Positions 1 to 64,000 of a DNA stretch of 64,000 bases are shown here, in pieces. Position numbers and translations under genes: made by a program. The DNA comes from Oceanospirillum maris DSM 6286 (GTDB lineage: Bacteria > Pseudomonadota > Gammaproteobacteria > Pseudomonadales > Halomonadaceae): positions 62,001-126,000 of the forward strand of contig NZ_AUGW01000011.1 of the NCBI RefSeq assembly GCF_000422865.1. The letters run 5' to 3'. Within the stretch, counting starts at the first letter, position 1. The number at the start of each line of letters is the position of its first letter. The notes under the pieces were generated by a model. It worked only from the letters and a program-made list of their open reading frames with translations. It ran no database searches and was not told the origin of the DNA.

Positions 1-757
1 GAAGCTTCCTTAATAACGCCTTTAAATAAGTACGAACAGTCTCCGGCCTTAGGGCCAGAATAGCCGCAGTTTCCACTGCTGATTTCCCCTGTGCCGCCCA
101 AAATAAACACTCCTGCTCTCGCTTAGAAAGTAATGCGGAAGGAGGGGCGCTCAATTGCCTAAGTGCTTTAAATTCTGGCCGTAAACAGATCTGAGCGAAG
201 CGATGTACGCAGTACAGTAAATTTGCTTGGGTTTGGTCCGAAAAGGGAGGCGGTTTCGGGTTGTTTCTATGGGACAAGCAAGATAGCGCCATATACTCTC
301 GACCGGGAAAATGTACCGGCGTGACCCAGAGTTCCTGAAAACCCTCTTCATGTAAGGCATTTAACCAACGCTGATCCGCTAGGGTTAAATTGGTGCTCCA
401 TTTACTGGGCTGGTCAAGCTCAAAACGCTGAGGTAACGTCTGTTGCAGCGCCTGCTTCCATGTCGGTGATAGCTCGTGGCTTAAGGGGTTCTTGTCGCTA
501 TTTTTTGAACGCTCTCGCCAGCGTTTAAGCCAGTGCATATTGTACTCACCCGCATTTAATAACGGGTGAACCGGCCCTGGTGTACGGTTAGGCAATTCAC
601 CAACAGGGGCGTAGATTAAGCTGGCGCTATCAAAGCCGATGCCCTTAATCAGTTCTTCAAGTGCTTGTTGAATCGCGGGAAGGCTCGTCAATGTTGACCA
701 GTCTGGTTGCTGAATGTAATAAAGCTCTTCAAGATTCGGTGTAACGTCCGATGTCAT
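1..757 (-). CDS. LuxR-family regulator with autoinducer-binding-like domain, C-terminus cut by window edge
   Basis: The minus-strand frame is open from an ATG at 757 to base 1, giving about 252 residues without a stop. The last 45 residues read as a LuxR (GerE-type) helix-turn-helix, with LSKREQECLFWAAQGKSA followed by ETAAILALRPETVRTY. The first 180 residues resemble the autoinducer-binding domain in layout. Around residues 75-95 (WLKRWRERS, then NPLSHEL) the tyrosine and aspartate usual in AHL receptors appear to be Trp and Asn; this alignment was made by eye. No luxI-like synthase is in the window, so it would be a solo receptor. The ATG lies one base after the stop of the upstream LysR gene, so the two are probably co-transcribed. 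The ligand is unknown. Confidence 0.8.
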   Translation of the reverse strand, partial: MTSDVTPNLEELYYIQQPDWSTLTSLPAIQQALEELIKGIGFDSASLIYAPVGELPNRTPGPVHPLLNAGEYNMHWLKRWRERSKNSDKNPLSHELSPTWKQALQQTLPQRFELDQPSKWSTNLTLADQRWLNALHEEGFQELWVTPVHFPGREYMALSCLSHRNNPKPPPFSDQTQANLLYCVHRFAQICLRPEFKALRQLSAPPSALLSKREQECLFWAAQGKSAVETAAILALRPETVRTYLKALLRKL

Positions 758-758
758 C

Positions 759-1709
759 TTACACCCCCAGTCCTTTTTCCTGCATACAGTTGCGTATCAC
801 CGTACGAAGCCAGTGAATACCGGGATCATCATTTTTACGGGCCTCCCATATTTGGCAAACATGCAACGGCTCAAAATCAATAGGGGCTTGATAGGTTCTT
901 AACGTAGAGCTTGGACAGATAAGATCCGCCGCATATTGGTTGATCACCGTGATCATATTCGTACCGGCAAGGATAAAAGGCAGCGTTGCAATATAAGGGG
1001 TTTTTACCACCACTTTACGGGTTAAACCAAGGGTGGCTAGCTTCTTGTTAACCAAAATTGGTTCATCCTCACGATGAGATAGTGCCACGTGGGGTGGTGA
1101 CAAAAACTCAGCCTTAGAGAGCGCAGGCTTATCGCCATAGACGCTTTCATCACCAACGCAAACCAGCTTGTCTTCGTAAAGGCGCTCAAAACAACTGCCC
1201 TGCGGTAGATATTCAAACTGAGTAATAGCAAGATCCAGCTCCTGTTCTTGTAATAGCCGGTAAGCCATCTCAGGATTGGATATTTTGGCATACAGAATAT
1301 TGAAACTGATCCCAGGTGCCTGCTCTTTAACCGCGTTAACAAGGTAAGGCGCTAGTTCGTTGATCATAAAATCCATAACGCCGATACGAAACTCTCTTAC
1401 CTCTTTTTCAGGGTGAAAACTATGGCTGCTAGCGATAGCCTCATCTAATTGAAGTAGGCCAGTTTCAATACGCAGATAGAGACGGCTTGCCAGCGGGCTA
1501 GGCTGCATACCTTCCGATGTTTTGATAAATAATTCATCATCGAATTGCCCTCTAAGTTTCTTAAGAGCATGGCTCATAGCTGGTTGGCTTAAGCTAATAC
1601 GAGCGGCGGCTCGGGTTAAATGACGCTCTTGGTAAAGGGCATGAAAGGCGACCAATAGGTTTAGGTTTACACGGCTTAAACGCTGACTAAGATTCTGAGT
1701 ATCTGACAT
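759..1709 (-). CDS. LysR-family transcriptional regulator
   Basis: A 316-residue protein of normal LysR length. The N-terminal winged helix-turn-helix (residues about 15-75) contains HLTRAAARISLSQPAMSHAL and LKKLRGQFDDELFIKT, typical of the NodD/PcpR-like branch. The remainder is the periplasmic-binding-protein-like effector domain. It is divergent from the D-lactate dehydrogenase-type gene at 2113 across a 403-bp gap, the usual arrangement for a LysR regulator and its target, so control of the 2113-4748 genes is a reasonable inference. It is followed directly by the LuxR gene on the same strand. Confidence 0.88.
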   Translation of the reverse strand: MSDTQNLSQRLSRVNLNLLVAFHALYQERHLTRAAARISLSQPAMSHALKKLRGQFDDELFIKTSEGMQPSPLASRLYLRIETGLLQLDEAIASSHSFHPEKEVREFRIGVMDFMINELAPYLVNAVKEQAPGISFNILYAKISNPEMAYRLLQEQELDLAITQFEYLPQGSCFERLYEDKLVCVGDESVYGDKPALSKAEFLSPPHVALSHREDEPILVNKKLATLGLTRKVVVKTPYIATLPFILAGTNMITVINQYAADLICPSSTLRTYQAPIDFEPLHVCQIWEARKNDDPGIHWLRTVIRNCMQEKGLGV

Positions 1710-2112
1710 AGAGAGTGATGATCAACCTGTGTTTATGAGCGGTGTTGCCATGGATAGAAGTAATAGCCTGTGCAGCCATAATGGCACTGAATAAACTAAA
1801 TCAATAGTGCATCGATTTAGCGAATAATCATTTAAGTTGCCATAGCATACTGCCGCGACTCAATGTCCTTTTTGCCCTTTTAGAATGCGTCAAACAAAGC
1901 ATTGTAGTGATTTTTGATTAAAAAAAGCGCATCTAATTTATAAAATATCTATATTTTCGCTAATTGTCACTGATGTGTCATTACTTTTTTGAATGGATAG
2001 ATTCTAATAAATAATTTTTTTACTGCCACGGCAGGTTCTATGATCAGAGAGCTTAATGATGATACTAACGATAAGAAGAGTTTTACCTTTAAGGTAATCA
2101 GGAGCTACCCCT
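1710..2112. promoter_or_regulatory. Divergent intergenic region between lysR-type gene and D-lactate dehydrogenase-type gene
   Basis: This 403-bp AT-rich stretch has no credible gene. It must contain both divergent promoters. A 15-base palindrome with seven-base arms (TTACCTT T AAGGTAA, 2083-2097) sits just before the AGGAG ribosome binding site of the 2113 gene. It could act as an operator or as a hairpin near the translation start. I could not place a LysR box with confidence. Confidence 0.5.
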
Positions 2113-3528
2113 ATGAGTCATGATGTTCCCCATCAATATGCAGATCAAAGCCTGCGAGCACAGGTTGTTGAACAGCTCCAAGAATGGTTAGGTGATCGCC
2201 TAATCACCACCCAAGCGGTGCGAGATCAGCATGGGAAGGGTGAGGACAGCTATGGCTGTATGCCTCCTGATGCCGTTGCTATGGTGCACTCCAATGAAGA
2301 GGTGGCTCAGATTTTAGCGCTGTGCCATCAACACAAGATGCCTGTTGTACCCTATGGAACCGGTAGCTCGGTAGAAGGTCACTTAATGGCCTTGGAGGGC
2401 GGCATCTCGATTGATCTATCGGAGATGGATCAGGTGCTTGAGGTTAACCCAGAAGATCTAGATTGTCGTGTTCAAGCCGGTGTCACCCGCGAGGCGCTGA
2501 ATCAGGCCCTGCGCTATGAAGGTATTTTCTTTCCAATTGACCCTGGGGCAAATGCCAGTATTGGTGGCATGGTTTCTACCCGAGCCTCAGGTACTAATGC
2601 CGTGCGCTATGGCACCATGCGGGAGAACGTGATCGGCCTTACGGTTGTAACCCCCGATGGTCGTATTATTAAGACAGGTGGCCGTGCCCGTAAAAGCTCC
2701 GCCGGTTATGACTTAACCCATCTTTATACCGGTTCTGAAGGAACCCTTGGTATCGTAACCGAGGTTCAACTGCGCCTGCACCCTATTCCTGAAACAATTA
2801 AAGCCGCAACCTGTCAGTTTAATGATCTAAAAAGTGCGGTTGATACCGTTATTTCTGTGATGCAGTGCGCCATTCCTGTTGCCCGTATAGAGCTGCTGAA
2901 CGGCCTGCAGATGCAAGCTTGTGTTAACTATTCCAAGCTAGAAGGTTTTGAGCCAAAGCCAACGCTCTTTTTTGAATTCAATGGCACCGCCGCTTCTGTT
3001 GCAGAGCAAGTAACATTGGTAGAAGAGCTGGCGGCCTCCATGGGGGGAAGTGCTTTTAATTGGGCAGAAACCACCGAAGAGCGCAATGCGCTTTGGAAAG
3101 CCCGCCATCAAGCCTATTTTGCAGGGCTGGCCATGCAACCGAATGCTTCAGTGCTAACGACCGATGTCTGTGTACCCGTCTCTCGCCTTGCCGAAGCGGT
3201 GCTTTACTCTGAGCAAGAAGCGATCAATACGGGCTTAACCTGCCCTATTGTGGGCCATGTGGGAGATGGCAATTTCCATGTCCTGATACTCTTTGATGAG
3301 GCTAGTGCAGATCAGCAAGCTAAAGCTAAAGGGTTGTCTAAGGGCATTGTGGCAAAAGCACTAAAACTTGAAGGTACTTGTACCGGTGAGCATGGTATCG
3401 GCTTTGGTAAAAAAGGGTATTTACAACAAGAACATGGCGAAGGGGTTGATCTAATGCGCAGCCTAAAACTTGCCTTGGACCCTCACTATATTATGAATCC
3501 CGGTAAGATTTTTGATCCTGTACCTTAA
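2113..3528 (+). CDS. FAD-linked oxidase, D-lactate dehydrogenase (cytochrome) type
   Basis: A 471-residue protein of the GlcD/DLD flavoprotein family. Residues about 40-220 form the FAD-binding (PCMH-type) domain, with VVPYGTGSSVEGHL, the glycine-rich GANASIGGMVSTRASGTNA and YTGSEGTLGIVTE. The C-terminal FAD-oxidase domain has HVGDGNFHV, GTCTGEHGIG and the terminal MNPGKIFDP. Length and motifs fit the D-lactate dehydrogenases related to human LDHD and yeast Dld1 better than E. coli GlcD. The expected reaction is oxidation of D-lactate or another D-2-hydroxyacid to the 2-oxoacid with electrons passed onward. The next gene is a TRAP binding protein of the 2-oxoacid type, which fits a 2-hydroxy/2-oxoacid use locus. 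Exact substrate not determinable. Confidence 0.87.
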   Translation: MSHDVPHQYADQSLRAQVVEQLQEWLGDRLITTQAVRDQHGKGEDSYGCMPPDAVAMVHSNEEVAQILALCHQHKMPVVPYGTGSSVEGHLMALEGGISIDLSEMDQVLEVNPEDLDCRVQAGVTREALNQALRYEGIFFPIDPGANASIGGMVSTRASGTNAVRYGTMRENVIGLTVVTPDGRIIKTGGRARKSSAGYDLTHLYTGSEGTLGIVTEVQLRLHPIPETIKAATCQFNDLKSAVDTVISVMQCAIPVARIELLNGLQMQACVNYSKLEGFEPKPTLFFEFNGTAASVAEQVTLVEELAASMGGSAFNWAETTEERNALWKARHQAYFAGLAMQPNASVLTTDVCVPVSRLAEAVLYSEQEAINTGLTCPIVGHVGDGNFHVLILFDEASADQQAKAKGLSKGIVAKALKLEGTCTGEHGIGFGKKGYLQQEHGEGVDLMRSLKLALDPHYIMNPGKIFDPVP

Positions 3529-3644
3529 AATTCGAACGTATACCCACAAGCGCGAAAGTTGAACGATCAAAGCAAGACAATAAAAACGACATAATAAGAA
3601 AACATCAAAAACCCTAAGTAAAAACGGATGCTGGAGCAGCACAC

Positions 3645-4748
3645 ATGATTTTGGATACTCAATCACCCCTTAAGACGCTAACCAAAGCAGTAACCCTGAC
3701 CGCTGCTTTAGTACCGGCAGGATTAGCCGCAACACAGGCCGTTGCGGCCGACCGACTGATGCTGAAGACGCCCACTGCATTTCCTACGAAGCTACCTGCC
3801 GTTGGTTCGCCGATTGTTAAATTGGCTGATATTCTTAACACCGCCAGCGGTGGTGCTATCCGTATGAAAATTTATGAGCCAGGTAAGCTGATCGCGCCAT
3901 CTGAAATTCTTGGTGCGGTCTCTGCCGGTAAAGTTAATTCAGGCTTTGCTGCGTCTGCAAACTGGCAGGGTAAAATGCCGGCGGCGGCGTTTTTTACTTC
4001 GGTACCCTTTGGCCCCGAAGCCAGCGAATTTATGGCTTGGATGTATTACGGTAATGGCCGTAAATTGCATCAAGAGATGTACGACACCTCCGGCTATCAT
4101 GTACATGCTATCCCCTGCGGCATGATCCCACCGGAAACCTCCGGCTGGTTTGCCAAACCCATTGATACGGTTGAAGACCTTAAAGGCTTGAATATGCGCT
4201 TCTACGGTCTAGGTGCCAATGTTATGGATAAAATGGGCGTGGGTACGGTGCAAATCCCACCGGCAGAAATTTTTAGCGCTTTAGAAAAAGGCGCCATTGA
4301 TGCAGCAGAGTTCTCTCTGCCTCAAGTTGATCAGATGTTGGGCTTTCAGAAAATTGTCAAATACAACTACTTCCCTGGTTGGCATCAGCAAACATCCATG
4401 CAGGAGCTATTAATCAATAAAGATGTTTGGGAAAAAATGAACACCCAGCAGCAATCTTTGTTGGAAACCGCCTGTAAAGCTGTGGTCGCAGATTCTTTAG
4501 CAGAAGGTGAAGCAAAGCAGTTTGAAGTACTGGCCAATGCCAAGCAAAATGGTGTTGAAATCCGCTATTGGAGTGATGATATTCTAGCGGCGTACAATAA
4601 AGCGTGGGGCGAAGTAGTTTCTGAACAGAGCGAAAAGAACGCTTTCTTTAAAAAAGTGTGGACAGATCTTAACGGATTCCGTAAAGGTTATGATCTATGG
4701 GAAAAATACGCCTTCCTACCCCGTGATACGTCTGGGGCAGATAACTAG
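3645..4748 (+). CDS. TRAP transporter solute-binding protein (DctP/TakP-like), orphan
   Basis: A 367-residue periplasmic protein. A signal peptide ends near ATQAVAADR (about residue 34). The body has DctP-family features: GPEASEFMAWMYYGNG, the ETSGWFAKPIDTVEDLKGL segment with the conserved Arg two lines later (LNMRFYG), and the GAIDAAEFSLPQVDQ region. The long form and these motifs match the TakP-like (2-oxo acid, lactate) subgroup of TRAP binding proteins. No DctQ/DctM membrane genes are adjacent; the only pair in the window (49626-51545) has its own binding protein. It is probably co-transcribed with the D-lactate dehydrogenase gene 116 bp upstream. Confidence 0.87.
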   Translation: MILDTQSPLKTLTKAVTLTAALVPAGLAATQAVAADRLMLKTPTAFPTKLPAVGSPIVKLADILNTASGGAIRMKIYEPGKLIAPSEILGAVSAGKVNSGFAASANWQGKMPAAAFFTSVPFGPEASEFMAWMYYGNGRKLHQEMYDTSGYHVHAIPCGMIPPETSGWFAKPIDTVEDLKGLNMRFYGLGANVMDKMGVGTVQIPPAEIFSALEKGAIDAAEFSLPQVDQMLGFQKIVKYNYFPGWHQQTSMQELLINKDVWEKMNTQQQSLLETACKAVVADSLAEGEAKQFEVLANAKQNGVEIRYWSDDILAAYNKAWGEVVSEQSEKNAFFKKVWTDLNGFRKGYDLWEKYAFLPRDTSGADN

Positions 4749-4813
4749 TCGATAGTTTTTATTTAGATCGTACTTTCTCAGAGAGGACGCTCTTCCTGTC
4801 TCTCTGGATTTTT

Positions 4814-4839
4814 AGCCGCTGATGAAGCGGCTTTTTTAT
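4814..4839 (+). terminator. Rho-independent terminator after the TRAP binding protein
   Basis: A six-pair stem AGCCGC/GCGGCT (4814-4819 and 4827-4832) with a seven-base loop is followed by a run of T. It lies about 65 bases after the stop of the TRAP binding-protein gene. Confidence 0.8.
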
Positions 4840-4907
4840 TAGTTTATTTTAATGTTTCACGTTCGTTTGGGTTGTGTTGAGAGCGTGATCTTTTTGGAGA
4901 GGATTTT

Positions 4908-5390
4908 ATGGCGACAGTTCAGATCCGTACGGCCAATAAGGCTGATATTGACCAGATTTATGATTACATTGTTGAATTGGCGGTGTATGAGAAAGAACCT
5001 GATGCGGTTAAAACGACTCCACAAGCACTGAGCGATGCGCTTTTTGGTGAGCAAGCAAAAGCCTATGGTTTGATTTGTGAAGTTGATGAAAAAATAGCCG
5101 GTTATGCCATCTATTTTTATAATTTCTCAACATGGCTTGGGCAGTACGGTATCTATCTGGAAGATCTTTATATTTCGCCAGACTTCCGAGGTTGTGGCGC
5201 AGGTAAAGCACTCTTAAAGCATCTGGCAGAAAAAGCGGTTGCTGAAAACTGTGGTCGTTTTGAATGGAGCGTTTTGGACTGGAATAAGCCTTCTATCGAC
5301 TTTTATGAGTCTTTTGGTGCTAAGCCTCAGGATGAGTGGGTGGGTTATCGCCTCACCGGTGATGCGTTAAAGGATTTTGCAGCGTCTTGA
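4908..5390 (+). CDS. GNAT-family N-acetyltransferase
   Basis: A 160-residue single-domain GNAT protein. The acetyl-CoA loop is visible as DFRGCGAGKALLKHL (about residues 94-108), preceded by the beta-strand LYLEDLYI-like segment (IYLEDLYISP) and followed by WSVLDWNKPSIDFYESFGA, the motif-B region. The EDLYV/DWN pattern resembles the spermidine/spermine (diamine) acetyltransferase subgroup, but the substrate cannot be read from sequence. A GGAG ribosome binding site precedes the ATG. It stands alone between two terminator-like hairpins. Confidence 0.85.
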   Translation: MATVQIRTANKADIDQIYDYIVELAVYEKEPDAVKTTPQALSDALFGEQAKAYGLICEVDEKIAGYAIYFYNFSTWLGQYGIYLEDLYISPDFRGCGAGKALLKHLAEKAVAENCGRFEWSVLDWNKPSIDFYESFGAKPQDEWVGYRLTGDALKDFAAS

Positions 5391-5401
5391 TCATAAACAA
5401 T

Positions 5402-5442
5402 GCAATAAGCCCCAACAGGTGCTGTCTGTTGAGGCTTATTGC
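5402..5442. terminator. Long hairpin between convergent genes, likely bidirectional terminator
   Basis: Arms 5402-5418 and 5426-5442 pair over 17 positions with one C/A mismatch around a seven-base loop. It lies between the convergent GNAT gene and the minus-strand gene at 5491. A classic T run is missing, so it could also be a REP-like palindrome. Confidence 0.6.
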
Positions 5443-5490
5443 TACAGGCCAACATTAACCTGTTTTGTTCGACTAGCCTGTCTCGTTTGA

Positions 5491-5961
5491 TTAACCTGTT
5501 ACGTTCAACAAGAAACCTGTTTCTTCAGACTCACCGCTGGTTAGTAGGTCTGTTAAGGCTTCAAAGTCGATGCCATCTTCAGTAAAGATGGCTGAGGCAG
5601 CTTCAGAGCCGTATTCTTCAACCAATTTTGCTTCAAGCTCTTCGGTAGAAGACATGCTATCGCTTGATGGTGGCGGCGGTGGTGGTGGACCTCCAGCAGG
5701 TTTACCTTGACCTTCTTCTGGAGCATTAGCTGCCAGCAGATCTGTCAGGGCGGTAACATCTAAAGTGCCGTCTTCTGCGATTAGACCGGTTGTTGCGTCT
5801 TCACCGAAACGACTTTCCAGGTTCTCGATCAGCGTGTCTAAATCGACATCGCCATCTTCAACAGACTGCGCCATGCGACCCGCCATCTCTTCGGCAGATG
5901 GTGGCTTACGCATCTGTTGCATCGAGTCCATGCTGGTACTTTGAATGCCATTAATACTCAT
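5491..5961 (-). CDS. Small acidic protein with internal duplication and polyproline linker, function unknown
   Basis: A 156-residue acidic protein without a signal peptide or membrane segment. Two similar blocks are visible. Block one (about residues 43-80) contains LIENLESRFGEDATTGLI and DGTLDVTALTDLLA. Block two (about 110-146) contains LEAKLVEEYGSEAASAIF and DGIDFEALTDLLTS. Between them lies a glycine/proline linker with seven consecutive prolines. Asp-rich segments such as VEDGDVDLDTL look loosely EF-hand-like, but I do not see a complete canonical 12-residue calcium loop. It stands alone. I do not recognise the family. Confidence 0.72.
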   Translation of the reverse strand: MSINGIQSTSMDSMQQMRKPPSAEEMAGRMAQSVEDGDVDLDTLIENLESRFGEDATTGLIAEDGTLDVTALTDLLAANAPEEGQGKPAGGPPPPPPPSSDSMSSTEELEAKLVEEYGSEAASAIFTEDGIDFEALTDLLTSGESEETGFLLNVTG

Positions 5962-6190
5962 GTGTAACTCCTTTGATTGAGTGTTTCTGTGCCCTTGTAT
6001 AGGAGCAAGGCCAATGCCTAAAAGTGAAATAGAAACAAAGGTTTGAATCTCTTTTCATTACTTGGTGTTTCTTAACCTTTCTTTGCATTCAAAAGAAGAA
6101 TTGCACTTTCTTTACACTCTTTACATTATCGGTTGGGGTTTGCTTAAGCTGCTGTTATGGCCCTATTTTTATACCGGCAAAAAGAGGAAT

Positions 6191-6217
6191 TAAAAAAGCG
6201 GCAATAAAATGCCGCTT
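6191..6217 (-). terminator. Rho-independent terminator of the cpxP-like gene
   Basis: Arms AAGCGGCA (6196-6203) and TGCCGCTT (6210-6217) pair perfectly. Read on the minus strand the hairpin runs into a T tract, just after the stop of the gene at 6254-6871. Confidence 0.82.
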
Positions 6218-6253
6218 AAATGGTATTGCCGCTGGTCGATGCCTGTTTTGCAG

Positions 6254-6871
6254 TTAATCGTGCTTTTCGTGTGGCGCTGGATGATTCTGTTGAATCGCCT
6301 CTAGCTTTTTACGTTGTGCTGGATTTAAAAGCTGAAACAGGTCTTTTCTAAATGTGGCCTGATCTTGAATATGACGGGCAATTTCCTGCTGCTGTTGGCT
6401 AATAAAGGTATCCACTTGTGCTTGATAGTTATCTGCCAGAGGGTCTAGCTGTCCAAGTCTTTGACGCAATAGAACCGATAGCGGTGGTTCGGGTGGCGTC
6501 GGTTGATGCTTTATAAACAACGCTTTTAGCTTAACGACTTGCGCATCACTTAAATCCAGAAATCGTTGAGTCTTTGAAAGACGCTTCTGCATCACGTCGT
6601 CGCGGTTTTCTGCATTCATCTCTCTATGTGCTGGCGGCTTACCATCCGAATCTTTTTTATCACCGTGATTTTCCGGCCCGTGGCCACTTTTAGGCAGGGC
6701 TTTTTGTGGATGGCCGTCCATCGGATGACCTTGCGGGCAATGCTCTGGTTGAATGGGGTCAAACGGCATCGGTGGATTGGCTTCTGGGTGAGCAGTAGCG
6801 GTTGTACTTAGAGTAAGTGCTACAAGAGTAGCACTTGCCATTGCCAATAGGTTCTTTTTGCTGATAACCAT
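6254..6871 (-). CDS. cpxP: Periplasmic Spy/CpxP-family protein
   Basis: A 205-residue exported protein. The signal peptide ends near TTATAHPEA (about residue 28). A His/Pro/Gly-rich segment follows (residues 30-85), then an alpha-helical region with two degenerate LTxxQ-type motifs (LDLSDAQVVKLKAL, and LLNPAQRKKLEAI near the C-terminus), the hallmark of Spy/CpxP chaperones. In known systems CpxP inhibits the sensor CpxA and binds misfolded envelope proteins. It is divergent from cpxR/cpxA with a CpxR box in the shared promoter, which supports the CpxP reading. The His-rich N-terminal stretch might bind metal and is unusual for CpxP. Confidence 0.8.
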   Translation of the reverse strand: MVISKKNLLAMASATLVALTLSTTATAHPEANPPMPFDPIQPEHCPQGHPMDGHPQKALPKSGHGPENHGDKKDSDGKPPAHREMNAENRDDVMQKRLSKTQRFLDLSDAQVVKLKALFIKHQPTPPEPPLSVLLRQRLGQLDPLADNYQAQVDTFISQQQQEIARHIQDQATFRKDLFQLLNPAQRKKLEAIQQNHPAPHEKHD

Positions 6872-6966
6872 GGTTATATCCTTCTTTTCATCAATCGGTG
6901 AAGACTGTTCTCACAATAGTTAAAAAGAGTATGAGCAAAAGGGACGCAAAGTTGTGATACACCGAT

Positions 6967-6981
6967 GTAAAGTTAGGTAAA
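6967..6981. promoter_or_regulatory. CpxR box
   Basis: The sequence is GTAAA-GTTAG-GTAAA, an exact match to the known CpxR consensus GTAAA-N5-GTAAA. It lies in the 182-bp gap between the divergent cpxP-like gene and cpxR, so autoregulation of both directions is likely. Confidence 0.82.
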
Positions 6982-7053
6982 ACTAAGGCTTATCCTTCTT
7001 ATCTAGTCGATGAATCCTTGTATCATACTTAAACCCCTTATTGAGGAATTCCT

Positions 7054-7782
7054 ATGCCAAGTGAGCGTCTTTTATTAGTTGATGATGACCGTGAGCTCTG
7101 TAGCTTACTGAGTGAATATTTATCGGCTGAAGATTATCAGGTTGAGTGTGCCTACAATGGTCAGCAGGCTCTAGAAAAACTGCAAAGTCAAAGCTACGGT
7201 CTAGTTGTGCTGGATATTATGATGCCAGGTATGTCTGGTTTAGAGTTACTACAACAGATACGCCCTCGCTATACCTTGCCGGTGATTATGCTTACCGGTC
7301 GTGGCGATGAAATTGATCGTATCCTTGGTTTAGAAATGGGAGCCGATGACTATTTGGGCAAGCCCTGTAACCCTAGGGAGTTGTTGGCTCGTATTCGTGC
7401 TGTATTACGCCGATTGTCCCATCAAGCGCCATTAGAAGGGCGGTTGCCCGATACGGCGATGACGGTTGCCGGACTTTCACTTAACCCGACAACCCGTGAT
7501 GTTACGGTTAACGGCGAACCGTTAGATCTGACCAGCGCGGAGTTCAATGTCTTAGCTTATTTAATGCAGCACGCAGGGCAGGTTTTAGGCAAAGATCAGT
7601 TGACTCGCTGGGTATTGCACCGTGAAATTAGTGCTTATGATCGTGCCATTGATGTGCATGTTAGTCGTGTTCGGCAAAAACTGGCTAAGAGTTTTGCTCA
7701 TACACCTCGTGTACCGAAAGAGTTGATTAAAACGGTACGCGGTCAGGGTTATATTTTTGTGCTTTCAGATCTAATAGACTAG
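7054..7782 (+). CDS. cpxR: Response regulator CpxR (OmpR family)
   Basis: A 242-residue OmpR-type regulator. The receiver domain shows the acidic pocket (D10-D12), phospho-acceptor D54 in VLDIMMPG, T81 and K103 (YLGKPCNPRELLARIRAVLRR region, close to enteric CpxR). The C-terminal winged helix (about residues 140-240) has LDLTSAEFNVLAYL and AIDVHVSRVRQKL. It precedes the sensor kinase by 7 bp and is divergent from the cpxP-like gene. Envelope-stress response is the inferred role. Confidence 0.88.
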   Translation: MPSERLLLVDDDRELCSLLSEYLSAEDYQVECAYNGQQALEKLQSQSYGLVVLDIMMPGMSGLELLQQIRPRYTLPVIMLTGRGDEIDRILGLEMGADDYLGKPCNPRELLARIRAVLRRLSHQAPLEGRLPDTAMTVAGLSLNPTTRDVTVNGEPLDLTSAEFNVLAYLMQHAGQVLGKDQLTRWVLHREISAYDRAIDVHVSRVRQKLAKSFAHTPRVPKELIKTVRGQGYIFVLSDLID

Positions 7783-7789
7783 GAATGCG

Positions 7790-9193
7790 TTGAGCATGTG
7801 GCGTTTAAAAAAGCTATTTTGGAAGATATTTCTGACGGTTTGGCTGGTCAGTGCCCTAGGAATGGTGAGCGTTTTCATTTTGGTTGCTAGTAGTGATGAT
7901 CAAGCTCGTTGGAAACATATCATAGGCACTCAGTTTAAATCTCAAGCAGCAATATTGATTGAGCAATATGAGGAGGTTCAATCAACGTATGGTAATACGG
8001 ACACCTTGATGGATGAAGATATCGACAGATTTCTTTGGATGTTACCGCCTGAGCCAAGGCAAGAGTCGGGTCGTCATGCTTTTCCTCGGGAGGAGCCTCG
8101 TAACATTCTAGGGGCCGTCTCAGGACGGCCTCAACCACCTGTTTGGCTTTATCAGCTAACGGACGATGGTGCCTTGGGCGACAAACTGGTTGGCCCACCC
8201 CACGAAGCACTAAGAAATGCGTTTACCCTTGATATTCAAGCGGATTCAGGGCGAGTGTACCGATTGATTATTGAGCTGCCGCCTTCATTTGCCAGTATGG
8301 AACGCTTTACCCATTACTTACTTTCTGTGCAAATGGTACTGGTATTAGCTGCCGCTGCGCTGTCTGCCTTTATTTTGAGTATTGTGCTGGTTCGCCCGAT
8401 TGAACAATTGAGTAAGCATGTGCATCGTATCTATCATGAGGGTGACTTAACCGCGAGAGCTTCTGAAAAACTTAGCCAGCGACAGGACGAACTCGGGGAT
8501 TTAACCCGAGAGTTTGACCAGATGGCGGACTATGTTGAAAAAACACTACAAAATCAGCAGCGCCTATTACAGGATGTTTCCCACGAACTACGGGCGCCGA
8601 TGGCGCGACTACAGGTTGGTGCGGGTCTCGCAGAGCAGCAGTTAGGTCAAGATAGTCCGCTTGCCGCGCGTATTAACCGAGAATGTGAGCGACTTGATGG
8701 CCTAATCGCGGAGATACTCTCATACAGTCGGTTAGAAAAAGCACAGAAGGTAGGGCATGCTTTTTCAGTTTCGGTATTATTTGAAGAGCTTGCCGGTGAT
8801 CTTCATTTTAGTCAGCCTGAAAGACCGGTCACGCTAAAGATTAAGCCTGAGGGGTTAAGTCTTAGCCTCAACCGAGACCTACTTTGTCGAGCGTTACGCA
8901 ATGGCATAGAAAACGCTTTAAAGTACACGCCATCTGAAAGCCTGTTAGAGCTTAGTGCTCATAAGGAGATGCAGCAGGTTGTGATTACCCTACGCGATCA
9001 TGGTGAAGGTGTTAGTGATCGATTACTAGAAGAGCTTTTTATTCCTTTTGTGCGAGGTAGCGGCGGCCATGGTGAAGGTTATGGCTTGGGGATGAGTATC
9101 GCTAAGCGCGCGGTTGAACGACTTGGCGGTACGCTTAGTGCAGAAAATCATCTAGATGGTGGGTTGGTGTTGATTATTAAACTGACTGTTTAG
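7790..9193 (+). CDS. cpxA: Sensor histidine kinase CpxA
   Basis: A 467-residue HAMP-type membrane kinase. Transmembrane helix 1 is near residues 10-32, a periplasmic loop follows to about 175, and helix 2 is about 177-200 (LLSVQMVLVLAAAALSAF). HAMP follows, then the H-box LLQDVSHELRAPMARLQ, N-box NGIENALKYTP, G1 DHGEGVSD and G2 GYGLGMSIAKRAV. The start is uncertain: a TTG at 7790 has AGGA five bases upstream, while an ATG two codons later at 7796 is also possible. The periplasmic loop is Pro/Arg-rich and differs from enteric CpxA. Confidence 0.86.
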   Translation: MSMWRLKKLFWKIFLTVWLVSALGMVSVFILVASSDDQARWKHIIGTQFKSQAAILIEQYEEVQSTYGNTDTLMDEDIDRFLWMLPPEPRQESGRHAFPREEPRNILGAVSGRPQPPVWLYQLTDDGALGDKLVGPPHEALRNAFTLDIQADSGRVYRLIIELPPSFASMERFTHYLLSVQMVLVLAAAALSAFILSIVLVRPIEQLSKHVHRIYHEGDLTARASEKLSQRQDELGDLTREFDQMADYVEKTLQNQQRLLQDVSHELRAPMARLQVGAGLAEQQLGQDSPLAARINRECERLDGLIAEILSYSRLEKAQKVGHAFSVSVLFEELAGDLHFSQPERPVTLKIKPEGLSLSLNRDLLCRALRNGIENALKYTPSESLLELSAHKEMQQVVITLRDHGEGVSDRLLEELFIPFVRGSGGHGEGYGLGMSIAKRAVERLGGTLSAENHLDGGLVLIIKLTV

Positions 9194-9300
9194 CCTGTCT
9201 GTCCGATAGCTTGTTCTGGTTCGGGAATGTTATTATCGTATGCAGATATGTAGGATTTAGCGACTTTTTTTTTATTTATTTCTGCAGGAAACATCTCTGA

Positions 9301-11817
9301 ATGCATGCTCCATTATTGAAATTTAGATCGTTATCGTTTTGTTTTCTTACAGGATACACTCAATATCGCTTGTTTCTTCTTGCCGGTATTTTAGTGGCAT
9401 TGATGAGCGCAGGATTGGTTTATTCTGCTTATCGCATCAATCAAGACACTTTCTATCACACTCTAGAGCAGGACGCAGAGGTGTTGGAAAAAAGTTTTAA
9501 TAGCCTGCTGGAGCGGTCTTATAAAAATATGGAGATGATTGCGACCTTTATTGGTAGTAGTAATGAGGTGCAGCAGCTTTTCTATAGCGGTAAGTTAGCC
9601 GTAGAAGCCGAAGGTGGTGATGCCGGTGGTGAGGCTGCACAGTGGTTTCGGCAAGCGCTTTATGCCTCGGTTGCTCCTAGCTGGAGCAAAGTACAGCAGC
9701 GTTTTGATGTACGGCAGTTGCACTTCCATCTTGGCCCTGGTTCCTTGAGTTTTCTACGGGTACACAGCCCGGAAAAATACGGCGACCATATGGATGACTT
9801 ACGTTTCACCATTGTCGATACTAACAAGACAAAGCAGCCTGTTCATGGCTTTGAAACTGGGCGTGTGTATTCCGGGCTACGGGGTGTTGTACCTGTATTT
9901 GCTCAGGACAAGAATACAGGGAAAGACGTTCATGTGGGGGCCCTTGAAGTAGGAACTTCTTTTCATACCGTGCTGGATATTTTTGATCGTGTCCAAGATG
10001 TTGGTGCTGGGGTTCTGCTTAATCGAGACCATGTTGATGCGGCGATGTGGCCCGATTTTATTAAGAAACGGTTTGGCGGCGTCATCCCTGAGTGTGACTG
10101 TTATTTAGAGGCGGAGTCGAGACTGGGACAACTTAGCTCTCTTATTAAAATGTCGATGTTTGATCATAAGATCAATGAAGAGCATAACCATAAAGCGATG
10201 ATTTATCACTTAGATGATCGATATTATGGTTTTACCTTGATGCCCCTGATTGATTATAAAGGTAGTCAGGCGGGTGGCAGTCAATTGGGTAGCCGTGTAG
10301 GTTATATCGCTTTTTGGTTTGATCGAACAGATGCCTACCTGACCTACCAGCAAACTAAGCGACATTACCTATTCTACGGCGTGATCGGCTTTGTTTTTAT
10401 CATGCTTGTAATGGCGGTACTGACTCGGCTATATACTCGTCATTTAAGACACCAAGTTGAAGAAAAAACCCAAGCGTTGCTTGATAGCACGGAACAGCTT
10501 AAAACGGCTCAAAAAGTTGCACATATAGGCCATTGGCAATGGGGCCGTCAATCGGAGACGCTGGATTGCTCCGAAGAAGTATTCAGGGTTTTTGGCCTAC
10601 CGATTGGGAGCAGTATGAGTTACAACGCCTTTATGTCGCAGGTGCATAAAGATGATCAGGATGAGGTTCGAGAATGCTTCAAAAAAGCATTGATGGGAGT
10701 ATCTTGTAACCTAACCCATCGGATTATTTCTCATAGCGGCGTGGTTATTTATATACGCAACCGTATGCAGGCATTACTGAGTGAGACAGGAAAGCTGGAT
10801 AAAGTACTGGGCACTGTACAGGATGTTTCCCAGCAAATAGAGCTGCAACTGGCTATTGAAAATAAAGAAAAACTGTACCAGCAAATTTTTGAATCAAACC
10901 GGGCAGTACAGTTTTTGGTTGACCCTGACAGTGGTCGAATTATTGATGCAAACTCCGCTGCGCAAAATTTCTACGGCTACGATAGAAAATCATTATGTCA
11001 GATGACTATTGATCAGGTGAATATGCTGTCTTTGACTGAGCTACGTGAAGAGTTCGCAAAAACGCAGGCAGAGGGTAGAGATTATGGCTGCTATCAGCAC
11101 CGTCTTGCCAATGGTGATATTCGAGATGTAGAAGTGTACACCGGTACTGTGGAGTTGGGCGATCAGCACTATTACCACTCGATTATCTTTGATGTCACCG
11201 AGCGTAATCAATTATTAACCCAACTGCGAAAAGCAGCCATGCACGATAGTCTTACAGGCCTATTTAATCGGCGCAGTATCGACTATCGCTCCGAAATGGA
11301 AATTGGCCACTATCAAAGGTACAGTCAAAAACTGTCGGTTATCATGTTAGATATCGACCACTTTAAGCATTTTAATGATACTTATGGTCATGATGTTGGT
11401 GATATCGTCTTAAAGAACGTGGCTCAGTTGATCGAAGCTCAAGTCAGGTCCTGCGATGATGTTGGTGATATCGTCTTAAAGAACGTGGCTCAGTTGATCG
11501 AAGCTCAAGTCAGGTCCTGCGATATGGTTGGGCGCTTTGGCGGTGAAGAGTTTATTGTTCTGGCATCCAATACAGACTTAAATAGTGCCCGTGTTCTTGC
11601 AGAAAGAATTATCGAGAGCATACGGAAACATGAAATAAGGCTCGGTGGAGAGGATTTGAAAGTAACTATTTCTGCCGGTGTTGCAACACTTGGAGAAAGT
11701 TATTTTCCAGAGGAAGACTTCTTTGACTTGAAAGACTGCTTTATGCAGTTGGTAAAACACGCTGATGATAAATTGTATCAGGCAAAAGAACTTGGCCGGG
11801 ATCGGATTTGTGGTTAA
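9301..11817 (+). CDS. Membrane GGDEF diguanylate cyclase with Cache and two PAS domains, catalytic domain carrying a 22-residue tandem duplication
   Basis: An 838-residue protein. Transmembrane helix 1 is near residues 20-42 and a Cache-type extracytoplasmic domain spans about 45-345 with LRVHSPEKYGD and LRGVVPVF. Helix 2 is about 355-378. Two PAS segments follow (about 400-505 and 515-630, the second with NSAAQNFYGYD), then GGDEF from about 640. The catalytic signature is GRFGGEEF, with the inhibitory-site RxxD as RSCD five residues earlier. Between HFKHFNDTYGH and this signature the 22-residue block beginning DVGDIVLKNVAQ occurs twice in tandem, encoded by a perfect 66-bp repeat. The insertion lies between two core elements of the fold, so the enzyme may be inactive or altered. 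Confidence 0.9.
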   Translation: MHAPLLKFRSLSFCFLTGYTQYRLFLLAGILVALMSAGLVYSAYRINQDTFYHTLEQDAEVLEKSFNSLLERSYKNMEMIATFIGSSNEVQQLFYSGKLAVEAEGGDAGGEAAQWFRQALYASVAPSWSKVQQRFDVRQLHFHLGPGSLSFLRVHSPEKYGDHMDDLRFTIVDTNKTKQPVHGFETGRVYSGLRGVVPVFAQDKNTGKDVHVGALEVGTSFHTVLDIFDRVQDVGAGVLLNRDHVDAAMWPDFIKKRFGGVIPECDCYLEAESRLGQLSSLIKMSMFDHKINEEHNHKAMIYHLDDRYYGFTLMPLIDYKGSQAGGSQLGSRVGYIAFWFDRTDAYLTYQQTKRHYLFYGVIGFVFIMLVMAVLTRLYTRHLRHQVEEKTQALLDSTEQLKTAQKVAHIGHWQWGRQSETLDCSEEVFRVFGLPIGSSMSYNAFMSQVHKDDQDEVRECFKKALMGVSCNLTHRIISHSGVVIYIRNRMQALLSETGKLDKVLGTVQDVSQQIELQLAIENKEKLYQQIFESNRAVQFLVDPDSGRIIDANSAAQNFYGYDRKSLCQMTIDQVNMLSLTELREEFAKTQAEGRDYGCYQHRLANGDIRDVEVYTGTVELGDQHYYHSIIFDVTERNQLLTQLRKAAMHDSLTGLFNRRSIDYRSEMEIGHYQRYSQKLSVIMLDIDHFKHFNDTYGHDVGDIVLKNVAQLIEAQVRSCDDVGDIVLKNVAQLIEAQVRSCDMVGRFGGEEFIVLASNTDLNSARVLAERIIESIRKHEIRLGGEDLKVTISAGVATLGESYFPEEDFFDLKDCFMQLVKHADDKLYQAKELGRDRICG
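11390..11523 (+). repeat. Perfect 66-bp tandem duplication inside the GGDEF domain
   Basis: Two identical 66-bp copies lie head to tail (about 11391-11456 and 11457-11522); identity extends one base beyond at each side. The unit is 22 codons, so the frame is kept. It includes the RxxD inhibitory-site codons, which are therefore duplicated. Zero divergence means a very recent event or an assembly error. Confidence 0.95.
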
Positions 11818-11866
11818 TTCTATTCGTAGTGACTCCTAACCCAAGAGCCCAATTTAAAATATAAGA

Positions 11867-11910
11867 TGCTGACGACGATCTCTTCGAGACTAAAGATGGT
11901 CTCGTCAGCA
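11867..11910. terminator. Hairpin between convergent GGDEF and LysE genes
   Basis: Arms TGCTGACGA (11867-11875) and TCGTCAGCA (11902-11910) pair perfectly around a loop that itself contains an ATCTC/GAGAC-type stem. It lies between two convergent genes. The 12-mer GGTCTCGTCAGC also occurs in the hairpin at 44286-44318. Confidence 0.6.
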
Positions 11911-11917
11911 CTAAAGA

Positions 11918-12535
11918 TCACCCCTTCAATGCTAAATAAGCTCCTGCGCTCATCATGATACCGCCTGCGCCTTTATTGAGGCGTGTTACGGATTGCTCTG
12001 AGCGTAGTGCATTGCTGGCCCAAGCGGCGAAGCTGGCGATAAGCATAAGGCCTGCCAGTAGGGCGATAAAGGTCAGTGCCGAGGCGAGCAAAATATCTTG
12101 AGACGTTAATACGGTCAGATCCATAAAGGTTGGTAAAAAAGCGATATAGAATAAAATAACTTTAGGGTTTGAGGCTGAGATTAAAAAGCCTTGAATAAGA
12201 CCTGCAATAACGCCCTGATCAACCCCTGCGTTACCCTGTTCGCTTACGTTAGGTTTACTGGTAAACATCTTATAACCTAGATAAAGCAAGTAGGCGGCTC
12301 CCAGATAGCGAATAGCCGTAAATAATCCGCCCCAGTGTTCAGCTACAGCCGCAAGACCTAAACAAGCCAGCACCAGATAGACAATGTCACTGGCAATCAT
12401 GCCGACAGCAAGAGGTAAGCAGCGGCGAGCACCAAACATCATTCCTTTCGCTAAAATTGCAAAAACACCTGGGCCAGGTGTAATACCAAAAATAAATATG
12501 GCGAGGAAAAATGTCACTGCGCTTTCAATCGACAT
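11918..12535 (-). CDS. LysE/RhtB-family amino-acid exporter
   Basis: A 205-residue hydrophobic protein of the usual LysE-translocator length with about six membrane segments. The N-terminal family signature GITPGPGVFAILAKGM and the first-loop GARRCLPLAVGMIASD are clear; ISASNPKVILFYIAFLP is the second family signature. Members export amino acids such as lysine, threonine or homoserine lactone; the substrate here is not determinable. Confidence 0.88.
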   Translation of the reverse strand: MSIESAVTFFLAIFIFGITPGPGVFAILAKGMMFGARRCLPLAVGMIASDIVYLVLACLGLAAVAEHWGGLFTAIRYLGAAYLLYLGYKMFTSKPNVSEQGNAGVDQGVIAGLIQGFLISASNPKVILFYIAFLPTFMDLTVLTSQDILLASALTFIALLAGLMLIASFAAWASNALRSEQSVTRLNKGAGGIMMSAGAYLALKG

Positions 12536-13012
12536 AACAAGTTCCTTAACAAAGGTCTAATACAAAGGCCTATAATTGATAAAATCAGGGCTAAATCAGC
12601 CCGTAAATATTAATCGATTTTGTTCTAGGATTCCTCCGATGTTATTGACGAAATGAGACAAAAAATAGTTCGCTCAGAAACCAGTTGGGTAAAAGAGAGT
12701 CATCTATTAAATACAAGTACTTAAAGCTACGACTTTAGAGGTAATATTCGGCTAATTGATAACAAATTAACCAATTTTACCCCAAGACATTTTGTATAGA
12801 ATCCGTATAATTCTGCGCCATCCGCAGGGTAATTTAGACAAAATGTCTCATTGTTCATCTGATCCTAGAGATGACCTTGTTTACCCTAGATTATAACTAA
12901 AAAGGGATATCCAGAGACTCTGCCTGACTGAACAATTAGCCAGACAGGGGAGCCAAAAGCTAATTTTCTGGTGTCGGTTCAATCCCAACAATCTGACGAA
13001 TGGCAAAGCTCT
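12536..13012. promoter_or_regulatory. Divergent promoter region between lysE-type gene and mqo
   Basis: No gene is visible in this gap. A TATAAT-like -10 element is at 12806-12811. It is bracketed by a perfect 10-base inverted repeat, GACATTTTGT at 12786-12795 and ACAAAATGTC at 12838-12847. The octamer TGTCTCAT at 12844 recurs inverted as ATGAGACA at 12653. These could be operator half-sites; no known factor is recognised. Confidence 0.45.
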
Positions 13013-14500
13013 ATGACCGCAAAAACTGCAGATGTGTTGCTAGTAGGGGCTGGTGCGATGAGCACGACCCTGGGGATGCTGTTGAAGCAGCTAGATCCCT
13101 CCATTAACTTGATTATGGTCGAACGACTTGACCACGTAGCTCGCGAAAGTACCGATGGTTGGAATAACGCCGGTACGGGACATGCTGCTTACTGTGAGCT
13201 GAACTACACGCCTCAGCAAGCCGATGGTAGCGTGAACACCAACAAGGCTTTTGCAATCAATTCGGCCTTTGAGGTCAGCTTGCAATTTTGGTCCTATCTG
13301 GTTGAACAGAAGGCCATGCCTTCCCCTGATAAGTTTATCAATCCCGCTCCCCATTGCAGCTTTGTTTGGGGAGAGAAAAATGTACAATTCTTACGCACTC
13401 GTCACAAAACACTCCAGCAGTCACAAGCCTTTACCGATATGGAATACTCTGAAGATCACGATGTGATTCGTCAGTGGATGCCCCTTGTTATGCAAAACCG
13501 TGATGCCTCTGAGCCTGTTGCCGCGACCCGTGTTCGCTATGGTTCTGATGTTGATTTTGGCTCGGTTGCTCGTAATATGGTGAAACACCTTGAAGCCCAA
13601 GACGGCTTTGAGTTGTTGCTAAGTCACAATGTTCAAGACTTAGATAAAACCGATGATGGCCGCTGGAAAGTGAGTTTAAAAGATAAAAATGGCAGCCATG
13701 TGACAATTGATGCTGGCTTTGTCTTTTTAGGCGCTGGCGGCGGCGCGTTACCATTGTTGCAAAAATCAGGCGTTAAAGAAGGTAAGGGTTACGGCGGCTT
13801 CCCTGTTAGCGGCATGTGGTTGGTTTGTAAAAAGCCAGAAATCGTAGATCAGCATTTGGCTAAAGTTTACGGTATGGCCCCAATTGGTGCGCCACCGATG
13901 TCTGTGCCACACCTTGATACCCGTATTATTAATGGCGAGAAAGCGCTGTTGTTTGGCCCTTTTGCTGGCTTTACTACGAAGTTTCTGAAAGAAGGCTCTC
14001 TGTTCGATCTACCTAGCAGTATCCGTCCAAACAACCTACTGCCCATGATGTCGGTTGGTATGAAAAACATGGATCTGACTAAGTATCTGATCAGTGAAGT
14101 ACGTCAGTCCCACAGTGCTCGCTGCGACTCTTTGCGTAACTTCTTCCCAGAAGCTCAAGATAATGAGTGGGAATTAGCGATGGCAGGCCAGCGTGTTCAG
14201 ATCATCAAGAAAGATGAAAAGGGCAAAGGCAAGTTGGAGTTTGGTACTGAAGCGATTACTACGGAAGATGGTTCACTGGCCGCTCTCCTAGGCGCTTCTC
14301 CGGGGGCATCAACCTCAGTAAATACCATGATTGGTATTATTGAGAAATGCTTTAAAGACCGCCTGGCGTCTGATGGTTGGCAGGAAAAAATCAAAGAGAT
14401 GGTTCCATCCTACGGTCACAACCTAACGGAAGAAGCCGATATGCTAAAAGAGATTCGCCAGCGTACATTGAGTACTCTGAAGCTGGATCAACAAGCATAG
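13013..14500 (+). CDS. mqo: Malate:quinone oxidoreductase
   Basis: The protein is 495 residues from the ATG at 13013, the typical Mqo length. The N-terminal FAD-binding dinucleotide fold is ADVLLVGAGAMSTTLGMLL, followed by ESTDGWNNAGTGHAAYCE, a strong Mqo signature. Later blocks (LFGPFAGFTTKFL, GTEAITTEDGSLAALLGASP) also match. It oxidises malate to oxaloacetate at the membrane and passes electrons to quinone. A GTG at 12971 in the same frame would add 14 residues; the ATG start aligns better with the family, although neither has a strong ribosome binding site. A terminator follows. Confidence 0.93.
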   Translation: MTAKTADVLLVGAGAMSTTLGMLLKQLDPSINLIMVERLDHVARESTDGWNNAGTGHAAYCELNYTPQQADGSVNTNKAFAINSAFEVSLQFWSYLVEQKAMPSPDKFINPAPHCSFVWGEKNVQFLRTRHKTLQQSQAFTDMEYSEDHDVIRQWMPLVMQNRDASEPVAATRVRYGSDVDFGSVARNMVKHLEAQDGFELLLSHNVQDLDKTDDGRWKVSLKDKNGSHVTIDAGFVFLGAGGGALPLLQKSGVKEGKGYGGFPVSGMWLVCKKPEIVDQHLAKVYGMAPIGAPPMSVPHLDTRIINGEKALLFGPFAGFTTKFLKEGSLFDLPSSIRPNNLLPMMSVGMKNMDLTKYLISEVRQSHSARCDSLRNFFPEAQDNEWELAMAGQRVQIIKKDEKGKGKLEFGTEAITTEDGSLAALLGASPGASTSVNTMIGIIEKCFKDRLASDGWQEKIKEMVPSYGHNLTEEADMLKEIRQRTLSTLKLDQQA

Positions 14501-14547
14501 ATTGATTGCTTCGAAAGGCATACAGTTTATAGCCATATGTAACGAAG

Positions 14548-14583
14548 AACGGCAGTCTACCTAACCTAGGCTGCCGTTTTTTA
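14548..14583 (+). terminator. Rho-independent terminator of mqo
   Basis: Arms AACGGCAG (14548-14555) and CTGCCGTT (14571-14578) pair perfectly and run into T residues. Confidence 0.85.
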
Positions 14584-14628
14584 TTAGCTCATGTTTTTAT
14601 AGCTCAAACGTTTTAACGGTTAAGGTTG

Positions 14629-15315
14629 TTATATAAGATGGCTGTCAACGCTGCTAACCAGCTCGGTTAGATTACTGATAACCACGGTAGGCTCTTCGCC
14701 CCAAGGGTCAAAAATTGCCTCATCTGAGCGTTTGACCCAAGCTGTTTTCATACCGTGGTTGAGCGCGCCTAGTACATCAAAGGGATTACTGGAGATTAGC
14801 CAAGCATTATCAGCCTTAGTTTCTGCGGTATTCAGTAGATACTGATAAACATCTGGATTGGGTTTAAAGGTTTGTAGGCTTTCAACGCTAATAACCCCTG
14901 TAAAATAATCGAGAATGCCGGCATGTTGTAATAAACCTTCTACTGCGCTGGCGCTACCGTTTGAAAAAGCATAGCAAGTAATGCCTGCCTCTTTAGCTGC
15001 CTTAAGACCGGCTAATGCATCGGGAAAAGCGGGTAAGGTTTTATAAACGGCCATTAATTCTTGGCGGGTTGATTCTTCTAGCGGTTGTTTTAAGGCCAAA
15101 CATGCGTAATCAAGGGCGTTACGTGTGCAAACGGAGAAGTCGACATAATCGCGCATTAAGCCTCGACGAAAAGAATATTCCAGTTGTTTTTCACGCCATT
15201 GTTTAGAGAATGCTGGTGCAGCATCACCCATTACTTGAGCCAGTGCTGCCAATACCCCTTGAGTGTCGATTAGAGTGCCGTAGACATCAAAAGCCAGTAC
15301 GGTGTTTTTTTTCAT
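14629..15315 (-). CDS. Haloacid dehalogenase type II (HAD superfamily)
   Basis: A 228-residue HAD protein. Motif I is FDVYGTLID with nucleophile D10 and T14, motif II is FSNGSAS, motif III lysine is in FKPNPDVY, and SSNPFDVLGAL is the characteristic motif IV of the L-2-haloacid dehalogenase branch. The D10/T14/SSN/D arrangement parallels characterised L-2-haloacid dehalogenases, which hydrolyse 2-haloalkanoates to 2-hydroxyacids. Many members of this branch have other or unknown substrates. It is a single gene with a duplicated 14-bp element in its leader. Confidence 0.87.
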   Translation of the reverse strand: MKKNTVLAFDVYGTLIDTQGVLAALAQVMGDAAPAFSKQWREKQLEYSFRRGLMRDYVDFSVCTRNALDYACLALKQPLEESTRQELMAVYKTLPAFPDALAGLKAAKEAGITCYAFSNGSASAVEGLLQHAGILDYFTGVISVESLQTFKPNPDVYQYLLNTAETKADNAWLISSNPFDVLGALNHGMKTAWVKRSDEAIFDPWGEEPTVVISNLTELVSSVDSHLI

Positions 15316-15331
15316 ATGTGTTCCTTAAGCG

Positions 15332-15359
15332 AATATTGGTTAACAAATATTGGTTAACA
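15332..15359. repeat. Perfect 14-bp tandem duplication in leader of the HAD gene
   Basis: AATATTGGTTAACA occurs twice with no spacing (15332-15345 and 15346-15359), 17 bases upstream of the HAD start on the minus strand. Each unit contains GTTAAC. Confidence 0.9.
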
Positions 15360-15441
15360 ACAGCCTAGCATGATCTGCATGTGACAATAGACCGCCTATG
15401 TTGACGTTCTATCCTTATTTTACGGTGATTAGAGAATTTTA

Positions 15442-15672
15442 ATGCTTCCTGAACTTAATTTTGATCAAAATGACCTTGTTACATTGGCCCGTATGCCGAT
15501 GCCATTTGGTAAATATAAGGGGCGATTATTAGCTGATCTGCCAGAACCTTATCTACTGTGGTTTAGCAAGCAGGGTTTCCCCAAAGGCGAGTTAGGCAAA
15601 CTATTAGCGCTAATGCTTGAGCTACAAATTCATGGCTTAGAAACCCTACTAGACCCTCTGAAAAGATCGTGA
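15442..15672 (+). CDS. DUF3820-family small protein
   Basis: A 76-residue protein with the DUF3820 pattern MPFGKYKGRLLADLPEPYL, then LLWFSKQGFPKGELGKLLAL. Homologues have been annotated as quorum-sensing-regulated virulence factors, but no function is settled. It is transcribed alone ahead of the chemoreceptor gene. Confidence 0.8.
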   Translation: MLPELNFDQNDLVTLARMPMPFGKYKGRLLADLPEPYLLWFSKQGFPKGELGKLLALMLELQIHGLETLLDPLKRS

Positions 15673-15758
15673 TTTATTTATAAAGTAAAATTGCGTAACG
15701 TGGCATGCCTCTATAATATTAAGCTTTATTTATTTAGCTGGTATGCAAGTGAGGCTCT

Positions 15759-18032
15759 ATGCTGAATCGTTTACGGATCAGAACACGTTTGATCTTAGGC
15801 TTTGTCCTTTTCATTCTTCTGGTGTGCGGTATTGTTATTCCGCTGTTATTGGTTGATATGAAGGCGATTATTCAGGAGGCAGAACAGCGGGAGCTGGTGA
15901 GCCTTTTTAATCAGCTACAGGATAAAGTACACGAGGAAGAACGGTTAGCCTCTGCTCTGGCTTCTTATGCTGCTCAGCAGCCAGACGTACAGGCCGCCTT
16001 GGCTGGCGATGACCGTAATCGTCTTGAGTTGAGCACTTTGCCTGCTTTTCAATATTTGAAGCAGCATTTTGGCCTGCGCCAGTTTCAGTTTCATCAACCC
16101 CCTGCAACCTCTTATTTTCGTGTGCATAAGCTAGAGAAGTTTGGCGATGACCTATCTCGCTTTCGCGATACTGTGGTGATGGCTAACCGTGAGCAAAAAG
16201 TGATTAGCGGGATTGAAAATGGTGTTGCAGGTTTAGGTATTAGAGGTGTATCTCCAGTACAGGTGAACGGCCAACACTGGGGAACTGTTGAGTTCGGTTT
16301 TTCCCTTGGTCAGTTTTTCTTTGATCAAGCGAAGGTGAATAGTGGTGCGGATTACGTGGTATCGCGATTACAGGGAAACCAGTTGAAAACCTATGCTTCG
16401 ACCCTGGGTAATACCGTACTGCTTTCTGAAAGCGACTTACGGCGCGTGTTATCGGGAGAGGCCGTTTTTGATCAACTCGTTGATGGCAAACGTGATTTAG
16501 CGGTTTATGGTACGGTTTTAAAGGATTTCTCTGGTGAGCCTACAGCGGTTGTTCAAGTTGTTATGAATCGTGATAGCTATTTAGTGATGCTTGACCGTTC
16601 GGTGCGGGACTCAATTTTAGTGGCATCACTGTTTATTGTTATTGGTTTAGTGCTAGCGGTTTCCATTACTCGTAGTATTACTAAGCCGCTTAAGGCGATG
16701 AGGGTTACCGTTGATAATATTTCAGAGGGCGATGGTGATTTAACCCACAAACTCGCTATCGAAGGCAAGCATGAACTGTCTGAAATTGCTGAGTCGATTA
16801 ACCACTTTATCGATAATATTGAGTCCTTGGTAAAATCCCTAATGAAGTCTGTGGCTAGCGTTTCTAGTTCAGGTTCTGAGTTGTTCGATATCACGGAGCG
16901 CTCTATTGAATTGACGCGTAAGCAGCAGGAAAACACTGGAGAAGTGGCGGCGGCTGTTAATGAGATGACGGCAACGGCACAAGAAGTCGCCCACCATGCG
17001 GCTAACACTTCAACCTTTACTCAAGAGGCCAGTTCTCGCTCCCAGGAAAGTTACTCAACGGTACAAGAAAGCATTCGCACGATTCATGAGATGGCAGAAA
17101 ATGTGGGCTCTACGGTTGACATGATTACTCGTGTTAATCAGCAGACCTCTGAGATTCATACGATTTTGGATGTTATTCACGGTATTGCAGAGCAAACGAA
17201 TTTATTGGCGCTTAATGCCGCTATTGAAGCGGCCAGAGCCGGAGAGCAAGGGCGTGGTTTTGCGGTGGTTGCTGATGAGGTGCGCTCTTTAGCTGGGCGT
17301 ACTCAAGAGGCTACTGGGCAGATCAATAATATGATCGGTGATCTACTGGCTGTGACTCAAGAAACAACCGATGTGATTAATCACAGTCAAGAGCATGTTC
17401 ATGAGCTCGTCGACGTTGCTAACGCCTCTGGTGAGGCGCTACAGGCTATTGCGGAGGGTATGCAGCAGATTAACGATACGGTGTATCAGATTGCTAGCGC
17501 CGCTGAAGAGCAAAGCCAAGTTTCTGATGATATTAATCGCAGCGTAGTAAGCATTGCTGATGGCGCAGATGAAACGGCTCGTGGTGCGGGGCGTATTATG
17601 GTGGGTTCTTCCTCAATGGGAACTGAGTTGACCAGCTTGATGACCATCGTGCGGCGATTTAGAGTGAGTAAAGACCCTGCCACAGAATTGGCTGTGGCCA
17701 GAAGCGCACACCAAGCGTGGAAGATGCGTCTGCGCACCTTCCTTGATGGCAGTGGCAGTATTTCTATGCAGCAAGCAGTATCAGCCCATGATTGTGATTT
17801 TGGCCACTGGTATTATGGAGAAGGACATGACTTCTGTAGTCAAGAGCTTGATTTAAAAGCGATTGAGCGTCCCCATGAAGAGATGCATGAGTTAATCAAA
17901 CAGATCGTAAAAGCGAAAGATGCAGGGGATCAGGTAAAGGCAGAGGCGCTTTATCGTAAGGTTTGCGAGTTATCAGAAATGATTGTTGCGGGCATGGATG
18001 CGGTGATTGATCGTTATAAACATCAGCACTAG
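15759..18032 (+). CDS. Methyl-accepting chemotaxis protein with Cache, HAMP and C-terminal CZB zinc-binding domain
   Basis: A 757-residue chemoreceptor. Transmembrane helix 1 is about residues 12-34. The periplasmic Cache-type domain (about 35-285) includes [14 protein letters not shown] and [10 protein letters not shown]. Helix 2 (about 286-308) and HAMP (about 309-362) follow. The signalling hairpin has its tip at [20 protein letters not shown]. The C-terminal 100 residues form a CZB domain with [17 protein letters not shown] and PHEEMHELI, which carry the His/Cys residues expected to bind zinc; CZB domains are linked to zinc or hypochlorite sensing. Its Cache domain closely resembles that of the GGDEF protein at 9301. 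Confidence 0.93.
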
Positions 18033-18167
18033 CCGCTTTTGATCGTCATCTTTTTAGCGCACTTATAAAAATTGTCATATAAATTATAGGTGCGCTTTTT
18101 ATTATACCCATTGACTTATGGGCAATTGGGCGTAACGTACGCATCCCGATACTGTAGGAGTACCAAG

Positions 18168-18581
18168 GTGTTACCAATCTTAAATGCTGTTTCTATCCCT
18201 GATGATGAGATAGAGCTGCACGCCATTCGTGCCCAAGGTGCTGGTGGTCAAAATGTTAATAAAGTCTCTTCTGCTATTCACCTTCGTTTTGATATTCCGG
18301 CGTCTAGTTTGCCAGCGTTTTACAAAGAACGCTTACTGGGTATAAAAGACAGTCGAATCAGTAAAGAGGGCGTTTTGGTGATTAAAGCGCAGCAGTTTCG
18401 GACTCAAGAAAAGAATCGAGAAAATGCTCTAGAGCGGCTAAAAGAGCTGATTTTGCAGGCCACTCGTATCGAAAAGAGTCGTAGGCCGACTAAACCGAGC
18501 CGTAACTCACAACGAAAACGAATGGATAAAAAGAATCAGCGTGGGCAGATTAAATCCCTACGAGGTAGGGTGGAATCATGA
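18168..18581 (+). CDS. arfB: Alternative ribosome-rescue peptidyl-tRNA hydrolase ArfB (YaeJ)
   Basis: The protein is 137 residues from a GTG at 18168, chosen because AGGAG (18156-18160) lies seven bases upstream; the frame extends further upstream to 18090 without support. The catalytic GGQ motif is in RAQGAGGQNVNKVSSAI. The C-terminal tail is strongly basic (SRRPTKPSRNSQRKRMDKK), which in ArfB inserts in the empty mRNA channel of stalled ribosomes. It lacks the codon-recognition domain of true release factors. Confidence 0.93.
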   Translation: MLPILNAVSIPDDEIELHAIRAQGAGGQNVNKVSSAIHLRFDIPASSLPAFYKERLLGIKDSRISKEGVLVIKAQQFRTQEKNRENALERLKELILQATRIEKSRRPTKPSRNSQRKRMDKKNQRGQIKSLRGRVES

Positions 18582-18630
18582 TTAACCTTCATATGTCGCA
18601 ACGGATTAAGACCGCAGATCAAAAAGCATT

Positions 18631-18682
18631 AAAAAGGCTACCGAATTCACTGCAGGGACAGTTAATCCGGTAGCCTTTTTTT
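18631..18682. terminator. Bidirectional rho-independent terminator between arfB and the deaminase gene
   Basis: The 13-base arm AAAAAGGCTACCG (18631-18643) pairs perfectly with CGGTAGCCTTTTT beginning at 18668. A and T tracts on either side allow termination in both directions between the convergent genes. Confidence 0.88.
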
Positions 18683-18687
18683 ATGGA

Positions 18688-19740
18688 TTAAGAAAATTGA
18701 CTGACGACCTTGTCCAGCTCTGCTAATAACTCTACTTTCCGCTCTTCCTCTGCCCAGCTGCCGGTAATGCTATTACGTACCAGCGTGATGATCTGCTCGG
18801 CATTTAAACCGACAGCCTGCTGCAGTTGAATCAGGTTCTCGTCCATATAGCCACCAAAATAGGCCGGATCATCAGAATTGATCGTAGCCTTCAGACCTGC
18901 CGTTAACATAGCTGGAATAGGGTGCTGGCCGAGGTCTTTTACCACCTGTAGTTTCAAGTTTGATAGCGGGCAAACGGTGAGTACCATTTGACTATCTGCC
19001 AGACGTTTGACAAGTGCAGGATCTTCAAGAGAGCGATTACCGTGGTCAATCCGGTCAACCTGTAACAGATCCAGAGCCTGCCAAACATAGTCTGGTGGCC
19101 CTTCTTCACCGGCGTGGGCGGTGATTTTTAGATCCAGTTCTCGACAGGCGGCAAAGACGCGTTCAAATTTCTCCGGCGGATGGCCTTGCTCTGAAGAGTC
19201 TAAGCCTACCGCATAGATCTCATCCAGATAAGGCTTTGCCTGTTCCAGTGTCTCAAACGCGCTCTCTTCAGACAGGTGACGCAAAAACGACATAATCAGG
19301 CGGTAACTCATACCTTGCTGGCTACGAGCTTCTTTTAGTGCCTGTAAAATACCCGTGATCTGAGTCGCAAAGTCGATGCCGCGCTCAAGATGCCCCTGTG
19401 GGTCCCAAAAAATCTCAACATGACGTACGTTTTGACGGTGAACCTTATCAAGGTATGCACGGGTTAGATCGTAATAATCCTGCTGTGTTTGCAGTACATT
19501 CATGCCCTGATAATAGAGATCCAGAAATTCCTGTAGATTATTAAATTGATAGGCTTCTTTTAAGGCTTCAACCGAATCATAACTTAGGGTGATGTTGTTG
19601 CGCTGGGCTAGTTTAAACATCAACTCCGGCTCAAAAGAGCCTTCAATGTGTAGATGTAACTCAGCCTTTGGCAGCGCTTTTATTAAGGGGATTAAGTGTT
19701 TTGTTGTTATTGATGTATATGTTGATGCAGCGATAGTCAT
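18688..19740 (-). CDS. add: Adenosine deaminase family protein, probably adenine deaminase
   Basis: A 350-residue metal-dependent amidohydrolase. Metal and catalytic motifs: AELHLHIEGS near residue 26, HAGEEGPP, the DRIDHGNRSL His, and INSDDPAYFGGY. The signatures NNLQEFLDLYY, SFLRHLSEE and AVGLDSSEQGHPP match the bacterial branch in which members such as the Pseudomonas PA0148 enzyme act on adenine rather than adenosine. It therefore probably deaminates adenine to hypoxanthine. Standard annotation would be adenosine deaminase. Confidence 0.88.
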   Translation of the reverse strand: MTIAASTYTSITTKHLIPLIKALPKAELHLHIEGSFEPELMFKLAQRNNITLSYDSVEALKEAYQFNNLQEFLDLYYQGMNVLQTQQDYYDLTRAYLDKVHRQNVRHVEIFWDPQGHLERGIDFATQITGILQALKEARSQQGMSYRLIMSFLRHLSEESAFETLEQAKPYLDEIYAVGLDSSEQGHPPEKFERVFAACRELDLKITAHAGEEGPPDYVWQALDLLQVDRIDHGNRSLEDPALVKRLADSQMVLTVCPLSNLKLQVVKDLGQHPIPAMLTAGLKATINSDDPAYFGGYMDENLIQLQQAVGLNAEQIITLVRNSITGSWAEEERKVELLAELDKVVSQFS

Positions 19741-20035
19741 GGGAATCTCCAGTACAGATGTCGACTATTTTATACGATTGTTGCGGTGATTGTCGGTGGA
19801 TAGCAAAACATCTTTACCGTTTTAGCAAAGGGCCTCGTATAGCATTTTTGATTTATCGCTCTTGGTTATCGTTTTGCTTAAGATCAGAGAAAAAGAAAAG
19901 TGCCATTTTTAGCGAGAAAATGTCATGTTTGCCCGAAGATGTTGTGTCCATAATAAGCCTAATAAAGCAAAAGGGGCTTAGCCCTAGGCTGAAATGCTGA
20001 TTGATATAACAACAATTAACAATGGGTACAGTCCT
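19741..20035. promoter_or_regulatory. Divergent intergenic region upstream of the 4-HPA hydroxylase genes
   Basis: A 295-bp gap between the deaminase gene and the hydroxylase operon. It contains weak open frames with no family resemblance and unconvincing starts. I see no copy of the TTAACATGTTAA palindrome found elsewhere in the hpa genes. Confidence 0.4.
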
Positions 20036-21202
20036 ATGACACAGAATAATCCTATGCTTGATAAGCTCCAGGAAATCCTTCCAGCGATCCGTGCCAATGC
20101 TACCAAAACCGAAGAGCTACGCAGAATTCCTCAAGAAAATATCGACATGCTGCATGCCATCGGTTTGAACCGAGCATTTCTACCGAAAGCTTACGGCGGC
20201 CTAGAAATATCCCTGCCAGAATTCACCCATTGCATTGCGGCACTGGCTGGAGCCTGCTGTTCAACAGCTTGGTCCTACAGTTTGCTATGTACCCATAATC
20301 ATCAAATGGCGATGTTCAGCAAAGAAGCACAAGAAGAGTTTTGGGGCGAAAATCCAGATGCGGTTGCCTCCTCTTCCATCGCACCTTTTGGTCAATACGA
20401 AGAAACCGATGGCGGCATCATCTTTACCGGTGATATGAAGTGGAGCTCCGGTGTCGATCATGCAGATTGGATTATTGTTGGCCTAAACCGCATGGTTAAT
20501 GATGAGAAATGTTATAGCTTTGCGGTGATTCCTCGCAGCGAGTTCACTATTATTGATGATTGGTATTCCGTTGCAATGCAAGGCTCTGGTACTAAAACAG
20601 CACACATTGACGGTGTATTTGTGCCTGAACACCGTATTCAAGTGGCCAAAGATATGATGGAAGGCCGTCATAAGGGACGTGACCTTTACCCTGATAGTAA
20701 GATTTATCACTCGCCTTATCGCCCATACTTTGCATCAGGCTTTGCCGCTATGAGTTTAGGTGTGGCTGAGCGCATGATAGAGGTTTACAAAGACCTTACA
20801 AAGAACCGTGTACGTGCTTACACCGGTGCTAAGGTCGATGGTTCTGTGCCGCCGATACTGCGTATTGCTGAGTCTTATCAGCAAGTGTGTGCCGCCCGAG
20901 CCTTCCTTGAAAAAACATGGGATGAACATAAAGAGTACGGCGAACGCCACGAATACCCTGACCGGTATACTCTTGCCCATTGGCGTACGAATCAAGCCTA
21001 CGCGATCAAAATGTGTGTTGAAGCAGTAAATCGTCTTTGGGCCGTCATGGGGGCTTCTAACTGGTATGTAGACCGTGAAGGTCAGCGGCTATGGCGTGAG
21101 TCTAATATGACCGCAGCCCATGCTTACACCGACTATGATGTTTGCGCACAAATTATTGGTCGTGAGCTACTGGGTTTAGAACCTGACCCAAGTTTGCTGT
21201 AA
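20036..21202 (+). CDS. 4-hydroxyphenylacetate 3-monooxygenase, oxygenase component (C2-type, acyl-CoA dehydrogenase fold)
   Basis: The protein is 388 residues from the ATG at 20036 (the frame extends 14 codons upstream without a good start). It belongs to the flavin-dependent group D monooxygenases with acyl-CoA dehydrogenase fold. Visible family segments are FLPKAYGGLEISLPEF near residue 45, GACCSTAWSYSLLCTHNHQ, MKWSSGVDHADWIIVG, AMQGSGTKTAHIDGVFVPEHR and the C-terminal RLWRESNMTAAHAYTDYDV. The product, with the reductase encoded next, resembles the Acinetobacter C1/C2 4-hydroxyphenylacetate hydroxylase that makes homoprotocatechuate. The hpa meta-cleavage genes from 30.8 kb onward would use that product. 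Confidence 0.86.
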   Translation: MTQNNPMLDKLQEILPAIRANATKTEELRRIPQENIDMLHAIGLNRAFLPKAYGGLEISLPEFTHCIAALAGACCSTAWSYSLLCTHNHQMAMFSKEAQEEFWGENPDAVASSSIAPFGQYEETDGGIIFTGDMKWSSGVDHADWIIVGLNRMVNDEKCYSFAVIPRSEFTIIDDWYSVAMQGSGTKTAHIDGVFVPEHRIQVAKDMMEGRHKGRDLYPDSKIYHSPYRPYFASGFAAMSLGVAERMIEVYKDLTKNRVRAYTGAKVDGSVPPILRIAESYQQVCAARAFLEKTWDEHKEYGERHEYPDRYTLAHWRTNQAYAIKMCVEAVNRLWAVMGASNWYVDREGQRLWRESNMTAAHAYTDYDVCAQIIGRELLGLEPDPSLL

Positions 21203-21240
21203 CGCGTCAGACGCCATTATTTCAATTTAGGATACCGACC

Positions 21241-22164
21241 ATGACTTCATCCTTTGATCCTCGTGACTTTCGTCGCGCACTTGGTAATTTTGCCACGGGT
21301 GTGACGGTTATAACCGCCTGTACCCCTGATGGCGTACAAACTGGTGTTACGGCTAACAGCTTTAACTCGGTCTCTATTGAACCTGCTCTGGTACTGTGGA
21401 GCATCATGAAAACCTCCGGCAGTGTTGAGGTGTTTGATAATGCCAGCCATTTTGCCATTAACGTGTTAGCCGCTGACCAAATCCCGCTATCGAATCATTT
21501 TGCCCGCCCGTCTGATGATAAATTTTCTGGGATAAATTACGAAAAAGGCATTGGTGGTGCGCCTTTACTACAAGATTGCTCTGCTCGTTTTCAGTGTGAG
21601 AACTACCAGAAAGTAGATGGTGGTGATCACTGGATTTTGATCGGAAAAGTAGTTGCTTATGATGATATTGGTCGCGCACCTTTGCTTTATCATGGCGGTG
21701 CTTATTCTGCGGTGATTCCCCACGCAGGGGCTAAACCAAAAGAATCTGAAGCGACTGATGCAGGCAAGGCTAAGAATGAAAAACGCTTAGCTGATAATCT
21801 CTACTATCAGATGATTCAGGCCGTAAAACGTTACCAAGCCAGCTATCAACCGATGCAGATGTCCACTGGTTTGCGCACGATTGAAGCTCGGATGTTGCTA
21901 ACCTTGAATGATTTTGGAACGCTTTCTTCCAGTGAACTGGAGCAGCGTATAGGTATGCCAGATAATGATTTGCATGCTGCGGTAGAGATCCTTTGTCGCA
22001 AGGAATGGCTGACGGAAAATGAAGAGCAACTTACGCTGACTTCAGCTGGAATTGAGCAGGCAGAAACACTATGGAATGTCGCTCACGAGCGGCAACAAGA
22101 GGTCTTTGGGTCATTTTCTGAAGAGGAACTGACTATTTTTCGTAAGGTGCTGGACGCCGTTTAA
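21241..22164 (+). CDS. 4-hydroxyphenylacetate 3-monooxygenase, flavin reductase component with MarR-like C-terminal domain (C1-type)
   Basis: A 307-residue fusion. Residues 1-165 are an FMN-binding flavin reductase (DPRDFRRALGNFATGVTVIT, GVTANSFNSVSIEPALVLWS, HWILIGKVVAYD). Residues about 180-307 read as a MarR-like winged helix (ARMLLTLNDFGTLSSSELEQR, then LHAAVEILCRKEWLTEN). In Acinetobacter HPAH-C1 such a tail is an effector domain by which 4-hydroxyphenylacetate relieves autoinhibition of the reductase. The same architecture supports that substrate assignment. It would supply reduced flavin to the upstream oxygenase. A strong terminator follows. Confidence 0.87.
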   Translation: MTSSFDPRDFRRALGNFATGVTVITACTPDGVQTGVTANSFNSVSIEPALVLWSIMKTSGSVEVFDNASHFAINVLAADQIPLSNHFARPSDDKFSGINYEKGIGGAPLLQDCSARFQCENYQKVDGGDHWILIGKVVAYDDIGRAPLLYHGGAYSAVIPHAGAKPKESEATDAGKAKNEKRLADNLYYQMIQAVKRYQASYQPMQMSTGLRTIEARMLLTLNDFGTLSSSELEQRIGMPDNDLHAAVEILCRKEWLTENEEQLTLTSAGIEQAETLWNVAHERQQEVFGSFSEEELTIFRKVLDAV

Positions 22165-22182
22165 TTCTCTAACACCTGATTT

Positions 22183-22209
22183 GCCCAGCCTTAGGCTGGG
22201 CTTTTTTTT
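22183..22209 (+). terminator. Rho-independent terminator of the hydroxylase operon
   Basis: Arms GCCCAGCC and GGCTGGGC with a three-base loop are followed by eight T residues. Confidence 0.93.
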
Positions 22210-22306
22210 GCTTCTATTTTCGTCGCGTATGATAGCTATAATCAGATTCTTATCCAGATTAAAATGCGCTAAATTAGTCTCGATATTTGTTGCCAATATC
22301 GACTTA

Positions 22307-22759
22307 TTATTTAGAAACAGCCGCTGCGCTTAGGTTGCTTAGGACGTTTGAAATCTTATTGATAACTTTGGCGCAGCCCTGAATATCATGTCGTTTTTGA
22401 ATATATTCAGGATTGTTGTAAGACAACCAAACTCTTTGCTCAGAATCCTCGTGAATAAGAACTTTCTGTGGCAAATCAATCGCCGCAGATTGTGCGCATT
22501 GCATTAAAGGTGTTCCGACCAAAGGATTGCCAAAAATAATGACCTCTGTTGCCCTGAGCTTTAGGTTTACCGTGGCGGCATTTTTCTGATGATCAATTCT
22601 AGCAAATAGGGTTAAGCCCTTGCTCTTGATGATATTCTCAAACCTGTCGGCTGTTTCTTTAGCAGAATATTTACTTTCAAGTGTGATTAAGCTGCTTTCA
22701 GCATTCGCATAGGAAGACGCTATCAGGGTGAGGAATACAAAAGAAATAATTCTAATCAT
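22307..22759 (-). CDS. DUF302-family exported protein
   Basis: A 150-residue protein with an N-terminal signal peptide ending near SSYANAESS. The mature part matches DUF302: KSKGLTLFARIDHQ, FGNPLVGTPLMQ, DLPQKVLIHED and VWLSYNNPEYI. The function of the family is not established. It lies between the hydroxylase operon and the minus-strand arm of the ter island. Confidence 0.84.
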   Translation of the reverse strand: MIRIISFVFLTLIASSYANAESSLITLESKYSAKETADRFENIIKSKGLTLFARIDHQKNAATVNLKLRATEVIIFGNPLVGTPLMQCAQSAAIDLPQKVLIHEDSEQRVWLSYNNPEYIQKRHDIQGCAKVINKISNVLSNLSAAAVSK

Positions 22760-22937
22760 AAGTTTACCTGTTGGGTTTTTGTTAGGTGTTTTTTTGGGGT
22801 GCTGCGGAGCCGTTGCTATGAGTCTATGCTCAGATATATGCCAAACATTTCATTATGAATAGTGACATATTTTTCGGACACCAGCTCTAAGTGGAACACG
22901 ACTGGATTGAATCGTTCACTAAAATATAAAGCCTTTT

Positions 22938-24017
22938 CTATTTTAAAATTGTTATCGCTTTGAAAGGCCCCATGCCGCCGGTTAGGCCGATCTGTATGGG
23001 AATGCCCTTTTCCTTGGCGGTCTGCTCAATATAGGTCGTGTCTGTTTGATTACGCGCTTTAAGGATAATTAACCGTGGTGTTCTTCGGTGAGTTGCTCGG
23101 GTGGCCTCTGCGATACCCGGTTTTATCTTATGGGGTGATTCTAAATCAAAATCAGACAGGCACTGGTTAATGATATCTGCAACAGGTCGAGTGGTTTTTC
23201 CATCGCGAATAACATTGTTGGCAATTGTTGCAGGAGGCGTAAAGGCACCTTCAACCGCGTCGAAGAACTCACCGCTTAAATCACACTCCAACAAGTTATT
23301 AAAAATAGCCGCTTTATGATAGCCCGTGTCAGCCCAAAGTGTTCTGCTAAACAATCCTGAAACAGGTGCTCCAATAAGGCCGAATGGTATTAACCAGTCT
23401 TCCTCTGTCGCTGATAATGTTGCGGTTCCTGCGGGATCAGAATCGACGATTAGCCGGTACTGAAAAGGCAAAGGTGACGATAATAATGCCTCTTTTAGCT
23501 CCTGAGAAATGCTGCCCTTCCCTGTCCAACCGTCGACAAAATAGGCATTTTCGACTTGATGATTGTTATCAATATACTCTAGTGCGGCGCTGTCGATTCC
23601 CTTTCCACGGATAATAGAAATACCATAATGATGAGTGGGAATAGTCGGATGGTAGCGGTCGAGATAGCGCTTTAAGAGTATGGCGAGTGGCACGCCAGCT
23701 CTAACAAGAGAGATAAGAATAATGTCTTGTTTATTAACCTGATAATCCTTAACAAGAATGGATACTAAATATTGAATATGCTGAGCCAGCCGCTCGGCTC
23801 CTTTGTTCTCATAAAGCGCATAGTTAAATGCTTTTAATAATGCCTCACTAGGCGGTGATTCTTTGACAAAAACCTCACTGTAATGACCGCCGCTTGCGAC
23901 GAGCGCTTCTTTTTCCTCGACAGTGACAGGCTCATCCGTACAGGTCGAAAGCAGCAAGACAATATCGGAATGTTTAAAGCTGGGAGAGGTGAATGGGCGT
24001 TGGGATACAGTTGTCAT
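22938..24017 (-). CDS. StiP-family PRTase-like protein with PELOTA-like C-terminus (ter-associated)
   Basis: A 359-residue protein resembling the so-called cysteine protease StiP family that accompanies ter genes. The central region has phosphoribosyltransferase-like features: ILISLVRAGVPLAILLKRYL and VDGWTGKGSISQEL. The last 50 residues (RLIILKARNQTDTTYIEQ, GLTGGMGPFKAITILK) look like a small PELOTA-type RNA-binding domain, as described for ter-linked biosynthetic operons. Its ATG follows immediately on the stop of the HAD gene. It is thought to act in synthesis of a nucleoside-like metabolite; that role is a family-level prediction. Confidence 0.78.
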   Translation of the reverse strand: MTTVSQRPFTSPSFKHSDIVLLLSTCTDEPVTVEEKEALVASGGHYSEVFVKESPPSEALLKAFNYALYENKGAERLAQHIQYLVSILVKDYQVNKQDIILISLVRAGVPLAILLKRYLDRYHPTIPTHHYGISIIRGKGIDSAALEYIDNNHQVENAYFVDGWTGKGSISQELKEALLSSPLPFQYRLIVDSDPAGTATLSATEEDWLIPFGLIGAPVSGLFSRTLWADTGYHKAAIFNNLLECDLSGEFFDAVEGAFTPPATIANNVIRDGKTTRPVADIINQCLSDFDLESPHKIKPGIAEATRATHRRTPRLIILKARNQTDTTYIEQTAKEKGIPIQIGLTGGMGPFKAITILK

Positions 24018-24848
24018 CTATAAGTTTCCTGCAAGCTGTGATGATGTTGGCGCGACCAAAAAATCAGCCTTCATCATAAAGCCAAGGTCTGAGTGGGAGT
24101 CTCCAGCAGAGATTGTTAAGGTATTTTGCAAATCAAAAATCTTGAGTAGTGAATGTACACACTCTTGCTTTGAGATCTCTTTTAGATAAAAGGCGAGGTT
24201 ATTCCCGTTTTGATGGATGAGAAACGGACTGTGATCAAGACTGCCGTGCAGTGATTCAATCAATTCAACACTTTTTGCTCGGTAATCGTCAAAAGCATCA
24301 TCAATATGCCCCGACAGTTTGGACAAATCCTTCTTAACAACAAGCTCGTTCATTAGGCCGTCAGGGGCAAGATTATATTTAACTCGATCGCCGTATTGAT
24401 TGGCTGAATCAATGGCGGTTAATTGGTCAAATAGTGTGTTGATATCAGGTTGGTGAGTTGTACGGGTATCATGGGCATGGGTATTCCATCGTTGTACGAA
24501 TGTTTGATAAATGTCATGGGCGGCGGGGTCAACGTCGCCTCCTAGAGAGGCATGTCCACCAAAATGAGAGATCAACAGAGTGAACTCTTTTTCATTTAAT
24601 ACTTTTAGTGCGCTGTCGAACGTGCGCCCTGTAATAGGTATAAAAACACTGTTACGGGAAAGCAGCTTGAATAGCTTTTCCATTGCCGGAGTACTCACAG
24701 TATCCCGTTCAGGGAGGCTGTTTTGGGCGATTAAAACGGGGTTGGTTTTACCGGCCAAAGAGGCTTTTCGTCGCGTTGTTACTAAGGTGTCATCTAGATC
24801 GGATAACGTCAAAATATCAGTCGATATCCGTTTAGCTGAATCGGTCAT
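24018..24848 (-). CDS. HAD-superfamily hydrolase (ter-associated)
   Basis: A 276-residue HAD phosphatase. Motif I is LSDLDDTLVTT near residue 18, motif II is PITGRTFDSA, and motif IV is SAGDSHSDLGFMMKAD, the pattern of the Cof/sucrose-phosphatase-like class. A phosphohydrolase is a standard member of ter-linked PRTase operons. It is sandwiched between two PRTase-type genes with nearly no spacing, which implies a shared pathway. Confidence 0.83.
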   Translation of the reverse strand: MTDSAKRISTDILTLSDLDDTLVTTRRKASLAGKTNPVLIAQNSLPERDTVSTPAMEKLFKLLSRNSVFIPITGRTFDSALKVLNEKEFTLLISHFGGHASLGGDVDPAAHDIYQTFVQRWNTHAHDTRTTHQPDINTLFDQLTAIDSANQYGDRVKYNLAPDGLMNELVVKKDLSKLSGHIDDAFDDYRAKSVELIESLHGSLDHSPFLIHQNGNNLAFYLKEISKQECVHSLLKIFDLQNTLTISAGDSHSDLGFMMKADFLVAPTSSQLAGNL

Positions 24849-24857
24849 AACGGTTCC

Positions 24858-26069
24858 TTAAGCAGTCGCCTGTAAGTCAAACTCACTAGCAATAAAATTG
24901 GCTTTAATATCGTTAAGCATGACGCAAGAGAGGTTGTCGACTAGGGCATCGGTATAAAAGAGCACATGATCCCAGTCCTCAATGTCATAGTTGTAGAGGT
25001 AATTAGCGCCGTGGTTGAGGTAGATGTCTGAAAAGACGAGTCTAGAGGTGACGCCGTAGTTTTTGAAGTAACCTTTATCGTTACCACACATGGCGGGAGA
25101 GCGGGTGGTACTGCAGAAATAAGCCTCTGCGCCTCGATTTTCTGCCTCTTGGGCAACGCGCAATGGTTTGGACATAAACTCCCCTGTGCCGACAATTAAA
25201 ACTTTTTGCTTGGGTTTTAAGGCGTTGAGAAAAGAGGTGACGGCTATAGGGTGTTGCTCTAAGGCGTCAGAAGAGTCGATCCAATTTCTAGGTGACTGTA
25301 TCGAGGCCATTCGAGAGGCGCAGTGATCGCTGTTTTCGATAAAGCTAGGTAGGTCGAATGAGTTGCCATTAGGCGACCATTGATAGTGACCTTTGATGAG
25401 TGAAAGAAAGTTAACCTCGATGTCGCTTGGTTCTATATTATTCGATCCCGTGCCACTTGATAGATTGATATTTAGATCGCCACGGCTCCAATCGGTTAGT
25501 GAGAGAACAAAGATGCGGCGCACGCCTTGAAAGCGTGTTTTTAGCAGAACTTGAGCCAAATTGCTCATAGTACGACCTGTGGTCAGCTCATCATCAACGA
25601 GAATCAGATCTTTAACTAATGCAAGATGATTGCCTATTCGTGCATTACTGGGTTCGCATAGACAATGTTCTGTCGCATGGCTGTGAGGTTCGGAAAAGTT
25701 ACTAATGAGCTTTGAATTTAAAGGGTGCCGAGTTGAGGTAGCAAAGAAGCCCATGCCAAACCGGTTTTCACAGGATTGATAAATACCGGTGCCAAGGGCC
25801 ACCGCTGTTTCGGCCATACCAATAACGGCATAATTTTCAATATCGGGAGGTAATAGTCCTGCGAGTTGCTCGAATGCTTGATTCATTTCCGACACTTTTG
25901 CAGGGTAATGCTTGCCAAGTACGGTGCTGATAAAAAGAAAACTTCTTTTAGGGTTGTACCGTTCCGCAATACGAAAGAGTTCTTGGTTTTCTACAGCAGG
26001 GTGCTTTTTTTCAATGGTTACATCCAGTAGCCCTGTTTGTAAGGGGTAGGAAAGCGTATTCCTTTTCAC
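24858..26069 (-). CDS. Phosphoribosyltransferase-TRSP domain protein (ter-associated)
   Basis: A 403-residue protein from a GTG start that overlaps the previous stop (GTGA). Residues about 30-230 are a PRTase with the PRPP-binding loop LILVDDELTTGRTMSN. The C-terminal domain (about 265-400) has the CSTTRSPA signature of the TRSP domain and the preceding VLIVGTGEFMSKPLRVAQEA. PRTase-TRSP proteins are fixed partners of the ter stress genes. The inferred activity is ribosyl-phosphate transfer to an unknown base. Confidence 0.82.
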   Translation of the reverse strand: MKRNTLSYPLQTGLLDVTIEKKHPAVENQELFRIAERYNPKRSFLFISTVLGKHYPAKVSEMNQAFEQLAGLLPPDIENYAVIGMAETAVALGTGIYQSCENRFGMGFFATSTRHPLNSKLISNFSEPHSHATEHCLCEPSNARIGNHLALVKDLILVDDELTTGRTMSNLAQVLLKTRFQGVRRIFVLSLTDWSRGDLNINLSSGTGSNNIEPSDIEVNFLSLIKGHYQWSPNGNSFDLPSFIENSDHCASRMASIQSPRNWIDSSDALEQHPIAVTSFLNALKPKQKVLIVGTGEFMSKPLRVAQEAENRGAEAYFCSTTRSPAMCGNDKGYFKNYGVTSRLVFSDIYLNHGANYLYNYDIEDWDHVLFYTDALVDNLSCVMLNDIKANFIASEFDLQATA

Positions 26070-26434
26070 GATATAAAGTCCTCAAATGGTAGTCTTTCGC
26101 CTACCGACACGGCTTTGTAGCCTCTGCCCCAGACTGAATCGTTGTGCATGGTTATCGATTTTAATTTTCTGCTTGAAGTTGCTTTCAATACATTAATGGC
26201 TTTAGAAAGAACAAATTCACCCTGACTCTTAATGATCAATTCTGCACCTCGACTGTCTACATAAGGGCTTTTGATCTCTAAATTGATTTTTTGACCGGTA
26301 CGGGACAAGGTTTTTTGCAGTGCATCGTAGATGAACTCTTTCGTCATAAGATCCGACATTAATATGGAGTGACTGAACGTGTTACTGAAAGGCAAAACAA
26401 CCTGATATTGTAAAAATAACGTAACCTTAGACAT
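26066..26434 (-). CDS. Hypothetical protein heading the ter-associated minus-strand operon
   Basis: A 122-residue protein that I do not recognise. It has no clear signal peptide or membrane segment. It contains KEFIYDALQKTLSRTGQKI and ends VSVGERLPFEDFIS. It overlaps the PRTase-TRSP gene by four bases, so translation is probably coupled. An internal Met at codon 25 could be the true start, but no ribosome binding site favours it. Its position suggests a role with the PRTase genes. Confidence 0.65.
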   Translation of the reverse strand: MSKVTLFLQYQVVLPFSNTFSHSILMSDLMTKEFIYDALQKTLSRTGQKINLEIKSPYVDSRGAELIIKSQGEFVLSKAINVLKATSSRKLKSITMHNDSVWGRGYKAVSVGERLPFEDFIS

Positions 26435-26786
26435 AAGGTTTTAGGCTCCAAATAGTAGGCTCCAATGCGGAAAAATCATGTAATTTCATGCATGATAACG
26501 TCAATATATTACATATTGCAATGTCATAGGAACACGGGCACTATTGATGCTATAGCTGATTATTAATAGGTAATTGAAGGTGTGACTGAACGTTTTTCGA
26601 AGGTTGTACTCTGACTGTATAGGATCAATCCGAAGCGGTATTTGACGGTGGTTAATTTGAAGAAAAAACCGTCAATTTAATCAAAAATCATAGTCTAAGC
26701 TGGCTTGAATTTAATCTTAGTCGGCCTAATTAAAGAGTAATACATTGATGTCACATCGAAATGTGACGGCAACTCAGGGAGTCTAA
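26435..26786. promoter_or_regulatory. Divergent promoter region of the ter island
   Basis: A 352-bp AT-rich gap between the PRTase arm (minus) and terA (plus). Three structured elements are visible. TAGGCTCCAA is duplicated with a 14-bp period at 26442 and 26456. An inverted repeat TTGACGGT/ACCGTCAA is at 26642-26649 and 26668-26675. A tight hairpin GTCACAT-CGAA-ATGTGAC is at 26750-26767, about 10 bases before the terA ribosome binding site. Either inverted repeat could be an operator; no known regulator is identified. Confidence 0.55.
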
Positions 26787-27926
26787 ATGGAGTTAACGGC
26801 AGGCGCTAATGCCCCTATAGATACAGATCGTTTCTCGCTAACGTTTAGCGAGCTGGGGTTAATGGATGTTTCTATCTTTATGCTGGACAGTAATGGGAAG
26901 GTTCTTGGTGATGAGGGGATGGTTTTTTATGGCCAACCAAAAACACCTGAAGGTTCGGTTTCAATCAACGGTCAGAAAATTGATTTTGATTTAAGCTGTA
27001 TGCCGGCCTCTATTGAAAAAGTGGCTATTACCGGCACATTAGATTCTGGAAACTTTTCTCAGAAACCTCTGTTCAAACTTTTCAATGATCAGTACACCTT
27101 AAGCTTCTCCCCTGAAGGTCGCACAGAGGCTGCATTGATTTTTGCGGAGATCTATCGCCGTAATAATCAGTGGAAAATGCGCTGTGTTTCTCAGGGCTTT
27201 AATGGTGGGCTAAAACCTTTGGCAGAAAGTTTTGGCGTGCAAGTTGAGTCCCCGCCTGCTTCTGAGCCAGCTTCTAATAATACCCAGACCTCTACCAATA
27301 TCCAGACCCCTAGCAAGCCTGAGGACGCTCCAGCCACTGATAAACGATTGAACTTGAGTAAGATAAACCTTACTAAACAATCACCAAAAATTAATCTTGA
27401 TAAGGTTGCAGGGGCATTAGGTGATATCAAAGCAAATCTGAACTGGATAAAAGGCAAGACGGGTTTCTTTAGTAAGGGTATTGATCTTGACTTGGGTGCC
27501 TATGTTGAATTTGTTAATGGGGATAAAACCATCATACAAGCTCTCGGTAACAGGTTTAGAGAGGGCGACTATATACAACTACTTGGTGATGATCGGACGG
27601 GTACATCGACTGATGGTGAGTCGATTTTGGTGAATGGGCGTAAGCTTAACGATGTTAAGCGGATTATGTTTTATGCGTTCATCTATGAAGGCGTTTCTAG
27701 CTGGGATAAGGCGCAAGGTATTTTTACCCTGCACGTTCCAGGTATGCCCCCGATTGAAACCCACTTGACGGATGGCGTCGCAAATAAAAGCTTCTGTTGC
27801 GTGGCTGCACTGAATGTTAAAGCGGGTCGTGTAGAAGCTGAACGAATCAATGAATATTTTCAGGGCCATAAGGATTGCGATAGCGCATTCGGTTGGAATC
27901 TTGAATGGACAAAAGGAAGTAAGTAA
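26787..27926 (+). CDS. terA: Tellurium resistance protein TerA
   Basis: A 379-residue protein, close to the usual TerA length. The N-terminal TerD-like domain (residues 1-155) ends in the family block EIYRRNNQWKMRCVSQGFNGG. A Ser/Thr/Pro-rich linker (about 155-185) leads to a C-terminal TerD-related domain with GIDLDLGAYVEFVNGDK and RIMFYAFIYEG. The N-terminal domain lacks the DxDLD calcium motif seen in TerD/TerE. First gene of a tightly packed terABCDE set; its stop overlaps the terB ATG. Confidence 0.87.
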   Translation: MELTAGANAPIDTDRFSLTFSELGLMDVSIFMLDSNGKVLGDEGMVFYGQPKTPEGSVSINGQKIDFDLSCMPASIEKVAITGTLDSGNFSQKPLFKLFNDQYTLSFSPEGRTEAALIFAEIYRRNNQWKMRCVSQGFNGGLKPLAESFGVQVESPPASEPASNNTQTSTNIQTPSKPEDAPATDKRLNLSKINLTKQSPKINLDKVAGALGDIKANLNWIKGKTGFFSKGIDLDLGAYVEFVNGDKTIIQALGNRFREGDYIQLLGDDRTGTSTDGESILVNGRKLNDVKRIMFYAFIYEGVSSWDKAQGIFTLHVPGMPPIETHLTDGVANKSFCCVAALNVKAGRVEAERINEYFQGHKDCDSAFGWNLEWTKGSK

Positions 27927-28384
27927 TGTCTTTTTTTAATAAAGTTAAGTCCGCTATATCCGGTGCTGCACAGAACGTAAGCACTGAGATTGCAAAACAT
28001 AAAAACAAAACTTTTCTAGATGGAGCGATGGGGGTTTGTGCCTGGATTGCCGCCGCAGATGGTGATATTTCCTCGGAAGAAAAGCAAAAAACGATCGGTT
28101 TTGCGAGTCAATCTGAAGCGCTAAAGGTGTTTGATCAAAACCTAGTGATCGAACGCTTTACCTACTTTGCCGATAAATTTCAGTTTGATGCGTCTATCGG
28201 TAAAGGTGAGGCTCTTAAAGCGATCGAGCAAGCTGTGGCTAAAGATCCAAGCAGTGCGCGCCTATTGGTGCTTGTTGGTATTTCTATCGGTAAGTCAGAT
28301 GGTGATTTTGATGCCGATGAAAAGAAAGTGCTCGTCGAACTCTGTTCTGCACTCAACCTTAATCCTTCGGAATTTGATATTTAA
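27926..28384 (+). CDS. terB: Tellurite resistance protein TerB
   Basis: A 152-residue all-alpha protein. It shows the paired acidic motifs of TerB, AAADGDISSEEKQ (about residue 36) and KSDGDFDADEKKVL (about residue 121), which bind divalent metal. Coupled by overlap to terA and terC. In other systems TerB bridges TerC in the membrane with cytoplasmic partners. Confidence 0.93.
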   Translation: MSFFNKVKSAISGAAQNVSTEIAKHKNKTFLDGAMGVCAWIAAADGDISSEEKQKTIGFASQSEALKVFDQNLVIERFTYFADKFQFDASIGKGEALKAIEQAVAKDPSSARLLVLVGISIGKSDGDFDADEKKVLVELCSALNLNPSEFDI

Positions 28385-29376
28385 TGTCTATTGATATTTT
28401 GGTATTCGTTGCCTTTGTTGTTGTGGCGCTTGCCATTGACCTTTATGCCCATAAAACGGATGCCGTTATTCCGTTGAAAAGTGCCGTACTTTGGTCGCTT
28501 TTCTGGATCGCGGTGGCGATGGGCTTTGCTGGTTATTTATACGCCGCCCACGGCTCAGAGACGAGCAGCTTGTTTATCTCGGGTTACGTTCTAGAGAAAA
28601 CACTCTCCATTGATAACCTTTTTGTTATTGCAGCCATTATGTCTTGGTTTGCCGTGCCAGATCAGTACCGCCACCGGATTCTATACTGGGGGGTGATCGG
28701 AGCGGTTATTTTCCGTTTGATCTTTGTTCTTATCGGAACTTCTCTACTGGCATTTGGCCCTTGGGTAGAAATGCTGTTTGCTCTGGGTGTTGCTGCGTCA
28801 GCCGTTATGATGATTCGGGCTGGTGGTGACGATGATGAGATCCAAGATTACTCGGATCATCTTGCGTGCCGAATGACTCGAAAATGGTTCAAGGTATATC
28901 CAAAACTGAATGGTCATGACTTCTTCGTTAAGTCGACTAAGGTGGAAGGGGATCATGATCGAAGCAAAGCTTATTGGATGGCAACACCGCTATTTTTGTG
29001 TGTTGGCGTCGTTGAGCTTAGCGATGTGATGTTCGCATTTGACTCTGTACCTGCGGTCATTGCTGTGAGTCGTGAGCCGCTTATTATCTACTCTGCCATG
29101 ATCTTTGCCATTCTGGGTCTGCGTACCCTTTATTTTGTACTCGAAGCGATGAAAGATGCTTTAGTACATCTTGAAAAAGCCGTTATTTTTCTGCTGTTTT
29201 TTATCGCAGCAAAACTAGCGCTTAACGCCAGTCTGCATATTTTTGGCGTAGGCTACAATATTGATCCAACGCACAGTTTGATTGTTGTGCTCGTGATTCT
29301 ATCGTTAGGTGTTATTGCAAGCTTCCTCTTTCCTGAGAAAGAAGAAGATGAATCAAATAAACAGACGGATGTCTGA
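28384..29376 (+). CDS. terC: TerC-family integral membrane protein
   Basis: A 330-residue membrane protein with about nine helices. TerC signatures: the first conserved acid in [15 protein letters not shown], the mirror motif [18 protein letters not shown], and [14 protein letters not shown]. Acidic residues within helices suggest metal ion transport. Its ATG overlaps the terB stop. Confidence 0.93.
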
Positions 29377-29405
29377 ATCGAATAAATCATCAAAGGAGTT
29401 TTAAG

Positions 29406-29978
29406 ATGGCTGTAAATCTATCAAAAGGCGGTAAAGTTGATTTAAGTAAAGAAGCCCCATCAATGAAGAATGTTACGGTAGGTCTCGGTTGGGATCCTCG
29501 TGTAACAGATGGTGCTGACTTTGACCTTGATGCTTCTATTTTTATGTTAAATGCTGAAGGTAAATGTCAATCCGATAAGGAATTTATCTACTACAACAAT
29601 CTAAAATCAGCCTGTGGTTCTGTTGTTCATACCGGTGATAACCTGACCGGTGAAGGTGATGGCGATGATGAGTCGATTGAAATTGCTCTAGATAAAGTGC
29701 CGCAAGATGTTCAGAAAATTGTGTTTTTGGTAACTATTCATAACGCTGAAGCGTTAAAGCTTAACTTTGGACAAGTTGCTAACTCGTTCATTCGTTTGCT
29801 CGACAAAGATAGCGGCCAAGAAGTTGCTAAATATGAGCTTGGCGAAGACTTCTCTACCGAGACAGCTCTAATTTTTGGTGAGCTATACCGTCATAACGGT
29901 GTTTGGAAATTTGGCGCAGTGGGTCAAGGTTTCACGGGCGGTTTGGCTGCAGCATTACCGCAATATGGTCTTAACTGA
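29406..29978 (+). CDS. terD: TerD-family protein TerD
   Basis: A 190-residue calcium-binding TerD fold. Clear motifs: [19 protein letters not shown] and [14 protein letters not shown], plus [19 protein letters not shown]. It ends QYGLN. After the stop the DNA repeats imperfectly with a 21-bp period, so TATGG-CTNAAC-T followed by a stop codon occurs twice. Downstream lies a strong hairpin before terE. Confidence 0.93.
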
Positions 29979-30121
29979 TCCGTGTATGGCCTCAACTAAT
30001 TAATAGATAAAGAAGATCAATTAGTGGGTACAGGATGCGCTCCATGAGCGCATCTCGGATTAGCCGATTGATTCTTGAGACTGTCAATTCTCTAGCACGT
30101 TAATATTAAGGAAGTAACACA
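29979..30121 (+). promoter_or_regulatory. terD-terE spacer with perfect 9-bp hairpin
   Basis: The spacer contains GATGCGCTC-CAT-GAGCGCATC (30034-30054), a perfect stem with a three-base loop and no T run. It may stabilise the 3' end of the terABCD message or attenuate terE. The spacer begins with a degenerate copy of the terD tail. Confidence 0.6.
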
Positions 30122-30688
30122 ATGGCGATTAATTTAGAAAAAGGTCAGCGCATCAATCTAGAGAAAGAATCTGGTGGTGCAAAACAGTTTCGAATTGGCC
30201 TTGGTTGGGATGCTCGTGCAACAGACGGCACAGATTTTGATTTAGATGCCTGTGCTGCCATGTTACAAGAAAATGGTAAAGCGGCTTCAAGCAGCGATAT
30301 TATTTATTTCAACAACCTTTCATCGGCCTGTGGTGGCCTTATTCACCAAGGTGATAACCTGACCGGTGATGGCGATGGTGATGATGAAGTAATCAATGTT
30401 GATCTATCTAAAGTGCCAGAGTCTGTACAAAAAATTGTTTTCGCTGCTGCAATTTATAAAGCAGGTGAGCGTAGCCAGAACTTTGGCCAAGTACAGAACG
30501 CCTTTATTCGTGCGGTTAACCTTGGCAATAACGAAGAAGTGATTCGTTATGACCTATCCGAAGATTATAGCGTGAACACTGCCGTTACTTTTGGTGAGCT
30601 TTACCGTCACAATGGCGAGTGGAAATTTAACGCCACAGGTGAAGGTCATAAAATGGAAGTTGGTGAGCTACTAAACTCCTTCCTATAA
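30122..30688 (+). CDS. terE: TerD-family protein TerE
   Basis: A 188-residue paralogue of TerD with the same calcium motifs, IGLGWDAR, DFDLDACAAML and GDNLTGDGDGDDEV, and [19 protein letters not shown] near the C-terminus. Position and length fit terE; it could equally be labelled a second TerD. Last gene of the ter set, followed by a strong terminator. Confidence 0.9.
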   Translation: MAINLEKGQRINLEKESGGAKQFRIGLGWDARATDGTDFDLDACAAMLQENGKAASSSDIIYFNNLSSACGGLIHQGDNLTGDGDGDDEVINVDLSKVPESVQKIVFAAAIYKAGERSQNFGQVQNAFIRAVNLGNNEEVIRYDLSEDYSVNTAVTFGELYRHNGEWKFNATGEGHKMEVGELLNSFL

Positions 30689-30743
30689 GTTAGGTTTATT
30701 AGTAATGTAAGTCATTGATATTGCTAATAAAAAAGTTCTCAAT

Positions 30744-30794
30744 AAAAACCCTCAATAGTGGGCATGCAGATTCAGTCCAATATTGGGGGTTTTT
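30744..30794. terminator. Bidirectional terminator between terE and hpaD
   Basis: Arms AAAAACCCTCAATA (30744-30757) and TATTGGGGGTTTTT (30781-30794) pair with one G-T/C-type mismatch. A and T ends suit termination of both converging units. Confidence 0.83.
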
Positions 30795-30838
30795 ATGTTT
30801 GGCGATTTTTATTCGGATAGTTAATTACCGTATCTAAT

Positions 30839-31765
30839 CTAAACTCGGCTCTCTCCGTAAGCCAGCCCTGCTTGCTTAGATGCCTGCGGTGCAGGAACCG
30901 CCTTGCCATCCTGAGAGGTTATCGGGAAAACGCAGTTAATCTGCCCCGTACCGGAACTGCCAAAGTAAGGGGTCAGTACCTCAGCTTTACCATCATAGTT
31001 TGACCAACCCAATGCACCCAGCAACATAGCCGTGTCGTGCATCATACCTTCCCCATGACCTTTAACGGCGTATTCAGGCAACATGCCACAGAATTTTTCC
31101 CATTCTGCATTTTCCCACATTTTCACCACTTCATGATCCAGCGTTTCTAGGAAAGGGCTCCACACTTTGTCAGAGAAATCCGGTGCTTGACCATTTTGAG
31201 CAAAACGGTGCGATAGGGAACCAGAAGCCAGAATGGCGACCGTGCCATCGTAGTATTTTTCAATCGCTTCACGCATTGCCCAACCCAGGCGAGCGCTGTC
31301 ATTTAGGTAGTGAACCGTACATAGCGCCGATACAGAGATCACTTTAAAGTGATTGTCCTGGTTCATATAGCGCATGGGAACCAGCGTGCCATACTCAGGT
31401 GCTAAGGTAGTGCTGTCGTGAGCTAGTGCTTCAACGCCCTGTTCATTGCAAACCTTTGCCAGTAAATTACCCAGTTCAGGGTTGCCGTTCAGGTCATATT
31501 CCATATTGCTGATAAAATGAGGCAGCTCTCCACTGGTGTAGTTACCCTGCCAATGCTCCGCACAATTAATGTGGTAGCCAGCATTAACCAACCAATGCGT
31601 ATCAAATACGATGATGGTGTCAACGCCCAGTTCGCGACAGCGTTTTCCGATCTCGATATGACCATCGATAGCTGCTTGACGACAACCTTTACGTGGGCCG
31701 TCCAGTTCAGATAGATACATGGATGGTACGTGGGTGATTTTGGCCGCTAGTGCAAGTGTTCCCAT
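30839..31765 (-). CDS. hpaD: 3,4-dihydroxyphenylacetate 2,3-dioxygenase
   Basis: A 308-residue LigB-type (class III) extradiol ring-cleavage enzyme. Family positions visible: AAKITHVPSMYLSE with the first metal-binding His near residue 12, DTIIVFDTHW with the second, the catalytic region LAHDSTTLAPEYGTLVP, and LASGSLSHRFAQNG. It opens homoprotocatechuate to 5-carboxymethyl-2-hydroxymuconate semialdehyde, the substrate of HpaE. It is separated from the other catabolic genes by an MFS gene, a GlcG-like gene, hpaR and the TonB cluster. Confidence 0.91.
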   Translation of the reverse strand: MGTLALAAKITHVPSMYLSELDGPRKGCRQAAIDGHIEIGKRCRELGVDTIIVFDTHWLVNAGYHINCAEHWQGNYTSGELPHFISNMEYDLNGNPELGNLLAKVCNEQGVEALAHDSTTLAPEYGTLVPMRYMNQDNHFKVISVSALCTVHYLNDSARLGWAMREAIEKYYDGTVAILASGSLSHRFAQNGQAPDFSDKVWSPFLETLDHEVVKMWENAEWEKFCGMLPEYAVKGHGEGMMHDTAMLLGALGWSNYDGKAEVLTPYFGSSGTGQINCVFPITSQDGKAVPAPQASKQAGLAYGESRV

Positions 31766-31822
31766 TATTATTATCCTCTTGGGGTTACTGGGTATCTAAC
31801 GAAAAACAGATACCTTCTAATA

Positions 31823-31850
31823 CCTTTTAGTTAGATCTTTTTAGTTAGAT
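31823..31850. repeat. 14-bp tandem duplication upstream of hpaD
   Basis: CCTTTTAGTTAGAT and CTTTTTAGTTAGAT adjoin with one mismatch (31823-31836 and 31837-31850); a degenerate third copy follows. It lies in the gap between hpaD and the MFS gene. Confidence 0.7.
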
Positions 31851-31883
31851 TTTTGTTAGTTAATATGATTGATCTGTCTTGCC

Positions 31884-33083
31884 TTAGAAATGACCTCGTC
31901 TTCTCTGCCATGAGTAGCAGTGGCTGGCAATGGCTAATAATGGGGCGGCGAATATACAGCTCATCAGTACGACTAAACCTTGCTGCATTAGCCAAGGTGT
32001 TACTTGAGCCATCACTCCCCCCGTTAATAGCTGAATAAATCCCATTAAGCCTGATGCCGTCCCTGCGGAGCCTGTTGTGCAAGCGATAGCGCCAGATTGA
32101 GCATTAGGCTGACTAAAGCCTCGACCAAAGGTCGTCAGTGCCATCGGTAAAAACAGAGCATTTATGGATAGCATCTCTTTTAGTGCGAAAAGCAGTAGTA
32201 AGCCCGTTCCGATCAACGAGAGGCAGTTGCCAAGCATGACCATATGATCAATGTTGAACCATTGCGTCATACGGGTAGAAAGAAAACTTCCCATCATAAA
32301 GGCCAAAGAGACCGACAGAAACCAGCCGCCAAATTGCGCGGAGTTGCCATCTAATTGATCGATTACGATATAAGGTGAGCTGCCGACAAACATATAAAAA
32401 GCGGTGGCGATAAAGGTTGTAGACAGTGCATAACCTAGATATTCCGATGAGGTGAGTACCGTTCGGTATTGGCTTAGCACCCGCCCTAGTTTTAAGCTGT
32501 CACTTTTCTGCGGACAGGTTTCTGGCAGCCACTTAAGCGCTGTGAACCAGACGCTGCAACCAACCAGAACCGGCAATACAAAAGTTGCGTTCCAGCCATA
32601 CCAAAGATTTAAAAAGCCCCCAAGTGTTGGAGCAATAGACTGGGCAATGGCTATGGCCATCACCATATAACCCATCTTACCGGCGGCACCTGCTCGGCCA
32701 TGGATATCAACAATAATGGTTCGGGCTAGTGCCATCGCCGTACTGCCCCCTAACGCTTGCAGTACTCTCCCTGCTACTAGAATGCTAATATCTTGTGCGC
32801 TGGCGGCTAATAGACTGCCGATGACGTGCAGAGCTAAACCCCAGAGTAAAACGGGTTTACGTCCAAAAAAGTCGGCCAGTGGGCCAGATATTAACTGACC
32901 TATGGCCAGCGTTAATAGGTAGCAAGTAAACGTTAGCTGAATAGTATTAATATCAACATTCAGTGAGCGAGCGGCATCTGGCATTGCCGGTACAAACAAG
33001 TTCAATGCCAATGGGCTGGTCAACGCCATAGCCGATAGTAGTGTTATGGAAACAGAAGCCGAATGCCTATGATTCTGTCTCAT
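31884..33083 (-). CDS. MFS transporter, Bcr/CflA (DHA1) family
   Basis: A 399-residue protein with about 12 membrane segments. Motif A is in GPLADFFGRKPVLLWG and the Bcr/CflA-like N-terminus reads LNLFVPAMPDAARSL. Other visible blocks are GRVLQALGGSTAMALARTI and LPETCPQKSD before the central loop. It is five bases after the GlcG-like gene and upstream of hpaD, so it probably belongs to the HpaR-controlled unit. Export of an aromatic or a toxic intermediate is possible; the substrate is unknown. Confidence 0.85.
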   Translation of the reverse strand: MRQNHRHSASVSITLLSAMALTSPLALNLFVPAMPDAARSLNVDINTIQLTFTCYLLTLAIGQLISGPLADFFGRKPVLLWGLALHVIGSLLAASAQDISILVAGRVLQALGGSTAMALARTIIVDIHGRAGAAGKMGYMVMAIAIAQSIAPTLGGFLNLWYGWNATFVLPVLVGCSVWFTALKWLPETCPQKSDSLKLGRVLSQYRTVLTSSEYLGYALSTTFIATAFYMFVGSSPYIVIDQLDGNSAQFGGWFLSVSLAFMMGSFLSTRMTQWFNIDHMVMLGNCLSLIGTGLLLLFALKEMLSINALFLPMALTTFGRGFSQPNAQSGAIACTTGSAGTASGLMGFIQLLTGGVMAQVTPWLMQQGLVVLMSCIFAAPLLAIASHCYSWQRRRGHF

Positions 33084-33088
33084 AATAA

Positions 33089-33532
33089 TCAGCAGCCAGG
33101 CTTGTGTAGGGCATTAATGGCTGCTTGGGCGCATTCGATATCCTGATGTACAGCTCCTCCAGAAACCCCAATAGCCGCCACAAGCGCGCCTTTTTCTAGG
33201 TGCGTGGTGACAGGTAAACCACCGCCGAGCATTGTAAAACGATCACGCTGGCCAAGGGCTTGTTGAATCTTGGGTTGATTCGTAAGATGCTCATCCCACT
33301 CATGGGTCGCACGGTTAAAGCTAACAGCAGTGTAGGCTTTATCTTCTGCTAGTGAGATAGATAATAGCGGTGCACCATTCATACGAATAGATGCTAAAGG
33401 AATGCCCTGCGTCCCAACAATAGATATACATACGGCCACACCCAATTGTTCTGCTTTTTGTTTGGCGGCTTGCAGCATCAAGAGGGCAGAATCCGCACTT
33501 AGCTCGTGCAATGTTTGAACTGATAGCATCAT
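33089..33532 (-). CDS. GlcG/HbpS-family heme-degrading/binding-like protein
   Basis: A 147-residue GlcG-type protein: ALLMLQAAKQKAEQLGVAVCISIVG at the start (alpha then beta), LSISLAEDKAYTAVSFNRAT, MLGGGLPV and VAAIGVSGGAVHQDIECAQAAI at the end. Members bind heme or cobalamin-like cofactors or accompany aromatic and glycolate catabolism; the role here is unknown. Its promoter carries two palindromic HpaR-like boxes. Confidence 0.86.
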   Translation of the reverse strand: MMLSVQTLHELSADSALLMLQAAKQKAEQLGVAVCISIVGTQGIPLASIRMNGAPLLSISLAEDKAYTAVSFNRATHEWDEHLTNQPKIQQALGQRDRFTMLGGGLPVTTHLEKGALVAAIGVSGGAVHQDIECAQAAINALHKPGC

Positions 33533-33554
33533 TTTTATCTTCGCTTAACGGATA

Positions 33555-33591
33555 AAATTAACATGTTAATTAAAAATATAGATAACATGTT
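33555..33591. promoter_or_regulatory. Two palindromic HpaR-like operators upstream of the GlcG-like gene
   Basis: AATTAACATGTTAATT (33555-33570) is a perfect 16-base palindrome. TAACATGTTA (33582-33591) is a perfect 10-base one; their centres are 24 bases apart. The same core recurs in the hpaG1/hpaE gap. The MarR-type hpaR gene starts 500 bases away. Binding by HpaR is inferred. Confidence 0.75.
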
Positions 33592-33695
33592 AACTATTGT
33601 CAACGCAGATTATTGCGCTAAAGCTATTTTCTATTGAGATGTATCAGGGTTTCTGAGATACGTTTGGATAATAGCGTTTGATTAGTGGCTCTTGA

Positions 33696-34118
33696 TTAAG
33701 GCTCAAGGTTAATAATTTCGCTTAATAACGTGTTTAACAGTTCTAGTTTTTCTTTAGAAATCTGGTTTGTCAGAAGATCATAGCGACCTTCTAATCTAGG
33801 GCTAAGCTCTTTAAACAATAGTTTGGCTTGATCAGTAAGGCTGATCAGTACTCGACGTTGATCTTCCGTAGATTTACGGCGTTTCAAATGCCCTTGGCCT
33901 TCAAGTCTATTAATAATACCCGTAAGACTTGGACTTAAAATACAGCACAACTCTGCCAGTTGCTTCGATTCTAGCTCTTCATATTCGTTTAACGCACGAA
34001 TCACCCGCCATTGCTGCTCGGTTAACCCTGCTTCCTGCAGGATTGGCCGAAAAAATGTCATGGTAGACTCACGGGCTTTCAATAATTTAAGTGGAATAGA
34101 ATCGTTAAACTTGCGCAT
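33696..34118 (-). CDS. hpaR: Homoprotocatechuate degradation operon repressor HpaR (MarR family)
   Basis: A 140-residue MarR protein beginning FNDSIPLKLLKARE, as in HpaR. The winged helix is LTEQQWRVIRALNEYEE, QLAELCCILSPSLTGIINRL and KRRKSTEDQRRVLISLT. In E. coli W HpaR represses the meta-cleavage operon and is released by hydroxyphenylacetate compounds. Palindromes it may bind are at 33555-33591 and 46019-46086. Confidence 0.9.
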   Translation of the reverse strand: MRKFNDSIPLKLLKARESTMTFFRPILQEAGLTEQQWRVIRALNEYEELESKQLAELCCILSPSLTGIINRLEGQGHLKRRKSTEDQRRVLISLTDQAKLLFKELSPRLEGRYDLLTNQISKEKLELLNTLLSEIINLEP

Positions 34119-34339
34119 CTGGTCAAACTTCCGTTGTCGGTTATCATCTCGTTTACCGGCTTGCTATCTAGCGTATCCGAAGAACTGGAGATACCGTATT
34201 ATTATGTCATTAATATATTAAGTATCTGGTTAGTTTAACTTATTTTTCCTTGAATGTAAGGCGATTAACCACTTAGATAGCTCTTTGCCTTTTGGGCGTT
34301 TATAAGCCCTATCTTGATATAAAGATATATCAGATGACG

Positions 34340-35050
34340 CTAAGACGTCTTAGACAGAATTAAACTCTTTAACTGCTCTTTGTTAGTTACCTCCCACGTT
34401 AATCGCTTGCCTTTTAGGATTCCGTTATGTTGTAAGCGATGTAGTAGTCTGCTGAGAGTCTCTGGCCTTAATCCTAATTTTGCGGCTAATTCACGGTGAT
34501 TTAATGGAAGTTCAATTGTTACGCCTTGGTCTAGATATAAATCATATAGGTAAGCGGCTAACCTCTGTGGGCCATTCCGGCTAGAAAGGCTTTCTACATC
34601 ATCAATTCTTTGGCATAACGCTTGGCCTGCAAGTTCGAGTATGCGCAATGCAAGTTCAGGTGTGTGGCGGCATAGTGTATGTAACTGCTGTCTTTGGAAA
34701 CGACATAGAGTCGCTGGAGACGATGCCCTTGCTGCAACAGGGTATTCTTGTTCAGGCATGAACATTACGATAGGAGCTAGTAGCTGGCCTTGGCCAATTT
34801 GGTGCATGACCCGTGACTCCCCATCGTAACCCTCTCTTAGCGTGTCAATACGTCCTTCTATAATCAAGTACCAGTAGCGAGCTTGATCTCCTTGAGTGAA
34901 TAATTTTTCACCACTTTCTAAATAGCAAAGATGGGCCTTCTCAATCAGCTCATCAAGATGTAGGGATGATATACCTTGCATCAGCCCAATAGAGCGAAGC
35001 CTATTATCAATTTGTGAATATTCTGAAGGATGCAACTTGATAATTGTCAT
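34340..35050 (-). CDS. Crp/Fnr-family transcriptional regulator
   Basis: A 236-residue protein. The N-terminal cyclic-nucleotide-binding fold includes SGEKLFTQGDQARYWYLIIEGRI; the C-terminal Crp helix-turn-helix is LNHRELAAKLGLRPETLSRLLHRL. The N-terminus lacks the cysteine cluster of FNR, so it is not an Fe-S oxygen sensor; a Dnr-like or other ligand is possible. It is divergent from the TonB receptor across 84 bp, so it probably controls the 35135-41359 operon. Confidence 0.87.
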   Translation of the reverse strand: MTIIKLHPSEYSQIDNRLRSIGLMQGISSLHLDELIEKAHLCYLESGEKLFTQGDQARYWYLIIEGRIDTLREGYDGESRVMHQIGQGQLLAPIVMFMPEQEYPVAARASSPATLCRFQRQQLHTLCRHTPELALRILELAGQALCQRIDDVESLSSRNGPQRLAAYLYDLYLDQGVTIELPLNHRELAAKLGLRPETLSRLLHRLQHNGILKGKRLTWEVTNKEQLKSLILSKTS

Positions 35051-35071
35051 TTGGTATTCAATAACCTTTGT

Positions 35072-35094
35072 TGATAATGACCTTAATGATAATG
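35072..35094. promoter_or_regulatory. Duplicated TGATAATG element, possible Fur-type operator
   Basis: TGATAATG occurs at 35072 and 35087 in the short gap between the Crp-type gene and the TonB receptor gene. GATAAT repeats are the building block of Fur boxes, but the spacing (15 bp) is not canonical. A Crp-type site is an alternative. Confidence 0.4.
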
Positions 35095-35134
35095 CATCTC
35101 AGTTAGATTGTGAGAAATTTATTTAGGAGTCCTA

Positions 35135-37258
35135 ATGTTTTTAAAAAATAGACACTTGAGCCGCATGTTATCTGTCGCCAGCTTGGCGGCATTTTCAGCC
35201 GTTCATGCAGATAGCGCAGTAACAGATACTGCTTTGACGCAAGGCACTATGACGATATCTGCAACTCGATCTTCATTGGCTGTTAGTGATTCACCACGCT
35301 CGATTAGCGTGATTACTTCAGAGGATATTGCTGATCATGTGGGATCAGGAGGTTTGCAGTCGTTGCTAGAGGCGTTACCTGGGGTAGAGTTTTCGCGATC
35401 AGGTGGGCTAGGGGGACAGCTCGTTACTCGGGGCTTTAATAGTAATACCGGACGAACGATTCTCGCTATTGACGGTGAGCGTTATCGAGGACGTAGCACC
35501 TTACAGTTTAACATGATTGACCCAGAGTCTATTGAGCGTATTGAGGTTATTCGTGGGCCTGCTTCAGCGCTTTATGGCTCAGATGCTATGAATGGGGTTA
35601 TTAATATCGTTACTCGCCGATCTAAGTCTGATTCTGAACAGGAGTTTAAGTTGAGTCCGAAACTACGGGCGTTACAGTTTGAAAGTGGTAGCAATATGCT
35701 AGGTGGTCGTGCGGAATTAATTGGGGGAGGTAATGGATTTGATGTCTTGATTGGCGCGCACCATCGAGAGGCAGATGACTATGAAAGCCCATTGGGCACG
35801 GCAGAGAATAGCGAATACAGTATGGAAGGTTTGGACTTTAACATTGGTTATAGTCCTAATGACGATTCTCGGTGGGAGCTATCTGGACGCTATGAAAATG
35901 TGACTACAGGACGTGCAGGTGGATTAGGTGGTGCTCCCGGTGCCCCTTATGTAGAGGTAACAGAGGATCCTATTGTTGAGCGTTATCTACGACTAAACTA
36001 TCAGGGAGAACACTTTGGCTCGATAGCTGATAGCTTGGATACAAGCTTATATATTCGCGATTTTGAAACTGATATTTACAACCGTAATACTAAGAGCCCA
36101 AATGCAACTGTATTGGCTCACCTTAAAGTCTATAGTCCAACTGTTTTTGGTGGTCATTTAACGGCACAGAAACAGTTAGGGGAACACAATCTCAGCTATG
36201 GCGGCGATTTTTTTCATGAAGCATTTGATGGCCGTACTCGAATGATCACTCGTTACAGTGGGGATGGCGATCTTTTAGCAACGGTGGATTGGCATCCGAT
36301 GGAGCGTGAGTCAGAGCAGCTGAATGTAGGGGCTTACATCAGTGATGACTGGCATATCAACAAGCAGTGGTCATTAAGTGGCGCATTACGGAGTGATTTT
36401 AGCCGAGTTGATATTGGAGATGCGCTGGCGAGTGAAAACGAGGTACAACGTGAGGCCTTTGCTGGAAATATGAGCAAAGACTACTTCTCTGTAACGGGTA
36501 ATCTCGGCGGAATTTACCGATTCAATCCTGAATGGCATCTGGTCGCAAACCTTAGTCGTGGTTTCCGTGCACCTTCTGGTATGAATTTGACCGTAACCAG
36601 TGTTGCAGGAACGGTAACAACCTTACCTTCACCGCAACTGGAAGAGGAAACGAATGTCACTGGTGAAGTCGGTTTACGGTGGTATGGCGAACATACGGAG
36701 CTTAATGTTACTGCCTATGAGAGTCGCTACAAAGACCTCATTAGCTTAGCGAAAATATCGGAAGGGCTCTATCAGCGACAGAACATCAGTGATGCTACGA
36801 TTCGAGGCATTGAGCTGGATGGAAGTACAAACCTGACTCCTAAATGGAATATTAAGTATGCCTTAACCAGTACCTACGGTAACGATGATAGCGCTGATAA
36901 ACCTTTACCTCATGTTGCACCTCTTTCAGGACGCACTAGCCTTCGTTACAGCGGTCAAGGCTGGTATAGCGAGGCAATGGTTCGAGCTTATAAAGGTAAA
37001 AGTCGAATTGATGATAGCCAAGAGCGTGAAACTGACAGCTATGTGATTACTAATCTGTATGCCGGTTTGGATTTAGATCGAGTGATGGGAGCAAGCCTTC
37101 AAGGTTGGAGGCTGCAAGCTGGTATCGAAAATCTATTGGATGTAGAAGGGCGAAACCCCGCTGTATATGAAGATCTTAATTACAGCAATGACCTAGTGGG
37201 TAATCCTTTGGCTGAGCCAGGTAGGTCCTTCATGATGAAATTGACGGCAGATTACTGA
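35135..37258 (+). CDS. TonB-dependent outer-membrane receptor
   Basis: A 707-residue receptor. A signal peptide ends near SAVHADSA (about residue 27). The TonB box region is TMTISATRSS. The plug (about 50-160) has RTILAIDGERYRGRST and ERIEVIRGPASALYGSDAMNG with GVINIVTRR. The rest is beta barrel with a SRGFRAPSGMNL block and a terminal aromatic (LTADY). The FRAP-like block and following SPQLEEET resemble heme/siderophore receptors, but a ligand cannot be assigned. Its stop overlaps the next ATG. First gene of a six-gene operon. Confidence 0.91.
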   Translation: MFLKNRHLSRMLSVASLAAFSAVHADSAVTDTALTQGTMTISATRSSLAVSDSPRSISVITSEDIADHVGSGGLQSLLEALPGVEFSRSGGLGGQLVTRGFNSNTGRTILAIDGERYRGRSTLQFNMIDPESIERIEVIRGPASALYGSDAMNGVINIVTRRSKSDSEQEFKLSPKLRALQFESGSNMLGGRAELIGGGNGFDVLIGAHHREADDYESPLGTAENSEYSMEGLDFNIGYSPNDDSRWELSGRYENVTTGRAGGLGGAPGAPYVEVTEDPIVERYLRLNYQGEHFGSIADSLDTSLYIRDFETDIYNRNTKSPNATVLAHLKVYSPTVFGGHLTAQKQLGEHNLSYGGDFFHEAFDGRTRMITRYSGDGDLLATVDWHPMERESEQLNVGAYISDDWHINKQWSLSGALRSDFSRVDIGDALASENEVQREAFAGNMSKDYFSVTGNLGGIYRFNPEWHLVANLSRGFRAPSGMNLTVTSVAGTVTTLPSPQLEEETNVTGEVGLRWYGEHTELNVTAYESRYKDLISLAKISEGLYQRQNISDATIRGIELDGSTNLTPKWNIKYALTSTYGNDDSADKPLPHVAPLSGRTSLRYSGQGWYSEAMVRAYKGKSRIDDSQERETDSYVITNLYAGLDLDRVMGASLQGWRLQAGIENLLDVEGRNPAVYEDLNYSNDLVGNPLAEPGRSFMMKLTADY

Positions 37259-38322
37259 TGAAAAAACAATTATTAATCTTTTTGTTTAGTGCTGTGATGG
37301 CTGTGCAGGCATTTGCCTTGCCGGTCTTAGATCAGAATGGTCACGTGGTAGACGTGCCGGATAAAGTAGAGCGAGTAATCTCTATCACCATTCCTTTAGC
37401 CTCTATGATTATGGCGATAGATCAAGGCACTGAGCGCTTAGTTGGTATGCATAAAGCCAGTCGAGTGGATATTGATTATGGCTTGCTTGGGCGTATTTTT
37501 CCAGAAGCAGAAACAATTCCGTATAACATGAGCGGAGAAGGTTTTGCTCCTAATGTAGAGGCCTTGGCTAGTAAAGCGCCGGATGTAGTCTTTCAGTGGG
37601 GTGATCGGGGAGATGATATTGTGCGACCTATTCGTCAACTAGGTTTGCCTGTATTAACCCTTAAATATGGTGATAGTGCTTGGGCTGCAGACTGGTTACG
37701 CATGGTAGGCACTGCATTAGGCCGAAGAGCTAGAGGAAATGAGTTGGCTGATTGGTTTGAGCAGCGAGTTGATGAAATCAACTTACAGGCTCAAACCGTT
37801 CAAAAAAAACCACGGGCAGTGTATCTCTTTCGGACTCGATCAGGGTTTCAAGTTGCCGGTATGAATACGAGTATGGGGAGTGATCTCGGGAAAGTTGGCG
37901 CTCATAATGTGGCCGCTGATGTTCCTGGTTTTGCTAGTGTTGATATTGAACAACTTATGGCCTGGGACCCTGAACTGATTTTACTGAATAACTTTGAGTC
38001 TGAACTATCGCCAGAGGATATTTATTCTGACTCCCGGTTAGAAGGAATTAGCGCGATACGTGAGCGCCGAGTCTATGTTTATCCTCATGGAGGTTTTCGT
38101 TGGGATCCTCCTAGCCAAGAAACTCCTCTGTCATTAGATTGGCTATTTTCTCTTGCCCATCCTGATTTAGCGGAAGCTGGATTGCGCCAACGTATTAAAC
38201 AAGCCTACCAGAAACTTTACGGGTATAAGGCTAGTGAAACGGACTTGGATGATCTATTAAAGCTAAAGTTAAATGGACATAGTCGTGATTATCTAACGCT
38301 TTTTGCTGGGAATAAATCATGA
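37258..38322 (+). CDS. Periplasmic metal/siderophore-type ABC binding protein
   Basis: A 354-residue protein with a signal peptide ending near VQAFALPV (about residue 20). It has the FecB/BtuF-type fold: VPDKVERVISITIPLASMIM, LASKAPDVVFQWG, and IEQLMAWDPELILLNN. It overlaps both the receptor and the permease genes. The ligand could be a ferric siderophore, heme or another metal complex. Confidence 0.88.
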   Translation: MKKQLLIFLFSAVMAVQAFALPVLDQNGHVVDVPDKVERVISITIPLASMIMAIDQGTERLVGMHKASRVDIDYGLLGRIFPEAETIPYNMSGEGFAPNVEALASKAPDVVFQWGDRGDDIVRPIRQLGLPVLTLKYGDSAWAADWLRMVGTALGRRARGNELADWFEQRVDEINLQAQTVQKKPRAVYLFRTRSGFQVAGMNTSMGSDLGKVGAHNVAADVPGFASVDIEQLMAWDPELILLNNFESELSPEDIYSDSRLEGISAIRERRVYVYPHGGFRWDPPSQETPLSLDWLFSLAHPDLAEAGLRQRIKQAYQKLYGYKASETDLDDLLKLKLNGHSRDYLTLFAGNKS

Positions 38323-39341
38323 GGATACGAACGGTGCCCTTGCCCTTGATTAGCATAGCGCTTTTGATCTTCACTCTTGGGTCTATGGTTCTGGCGCTTG
38401 GTATTGGTCGCTATATGATACCTCCCGAAACGGTTAGCCGAATTCTACTGGCCTCTATTTTCGAGGGTGGTGAATGGAGCTTGATAGAACAGCGGGTCAT
38501 CGAAAATGTTCGCCTTCCACGGATACTACTGGCTGCGATTATAGGCGCTGGTTTAGCGGGCGCTGGAGCTGCGTTGCAAAGTGTATTTCGCAACCCTCTT
38601 GCAGAGCCTCAATTACTGGGGGTTTCCTCTGGTGCTGCTTTTGGAGGTGTGCTGGCCTTTCTATTTGCTGGTGATGGTTGGCCTGTTGTTATTGGTTCTT
38701 TTTTATTTGGGATGCTAGCTCTAGTCGCTGTTTTCTGGCTAGCGGGAGGTAAAGATACCCGTGGTGGTACGGTCTTGCTGGTTCTAGCAGGGATTGTTGT
38801 CAGTGCTATTTTTGCCTCTGGGGTTTCTCTAGTCAAGTTGGTTGCTGATCCACAAAATCAGCTTCCTGCGATTGTTTTCTGGTTGATGGGAAGCCTATCC
38901 GCTGCAGACAGTTCTAAGCTGGTGTTGGCATTACCTTGTATTGGTTTCAGTTTATTACTGCTTTATGGGCTGAGATTTCATCTGATGGCGCTATCTGTTG
39001 GGGATCAAGATGCCGAAGCATTAGGCGTTCCCGTTGTTCGCACTCGAACACTCGCCTTGCTAGCTGTTGGTGTTATTACAGCCTCCAGTGTAGCCGTTTG
39101 TGGGGTTGTTGGTTGGGTAGGGCTGGTTGTGCCCCATATTATTCGAATGGCATTTGGTACAGATCATCGTAATTTCTTGATGAACACAGTCTTAGGCGGT
39201 GCAATGTACCTCGTCTTAGTTGATACCTTGGCACGTAGTATAAGTGAAGTAGAAATTCCATTAGGTGTTTTAACTGCTCTACTCGGAGCGCCTCTATTTG
39301 CCTTTTTGGTTCGGCGGTTAGGGAGGAATTTATATGATTGA
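38319..39341 (+). CDS. FecCD-family ABC permease
   Basis: A 340-residue membrane protein with about nine to ten helices. FecCD signatures: RLPRILLAAIIGAGLAGAGA, QSVFRNPLAEPQLLGVSSGA, and CGVVGWVGLVVPHIIR. Its start overlaps the binding-protein stop by four bases and its end overlaps the ATPase gene by eight. Confidence 0.92.
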   Translation: MRIRTVPLPLISIALLIFTLGSMVLALGIGRYMIPPETVSRILLASIFEGGEWSLIEQRVIENVRLPRILLAAIIGAGLAGAGAALQSVFRNPLAEPQLLGVSSGAAFGGVLAFLFAGDGWPVVIGSFLFGMLALVAVFWLAGGKDTRGGTVLLVLAGIVVSAIFASGVSLVKLVADPQNQLPAIVFWLMGSLSAADSSKLVLALPCIGFSLLLLYGLRFHLMALSVGDQDAEALGVPVVRTRTLALLAVGVITASSVAVCGVVGWVGLVVPHIIRMAFGTDHRNFLMNTVLGGAMYLVLVDTLARSISEVEIPLGVLTALLGAPLFAFLVRRLGRNLYD

Positions 39342-40101
39342 GCTAGAGACTTGTTTGCAGCTAGAAAATGTTAGTCACTCCTACGGCGAGTACCCCGTGC
39401 TTAGCAATATGAACCTGATCTTAAGTAAGGGTAGCTTTTGTGCTCTTCTTGGTGCAAATGGTGTGGGCAAATCAACGCTGTTAAGAATCTTATCAGGGTC
39501 ATTAACCCCTCTGAAAGGAACGGTTATGTGCTGGGGAGAGCTAGGGTTTGTCCCGCAAGATGTACATCCTGCATTACCACTTACTGCTTTGGAAATGGTT
39601 TTACTTGGTCGCTCAGGAAAGGTTGGCCTATTACAGGCTCCAAGTAAGGCCGATTATGGTGCGGCTCATGCCGCATTATGTAGAGTGGAAGCTGAGCATT
39701 TGGCCCAAAGATCTTTTAGTTCGTTGTCAGGAGGAGAGCGTCAACTGGTTTTGATGGCAAGGGCCCTGGCGACTGAGGCTGACATTTTAATTCTAGATGA
39801 ACCTAGTGCAGCTATGGACTGGCATAACCAAGCATTAGTATTACGTTTGTTAGCCGACCTTGCAGAGAAAGGGATGACCATTGTTATGAGTACTCACTCA
39901 CCACAACATGCCTTGGAATTTGCTAGCCATGCTTTATTGCTGTTTGGCCGAGGACAGTATGAATTTGGGTTACCGAATCAGGTTATGACTGAAATAGCTC
40001 TTTCTCGACTCTACCGATTACCTGTACGTCGAGTTGAAATTGATGAGTTGCCCCTGCATGGCACTGCGGTACCAATTTTCTCAATGGTTTGTAATGACTA
40101 G
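39334..40101 (+). CDS. FecE-type ABC ATPase
   Basis: A 255-residue ATPase. Walker A is GANGVGKSTLL, the signature is SSLSGGERQLVLMARAL, Walker B is ILILDEPSAAMDW and the H-loop is MSTHSPQHAL. It completes a one-permease importer with the two preceding genes. Confidence 0.92.
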   Translation: MIELETCLQLENVSHSYGEYPVLSNMNLILSKGSFCALLGANGVGKSTLLRILSGSLTPLKGTVMCWGELGFVPQDVHPALPLTALEMVLLGRSGKVGLLQAPSKADYGAAHAALCRVEAEHLAQRSFSSLSGGERQLVLMARALATEADILILDEPSAAMDWHNQALVLRLLADLAEKGMTIVMSTHSPQHALEFASHALLLFGRGQYEFGLPNQVMTEIALSRLYRLPVRRVEIDELPLHGTAVPIFSMVCND

Positions 40102-40122
40102 ATTTATGGAGTCTGAAATAAC

Positions 40123-40746
40123 ATGATAAATATTTTACATTTACGGGCTGTCTCTCATGAGTTGCCAGGCTTTGTCAAGAGTTTGCACGCCAGAGGGATT
40201 AGATCAGAATCAGTACGTGATATTAGTTCTAAAGAATTAGCTCAGTGCGAGATATTACTGATAGAAGCACATGTCGACCAAAAAGCACTATTAGGTATGA
40301 AAGATGGATTAACAGCCTGCTTGGATGCGGGTGGGACTATCGTTTTTAATGGTCAATTGGTTTACCCATTGTTTGATAGTGTCGGGCTGTTTCAAGTTGC
40401 ATCAGGCCGAGGCCGTGACGATTTGATAATTGAGCGTGTTAACGAGCATCCAGTCTTTGATGGCGTCGATTGTTATGACATGAGTTTACGACGTGGAGTT
40501 GCCGGATTTTACGCTAGAGGAGCGAATCCACCTCCGCCTGAAGCGGAGATTTTACATCGATTGGTGAAAGATGGTTCACCTATTGATTGGATATGGCAGC
40601 GACGACAAGGTGGGCAACTACTAATGCACAGCGGTAATACGATGTGGATGTATTTAGATGATAAAACGAGTGCAGCACGTATTGCGCCTCAGTTATTGGA
40701 CTGGGTCTGTGCCGGCGCTCCAGTTACTGACTTGGAGAATTGTTAA
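40123..40746 (+). CDS. Uncharacterised class I amidotransferase/ThuA-like fold protein A
   Basis: A 207-residue protein without a signal peptide. Alternating beta/alpha segments (CEILLIEAHVDQ, CLDAGGTIVFNGQLVYPLF, NEHPVFDGVD, GGQLLMHSGNTMWMYL) look like the class I glutamine amidotransferase or ThuA fold. The usual nucleophile elbow GxCxG is not present, so amidotransferase activity is unlikely. It follows the ABC ATPase gene by 21 bases and is paired with a similar-sized protein, so both likely serve the imported ligand. I do not recognise a characterised homologue. Confidence 0.6.
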   Translation: MINILHLRAVSHELPGFVKSLHARGIRSESVRDISSKELAQCEILLIEAHVDQKALLGMKDGLTACLDAGGTIVFNGQLVYPLFDSVGLFQVASGRGRDDLIIERVNEHPVFDGVDCYDMSLRRGVAGFYARGANPPPPEAEILHRLVKDGSPIDWIWQRRQGGQLLMHSGNTMWMYLDDKTSAARIAPQLLDWVCAGAPVTDLENC

Positions 40747-40747
40747 T

Positions 40748-41359
40748 ATGCGTATTGCTTTTGTTGATGGCGGCACTTACTACCACCATGCGACCTACAA
40801 TGATCCAGAGCTGAAAGTGTTTTTTGATCGTAATATATATGTTCTAGATTTACCGGAAGCGGATTTGTCAGATGTTGATTGCCTTTATATTGCAAGTCGG
40901 CAAAATCCTGCGGATCTTGTAGTGGCTAGAGATGTTATTGACGCTTTTTTAGCATCTGGAAAGATGGTTGTTGCTTTGGGGGAAAGCCATTGTGAGCAGT
41001 GGCTTTCCAATGTCGACTGGATGCCTGGGGTTACTAATTTTTGGTGGTGGCTAACTCCTGGCGAAGACTCGGGATTACGTTTGAACGAGCCGGATCATGG
41101 GCTTTTTAGCTATATCACATTGGATGATGCTACCTGGCATCGGCACGGAACATTGAGCGTCCCTCCTGGAGCTAAATCACTGATCAATGCTATAGAAGGT
41201 GGCTCCGTTCTTTATGATGATAGCAGCAGTTCAGGGCGTCGTATCGTGAGTACATTAGACCCCTGTTATCATCATGGCAGTTATTTTATGCCAGCAACAA
41301 CGGGCTTCTTGAAAGGCTTTCTACCCTGGTTAAAACAGGGGGCTCCTGCCTCAATGTGA
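40748..41359 (+). CDS. Uncharacterised class I amidotransferase-like fold protein B
   Basis: The protein is 203 residues from an ATG two bases after the preceding stop; an earlier in-frame start at 40658 would overlap that gene heavily and is not favoured. Segments MRIAFVDGGTYYHHATYND, CLYIASRQNPADLVVAR, DAFLASGKMVVALGESHCEQW and TLDPCYHHGSYFMP suggest a flavodoxin/amidotransferase-like fold. The GESHC segment sits where a nucleophile elbow would be, but the motif is not canonical. His-rich patches (YYHHATY, CYHHGSYF) might bind metal. Function unknown; context implies handling of a metal complex. Confidence 0.6.
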   Translation: MRIAFVDGGTYYHHATYNDPELKVFFDRNIYVLDLPEADLSDVDCLYIASRQNPADLVVARDVIDAFLASGKMVVALGESHCEQWLSNVDWMPGVTNFWWWLTPGEDSGLRLNEPDHGLFSYITLDDATWHRHGTLSVPPGAKSLINAIEGGSVLYDDSSSSGRRIVSTLDPCYHHGSYFMPATTGFLKGFLPWLKQGAPASM

Positions 41360-41513
41360 CACTGACTATAGGTTGGCGAACATAAGTAAGCCAGCCTCAA
41401 TACCATTAATTTTTATTTCTTGTTGTAAATATTTTATATGACTAAAAGTATCATATATATTGTCGATCAAGGGGGGTGGATATTAAAGCTAGTATGACTT
41501 TTTAAGTACTCGT

Positions 41514-42419
41514 CTATTCTGTTTTAACCCTAAAATCCTTTGGGGTTATCCTTGTCTGTTTACGAAAGAAGCGTGAAAAATAAGAGGGATCGGTGAAGCC
41601 TAGCTCAAAGCCGATATCGTTAATGCTGAGGTTGGAGTAGCGCAATAAGCGTTTGCTTTCCTGCAGAATACGCTCATGGATCAGTTTTTTGGGTGGGCAG
41701 TTGGCGACGCGCTGACAGATGTTATTCAGGCGGCTTTCGGATACGCCAATAGCGGTGCAGTATTTGGCTAAGGGCCAGCGGTTGCGGAACTCTTTTTCCA
41801 GTAGCTCTGAAAAGCGGCGAAACTGTCGTAGCTCTTCACTGGCAACCATTTGCGTTTCGGTATTCTCAGGGGCCAAACGCATCATCTGTAGCAGTAGCAG
41901 GCGTACAATACTCTCAAGGGCGAAGTTTTTGTTGCTGTGCTCCCCCTGCCATTCATCCTGTAGAGCTTCAAAGCTGTGTTCCAGTCGATGCCAAAGTTTG
42001 GTTTTTTCAGAGTTTAAACGTCGTTTTTCGATACAGGTAGGACGGATATGTTCGCTGTCCAATGGATTGTTTTGGCTATCGCTCAATAGGTGCCAGATCA
42101 GGGATTGATGTACCGTTAGCACATAACCGGTAACGCCCTGCTCAGTCATAAAAGAATGAGGGATCGCAGGTGGTGTAAGGAAAACACAAGCCCCGTCACA
42201 ATGATAGACCGCCTCATCAATATAAAAGTGACTTTTTCCACCGTGAATAAAATGGATCTGCAAAAATTGGGCATGCAGATGCACGGGCATATCCCGTCCA
42301 AAAAAATCAGCCATACGCCCTAATACATCAAAGTGGATGGATGCATCAGCAAAGTGCTGGTCGTAATCTTGCCCAATAACAATATTGGGTATCCATTCAT
42401 CGTTGTTATTAACGGGCAT
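41514..42419 (-). CDS. hpaA: 4-hydroxyphenylacetate catabolism regulator HpaA (AraC/XylS family)
   Basis: A 301-residue AraC-type activator. The N-terminal cupin includes RDMPVHLHAQFLQIHFIHGG and GACVFLTPPAIPHSF, close to HpaA. The C-terminal double helix-turn-helix has IGVSESRLNNICQRV and IGFELGFTDPSYFSRFFRKQ. E. coli HpaA activates the hydroxylase genes on 4-hydroxyphenylacetate binding. Here the hydroxylase genes are 20 kb away. Confidence 0.88.
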   Translation of the reverse strand: MPVNNNDEWIPNIVIGQDYDQHFADASIHFDVLGRMADFFGRDMPVHLHAQFLQIHFIHGGKSHFYIDEAVYHCDGACVFLTPPAIPHSFMTEQGVTGYVLTVHQSLIWHLLSDSQNNPLDSEHIRPTCIEKRRLNSEKTKLWHRLEHSFEALQDEWQGEHSNKNFALESIVRLLLLQMMRLAPENTETQMVASEELRQFRRFSELLEKEFRNRWPLAKYCTAIGVSESRLNNICQRVANCPPKKLIHERILQESKRLLRYSNLSINDIGFELGFTDPSYFSRFFRKQTRITPKDFRVKTE

Positions 42420-42506
42420 GATGATTAACCGTTATAGTTAGTCTTGAGCATAGTAATTAATCATATAAGACATCTGTGTTGTTATGATCAAAAATACTGA
42501 GATTAA

Positions 42507-43316
42507 TCAGTAAACAGAGCCCTTTTCTGCTTTTGGTGCGGTGATATTGGCTTTGAACTTAGCCGCTAGATCGTTAGATGATTTCATCAGTAGGCCTGTA
42601 TCCGTGCCAACCCCAACAAACAGCGCGCCCAGTTCTATATAGCGTTGGGCCAGTGTTTGATCCGCAATCAAGATGCCGGGGGCTTTACCCGCAGCGACAA
42701 TCTTAATGATGCTCTCTTCGATCACTTGCTGCACGTCAGGGTGCCCAGGATTGCCAATATAACCCATAGAGGCGCTCAGGTCTGATGGGCCGATAAAGAC
42801 ACCGTCAACGCCTTCAACTGCCAGAATATCATCCAAATTTTCAACGCCTTTTGGGGTTTCAATCTGGATCAGCACACAGATCTCATCATTAGCAGTTTGC
42901 AGGTATTCCGGCATACGATTAAAGCCAGAGGCACGGGCCAGCGCGCTACCGACACCGCGGATTCCTTGGGGTGGATAGCGGGTAGCGGCAACCACATCGG
43001 CGGCTTGTTCGCCTGTTTCTACCATCGGCGCGAGAATTGTTTGTGCGCCCAAGTCAAGAATCTGTTTGATACGCACGGCATCCGGCCAAGGTGGACGCAC
43101 AATAGGATGAGAGGGGTAGGGTGCAATCGCCTGTAGTTGCCCCAAAATGGTTTGTAGATCATTGGGGGCATGTTCTGCGTCGATCAGTAACCAGTCAAAA
43201 CCAGCGCCTGCTAGCAGCTCTGCGGTATAGCTATTGGCAAGACCAAGCCAAAGGCCGATCTGGGCGGTATCGCTCTGTTTTAGTGCCTGTTTAAAGGTAT
43301 TGATTGGGGCGGGCAT
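42507..43316 (-). CDS. hpaI: 4-hydroxy-2-oxoheptane-1,7-dioate aldolase
   Basis: A 269-residue class II aldolase of the HpcH/HpaI family. Motifs: [50 protein letters not shown] (metal-binding Glu) and [16 protein letters not shown] (metal-binding Asp). It cleaves the pathway intermediate to pyruvate and succinate semialdehyde. An AGGAG site precedes the ATG. Confidence 0.94.
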
Positions 43317-43450
43317 TGTGTTCTCCTGAACCGGATCGACCGGCTATTACGACAGGCATAGCTGTCGAGGCCGTTCTGTTCCCACGCAGAGCATGGGAAT
43401 CAAGTCTTATACTTATAAATGGGAACCAGATCTTATAAATGGCTTAGTAT
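43317..43450. repeat. hpaH-hpaI spacer with REP-like palindrome
   Basis: The 134-bp spacer contains the hairpin TTCCCACGC-AGA-GCATGGGAA (43379-43399) with one mismatch, a form common among dispersed extragenic REP palindromes. A GACAG/CTGTC stem precedes it, and a degenerate repeat of about 25 bp including ATGGGAA and CTTATA follows. Confidence 0.55.
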
Positions 43451-44263
43451 TTATTTAAAGTAGCAGCTAATACTTCCAAGCTGACCATAATCGACGTGGA
43501 AGGTGTCGCCTTTACGGGCAGGAACAGGGCGGGTAAAAGAGCCGCCCAGAATAATCTGCCCCGGTTCTAGTGTGATGCCGTAGGGATGAAGGCGATTTGC
43601 TAGCCACGCCACGCCATTGGCCGGATGGTTGAGTACACCTGCTGCAACACCGGTCTCTTCGATCACGCCATTACGGTACATCATGGCCGATACCCAGCGT
43701 AGATCAACTTCAGAAGGTTTAATTGGACGACCACCCATAATAATACCGGCGTTGGCGGCATTATCAGCGATGGTGTCAAACACCTTACGGGGGCGACCGG
43801 AATCTGGGTCAATCGACTGCGAGCGGGCATCAATCAGCTCCAGTGCCGGTACCACATAATCGGTGGCGTTATAAACATCAAAGATCGTACAGTTCGGGCC
43901 GGACAGTGGTTCTTTCAGAATAAAAGCCAGTTCTACTTCTAAGCGTGGCACGATAAAGCGATCGGTTGGAATTTCAGCGGCGTCTTCAAACAGCATATCA
44001 TCCAGCAGTGTGCCATAGTCTGGCTCATCAATCTGGGAGGACATTTGCATGGCGCGGGACGTTAGCCCAATCTTATGGCCGATGATTTTACGGCCCTCCG
44101 CCATCTTGAGTTTTAACCATTCACTCTGGATCTTATAGGCATCTGGAATAGTAATATCAGGGTGTTGTAGTGAAAGCTGACGGATCTGTTTGCGCTCTTT
44201 TTCAGCCTGATGTAGCTGAGCGGCGCACTCTTTAATAATATCTTCGGAAAGCATCATGATCAT
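43451..44263 (-). CDS. hpaH: 2-oxo-hept-4-ene-1,7-dioate hydratase
   Basis: A 270-residue hydratase of the MhpD/HpaH family. Matches: [51 protein letters not shown] and the terminal [20 protein letters not shown]. The start reads ATG-ATC-ATG-ATG; the AGGA sequence spaces better to the third or fourth codon (44257 or 44254) than to 44263. It hydrates the dienoate for HpaI cleavage. Confidence 0.93.
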
Positions 44264-44285
44264 CCTGTGCTAATTACTAAGATCA

Positions 44286-44318
44286 GGCCACAGCTGACGA
44301 AAGGTCTCGTCAGCGGCC
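44286..44318. terminator. Strong hairpin between hpaG2 and hpaH
   Basis: GCTGACGA (44293-44300) pairs with TCGTCAGC (44307-44314); an outer GGCC/GGCC stem extends it across a three-base bulge. A T-rich stretch flanks it on the plus side only, whereas the surrounding genes run minus, so attenuation or mRNA processing within the operon is likelier than full termination. Confidence 0.5.
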
Positions 44319-44404
44319 TTATCTTTTTGTTTTTATTGGTTTTTTATTGATAGCTTTTATTGTTTGATAGTTTCAATGATATTTGAACGCTCGCTGATAA
44401 CAGC

Positions 44405-45166
44405 TTAGAGCGTTTTCAAATAATCACGTTCACTGATAATGGTGTTTACTAAGCGCCCAACGCCTTCCACTTCCGTGACAATCTCATCACCGGGTTTTAC
44501 ATCGGCCAAACCTTCAGGTGTGCCGGTAAAGATCATATCCCCAGGCTCTAACGTCATAATGGCACTTAGGTACTCCACTAAGAACGGCAGATCAAACACC
44601 AGATCTGAAGTGCTACCTTCCTGCTTTAGCTCACCGTTAATAAAGGTTCGCAGTGTGAGGTTGTGTGGATCAGCCACATCAGCGGCATCGACAATATAAG
44701 GGCCAACGGGTGTGCAGGTATCTCGGCTTTTAACGCGCAGGTTCGGGCGGTAGTAGTTTTCCAGATAGTCGCGGATGGCGTAGTCGTTACCCACGGTATA
44801 GCCACCGATATAATCCATTGCATCTTCACGGGAAACATTCTTAGCGATTTTGCCAATAACAGCGACCAGCTCGCACTCGTAATGCATGTAATCCACACCA
44901 TCAGGGCGATAGGTGGTTTTGTTATGGCCTTGCAGCGTGTTGGGCGCTTTCAGAAAAACCAGTGGCTCTTCGGGTGCTTTAAAGGCCAACTCTGCTGCGT
45001 GATCGGCGTAGTTCAAACCTAAAACAAAGATTTTGCCATCACAGGGGGGTAGCCAGTCTGCCTCTGTCTGAGCAATAACGGTTCCGTCTTGAAGAACAGC
45101 ATCAAGGTTATCGTTAACGGTGACGGAGGTGATCTCGCCGTTTAAAAGAATACGTGCGCGTTTCAT
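44405..45166 (-). CDS. hpaG2: HpaG C-terminal-type subunit (2-hydroxyhepta-2,4-diene-1,7-dioate isomerase)
   Basis: A 253-residue FAH-family protein: FVLGLNYADHAAELAFKAP, YECELVAVIGKIAKNVSR (metal-binding Glu pair), AMDYIGGYTVGNDYAIRDY, and GDMIFTGTPEGLADVKPGDE. In E. coli the two halves of HpaG are fused in one chain; here they are separate genes 12 bases apart. It performs the isomerase/decarboxylase steps with HpaG1. Confidence 0.92.
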   Translation of the reverse strand: MKRARILLNGEITSVTVNDNLDAVLQDGTVIAQTEADWLPPCDGKIFVLGLNYADHAAELAFKAPEEPLVFLKAPNTLQGHNKTTYRPDGVDYMHYECELVAVIGKIAKNVSREDAMDYIGGYTVGNDYAIRDYLENYYRPNLRVKSRDTCTPVGPYIVDAADVADPHNLTLRTFINGELKQEGSTSDLVFDLPFLVEYLSAIMTLEPGDMIFTGTPEGLADVKPGDEIVTEVEGVGRLVNTIISERDYLKTL

Positions 45167-45178
45167 GGTGAACTCCTC

Positions 45179-45943
45179 TTAACCCTGTTCAGTTTTGATG
45201 TTTGATTCAAGAACGACCGGATTTTCAAGGCGGCCAATAGAGTCAATTTCTATCGCGACGGTATCACCGGCTTTCAATGCGAGCTTTTCGGTGCGTAGCG
45301 GTGTGCCTGCGATAATCAGATCACCGGCCTGCAAGGTGATAAAGCTACTGAGGTAACTGACAATCTTGGATAAACCGTGTACTAGCTGATCGGTGCTGGT
45401 GCTGTGAACCCGCTCATTATTAATAAAGGTATGAATATCTAAAGATTCTGGGCTAGCGATAGCCTCTTTATTGACAACCCAGGGGCCGATTGGGCAGAAA
45501 CCATCACGGCATTTAGCTTTTACCGCTGGTCGGTAAAAAGAATCTTCTGCCAGAGAGACTTCATTGACAATGGTAAAACCGGAGATGTAATCCATGGCAC
45601 TGGCTTCAGTCACACGGGTGGCCTGCTTGCCGATCACGATACCAATTGATGGCCCTGCATAAATGGGTGTGCCATCGTTAGGGGCAGGAATTGCTGCGCC
45701 GTAACCGATATGAGTGTTATCGGTTTTGATATGCAGAACCGGCGTTTTTGGCGGATTAACATGGGGTTTTTCGTTAAAAGCTTGCTCCATGCTGGCGTAA
45801 AGCGCTTTGTCGTTCAGCGCAATACCAAAGACGGTGCCGGTGGTGGCCGGTAGCCAGTATTGAGATGACATCTCCTGCTTTTGATTCGGGTCGATAGCAA
45901 GATTAGACGCTACGCCATCGATCAGGATGCGGCTGTGCCTCAT
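45179..45943 (-). CDS. hpaG1: HpaG N-terminal-type subunit (5-oxopent-3-ene-1,2,5-tricarboxylate decarboxylase)
   Basis: A 254-residue FAH-family paralogue of the next gene: VFGIALNDKALYASM, YAGPSIGIVIGKQATRVTE, AMDYISGFTIVNEVSLAE and GDLIIAGTPLRTEKLALKAGD. First gene of the minus-strand catabolic unit; divergent from hpaE across 166 bp of palindrome-rich DNA. Confidence 0.91.
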   Translation of the reverse strand: MRHSRILIDGVASNLAIDPNQKQEMSSQYWLPATTGTVFGIALNDKALYASMEQAFNEKPHVNPPKTPVLHIKTDNTHIGYGAAIPAPNDGTPIYAGPSIGIVIGKQATRVTEASAMDYISGFTIVNEVSLAEDSFYRPAVKAKCRDGFCPIGPWVVNKEAIASPESLDIHTFINNERVHSTSTDQLVHGLSKIVSYLSSFITLQAGDLIIAGTPLRTEKLALKAGDTVAIEIDSIGRLENPVVLESNIKTEQG

Positions 45944-45971
45944 GGTTGAATCTCCAGAGTAAGTTTTTAAT

Positions 45972-46086
45972 TGTTTATATGTTAATTAGTTTTGCTATTC
46001 ATCGCTCACTTGTCAATAACTTAATATGTTAATTAAATCACGGTTGACAATTGTTAACATGTTAAATAGATTGCTTAACATATTAA
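45972..46086. promoter_or_regulatory. hpaG1/hpaE divergent promoter with four HpaR-like palindromes
   Basis: The core TTAACATGTTAA is perfect at 46054-46065. Near copies are at 46075-46086 (TTAACATATTAA), 46021-46032 (TTAATATGTTAA) and about 45974-45985. A sigma-70-like promoter for hpaE has TTGACA at 46044-46049 and TAGATT at 46067-46072, 17 bases apart, with the perfect box exactly in the spacer. Such placement fits steric repression by HpaR, relieved by pathway substrate. Confidence 0.8.
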
Positions 46087-46109
46087 ATAAAAAATTGGGC
46101 GGAATACAG

Positions 46110-47573
46110 ATGATTAAGAACCTGATTAACGGCAAATGGGTTGAGAGCAAAGAAACCTTTACAACGGTAAACCCTGCAACGGGCGAGGTGTTAGCAGAGG
46201 TTGCCCATGCAACACCCGAGCAAGTTGCCCAGGCGTGTCAGGCGGCCAAAGATGCTTTCCCTGCATGGGCTAATATGCCGGTTGCTAAGCGCTCTAAGAT
46301 TATTGAGAATCTAGGTGATTTGATCGGACAGCATGTGGAAGAGATTGCTCAGCTGGAAACAGCGGATACAGGTCTGCCGATTTATCAAACTCAGAACGCC
46401 CTGATTCCTCGGTCATCTAATAATTTCTACTTTTTTGCAGAGAAATCCCGCCAAATGAACGGTCATACCTATCCGATGGATGACCAGATGCTGAATTACA
46501 CCCTGTATCAGCCGACCGGCGTGTGTGCGCTGATTTCGCCTTGGAATGTGCCGTTTATGACAGGTACATGGAAAACCGCACCGGCGCTGGCGTTGGGTAA
46601 CACAGCAGTGATGAAACAGTCGGAGTTGTCACCGCTATCAACGGATTTCTTGGGTAAGCTTGCGTTAGAAGCTGGTATTCCAGCGGGTGTCTTTAATATT
46701 GTTCATGGCTTTGGGGCCACAACCGGTAACGCGTTAACGACCAACCCTAATATCAATGCGATCTCCTTTACCGGCGGTACCGCAACCGGTAAACATATTA
46801 TCGCTAATGCAGGTCTGAAGAAGTTCTCTATGGAGCTGGGCGGTAAGTCGCCGGTGATCATTTTTGATGATTGTGATTACGACCGTGCGATGGACGCTGC
46901 GGTATTTGGTATCTTCTCTATCAATGGCGAACGTTGCACCGCTGGTTCTCGTCTGTTTGTACAGGAAGGTATCTATGACAAATTCTGTGAAGAATTCGCC
47001 GCCCGGGCCAATAAGATCAAGGTGGGTGACCCCACTCAGATGGATACCAAAGTGGGTTCTCTGATCAGTCAAGGTCACTGGGATAAGGTCACCGGCTATA
47101 TCAAAATTGGTATCGAAGAGGGCGCAACCCTTATCGCCGGTGGTCCTGAGAAACCCGTAAACGAGCTACCGGATCACCTAAAAGGTGGCCATTTTGTTCG
47201 CCCAACGGTATTCCGTGATGTAACCAATGAGATGCGCATCGCCCGTGAAGAGATCTTTGGCCCTGTGGCGGTAATTATTCCGTTTAAAGACGAAGCTGAT
47301 GTGATCCGTATGGCTAATGACAACGACTACGGTCTAGCTTCTTACCTATGGACTCAGGATGTGGGCAAGGTGCATCGCATTGCTAACCGTATCGAAGCAG
47401 GCATGATGTTTGTTAACAGTCAAAACGTGCGAGACCTGCGGACACCGTTTGGTGGCGTTAAAGGTTCCGGTACTGGTCGTGAAGGTGGTGATTACAGCTT
47501 TGAGGTTTTCTGTGAACCAAAAAATGTCTGCATCAGCATGGGGTCGCACCATATTCCTCGCTGGGGTGTTTGA
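46110..47573 (+). CDS. hpaE: 5-carboxymethyl-2-hydroxymuconate-semialdehyde dehydrogenase
   Basis: The protein is 487 residues from the ATG at 46110, equal to E. coli HpaE (488); GGGCGGA lies just upstream. The open frame extends to 46026 but would cross the operators. ALDH motifs: MELGGKSPVIIFDD (catalytic Glu region), FSINGERCTAGSRL (catalytic Cys), and EEIFGPVAVIIPF. NAD-dependent oxidation of the HpaD product. A 20-bp tandem duplication covers its stop codon. Confidence 0.94.
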   Translation: MIKNLINGKWVESKETFTTVNPATGEVLAEVAHATPEQVAQACQAAKDAFPAWANMPVAKRSKIIENLGDLIGQHVEEIAQLETADTGLPIYQTQNALIPRSSNNFYFFAEKSRQMNGHTYPMDDQMLNYTLYQPTGVCALISPWNVPFMTGTWKTAPALALGNTAVMKQSELSPLSTDFLGKLALEAGIPAGVFNIVHGFGATTGNALTTNPNINAISFTGGTATGKHIIANAGLKKFSMELGGKSPVIIFDDCDYDRAMDAAVFGIFSINGERCTAGSRLFVQEGIYDKFCEEFAARANKIKVGDPTQMDTKVGSLISQGHWDKVTGYIKIGIEEGATLIAGGPEKPVNELPDHLKGGHFVRPTVFRDVTNEMRIAREEIFGPVAVIIPFKDEADVIRMANDNDYGLASYLWTQDVGKVHRIANRIEAGMMFVNSQNVRDLRTPFGGVKGSGTGREGGDYSFEVFCEPKNVCISMGSHHIPRWGV

Positions 47574-47606
47574 TTTCTCAATGAGATGTTTGATTTCTCG
47601 GTGAGA
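47567..47606 (+). repeat. 20-bp tandem duplication at the hpaE stop codon
   Basis: TGTTTGATTTCTC-AATGAGA and TGTTTGATTTCTC-GGTGAGA adjoin (47567-47586, 47587-47606) with two mismatches. The first copy contains the hpaE stop codon. Confidence 0.85.
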
Positions 47607-47674
47607 TAGAAACGGAAACTGCTTTATCGCGTCTTGCGAACAGAGTACTTGCTGATTTTATTGGAAGGGTCGTT

Positions 47675-48064
47675 ATGCCGCACTTTATTGTTGAATATTC
47701 TGATAACTTGCACGAACAGCTGGATTTTCAGTCGCTTTTTAAATCGCTGCATGAGTATGTGGTGTCTACTGGCGCATTCCCGTTAGGGGGCGTGCGTAGC
47801 CGAGCGATCCGCTGCTATGACTATCGTGTGGCTGATGGCCGTGATGATTTTTCTTTCTTGAACCTGAACCTGAAAATTGGTCATGGTCGGGATATGGCAT
47901 TAAAACAAGAGGTCGCGAATAAGGTGTTTGAGATATTGTGTGATTGGATGACCCCTATTACCGATAGTCGTTATTGCCAAATTTCCTTTGAGATGACGGA
48001 GCTTGACCCCGTGCTGAAGTTCAATAAGAACAATATCCACCCTTTGTTTGCGAAAAAAGAGTGA
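47675..48064 (+). CDS. hpaF: 5-carboxymethyl-2-hydroxymuconate delta-isomerase
   Basis: A 129-residue protein of the CHMI branch of the tautomerase superfamily. It begins MPHFIVEYSDNL, so removal of Met leaves the catalytic N-terminal Pro. Further matches: AFPLGGVRSRAIRCYDY and FLNLNLKIGHGRDMALKQ. Follows hpaE and uses its product. Confidence 0.93.
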   Translation: MPHFIVEYSDNLHEQLDFQSLFKSLHEYVVSTGAFPLGGVRSRAIRCYDYRVADGRDDFSFLNLNLKIGHGRDMALKQEVANKVFEILCDWMTPITDSRYCQISFEMTELDPVLKFNKNNIHPLFAKKE

Positions 48065-48554
48065 TGGAGTGCGGTGATTGAGAATCATCGATTTAAATGG
48101 ATACATAAATTAAATAGCGTACAGGTCTTTTTGTATCGCAATTTATAAGGTATCTTAAAAGCTGACTTAGGTCAGGTTTTAATCTTTTTTGCTTAATTTT
48201 TGGCTCTATAAGCAAATTGATGAACTAAACAGCAGGTTTTAGGTTTATTTCTATTAGAAAACCCTAAAAGCCGCCCTGGGTGTATCTGATACAGAATATG
48301 GGTATGGGGTGTTTTTAAATTACTTTAAATTTCGGTTGAAAGTATTTTATGGCTCAATTAAACGTATTTTGTGGATTGATTAAAACTGCTCAATGGAAAC
48401 ATGCGATAAAAAGCAGAGCGACGTCCCAGAAAAAGAAGTACACACTAACGATCAGAAAAAAAGCAAAAACAATCATAAGAAAAGCAAACTATGGCCTACC
48501 GCGCCCGACTGCAAGCGGTAGTCCATAGGGACAAAACCTAAGCAGGAGATAACA
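48065..48554 (+). promoter_or_regulatory. Leader region of the TRAP operon with strong hairpin
   Basis: A 490-bp gap with no credible gene. A TTTTAGG/CCTAAAA inverted repeat lies near 48238-48270. A 14-pair stem with one mismatch forms between 48489-48502 and 48515-48528; its 3' arm ends 15 bases before the GGAG of the binding-protein gene. It has no T run, so translational control or message protection is more likely than termination. Confidence 0.6.
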
Positions 48555-49613
48555 ATGACAATAATGCAAAAAACCTTCAAAAAAGCATTGATAGGCCTTA
48601 CGTTGAGCGCCAGCATTTTGGCTTCAAATACGGCTTTCTCTGAGACTATTTTGCGTGTGGGTACTTGGTTACCACCAACAGCAGCACAGAACTCTGTTGT
48701 TTGGCCGACATGGGCTAAATGGGTTGAAGATGCGACGGAAGGTCGTGTAAAAATCAAAATCGAACAGGGTTTAGGTCATCCTAAAACGATGTTTCAGCTA
48801 GTTGAAGATGGCGTTATTGATGCTTCTTTCAGCTATCACGGTTATGTACCGGGTCGCTTTAAACTGCCTCAAGCGGCAGAACAGCCTGGAATGGGTGTTG
48901 GCGCTGAAGCTGCTTCCGTTGCGCTCTGGAAAGTTTACGACAAATATTTTAGACCTGCGAATGAGTTTGATGGCCTAGAAGTACTGGGCATGTTCACTCA
49001 CGGCCCAGGTCATATTCACTCAAAAGATCCGATTAACTCTTTTGCTGATTTAGATGGCAAGAAAATCCGTGTTGGTGGTGGTGTACAGGGTGAGCTGGCT
49101 GAACGTATGCACGTAACACCGGTTGGCGCACCGGCGACAAAAGTTTATGAGATGCTGCAGCAGGGTGTTATCGACGGCGTATTTATTCCGATGGGTGAGC
49201 AAAAATCCCTACGTCTGAACGAAGTAACCAACTACGTCACTGTGCTACCAGGTGGTATGTATTTGGGTAGCTTCTCTATCTTTATCAACCCTGAGTTTAT
49301 GGAAGGTTTATCGAAGAAAGATCGTGAAGCGATTCGTCGTGTATCCGGCTTACGTTTGTCTGCATTAGCGGGTAGTGCGTGGGATGGTGCCGATCTTGAG
49401 GGTTATAAAGCCGCTAAAGAGGGTGGTGTGAATATCAAGCGCCTGTCTAAAGATGATGCGATGGCTAAAGAGTTCGCTAAGCTGACGAAGGGTATGGATC
49501 AGGTTTGGCTTGATTCTGTAGAAGACCGGGATATTGATGCTAAGGCCGCGCTGAAAGAGCTACGTGAGATTGCGCGTGCTTATGAAGCTAATATGAAATC
49601 AGCCAGTAACTAA
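48555..49613 (+). CDS. TRAP transporter solute-binding protein (DctP)
   Basis: A 352-residue periplasmic protein with a signal peptide ending near NTAFSETI (about residue 30). DctP features: LGHPKTMFQLVEDGVIDASF, FADLDGKKIRVGGGVQGE (substrate-carboxylate Arg region) and KVYEMLQQGVIDGVFIP. It heads a complete DctPQM set beside the hpa genes, so an aromatic acid such as 4-hydroxyphenylacetate is a plausible substrate; this is inference. Confidence 0.9.
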   Translation: MTIMQKTFKKALIGLTLSASILASNTAFSETILRVGTWLPPTAAQNSVVWPTWAKWVEDATEGRVKIKIEQGLGHPKTMFQLVEDGVIDASFSYHGYVPGRFKLPQAAEQPGMGVGAEAASVALWKVYDKYFRPANEFDGLEVLGMFTHGPGHIHSKDPINSFADLDGKKIRVGGGVQGELAERMHVTPVGAPATKVYEMLQQGVIDGVFIPMGEQKSLRLNEVTNYVTVLPGGMYLGSFSIFINPEFMEGLSKKDREAIRRVSGLRLSALAGSAWDGADLEGYKAAKEGGVNIKRLSKDDAMAKEFAKLTKGMDQVWLDSVEDRDIDAKAALKELREIARAYEANMKSASN

Positions 49614-49625
49614 GAGGTGTAGTGT

Positions 49626-50150
49626 ATGTCTCTCGCAACGCTCCCAGCGTGGGTGGCAGAGCACTACGAGGAGAAAGGGCCGGTCAAATGGCTGGCCTTT
49701 TTTCTGGAGTCCTGCGCGGCGCTAGTGTTATTTGCTTTGATGACCCTGACTTGCATGGATGTTATAGGACGTTATTTCTTTGGCAATGCCGTGAATGGTG
49801 CGGTAGAACTGACGGAAATCGGTTTAGCCATTCTTGTTTTTGCCGAAATGCCTATTGTGACTTGGCGTGGTGGTCATGTGGTTGTTGATCTTCTGGATAG
49901 TTTTATCAGCAATAAGCTGATAAGAATTCTGGGATTATTCTCGGCAATTTTGATGTCTGGCGGGCTTTATTTTCTGGCAGAACGTATGTTCTACCTTGGT
50001 AATCGTTCATTACGCCGTGAAGTAGTGACGGAGTACCTAGAAATACCTGTCGGCTATATTGTGCAATATATTGCTTTGATGAGTTATGCCACCGCCGTGT
50101 TGATGTTGACCTATGGCATCTATCGCATCATTAAAGAAACACGTGATTGA
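49626..50150 (+). CDS. TRAP transporter small permease (DctQ)
   Basis: A 174-residue protein with four membrane helices and the DctQ pattern DVIGRYFFGNAVNGAVELTEI followed by MPIVTWRGGHVVVDLL. Twelve bases after the binding-protein gene. A same-strand frame starting at 49622 is a shadow. Confidence 0.9.
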   Translation: MSLATLPAWVAEHYEEKGPVKWLAFFLESCAALVLFALMTLTCMDVIGRYFFGNAVNGAVELTEIGLAILVFAEMPIVTWRGGHVVVDLLDSFISNKLIRILGLFSAILMSGGLYFLAERMFYLGNRSLRREVVTEYLEIPVGYIVQYIALMSYATAVLMLTYGIYRIIKETRD

Positions 50151-50216
50151 GTCTTACTTAATTGGAACGGATATTAAAAACCGTTTTGACACCCCTGTTA
50201 TCTCCGGATCAAGTTT

Positions 50217-51545
50217 ATGACTGTAGCTCTTATCGGCTTTGCCATCCTGCTGGCGCTGATTGTAATTGTACGAGTGCCTATTGCTTTTGCTATGGGGCTT
50301 GTAGGGTTCTTCGGCTTTGCCTTCCTGCAGGGGCTAAGCTTTGACAATATTATGGATTTCCGCTGGACAGGCCCTCTGTCTATGGCATCCAACCGTGTTA
50401 TCGATACGGCTCAAGAGTATGGGCTGTCGGTAATTCCTCTGTTTATCTTAATGGGTAATCTGGTGACAAAATCCGGCTTATCCCAAGAGTTATATCAGGC
50501 TTCTTATGCGTTCTTAGGGCATCGTAAAGGCGGCCTGTCTATGGCGACTGTTGTTGCCTGTGGTGGTTTCTCAGCGATCTGCGGTTCTTCGTTAGCAACC
50601 TCGGCGACTATGGCTAAAGTGGCTATGCCACCGATGCGTAAATTTGGCTACTCAGATTCACTGGCAACGGCGTCTATTGCCGCTGGTGGTACTCTGGGCA
50701 TTTTGATTCCACCCAGTGTGATCTTGGTTATTTATGGCTTGCTGACCGAATCCAGTATCCGCGAACTGTTCGCCGCTGGTTTTATTCCTGGTCTATTAGG
50801 CATTCTGCTTTACTTGGCTGCCGTGCGTTATGTTGTTTGGCGTGATCCTAAAGCGGGGCCGCCAGGTGAGAAGATGAGTTGGACAGAACGTTTCGCAGCA
50901 TTGCGAGGTGTTTGGGGCGTTTTGATTCTATTCACCTTGGTGATGGGGGGGATTTATCTTGGCGTGTTTACCCCAACAGAAGCCGCAGGGATTGGTGCTG
51001 GTGGTGCTTTCTTAATCGCTCTGGCTCGACGTTCACTCTCTTTTGGCTCGCTGTTTTTAGCGATCAGTGATACAGGCCGAACCACAGCTATGTTGTTTGG
51101 TGTTTTGATTGGCGCTTTGGTGTTCTCCGACTTTATCAACCGAGCCGGTTTACCTGATGCGTTATTGGATTTTGTCACCTCACTGGATGTTAGTCCTATG
51201 GGTGTCATTTTGGTGATTCTCGGTATTTACATCATTTTGGGTATGGTATTTGAAAGCCTGTCGATGATGCTGTTGACCGTGCCTATCTTCTACCCGTTGG
51301 TGCAGAGCCTAGGCTTTGATCTGGTTTGGTTTGGTATTGTGGTCGTGGTTGTAACCGAGATTAGTTTGATCACGCCGCCGGTGGGGATGAACGTCTTCGT
51401 GCTCAGTGCGGTGCTCAAGGATGTGAAGCCGGGCACGATCTTTAAGGGGGTTACTCCGTTTTGGATGGCGGATATTGTGCGCCTTGCGCTGATTACCTTT
51501 ATTGCTCAGATCGCATTGTTTTTACCAGAATTGCTTTATCGCTAA
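50217..51545 (+). CDS. TRAP transporter large permease (DctM)
   Basis: A 442-residue protein with about 12-13 membrane segments. Signatures: VRVPIAFAMGLVGFFGF, GGFSAICGSSLATSATMAKV, GGTLGILIPPSVILVIYG, and the C-terminal ITPPVGMNVFVLSAVLKDV. No strong ribosome binding site precedes the ATG; translation may depend on the preceding gene. Confidence 0.92.
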   Translation: MTVALIGFAILLALIVIVRVPIAFAMGLVGFFGFAFLQGLSFDNIMDFRWTGPLSMASNRVIDTAQEYGLSVIPLFILMGNLVTKSGLSQELYQASYAFLGHRKGGLSMATVVACGGFSAICGSSLATSATMAKVAMPPMRKFGYSDSLATASIAAGGTLGILIPPSVILVIYGLLTESSIRELFAAGFIPGLLGILLYLAAVRYVVWRDPKAGPPGEKMSWTERFAALRGVWGVLILFTLVMGGIYLGVFTPTEAAGIGAGGAFLIALARRSLSFGSLFLAISDTGRTTAMLFGVLIGALVFSDFINRAGLPDALLDFVTSLDVSPMGVILVILGIYIILGMVFESLSMMLLTVPIFYPLVQSLGFDLVWFGIVVVVVTEISLITPPVGMNVFVLSAVLKDVKPGTIFKGVTPFWMADIVRLALITFIAQIALFLPELLYR

Positions 51546-51579
51546 AGATGAGCAACAAAACAAAAATAACCAATGACAG

Positions 51580-51610
51580 GGCTTGGCGGTGGGACATTCA
51601 CCGCTAAGCC
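51580..51610 (+). terminator. Hairpin between dctM and the universal stress protein gene
   Basis: GGCTTGGCGGTG (51580-51591) pairs with CACCGCTAAGCC (51599-51610) around a seven-base loop, with one G/T-type mismatch. It lacks a T run, and the AGGAGG of the next gene is 10 bases downstream. It may set lower expression of the stress-protein gene. Confidence 0.55.
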
Positions 51611-51633
51611 TTAGCGTTCAAGGAGGGTTGGCC

Positions 51634-52107
51634 ATGCTGCCCCGCGTTAATCGTATTTTGTATGCCTCGGATATTCGTCCGGGCTCCCGTCCTGCATTTC
51701 GTGCGGCTATGAGCCTATGCGGACAATACCAATCCCAGATCACCTTTTTACACGTTGTTGAGCCGGTCAGCGGTTATGCCGAACGTCTTGTGCGTTCGAT
51801 GATGAGTGATGACCCTAGCCTAAAAGCGCTCCACGATGAGAGTTTGGAACATGTGCAGCAGCAAGTGGTTGAGCGGGTTGAGCGTTTCTGCCGTGAAGAG
51901 CTGGATGTGGCAGAAATGCTAGAGGAGCGTCAGCTTATTGCGCGGGTAGAAGAAGGTTCGCCTTGGAAGAAAATTCTTGAAGTCGCGGATGAGATAGATG
52001 CCACGGTTATTGTGATGGGCGTGCGCCACCAAAATAGCCTGCTAGGTGATACGCCATCTAAAGTGATACACCATAGCCGTCGGCCAGTATTAACGGTTCC
52101 GTTGTAG
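51634..52107 (+). CDS. Universal stress protein (UspA family), TRAP-associated
   Basis: The protein is 157 residues from the ATG at 51634, which has AGGAGGG directly upstream; the longer frame from 51583 would start inside the hairpin. UspA pattern: NRILYASDIRPGSRPAFRAAM at the start, ITFLHVVEP, and the nucleotide-binding GVRHQNSLLGDTPSKVIHHS with VLTVPL end. A Usp gene following dctPQM parallels TeaD, which regulates the ectoine TRAP transporter TeaABC in Halomonas. Confidence 0.88.
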   Translation: MLPRVNRILYASDIRPGSRPAFRAAMSLCGQYQSQITFLHVVEPVSGYAERLVRSMMSDDPSLKALHDESLEHVQQQVVERVERFCREELDVAEMLEERQLIARVEEGSPWKKILEVADEIDATVIVMGVRHQNSLLGDTPSKVIHHSRRPVLTVPL

Positions 52108-52233
52108 CCCTAAAATCGAGCAGCGAAGTCTGTTATATAGGCTTCCCTGCTACTTTTTTCCTTCTTCTTATTCTTTTATTTGTTATTCTTTTTCCCCTTT
52201 TTATTCTTATCTTTGTTTTTTTAATGGCTCTTC

Positions 52234-53460
52234 ATGACTGATACCTTTGATCCTAAGTCTTCAACAACGTCCTCTATTCCGTTAAACCTAGGACTGTTAC
52301 TGATGCTTTCGGCATTAACAGCCCTCGCCCCTTTTGGAACCGACGTTTACTTATCTGCTATTCCTGTGATGGCGCAGGATTTTTCGGTGGCGGTGCACGA
52401 TGTTGAAATATCAATCAGCTACTTTTTGGTCGGTTTAAGCCTTGGGCAGCTTTTAGGCGGGCCGCTTTCGGATCGTTATGGTCGGCGAAAATTAGTGATA
52501 ACAGGATTGGGGTTATTTGCGCTATCAAGTGTGGTTATCGTCTTTAGCGATAGCCTGATGATGCTCTGGGTGATGCGCTTCTTTCAAGCCCTTGGTGGTG
52601 GCTTGGCGATGGTGAACAGTTCGGCGATTATTCGAGATCTAAGTTCAGGTAAAGAGGGCGCAGCAAATCTGATTCGTGTTATGCAGGTGATGATGGTTGC
52701 GCCCTTAGTTGCGCCAATTATTGGCATGTTGATCTTACAGGTGAGTAACTGGAACAGCATTTTTGCCTTTCTAGCGGTTTATGCGCTGCTGTTGATGGCG
52801 CTTTTTTATCGTTACCTGCCAGAGACCAGCCCTATGAGTGTTAATGGCAATTTACTGAAAAGCTATTTCAACGTTATTGCGGAGCGCAAAGTTTGGGGTT
52901 TTATCACCTCAACCTGTGCCGCCTATGCTGGGTTATTGAGTTTTATTACGGCCTCTCCTGGGGTTTTGATGGGATATTTCCAGCTGTCTGAAACCGTCTA
53001 TCCCTTTGTATTTGGCTTTAACGTATTGGCTATGGTGTTGATGAGTCGGGTTAATCTGCGCCTGTTAAGCCACTTTCATTCCCGCCAGTTAATCGCCCTA
53101 GGGCAGGGCTTACAGCTACTTTCTAGTAGCCTGATGGTGGCCTATATTCTGCTGTTTGATCAGCATACGTTATTTGTGTTAATTCCTTTAACCATGTTAT
53201 TTATGGGAAGTCACAGTTTTGTGGTGGCCAACAGTATCTCCTGCACCACGGAGCTATTCCCTGAGCGGGCGGGCACGGCAACAGCGCTGATTGCAGCATT
53301 GGGTTTTTTCTCTGGTGGTTTAGCTGGCGGTATTGTCGGCCATTTTGCTGATGGCACACCGCTACCGATGGTATTGATGCTGCTAAGTGCGTGTCTGCTT
53401 GGGATCGGTATTCGCGGGCTTAATGCCATAACGCTTAGGACTGTCGCCAGTAACCGCTAA
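52234..53460 (+). CDS. MFS transporter, Bcr/CflA family
   Basis: A 408-residue protein with about 12 membrane segments. Bcr/CflA features: LAPFGTDVYLSAIPVMAQDF in the first helix, GGPLSDRYGRRKLVITGLG (motif A), RFFQALGGGLAMVNSSAI. It is preceded by about 80 bases made almost only of T and C and has no clear ribosome binding site. Substrate unknown; drug or metabolite export is the family role. Confidence 0.88.
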   Translation: MTDTFDPKSSTTSSIPLNLGLLLMLSALTALAPFGTDVYLSAIPVMAQDFSVAVHDVEISISYFLVGLSLGQLLGGPLSDRYGRRKLVITGLGLFALSSVVIVFSDSLMMLWVMRFFQALGGGLAMVNSSAIIRDLSSGKEGAANLIRVMQVMMVAPLVAPIIGMLILQVSNWNSIFAFLAVYALLLMALFYRYLPETSPMSVNGNLLKSYFNVIAERKVWGFITSTCAAYAGLLSFITASPGVLMGYFQLSETVYPFVFGFNVLAMVLMSRVNLRLLSHFHSRQLIALGQGLQLLSSSLMVAYILLFDQHTLFVLIPLTMLFMGSHSFVVANSISCTTELFPERAGTATALIAALGFFSGGLAGGIVGHFADGTPLPMVLMLLSACLLGIGIRGLNAITLRTVASNR

Positions 53461-53542
53461 TATTTTCATCTTATTTTGAATCACGCTCATTTGACCCCAG
53501 TCCCATCTGACGGTATTGTGCGCGGGTTGTTAGGTCATAAGG
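53461..53542. other. Spacer between MFS gene and riboswitch
   Basis: A short unstructured gap that must hold the promoter of the riboswitch-controlled operon. No clear -35/-10 pair is seen. Confidence 0.3.
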
Positions 53543-53760
53543 CTGTACCAGCCTGTGTTAAAAGGGAAGTCGGTGCCCATTGAATGATTCATTCTTTGCA
53601 TTCCGACACTGCCCCCGCAACGGTAAATCAGCTAAGTCCTTTCTTTAGGCCACTGTAGTGCAGGTTTGAGTGATAACACTTAAACCCTGCTATGGGAAGG
53701 TGAAAGGATCAAACCGGTTAAACGGTTTACTGATGAGTCCGGATACCTACCTGACAATAG
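53543..53760 (+). promoter_or_regulatory. Cobalamin riboswitch (adenosylcobalamin class)
   Basis: The conserved blocks are in order: AAAAGGGAAGTCGGTG near 53560-53575, CCGACACTGCCCCCGCAACGG split at 53603-53623 (the B12 box), and GAGTCCGGATACCTACCTG at 53735-53753. It is followed by 200 bases of leader, then the cobalt-uptake and corrin genes. It should switch the operon off when cobalamin is plentiful. Confidence 0.93.
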
Positions 53761-53960
53761 ATTTTCCATGGTGTTGCGGAGGGCTTCACCGGGCGACAAA
53801 AGCTTTTATAGCAGAGACGTTGCTTATAACAGATGTTGCTTTTTTCTAAGCCGATTGTTTTATTTCTGTTCTCTGATTAACCCTATTTGAGTTTTAGTGT
53901 GCTTATCCTCCCCAACTTCGCCTGTATTCTTTTATCAAACAGATCAGACGGAGCATTTCT

Positions 53961-54803
53961 GTGTTTACTATTCCATTTAACCCGAGCCAAACGTTCAAAT
54001 CAGCCTGTTTAACCGCAGTGATGACTATCCCTGGGCTGGTTTTCTCTAGCGCTGCATCGGCTCATTTCCAAATGATTTATACGCCCGAGCTGCTAAAAAA
54101 TCGTGGTGGTGAGATCGAATTAAAAATGCCCTTTACCCACCCTGCGGCCAATGGTCATGTGATGGACATTGCTACACCTGAAGCCTTCTATCAGGTGCGT
54201 AAAGGTAAGAAAACCGATCTGCTGCCTCAGTTAGAAACATCAACTTGGAAAAGTGCAGATGGTGAGGGTGTGTCCTATCAATCTAAGGCTCGTTTAAGAG
54301 GTTTAGGGGATAATATTTTTATCTTACAAAGTGCGCCTTACCTTGAGCAAGCAGAAGATATTTATATTCAGCAGTTTGCCAAAACCATCGTTAATGTCGG
54401 TAGCCTACCAACGGATTGGGATAGCGAATTAGGCTTATCCGCTGAGATTGTACCTTTATCTAAGCCCTACGCCCTGTACGAAGGTGGCAGCTTTACCGGC
54501 GTGGTAAAAAGTGCAGGAAAGCCCGTGCCGTTTGCTGAGATTGAGGTTGAGTACGTTAATTATCAGCCGGAGATGAAAAGCAACGCCTTCTCTAGTCAGC
54601 CAACCATTGACCCTCCGGCTGATGCCTTTATCACCATGACGATTAAAGCCGATGCTAACGGCACCTTTACCTTTGCCTTGCCAAAAGCAGGACACTGGGG
54701 TTTCTGTGCTCTGGGTGTTGGCCCTAAGACCGAGCACAAGGGTAAAGAGCTTTCCCAAGACGCGGTAATTTGGGTGCAGGCGCATCCAGTCACAGATCTT
54801 TGA
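53961..54803 (+). CDS. DUF4198 periplasmic protein of cobalt/nickel uptake (NikK/CbiK-like)
   Basis: A 280-residue exported protein from a GTG with GGAG seven bases upstream. Signal peptide ends near SSAASAHFQM; mature N-terminal His as in NikK-type proteins. Later KPYALYEGGSFTGVVKSAGK and ANGTFTFALPKAGHWGFCAL are DUF4198 blocks (beta-sandwich). Such proteins help CbiM/NikM transporters by binding the metal. First gene under the riboswitch. Confidence 0.85.
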   Translation: MFTIPFNPSQTFKSACLTAVMTIPGLVFSSAASAHFQMIYTPELLKNRGGEIELKMPFTHPAANGHVMDIATPEAFYQVRKGKKTDLLPQLETSTWKSADGEGVSYQSKARLRGLGDNIFILQSAPYLEQAEDIYIQQFAKTIVNVGSLPTDWDSELGLSAEIVPLSKPYALYEGGSFTGVVKSAGKPVPFAEIEVEYVNYQPEMKSNAFSSQPTIDPPADAFITMTIKADANGTFTFALPKAGHWGFCALGVGPKTEHKGKELSQDAVIWVQAHPVTDL

Positions 54804-54836
54804 TCCGTGACCTAGCCTTTATTGCCACATTAAATA

Positions 54837-54892
54837 ACTACGTAGCCTTTTTTATAGCTCTATTGATAGCTCTGTTGATAGCGCTACGTAGT
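54837..54892 (+). repeat. Inverted repeat enclosing 12-bp tandem repeats before cbiM
   Basis: ACTACGTAGC (54837-54846) and GCTACGTAGT (54883-54892) are perfect inverted repeats. The loop contains ATAGCTCTATTG and ATAGCTCTGTTG in tandem (54854-54877) and a third partial unit. Confidence 0.75.
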
Positions 54893-54924
54893 TTCTATTG
54901 ATTGCCTCGGGAAAGATAACGGTT

Positions 54925-55554
54925 ATGCATATTGTTGATGGCGCTTTATCGGGGCCGGTACTTATTTCAGGCGCTGTTTTAGCGGTGCTTGGCGTTGGTA
55001 TTGGCCTGAAAAAACTGGATGCGGAACGCTTACCTCAAGTGGGCGTTTTATCCGCCGCTTTTTTTGTGGCGTCTTATATTCATCTGCCGCTGGGCTTTTC
55101 CAGCGTTCATTTGATCTTAAACGGCCTGATTGGTTTGGCCCTTGGTTGGGTGGCATTTCCGGCACTGCTTATCGCGTTATTACTGCAGGCGGTCTTTTTT
55201 GGTTTTGGCGGGTTTTCGGTTTTAGGGGTCAATACGCTGAATATCGCCTTACCTGCTGTATTGGTTTTTTACCTCTGTCGTCGAGGTATCACCGCATACT
55301 CCGATAGAACCGCTGCAATTTGGGGCGGTATTGGGGGTGGCGGCTCTGTTGCGTTAACCACCGTTATGGTTGCGGGTTCATTGGCGTTGTCGGGGCAGGC
55401 TTTTTGGGCTGCAGCCCAAATCACCTTGATCGCTCATATCCCTGTCATACTGGTTGAAGCTTTTGTCACGGGGTCGGCGGTGCTACTGCTGCGTAAAGTG
55501 AAACCAGAATTTTTACAACTATCAGAAACATGGCAGGAACAGCGTTATGGTTAA
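54925..55554 (+). CDS. cbiM: Cobalt transporter substrate-specific membrane subunit CbiM
   Basis: The protein is 209 residues from the ATG at 54925, giving MHIVDGALS; the mature N-terminal His is a metal ligand in CbiM/NikM, so this start is preferred over the frame start at 54898. About seven membrane segments, with SYIHLPLGFSSVHLILNGLI and GFGGFSVLGVNTLNI. The reported partner CbiN is missing; a CbiL/NikL-type gene follows instead. Confidence 0.9.
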   Translation: MHIVDGALSGPVLISGAVLAVLGVGIGLKKLDAERLPQVGVLSAAFFVASYIHLPLGFSSVHLILNGLIGLALGWVAFPALLIALLLQAVFFGFGGFSVLGVNTLNIALPAVLVFYLCRRGITAYSDRTAAIWGGIGGGGSVALTTVMVAGSLALSGQAFWAAAQITLIAHIPVILVEAFVTGSAVLLLRKVKPEFLQLSETWQEQRYG

Positions 55555-56200
55555 CCGTTTTATCTATTGCTTCTGTGCTTTTATTATTAGCATTTCCTCT
55601 GGAGCCTATGCCCATAATGTTATCGGTGGGGTTTATGCCATTGGCAACCAGGTTGAAGGCGAAGTGGGCTTTTCTAACGGTGATATGGCTAAGGCTGGCA
55701 CCTTGGTACAGGTTGAAAACGGTAATGGCGAACGGCTTGGAGAAACACAGATCGGTGATGATGGCATGTTCTTTTTTACCGCATCCAAGGCGGAGGATCA
55801 TTACTTTGTGGTTGACATGAGCTCTGGCCATATTGCTAGGTTGCATCTACCTGCGGATGAGATAACCCTACCTGAACAGACAGGCTCAGCCGGAAGTGTG
55901 GTGAGCCGAGTTGATATCCCCAGTGCTACCCCCGCCCTAACGGCACAGCAGATTGAACAGGCCGTTGCCCGTCAGATCAAACCCCTGCGCCAAGAGCTGG
56001 CCGCTTATCAAGCCAAGGCTAACCTGCAGAATGTTTTAGGGGGCATCGGCTATATCTTCGGTATCTGCGGCTTAGGTATTTGGTGGCAAAATCGCCAACA
56101 GAAAAAAGCTCACATGACAAATAGCCACTTTCAAATAACAACTAGCCACTTAAAGAACACCATTAAAGAGCACTCGGGTGACGAATGCCTAAAGCCCTAG
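55547..56200 (+). CDS. NikL/CbiL-like auxiliary protein of the cobalt transporter
   Basis: A 217-residue protein. Signal peptide ends near SSGAYAHNV; the mature part starts with a His-containing beta domain (carboxypeptidase regulatory-like: NQVEGEVGFSNGDMAKAG, FFTASKAEDHYFVVD). A coiled segment (residues 125-160) precedes a single C-terminal membrane helix (LGGIGYIFGICGLGIWW). The cytoplasmic tail contains an imperfect 7-residue tandem repeat. Overlaps cbiM by eight and cbiQ by 16 bases. Not the CbiL methyltransferase. Confidence 0.82.
   Translation: MVNRFIYCFCAFIISISSGAYAHNVIGGVYAIGNQVEGEVGFSNGDMAKAGTLVQVENGNGERLGETQIGDDGMFFFTASKAEDHYFVVDMSSGHIARLHLPADEITLPEQTGSAGSVVSRVDIPSATPALTAQQIEQAVARQIKPLRQELAAYQAKANLQNVLGGIGYIFGICGLGIWWQNRQQKKAHMTNSHFQITTSHLKNTIKEHSGDECLKP
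56117..56158 (+). repeat. 21-bp in-frame tandem duplication in the NikL-like gene
   Basis: Codons for TNSHFQI (56117-56137) are followed by TTSHLKN (56138-56158), sharing ACAA-TAGCCACTT. The duplication is in the C-terminal tail. Confidence 0.75.
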
Positions 56201-56967
56201 AGCACAGTGCAACCTCTTGGAAAGGGCAGGCACTTAAGCATAATCGTTCTATTTTAGACCGGCTTGACCCGCGCCTGCGCCTGTTGTTTACCTCGGTTTT
56301 TGCCCTGTTAGTAGTGGCGGCTAATAGCTTGGGTGTGCTTTTGGTATGTTTGGCAACAGCGTTAACTTTCGCATTATTGGCGAAGCTAAACCTAAGGCGC
56401 ACCCTGCGCCGCGTTTTAGCGATGGATCTTTTTGTTATCTTTTTGCTTTTTATGCTGCCTTTTACAACAGAAGGCACGCCTTTATTTGAAGTGGCAGGTT
56501 TTGTTGCCAGCGTTGAAGGCGTGCAACATGCTTTATTTATTGGGCTTAAAGCGAACAGCACCTTGCTGTGCCTTTTGGCCTTGATCGGTACGTTAAGTGC
56601 ATCAACGTTGGGGCATGCTTTAGCTTATCTAAAGGTGCCTGAAAAGCTGGTGCATCTCTTACTCTTTACCGTACGTTATCTGGATGTTATTGGACAAGAA
56701 TACAAGCGTATGCGTCGTGCGATGCAGGCCCGTGCTTTTGTTATGAGGGCTAATCGACATACGTGGCGGGCGATCGGTTATTTGATCGGTATGTTGTTGG
56801 TGCGATCACTGGAGCGTTCAGAACGAATTAATAACGCCATGAAGTGCCGAGGGTTTACCGGACAGTTTTATCTCCTCGATAACCTACGCTTGACCCGTAT
56901 TGATTACCTGTTTGCTATCTTCTCTTGCGGCTATTTAGGCGCATTAATTGGAGCTATTTTGCTATGA
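56185..56967 (+). CDS. cbiQ: Cobalt ECF transporter membrane subunit CbiQ
   Basis: A 260-residue membrane protein with about five helices. CbiQ/T-component signatures: ILDRLDPRLRLLFTSVFAL, RYLDVIGQEYKRMRRAMQAR and RSLERSERINNAMKCRGF; the second and third are the Ala-Arg-Gly coupling motifs that contact the ATPase. Confidence 0.9.
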   Translation: MPKALEHSATSWKGQALKHNRSILDRLDPRLRLLFTSVFALLVVAANSLGVLLVCLATALTFALLAKLNLRRTLRRVLAMDLFVIFLLFMLPFTTEGTPLFEVAGFVASVEGVQHALFIGLKANSTLLCLLALIGTLSASTLGHALAYLKVPEKLVHLLLFTVRYLDVIGQEYKRMRRAMQARAFVMRANRHTWRAIGYLIGMLLVRSLERSERINNAMKCRGFTGQFYLLDNLRLTRIDYLFAIFSCGYLGALIGAILL

Positions 56968-57722
56968 GCCTTGAAGCCCACCGAGAACCATCATCACCGT
57001 TGCTACAGGCGCAAAAGCTTTGCTACCGTTATCCCCGACGCGGCGTGGTGTTGGATCAGGTGGATTTTGATCTGCATATCGGTGAGCGGGTGGCTCTAAC
57101 AGGGGCTAATGGCACCGGTAAAACGACATTTTTACATCTACTGGTCGGGTTGAAAAAAGCTAAGGCAGGACAGGTTATCGCCTTTGGTAAACCCTGTGTG
57201 TCTGAGGCGGACTTTGTCTGTGTAAGGTCACGAATTGGCTTTTTGTTTCAAGACCCAGATGATCAACTTTTTTGCCCTACGGTACTCGAAGATGTGGCCT
57301 TTGGCCCATTGAACCAAGGTAAAAGTCGAGGGGAAGCCTTGGGGATTGCTCAACAAACGTTACAGGATCTGGGAATGGCCGATTTTGCCGATGCGGTCAC
57401 TCATCAGTTGTCCGGCGGTGAAAAGCGTATGATCACCCTAGCAACCGTTTTAGCCATGCAACCGGATATTTTGCTACTTGATGAGCCAAGTAATGCCTTA
57501 GACCAGCAAGCCCGTGAGCGGCTGCTAACAACGCTTAAAAGCTTACCTCAAGCGATGCTGATTATCTCCCATGACCATGATTTTCTGGCTCAGCTCGCCA
57601 CTCGAACCCTCGTGCTGGATGCGGCTCAGCTTGTCACCCGAACCCCCGTGCTGGACTCGGTTGAGATTGAAAAAAAGGCAACAGGTTTATCCGAGCCTAA
57701 CAATATCGAGGCGGTGTTATGA
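56964..57722 (+). CDS. cbiO: Cobalt ECF transporter ATPase CbiO
   Basis: The protein is 252 residues from the ATG at 56964, which overlaps the cbiQ stop (ATGA). Walker A GANGTGKTTFLHLL, Q-loop FLFQDPDDQLF, signature HQLSGGEKRMITLA, Walker B ILLLDEPSNALD and H-loop ISHDHDFL. The C-terminal region has an imperfect 12-residue tandem duplication (AQLATRTLVLDA / AQLVTRTPVLDS). Confidence 0.92.
   Translation: MSLEAHREPSSPLLQAQKLCYRYPRRGVVLDQVDFDLHIGERVALTGANGTGKTTFLHLLVGLKKAKAGQVIAFGKPCVSEADFVCVRSRIGFLFQDPDDQLFCPTVLEDVAFGPLNQGKSRGEALGIAQQTLQDLGMADFADAVTHQLSGGEKRMITLATVLAMQPDILLLDEPSNALDQQARERLLTTLKSLPQAMLIISHDHDFLAQLATRTLVLDAAQLVTRTPVLDSVEIEKKATGLSEPNNIEAVL
57587..57658 (+). repeat. 36-bp imperfect tandem duplication in cbiO
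   Basis: Two 36-bp units (57587-57622 and 57623-57658) share most bases, both starting GGCTCAGCT and containing GTGCTGGA. They encode 12-residue repeats close to the C-terminus. Confidence 0.85.
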
Positions 57723-59803
57723 CAGAGCTTAATGCTGCAAGCAATCGACAGTCGGTTAGCGACGACCGTGACCCGTTTAGCGCGATGCATTATCCCTTTA
57801 GCGCAATTATCGGGCAGGAAACCTTTAAGTTAGCCCTATTGTTAGCGGCGATTAATCCAGCCTTGGGCGGGGTTGTGGTCAGCGGGCCACGGGGTAGCGC
57901 GAAGTCTACTCTAGCAAGAGCTTTGGCTGATCTTCTTCCTTCCCAAACTCTTGTTCAAGAACAGAAACAGTCTGCGGAATTTGTCACTCTGCCTTTAGGG
58001 GCCAGTGAAGAGATGTTGTTGGGTAGTCTTGATCTGCAAAAGGTACTTGATCAGCAAGAGGTGGTTTTTCGCCCTGGCTTGTTAAGCCGTGCCCACGGTG
58101 GTGTGCTTTATGTGGATGAGGTTAATCTACTGCCCGATTATCTTGTTGATCAGCTCCTAGATGTCGCCGCCAGTGGTATCAACCGCATTGAACGCGACGG
58201 GATCAGCCATAGCCACCCAGCCAAATGCTTATTGATCGGTACTATGAATCCTGAAGAGGGTGAGTTGCGTCCCCAGTTATTGGATCGTTTTGGTCTTTGT
58301 GTACAGTTGGAAAACCATTACCAAGTGCAGGATCGCATTGAGATTGTGCGGTTAAGAGAAGCTTTTGACCGTGATCCTATGCGTTTTTGTCGTGATTACG
58401 AGCAGGCTCAACAGCTATTGCAGCAGACCGTTCAGCAAGCCCGAGAATTATTGCCTACGGTGTTATGCAGTGATGCTCTGCGTTATCAAATTGCCGAACG
58501 TTGCTGTGCGGCACAGGTGGATGGTCTTCGGGCCGATATCGTCTGGTATCGTGCTGCAACCGCCCATGCTGCCCTGCAGCAGCGACAAGAGATTACCGAA
58601 GCCGATATTCTTGCGGTAGAAGAATTGGTACTGGTACATCGTCGAAATGTATCTGGCTCTAATCCTAATTCAGGTTCAGGTTCAGGTTCAGGTTCAGGTT
58701 CTCAAGATAATACTCAGAATAAGCCTGAGAATAGGCCAAAGGAAAACACGCAGGACGATCAACGCCCGCAAGATGAGCCGGAAAAAAGTGACCGTAAGCC
58801 GTCGTCGCCTTTTAAGCGTCCAGAAGGTAGCAAGCGGCCTTTGCCTGCCCAAACGAGTTTATCCCAATCCGGTTTACCTCAGTCTGATTTACCGAAGAAC
58901 ATGCAAGAAAAAGACTCAAAAGCCGAAGGGGATTGGGGCCAGTTAACCGCAGAGCAACAGCAAGGTTATCCTTTAGAAAACATGCCCTTGTTACCGAGCT
59001 TAAATTGGCAACGATTACAGCAAAACCCATCTGCGACCCAAAGGAGAAGGGGGTTATCTGAGTCTGCATTACAGGCCTCTATTATGCGTAGCGGTGGCGC
59101 TAAAGGATCATGTCGTAAAGGGGTGGGCGCATTTGGTGATTTTAAAATAGCGCAAGCAAAGCAAACCGCTGGCGCTGTCGATTGGTTTAAAACCTTATCC
59201 GGTTGGTTTAAGACCTTGCCGGAGTCTAGAGGCCAACAGCCATTGCGATCCTTGGTGTTTCAAACTAAACGCCAAAGCCAGCCGATTTTGCATCTTGTTA
59301 TGTTGGATAGCTCTGGCTCCTTGCTCAATGATGAACCGGGCCGTAACCGTTTGGAGCAGGCTAAAGCCTTGGTCGAGCAGATCAGCCAGCACGCTTATCT
59401 TAAGCGCCAGCCGCTGGCTTTAATCGGCTTCGGTAATCAACAGGTTCAGGTCTTTACTGGCAAAAAAGCGCCGAAAAGTCTTAAAGGCTGGCTTAACCAG
59501 TTATCAGTTGGTGGTGGAACCCCTCTTAAGGAGGCGTTGCAGCAGGCTTCTCGTTATCTTCGCCAAGCCCTACGCCAACAGCCAACCCTGCATTGTTATA
59601 ACTACCTGTTTACCGATGGGCGTACAACGGCCTCTTTTTCCGGTTTAGCCTTGGCCGGTGAAACCCTCTTGATTGATACCGAACAGAGCACCATAAAGCG
59701 CGGGCGTTGCATGGAATTGGCTACACAGCTATCGGCTACTTACATTCCTTTGGCGGAGTTACTGTCCGAATCGTTCAATGCTGATGCCCAGGGTGCGGTT
59801 TAA
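57719..59803 (+). CDS. Fused ChlI/ChlD-type AAA+ and VWA chelatase subunit (cobaltochelatase-associated)
   Basis: A 694-residue protein. The AAA+ module (about residues 25-300) has Walker [16 protein letters not shown], Walker [15 protein letters not shown] and [19 protein letters not shown] low-complexity linker (about 315-480) is rich in Ser, Gly, Pro, Gln and Lys and includes (SG)5. The C-terminal von Willebrand A domain has the MIDAS motif [11 protein letters not shown] and TDGRTTASF. Its position points to cobalt insertion with a CobN-type subunit, which is not in the window. It has three tandem duplications (58670, 58859, 59180). Confidence 0.87.
58670..58699 (+). repeat. Five perfect TCAGGT hexamers in the chelatase gene
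   Basis: Five consecutive copies encode [10 protein letters not shown] in the linker. Copy-number slippage would keep the frame. Confidence 0.95.
58859..58888 (+). repeat. 15-bp tandem duplication in the chelatase linker
   Basis: Two 15-bp units (58859-58873, 58874-58888) encode LSQSG and LPQSD; a partial third (LPKN) follows. Confidence 0.7.
59180..59221 (+). repeat. 21-bp tandem duplication in the chelatase gene
   Basis: Units at 59180-59200 and 59201-59221 encode DWFKTLS and GWFKTLP, at the border of the linker and the VWA domain. Confidence 0.85.
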
Positions 59804-59805
59804 CC

Positions 59806-61056
59806 ATGTGGCCAGAAAGTACCGAGCAGCCAAAACCTTTACGTTCTGGGTTAACAACGGGTAGCTGTGCGACGGCCTGTTGTGTTGCGGCGGTGCAAGC
59901 GTTACTAGCCAAACGAAGACCCGAACAGGTGGAGATTACTCTGCCAAAAGGGCAGCAAGTCTCTTTACCGATAGTGGCCTATCAAGAGATTGAAAACGGC
60001 ATGATCACCGCCACCATCAAGGATGCAGGGGATGACCCAGATGTGACCCACGGTGCGACCGTCTTTGTAGAGCTGCGCTTAATCTCTGATGTTGGTGTGC
60101 GCTTTAAAGCGGCAAAGGGCGTAGGCACGGTCACCCGTGAAGGTTTGGTGTTACCTGTTGGTGAGCCTGCGATTAACCCTACTCCCCGAAAAATGATCGC
60201 GGATCATCTGACCAAAACCGCCTACACCTACCAATATCAAGGGGGGTTCGAAGTGGCGGTAGGGGTCGAGCGCGGCGAGCAGATCGCACTGAAAACCATG
60301 AATCCGCGTTTGGGTATTTTAGGGGGATTATCGATTTTAGGCACTACCGGTATTGTTCGCCCCTACTCCTGTTCCGCCTATATTGCGTCGATTAAGCAGG
60401 GTATTGATGTTGCAGCCCATAACGGCTTTAGTCATATTGCCGCGACCACGGGCAGCAGCAGCGAGCAAGCCATTGCTGCCCATTATCAGCTACCTGAAAC
60501 CGCTTTGATCGAGATGGGAGATTTTGTTGGGGCTGTACTTAAGCATATTAAATATAAACATAAGCGTGTTAAACATAAGAAGATTGAGCACAAAAATAAC
60601 CTGCTTGAAACGAACCACAGCAAATATGAACTCGATAAATCACCGTCCATTGTCAATATTGAAAAACTGAGCCTGTGCGGTGGTTTTGGCAAGTTAAGTA
60701 AGCTGGCGGAAGGGCATCTGGATTTGAACAGCCGAGTATCGGCAATCAGTTTTTCCTCTTTGGCAAAACTGGCCGCTGAGGCTGGAGCGGATGAGTCACT
60801 TCAACAAGAGATCATCCGTTGTAATACCAGTATTCAAGCGCTACAGCTTTGTCAGCAAGCGAATGTTGATCTTGCCTCTGCGGTATGCAAAGCCGCATGG
60901 GAGGTGGCTCAAGGTTATCTGCCTACAACCTGCGAGCTGGAGGTCTGGGCGGTGGATCGTAAGGGGCGTTTTGTAGGCTGTTATTCCTCTGGGCCTGTCT
61001 CTATCTCTATTTCTGCATCACCTATCCCTGCTGCGACTCCAAGGACAATATCGTGA
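59806..61056 (+). CDS. cbiD: Cobalt-precorrin-5B (C1)-methyltransferase CbiD
   Basis: A 416-residue CbiD, about 40 longer than usual. Start region [20 protein letters not shown] and [15 protein letters not shown] are CbiD hallmarks; [15 protein letters not shown] follows. Extra length is an insertion at about residues 245-285 that is Lys/His-rich and built of four 5-residue units. CbiD is the deacylating-route methyltransferase of the anaerobic pathway. Confidence 0.92.
60541..60600 (+). repeat. Four degenerate 15-bp units in cbiD
   Basis: Contiguous 15-bp units at 60541, 60556, 60571 and 60586 encode [15 protein letters not shown] and EHKNN, an insertion with much higher A content than its surroundings. 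Confidence 0.8.
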
Positions 61057-61910
61057 CTCAGACTCGTATTTTGCTATTGGGGGGCACTTCCGATGGCCGA
61101 AAACTTGCCCAGAAGCTGCATCAACAGGGTGTTACGCTGATCTACAGTGTGGCTGGATTGAGCGTGGCTGGCTTGGCCCGTCAGCAGAACCTTGCTTGCC
61201 CTGTGATCAGCGGTGGTTTTAGTCGTTTTTCTATGGCTACGGAAGGGAACCGGTCCGTTACCGGCCTGGCTCGCTTTTTAGAGCAAGAGAATATCCATTT
61301 AATCCTTGATGTTACCCATCCCTATGCCGCAACCATGAGTCAGAACGCTGTTCTCGCGGCGGCAATTGTGGGTATCCCTTGCTGGCGTTTCCATCGTCCG
61401 GCCTGGCAGGCTCAACCGCAGGATAACTGGTTTGAGTACCCCGATTGGTTCAGCTTAACCCAAGGCCTCGGTCGCTATTTACAAGGGCTATCCACCACGG
61501 GGAGTATTCTGTTGACGACGGGTCAGCTAAGCGCGCCCATGCTGACTCAGCTATTAAATAGCACGGAAACAGATGAACAGAATCCGGCGGGACATTCCCT
61601 TGGCATTATTATGCGCACCGCTGCCCCTTCTCGGGTGCCGCTACCCAAGACGATTCACTGGTTAAAAGCTATTGGCCCCTTTGATTTGGCTGGTGAACAG
61701 GCGTTATTTGCTAAATATGATGTGCGCGTTCTGGTCAGCAAAAACAGTGGTGGTATCGCCACTGAGCCTAAGTTAGAAGTCGCTCGTCGATTGAATATCC
61801 CCGTTTTTATGTTAGCCCGCCCAACGCTTGAGCCAGCGGATCGCCATTTTTGCACGGTGGAATCTCTTTCTGATGCTGTCGCTAAATTATTTAAGGATAG
61901 TGTTTTATGA
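61053..61910 (+). CDS. cobK: Precorrin-6A/cobalt-precorrin-6A reductase (CobK/CbiJ)
   Basis: A 285-residue CobK/CbiJ protein. N-terminal dinucleotide-binding [16 protein letters not shown], then [15 protein letters not shown], and the late [20 protein letters not shown] motif are diagnostic. The YSVAGL segment contains a 5-residue tandem duplication. Overlaps cbiD by four bases. Confidence 0.92.
61146..61175 (+). repeat. 15-bp tandem duplication in cobK
   Basis: Units AGTGTGGCTGGATTG and AGCGTGGCTGGCTTG (61146-61160, 61161-61175) each encode SVAGL, two mismatches apart. Confidence 0.85.
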
Positions 61911-62557
61911 GTCTTGATTTGAGCTATATCGCCGATCCGGTGGGGATTGAGCGGGAGAGTTTTCGCCAAATCCGCCAGTTAACCAATTTAAGCACCTTTA
62001 ATCGTGAAGAGCAGCAGGTGGTGATGCGCATTGTGCATAGCGTGGGAATACCGGAAATCGCCTCGCAGGTACGCTTTAGTGCTAACGCCTGTCAGAGCGG
62101 TTTGGCGGCATTATCCAATAACGAGCACAGGATCTTATGCGATGTCGAGATGGTTAAGCAGGGGATAACCAAGCGGATGATTGATCGTGAGCCACTTTGT
62201 TTTTTGAACCATTCAGAGACTCAATCCCTTGCTAAAGAGCGTGGTGAAACACGATCTATGGCTGCGTTAGAGCTATGGCGGCCACGGTTAAAAGGCAGTG
62301 TTGTTTTGATCGGCAATGCCCCTACGGCCCTGTTCCGGTTGTTGGAGATGATCCATCAAGGGGCCGATAGACCTGCGTTGATTATCGGAATGCCCGTGGG
62401 CTTTGTCGGCGCGGAGGAGTCGAAAGCGGCACTGTGGCAGAGCCATCAGGATTTGGAGATAGAGTGCATTACCCTGTTGGGGCGGCAGGGTGGTAGCGCG
62501 GTAACGTCTGCCAGCTGCAATGCTTTGTTGCGCTGTTTACGCGGAGAGTTCTACTGA
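61907..62557 (+). CDS. cbiC: Precorrin-8X methylmutase (CobH/CbiC)
   Basis: A 216-residue mutase: MRIVHSVGIPEIASQVRF holds the conserved catalytic His, and VLIGNAPTALFRLLEMI and GMPVGFVGAEESKAALW are family signatures. Moves the C11 methyl to C12 to give hydrogenobyrinate or cobyrinate. Stop overlaps the cobL ATG (TGATG). Confidence 0.95.
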   Translation: MSLDLSYIADPVGIERESFRQIRQLTNLSTFNREEQQVVMRIVHSVGIPEIASQVRFSANACQSGLAALSNNEHRILCDVEMVKQGITKRMIDREPLCFLNHSETQSLAKERGETRSMAALELWRPRLKGSVVLIGNAPTALFRLLEMIHQGADRPALIIGMPVGFVGAEESKAALWQSHQDLEIECITLLGRQGGSAVTSASCNALLRCLRGEFY

Positions 62558-64000
62558 TGCTGCATGTGATCGGGCTTTCTGTCGATGGCGGTTCTGTCGA
62601 TGGCGGTTCTGTCAATGGCAGTTCTGTCAATGATGGTACAGGGCTATTAACACCTGAGGCTTGCGCAGTGCTCTACGATGCCGCACTGGTAATAGGTTCT
62701 AATCGGCAACTGGCTTTGGTTGAGCATTTATGGCAGGGACTTGAGTCTAGTCCTAAATCTAAACCTAGATATAAACCCGCAACCCTTGAACTGCCTAAGT
62801 TAAAGCAGCTAAAGGCGGTGATTACACCCTATTTGGATCAAGGGCAGTCTGTGGTGGTGTTAGCCTCCGGTGATCCGCTTTTTTATGGTATTGGCCGTTG
62901 GTTGGGACGGCAAGGGTTTCAGCCTGAACAGCTGCAGTTTTATCCGGCGGTTTCCAGCGTACAAGTGGTCTGTCATCGACTGGGCTTATCGCTACAGGAT
63001 GTGGAGGTTGTTAGCCTGCACGGGCGACCTTTAAACACCTTACGCCGCCACCTTAAACAGCGGAGCACACTGGTGCTTCTGACCGATTCGAAAAGCTATC
63101 CCCAAGCCATTGCTCAGTTATGCCTTGATACGGGGTTTACAGATTTTGAGCTAACTCTATGTGAAAACCTAGGCTATCCGCAGGAGCAGATTCGTCGTTA
63201 TAAAAGCACTTACCCAGAAAGCGATTTCTTAGAGAGCACTTTCTTAGAGAGAACTTTCTTAGAGAGCATTTGTTTAGAAAGACATATCTGGCCGGATGAT
63301 GATGTTGCCCCTTTGCACATTACTGTGTTGCGGCTCAATCAGGTGGATCATTCCCGAGGTTATCTGCCAGAGTTTCCCGGTATTGCTGATGCTGATTTTA
63401 TTACCCATATCGATAAGCAGGTGGTAGATGAGCAGGTGGGCTCTCGTTCTGGGGCTGGTTCGATTCAGAGCTCAAAAGGGCGGACGAGTGCGATGTTGAC
63501 TAAGCGAGAGGTTCGTTTGGGTATTTTGTCTCTGTTGCAGCTTGGTGCTGAAGAGACTCTGTGGGATATCGGTGCGGGTTGTGGCGGTGTGGCGGTAGAG
63601 CTGAGCTTTTGGCAGCCAAGGGCCCAGGTGTTTGCGATTGAGCATCATCCAGAGCGCTTTGCTTGCCTTGAAGCCAACCGCCAGCGCTTTGGTGTCTCCG
63701 CCAACCTGATACCCGTTCAAGGGCGTGCGCCGGATGTTTTAGCTGAGCTTCCCCCAGCCAATAAGGTCTTCATTGGCGGTAGTGATGGTGAGTTGTCGGC
63801 GCTATTAACACGCTGTTGGCAACAGTTGCCAGAGCATGGGGTTTTGGTGGCAAGCGCCGTTACCGAGAACAGTCGTCAAACCTTGTTGCGCTTTTTGGAT
63901 GATGGGCTGCAGGGGCAGTGTGAAACCCTGCAAATAGCGGTTAGTAAAGGCGATCAACTGGCAGGACAGTTGCTTTATCGACCGGCATTGCCCGTCACTC
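62557..64000 (+). CDS. cobL: Precorrin-6Y C5,15-methyltransferase (decarboxylating), CobL/CbiET fusion, cut by window end
   Basis: The frame is open from the ATG at 62557 to the window end, 481 codons. The CbiE methyltransferase part (about residues 1-225) begins MLHVIGLSVDGG and has VVLASGDPLFYGIGRWL and YPAVSSVQVVCHRLGLS. The CbiT part (from about 310) has TKREVRLGILSLLQLG and the SAM site WDIGAGCGGVAVEL near residue 336. Two sets of four 5-residue repeats are inserted, one at residues 8-27 in the loop after the first beta strand and one at 224-243 near the end of CbiE. The first sits where the tetrapyrrole methyltransferase family binds substrate, so its effect is worth testing. Confidence 0.93.
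   Translation, partial: MLHVIGLSVDGGSVDGGSVNGSSVNDGTGLLTPEACAVLYDAALVIGSNRQLALVEHLWQGLESSPKSKPRYKPATLELPKLKQLKAVITPYLDQGQSVVVLASGDPLFYGIGRWLGRQGFQPEQLQFYPAVSSVQVVCHRLGLSLQDVEVVSLHGRPLNTLRRHLKQRSTLVLLTDSKSYPQAIAQLCLDTGFTDFELTLCENLGYPQEQIRRYKSTYPESDFLESTFLERTFLESICLERHIWPDDDVAPLHITVLRLNQVDHSRGYLPEFPGIADADFITHIDKQVVDEQVGSRSGAGSIQSSKGRTSAMLTKREVRLGILSLLQLGAEETLWDIGAGCGGVAVELSFWQPRAQVFAIEHHPERFACLEANRQRFGVSANLIPVQGRAPDVLAELPPANKVFIGGSDGELSALLTRCWQQLPEHGVLVASAVTENSRQTLLRFLDDGLQGQCETLQIAVSKGDQLAGQLLYRPALPVT
62578..62637 (+). repeat. Four 15-bp units near the start of cobL
   Basis: Units at 62578, 62593, 62608 and 62623 encode SVDGG, SVDGG, SVNGS and SVNDG. The first two are identical in DNA. Confidence 0.93.
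63226..63285 (+). repeat. Four 15-bp units in the middle of cobL
   Basis: Units at 63226, 63241, 63256 and 63271 encode FLEST, FLERT, FLESI and CLERH, with TTCTTAGAGAG shared by the first three. Confidence 0.92.

Follow-up and report, generated by a model that had tools for sequence, protein, structure and literature searches.

In-frame tandem duplications in the cobalamin gene cluster of Oceanospirillum maris point to a probable genome-wide slippage process with a local hot spot

We looked at short tandem duplications in the cobalamin gene cluster of Oceanospirillum maris DSM 6286 (hereafter G000) in a window of 64,000 nucleotides, the whole stretch of DNA analysed. The cluster is headed by a DUF4198 gene and continues beyond the window end. 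The cobalamin riboswitch and the tandem arrays lying in the window are given below, with the support for each from tandem repeat finder (TRF), alignment with orthologues, and codon shuffles reaching the observed score.

53515..53768, + strand: cobalamin riboswitch, upstream of the DUF4198 gene heading the cluster (Rfam RF00174, 86.8 bits, gathering score 31.5)
54854..54886, + strand: 12 bp x 2.8, between the DUF4198 gene and cbiM (TRF score 52; counted as a noncoding array)
56110..56151, + strand: 21 bp x 2, C-terminal tail of the NikL-like protein (TRF; alignment; 0/300 codon shuffles)
57587..57655, + strand: 36 bp x 1.9, close to the cbiO C-terminus (TRF; alignment; 0/300 codon shuffles)
58669..58701, + strand: 6 bp x 5.5 (Ser-Gly), chelatase linker following the AAA part (TRF; alignment; 0/300 codon shuffles)
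59178..59219, + strand: 21 bp x 2, chelatase (alignment; 0/300 codon shuffles; absent from the TRF list)
60541..60600, + strand: degenerate 15 bp x 4, cbiD (alignment; 0/300 codon shuffles; absent from the TRF list)
61146..61177, + strand: 15 bp x 2, cobK (alignment; 0/300 codon shuffles; absent from the TRF list)
62577..62632, + strand: 15 bp x 3.7, close to the cobL N-terminus (TRF; alignment; 0/300 codon shuffles)
62752..62777, + strand: 12 bp x 2.2, variable stretch of cobL (TRF; 1/300 codon shuffles)
63225..63282, + strand: 15 bp in about 4 copies, cobL directly after the methylase domain (TRF; alignment; 0/300 codon shuffles)

For the shuffle test, the codons of the same gene were shuffled 300 times and scores were compared at the same period, place and period being taken as given and the test being uncorrected for that choice. 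An earlier note on this DNA had described codon-multiple duplications in the NikL-like gene, cbiO, the chelatase gene, cbiD, cobK and cobL, together with a 12-bp repeat before cbiM. The latter was recovered by TRF and each of the six genes carries duplications that no shuffle equalled, but a 2 x 15 bp repeat described in the chelatase gene near 58869 was at chance level (73/300). The chelatase 2 x 21 bp, cbiD and cobK arrays escaped TRF even at a score of 30 and therefore rest on the codon shuffles and the alignments. Past the window end, cobJ, cobW and cobN carry further arrays whose scores were reached in 0/300 shuffles, and a His-rich stretch of cbiX was at chance level (178/300).

The duplicated segments of the cobalamin genes are mostly lineage-specific and missing from the aligned orthologues. 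Orthologues of the NikL-like protein were found in the sister species G002 and G003 alone, and its tail is 6 residues longer than theirs at the array. The cbiO array duplicates LATRTLVL, which is single in both sister species, although the alignment has no net gap. In the chelatase, the 2 x 21 bp array duplicates a conserved WFxTL-like motif and adds 7 residues compared with 12/12 aligned orthologues; in cobK, the 2 x 15 bp array duplicates a conserved S[VI]AGL motif and adds 5 residues compared with 6/6. Both motifs are single in each aligned orthologue, some of which carry a substitution in them, as expected of head-to-tail copying of local sequence. The cbiD array sits within a stretch missing in 5/6 orthologues, the sixth (G042) having six other residues there. 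In cobL, the N-terminal array adds 16 residues and the post-methylase array 19 to 23 alignment columns, each compared with 6/6 orthologues. The earlier note had held that the same segments in distant orthologues would speak against its reading; the segments it listed were missing from the orthologues aligned. One additional TRF match in the chelatase gene, which it had not listed (58028-58062; 0/300 shuffles), aligns ungapped in 12/12 orthologues and is thus no lineage-specific duplication. Sequence matching led to solved structures for cobK and cobL alone, and the inserts probably lie at the protein surface.

Tandem arrays were then counted in a sample of 1.08 Mb (29%) of the genome, made of 940 kb coding and 143 kb noncoding DNA and taken non-randomly, from fixed positions in the larger contigs and from the surroundings of the window. 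An open frame had to reach 100 codons to count as a gene, so that "noncoding" includes short genes and RNA genes. Coding DNA contained 46 arrays (4.9 per 100 kb), 44 of them with a period divisible by 3, while noncoding DNA contained 61 (42.8 per 100 kb), of which 23 had such a period. Arrays are thus about nine times denser in noncoding DNA and show no clear frame preference there, and the frame filter that the earlier note had proposed is seen in coding DNA and not in noncoding DNA (Fisher P = 1e-10). Periods of 12-24 bp made up 35/46 coding and 57/61 noncoding arrays. First-order Markov resampling gave 1, 3 and 2 noncoding arrays where 62 were observed. The units are unrelated: 21 of 5,671 array pairs had a common 10-mer, one pair extensively. 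A single mobile coding element, already doubted in the earlier note, was rejected for this reason. Outside the cluster, arrays were found in unrelated proteins, namely in the MsrB tail, CheA, FliK, CcmB, an ABC transporter and the N-termini of CofH and CobB. Together, the densities, the periods and the unrelated units indicate that duplication is genome-wide and that the reading frame filters it. The special 15-bp unit put forward for the cobalamin operon found weak backing, with 4/7 strict cob arrays against 5/39 elsewhere (Fisher P = 0.02, post hoc).

The arrays are not evenly spread over the sampled genome, whereas an equal density everywhere would have spoken against the reading of the earlier note. 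The cobalamin cluster, a locus picked for study because its arrays were visible, contains 7 in 18.8 kb where 0.8 were expected, a number reached or exceeded in 6 of 5,000 uniform placements, and its density is about nine times that of the remaining sample. Two other stretches hold 5 arrays each. The local process proposed in the earlier note is therefore borne out as a hot spot and not as something specific to the operon. Such crowding exceeds what a uniform process would give and counts against a plain genome-wide reading. When insertions were compared at matched protein identity, those of the cob genes were not raised, with 16 seen for 13.0 expected against G002 and 14 for 13.4 against G003. 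Of the 102 gene pairs in this control, 96 were with the congener G001, and one pair below 40% identity fell outside the bins; the control's set of other genes includes the DUF4198 gene and cobB, which lies on another contig outside the cluster. Contrarily, the share of visibly tandem insertions was higher in the cob genes, 8/16 against 4/42 in other genes (P = 0.002), or against 8/46 when all control pairs were taken and cobB counted twice (P = 0.02). On the G000 side, the cob shares were 8/16 (G002) and 6/14 (G003), and those of the other genes 4/42 (G001), 2/2 (G002) and 2/2 (G003), the last four insertions all being in cobB. On the relatives' side, they were 4/26 (G002) and 2/26 (G003) for cob genes, and 0/23 (G001), 1/5 (G002) and 0/1 (G003) for others. 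Random sites in the same genes were scored as tandem in 1/16, 2/14 and 0/42 cases. Tolerance alone does not account for the higher tandem share of the cob insertions.

Tandem segments also set the two sister species apart, with 36 bp in cbiM and 18 bp in each of cobL and cobN, and these differences are unpolarised between gain and loss. In cobL, the extra segment begins with 8 bases that recur directly behind it, which is the trace expected of slippage; the cobN difference has short direct repeats at its ends, as judged by eye. Between G002 and G003, 9 indels of at least 3 residues were found in 16 cob genes (94.9% identity), cobB being grouped with these and the 12-residue cbiM difference being omitted, against 0 in 8 other genes (81.9%). 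This other set is small, with 2,955 residues in 8 gene pairs, as few orthologues were common to most of the stretches retrieved. Six genomes of the genus were searched, this one among them, with one strain of this species.

We think that the arrays most likely arose by ordinary replication slippage where proteins tolerate extra residues, in a genome-wide process that has its hot spot in the cob cluster. Slipping of the growing strand during replication would duplicate short stretches in tandem, mostly of 12-24 bp, all over the genome. Once two copies are present, more slippage could add others, and point mutations would blur them. Between genes, duplications of any length would survive; inside genes, nearly only multiples of three would, chiefly in tails, linkers and loops, where they do little harm. 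The hot spot in the cob cluster would follow from the tolerance of its proteins, in this genus, for additional residues, perhaps with some contribution from an excess of recent duplications there.

Alternatively, the operon itself could be a mutational hot spot, with replication or transcription through a riboswitch-controlled cluster causing slippage locally. The density of the cluster, the higher tandem share of its insertions and the G002-G003 indels all point that way, but similar arrays occur throughout the sampled genome, including the two other stretches of 5, the identity-matched insertions are not raised, the G002-G003 control is small, and the locus was chosen for its visible arrays, so that we consider this explanation unlikely. 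That the inserts were selected, changes of loop copy number tuning the enzymes in the manner of a contingency locus without frameshifts, seems far less probable still. It would agree with arrays that are in frame, several with 3-4 copies, and in-frame tandem duplications of a beta-lactamase are reported to alter its activity (PMC12593533). However, the insert sequences are unrelated, and selection is unnecessary, since the arrays of noncoding DNA are some nine times denser and largely indifferent to frame. A sequencing or assembly artefact is hardly credible: the genome is a draft of 43 contigs, but the copies carry point substitutions, the frames are open through the arrays, and the same type of event is seen in both sister species. 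Fill-in duplication by end joining was rejected, Ku (PF02735) being found in 0/9 genomes.

Slippage with tolerance, the reading we prefer, has known counterparts. Bacterial intragenic minisatellites, or variable-number tandem repeats, are short units inside genes, with lengths divisible by three and copies that vary between lineages. The cob arrays are alike in these three respects, but they have mostly 2-4 copies, many degenerate, lie in biosynthetic enzymes and are compared here between species. In blaKPC, in-frame tandem duplications range from 3 to 84 bp and, as in the cob enzymes, always in multiples of three; slippage or faulty mismatch repair is the origin suggested for them, with another route for larger duplications (PMC12593533). 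Those variants arose recently in a single gene exposed to drug selection, whereas the duplications here are older, lie in many genes and are under no known selection. In three bacterial species, replication slippage was given as the source of small variable segments lying between short direct repeats (PMC2884548). The segments are short here too, and such repeats border the cobL difference between the sister species, but one section of that paper stresses deletions between repeats, and the signal here is tandem copies. In Mycobacterium tuberculosis, the copy number of promoter tandem repeats changes, including upstream of cysG, a gene to which the paper assigns the opening step of cobalamin synthesis, and an in-frame bias of variants is described in one gene family (PMC12817950). 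Those repeats are also near a cobalamin-synthesis gene, but they are in promoters and vary within a population, unlike in-frame segments inside cobalamin enzymes. The open-licence literature searched with cobalamin as a term gave no report of such duplications inside cobalamin genes. The duplications are a clear natural case of enzymes given extra segments, here in cobalamin enzymes; the frame filter has its control in noncoding DNA of the same genome, and further events in the operon separate the sister species.

Finally, we compared relatives and repair genes. MutS, RecJ, ExoI, ExoVII and SbcD are all present in G000, and among these no repair defect was found that accounts for its excess over G001. 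SbcD of G000 matches its model in two pieces, whereas the best match is a single piece in 8 other genomes; a defect was rejected, as the alignment of G000 with four congeners shows an open frame and places the extra residues where all five sequences vary. G001 has 1.1 coding and 7.8 noncoding arrays per 100 kb, uncorrected for G+C, so that G000 is four to five times denser (P = 4e-4 coding, 1e-6 noncoding; 0.002 coding without the cob cluster). If this is a true difference in rate, the genus would be a place to seek what controls mid-length tandem duplication in bacteria. It is conceivable, although we hold it only tentatively, that some lineages of the family have a heritable mutator-like tendency to 12-24 bp tandem duplication, distinct from mismatch-repair mutators, which would steadily feed segments into enzymes and have its most marked outlet here in the cob cluster. 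The density of G002 is not significantly below that of G000, and some other relatives equal it, with coding densities as high in small samples of G015 (6 in 106 kb) and G004 (3 in 50 kb).

The cobalamin cluster lies in a draft genome of 3.71 Mb in 43 contigs. One regulatory element was found in front of its genes:

53515-53768, cobalamin riboswitch, 5' of the DUF4198 gene

In this part of the window (53515-54803), the riboswitch is not immediately before cbiM and, because it sits upstream of the DUF4198 gene, this gene is probably the head of the operon. It is followed by cbiM, a NikL-like gene (a label from the earlier reader, with a sub-threshold Pfam match only), cbiQ, cbiO, a gene for a chelatase that combines AAA and VWA parts, cbiD, cobK, cobH (cbiC) and cobL. 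Beyond the window end, the cluster continues with cobI, cbiG, cobJ, cobM, cobW, cobN and cbiX, giving 18.8 kb from cbiM to cbiX. Pfam assigned the cobI, cobJ and cobM products to the tetrapyrrole methylases and nothing finer; these three names are putative, given from gene order. Of the five remaining genomes in the genus, three (G001, G004 and G005) have neither a chelatase orthologue nor a full-length cobL match.

The tandem arrays previously noticed in the operon genes were confirmed by Tandem Repeats Finder, which listed seven of the cluster arrays, by codon shuffles and by orthologue alignments, the chelatase 21-bp, cbiD and cobK arrays being supported by both of the latter. Contrarily, the chelatase 2 x 15 array was at chance level, 73 of 300 shuffles scoring as high. 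Orthologues were drawn from G002 and G003, two sister species in the same genus, from as many as nine genomes belonging to other genera or families, and from the metagenome-assembled genome L072; coverage differed by gene, some genomes having no orthologue of a given one. O. maris carried extra residues in NikL (n=2 orthologues aligned), at the chelatase 21-bp array (n=12), in cbiD, cobK and at both cobL 15-bp arrays (n=6 each), and in cobW and cobN (n=8 each), with some orthologues having a shorter, dissimilar stretch at the cbiD, cobW and cobN segments. CobJ was four residues longer than in G002 and G003 within a diverged tail, a point that neither the L072 protein nor the G042 stretch used reaches, and the cbiO copy lay in a diverged C-terminal tail with a net gap of zero. 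The segment duplicated in cobK is an S[VI]AGL motif, single in 6/6 orthologues; that of the chelatase is a WFxTL motif, single in each orthologue (exact in 8/12, substituted in 4/12). Since each is a motif otherwise present once, the alignments show that both segments originated by local duplication.

The genome was sampled in 52 pieces totalling 1.08 Mb, or 29% of its length. Coding DNA (940 kb) contained 46 arrays, 44 of them with a period divisible by three, and noncoding DNA (143 kb) 61, of which 23 had such a period. Chance predicted one to three noncoding arrays (first-order Markov resampling) and 11.5 coding ones per codon shuffle versus 49 observed, a count that includes two hits to runs of masked bases and one locus foreign to this genome. 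Array-bearing proteins elsewhere in the sample were mutually unrelated, several arrays lay at protein ends, and the units of different arrays had unrelated sequences. Arrays across the sample, coding periods in frame and unrelated units indicate that the duplication process is genome-wide, with the reading frame as filter. Thus, of the local process filtered by frame proposed in the earlier note, the filter is supported and the restriction to this locus is not. Two sampled stretches, L066 and L068, hold giant, internally repetitive open frames of 6,653 and 3,695 residues, perhaps surface proteins.

Arrays were nevertheless not equally dense everywhere. The cbiM-cbiX stretch, chosen because arrays were visible there, holds seven strict arrays versus 0.8 predicted from the rest of the coding sample, with 39 arrays in 922 kb (Poisson P = 2e-5), and uniform placement gave a stretch with seven arrays in 6 of 5,000 trials. 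The cluster of arrays is real, but arrays are uneven in general: two further stretches have five each, one being a single giant gene and the other containing CheA-, CheW-, FliK- and CcmB-like genes. As for a process specific to the operon, insertions of at least four residues in the O. maris cob genes numbered 16 against G002 and 14 against G003, with 13.0 and 13.4 expected from other genes at matched protein identity, and the relatives' side had 26 versus 6.7 expected for each of the two species; these control pairs nearly all involve the array-poor G001 (1.1 coding and 7.8 noncoding arrays per 100 kb), so that lineage and gene effects are mixed. The relatives' excess means that their cob genes also gained segments or that O. 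maris lost some. Favouring an operon effect, insertions were visibly tandem in 8/16 cases in cob genes versus 4/42 elsewhere (P = 0.002), or versus 8/46 with all control pairs (P = 0.02).

Between G002 and G003, the cob genes (n=16) had nine indels of at least three residues and eight other gene pairs had none. Tandem length differences were seen in the DNA of cobL (18 bp), cobN (18 bp) and cbiM (36 bp), the cobL segment having the same 8 bases at its own start and directly after it. The cob genes were 94.9% identical versus 81.9% for the other pairs (stretches L052, L115 and L053, L114), a higher identity which hints that the operon may have been exchanged between these lineages.

Replication slippage would make tandem duplications and selection on frame would then retain the coding ones; we infer that the two together account for the form, sizes and distribution of the arrays. 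MutS and the nucleases generally regarded as restraining slippage were present in O. maris; Ku was not found in any of the nine genomes searched. Arrays were in excess over G001 (P = 4e-4 coding, 1e-6 noncoding), not significantly different in density from G002 (P = 0.28 and 0.20) and, compared with 150 kb of E. coli K-12, significantly different in noncoding DNA alone (P = 0.12 coding, 0.001 noncoding). G026, from another genus, had denser noncoding arrays than O. maris (16 in 20 kb; L055, L110-L112, L147-L150), and coding density in small samples of G015 and G004 was similar to that of O. maris. The MutS match of G001 is split over two adjoining open frames (G001:C220:59340-61897), possibly through a frameshift or an assembly error.

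This kind of event is already known. Published work reports in-frame tandem duplications within the bacterial enzyme blaKPC (PMC12593533), which those inside the cob enzyme genes resemble; short segments between direct repeats, put down to slippage in a genome comparison (PMC2884548); and, in a mycobacterium, promoter tandem repeats of changing copy number, one 5' of cysG, and an in-frame bias within one gene family (PMC12817950). A cobalamin-directed search of the open-licence literature found no report of such duplications inside cobalamin genes; what is new is their place and density.

On another contig, cobB is adjoined by coenzyme F420 pathway-like genes (L090:7742-14496, G000:C8). Pfam identified an F420-0:gamma-glutamyl ligase and a CofH-type radical SAM protein, and CofC-, CofD- and CofG-like neighbours were judged by reading; this pathway is probably uncommon in such bacteria. 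A 21-bp x 2 array lies at the start of cobB.
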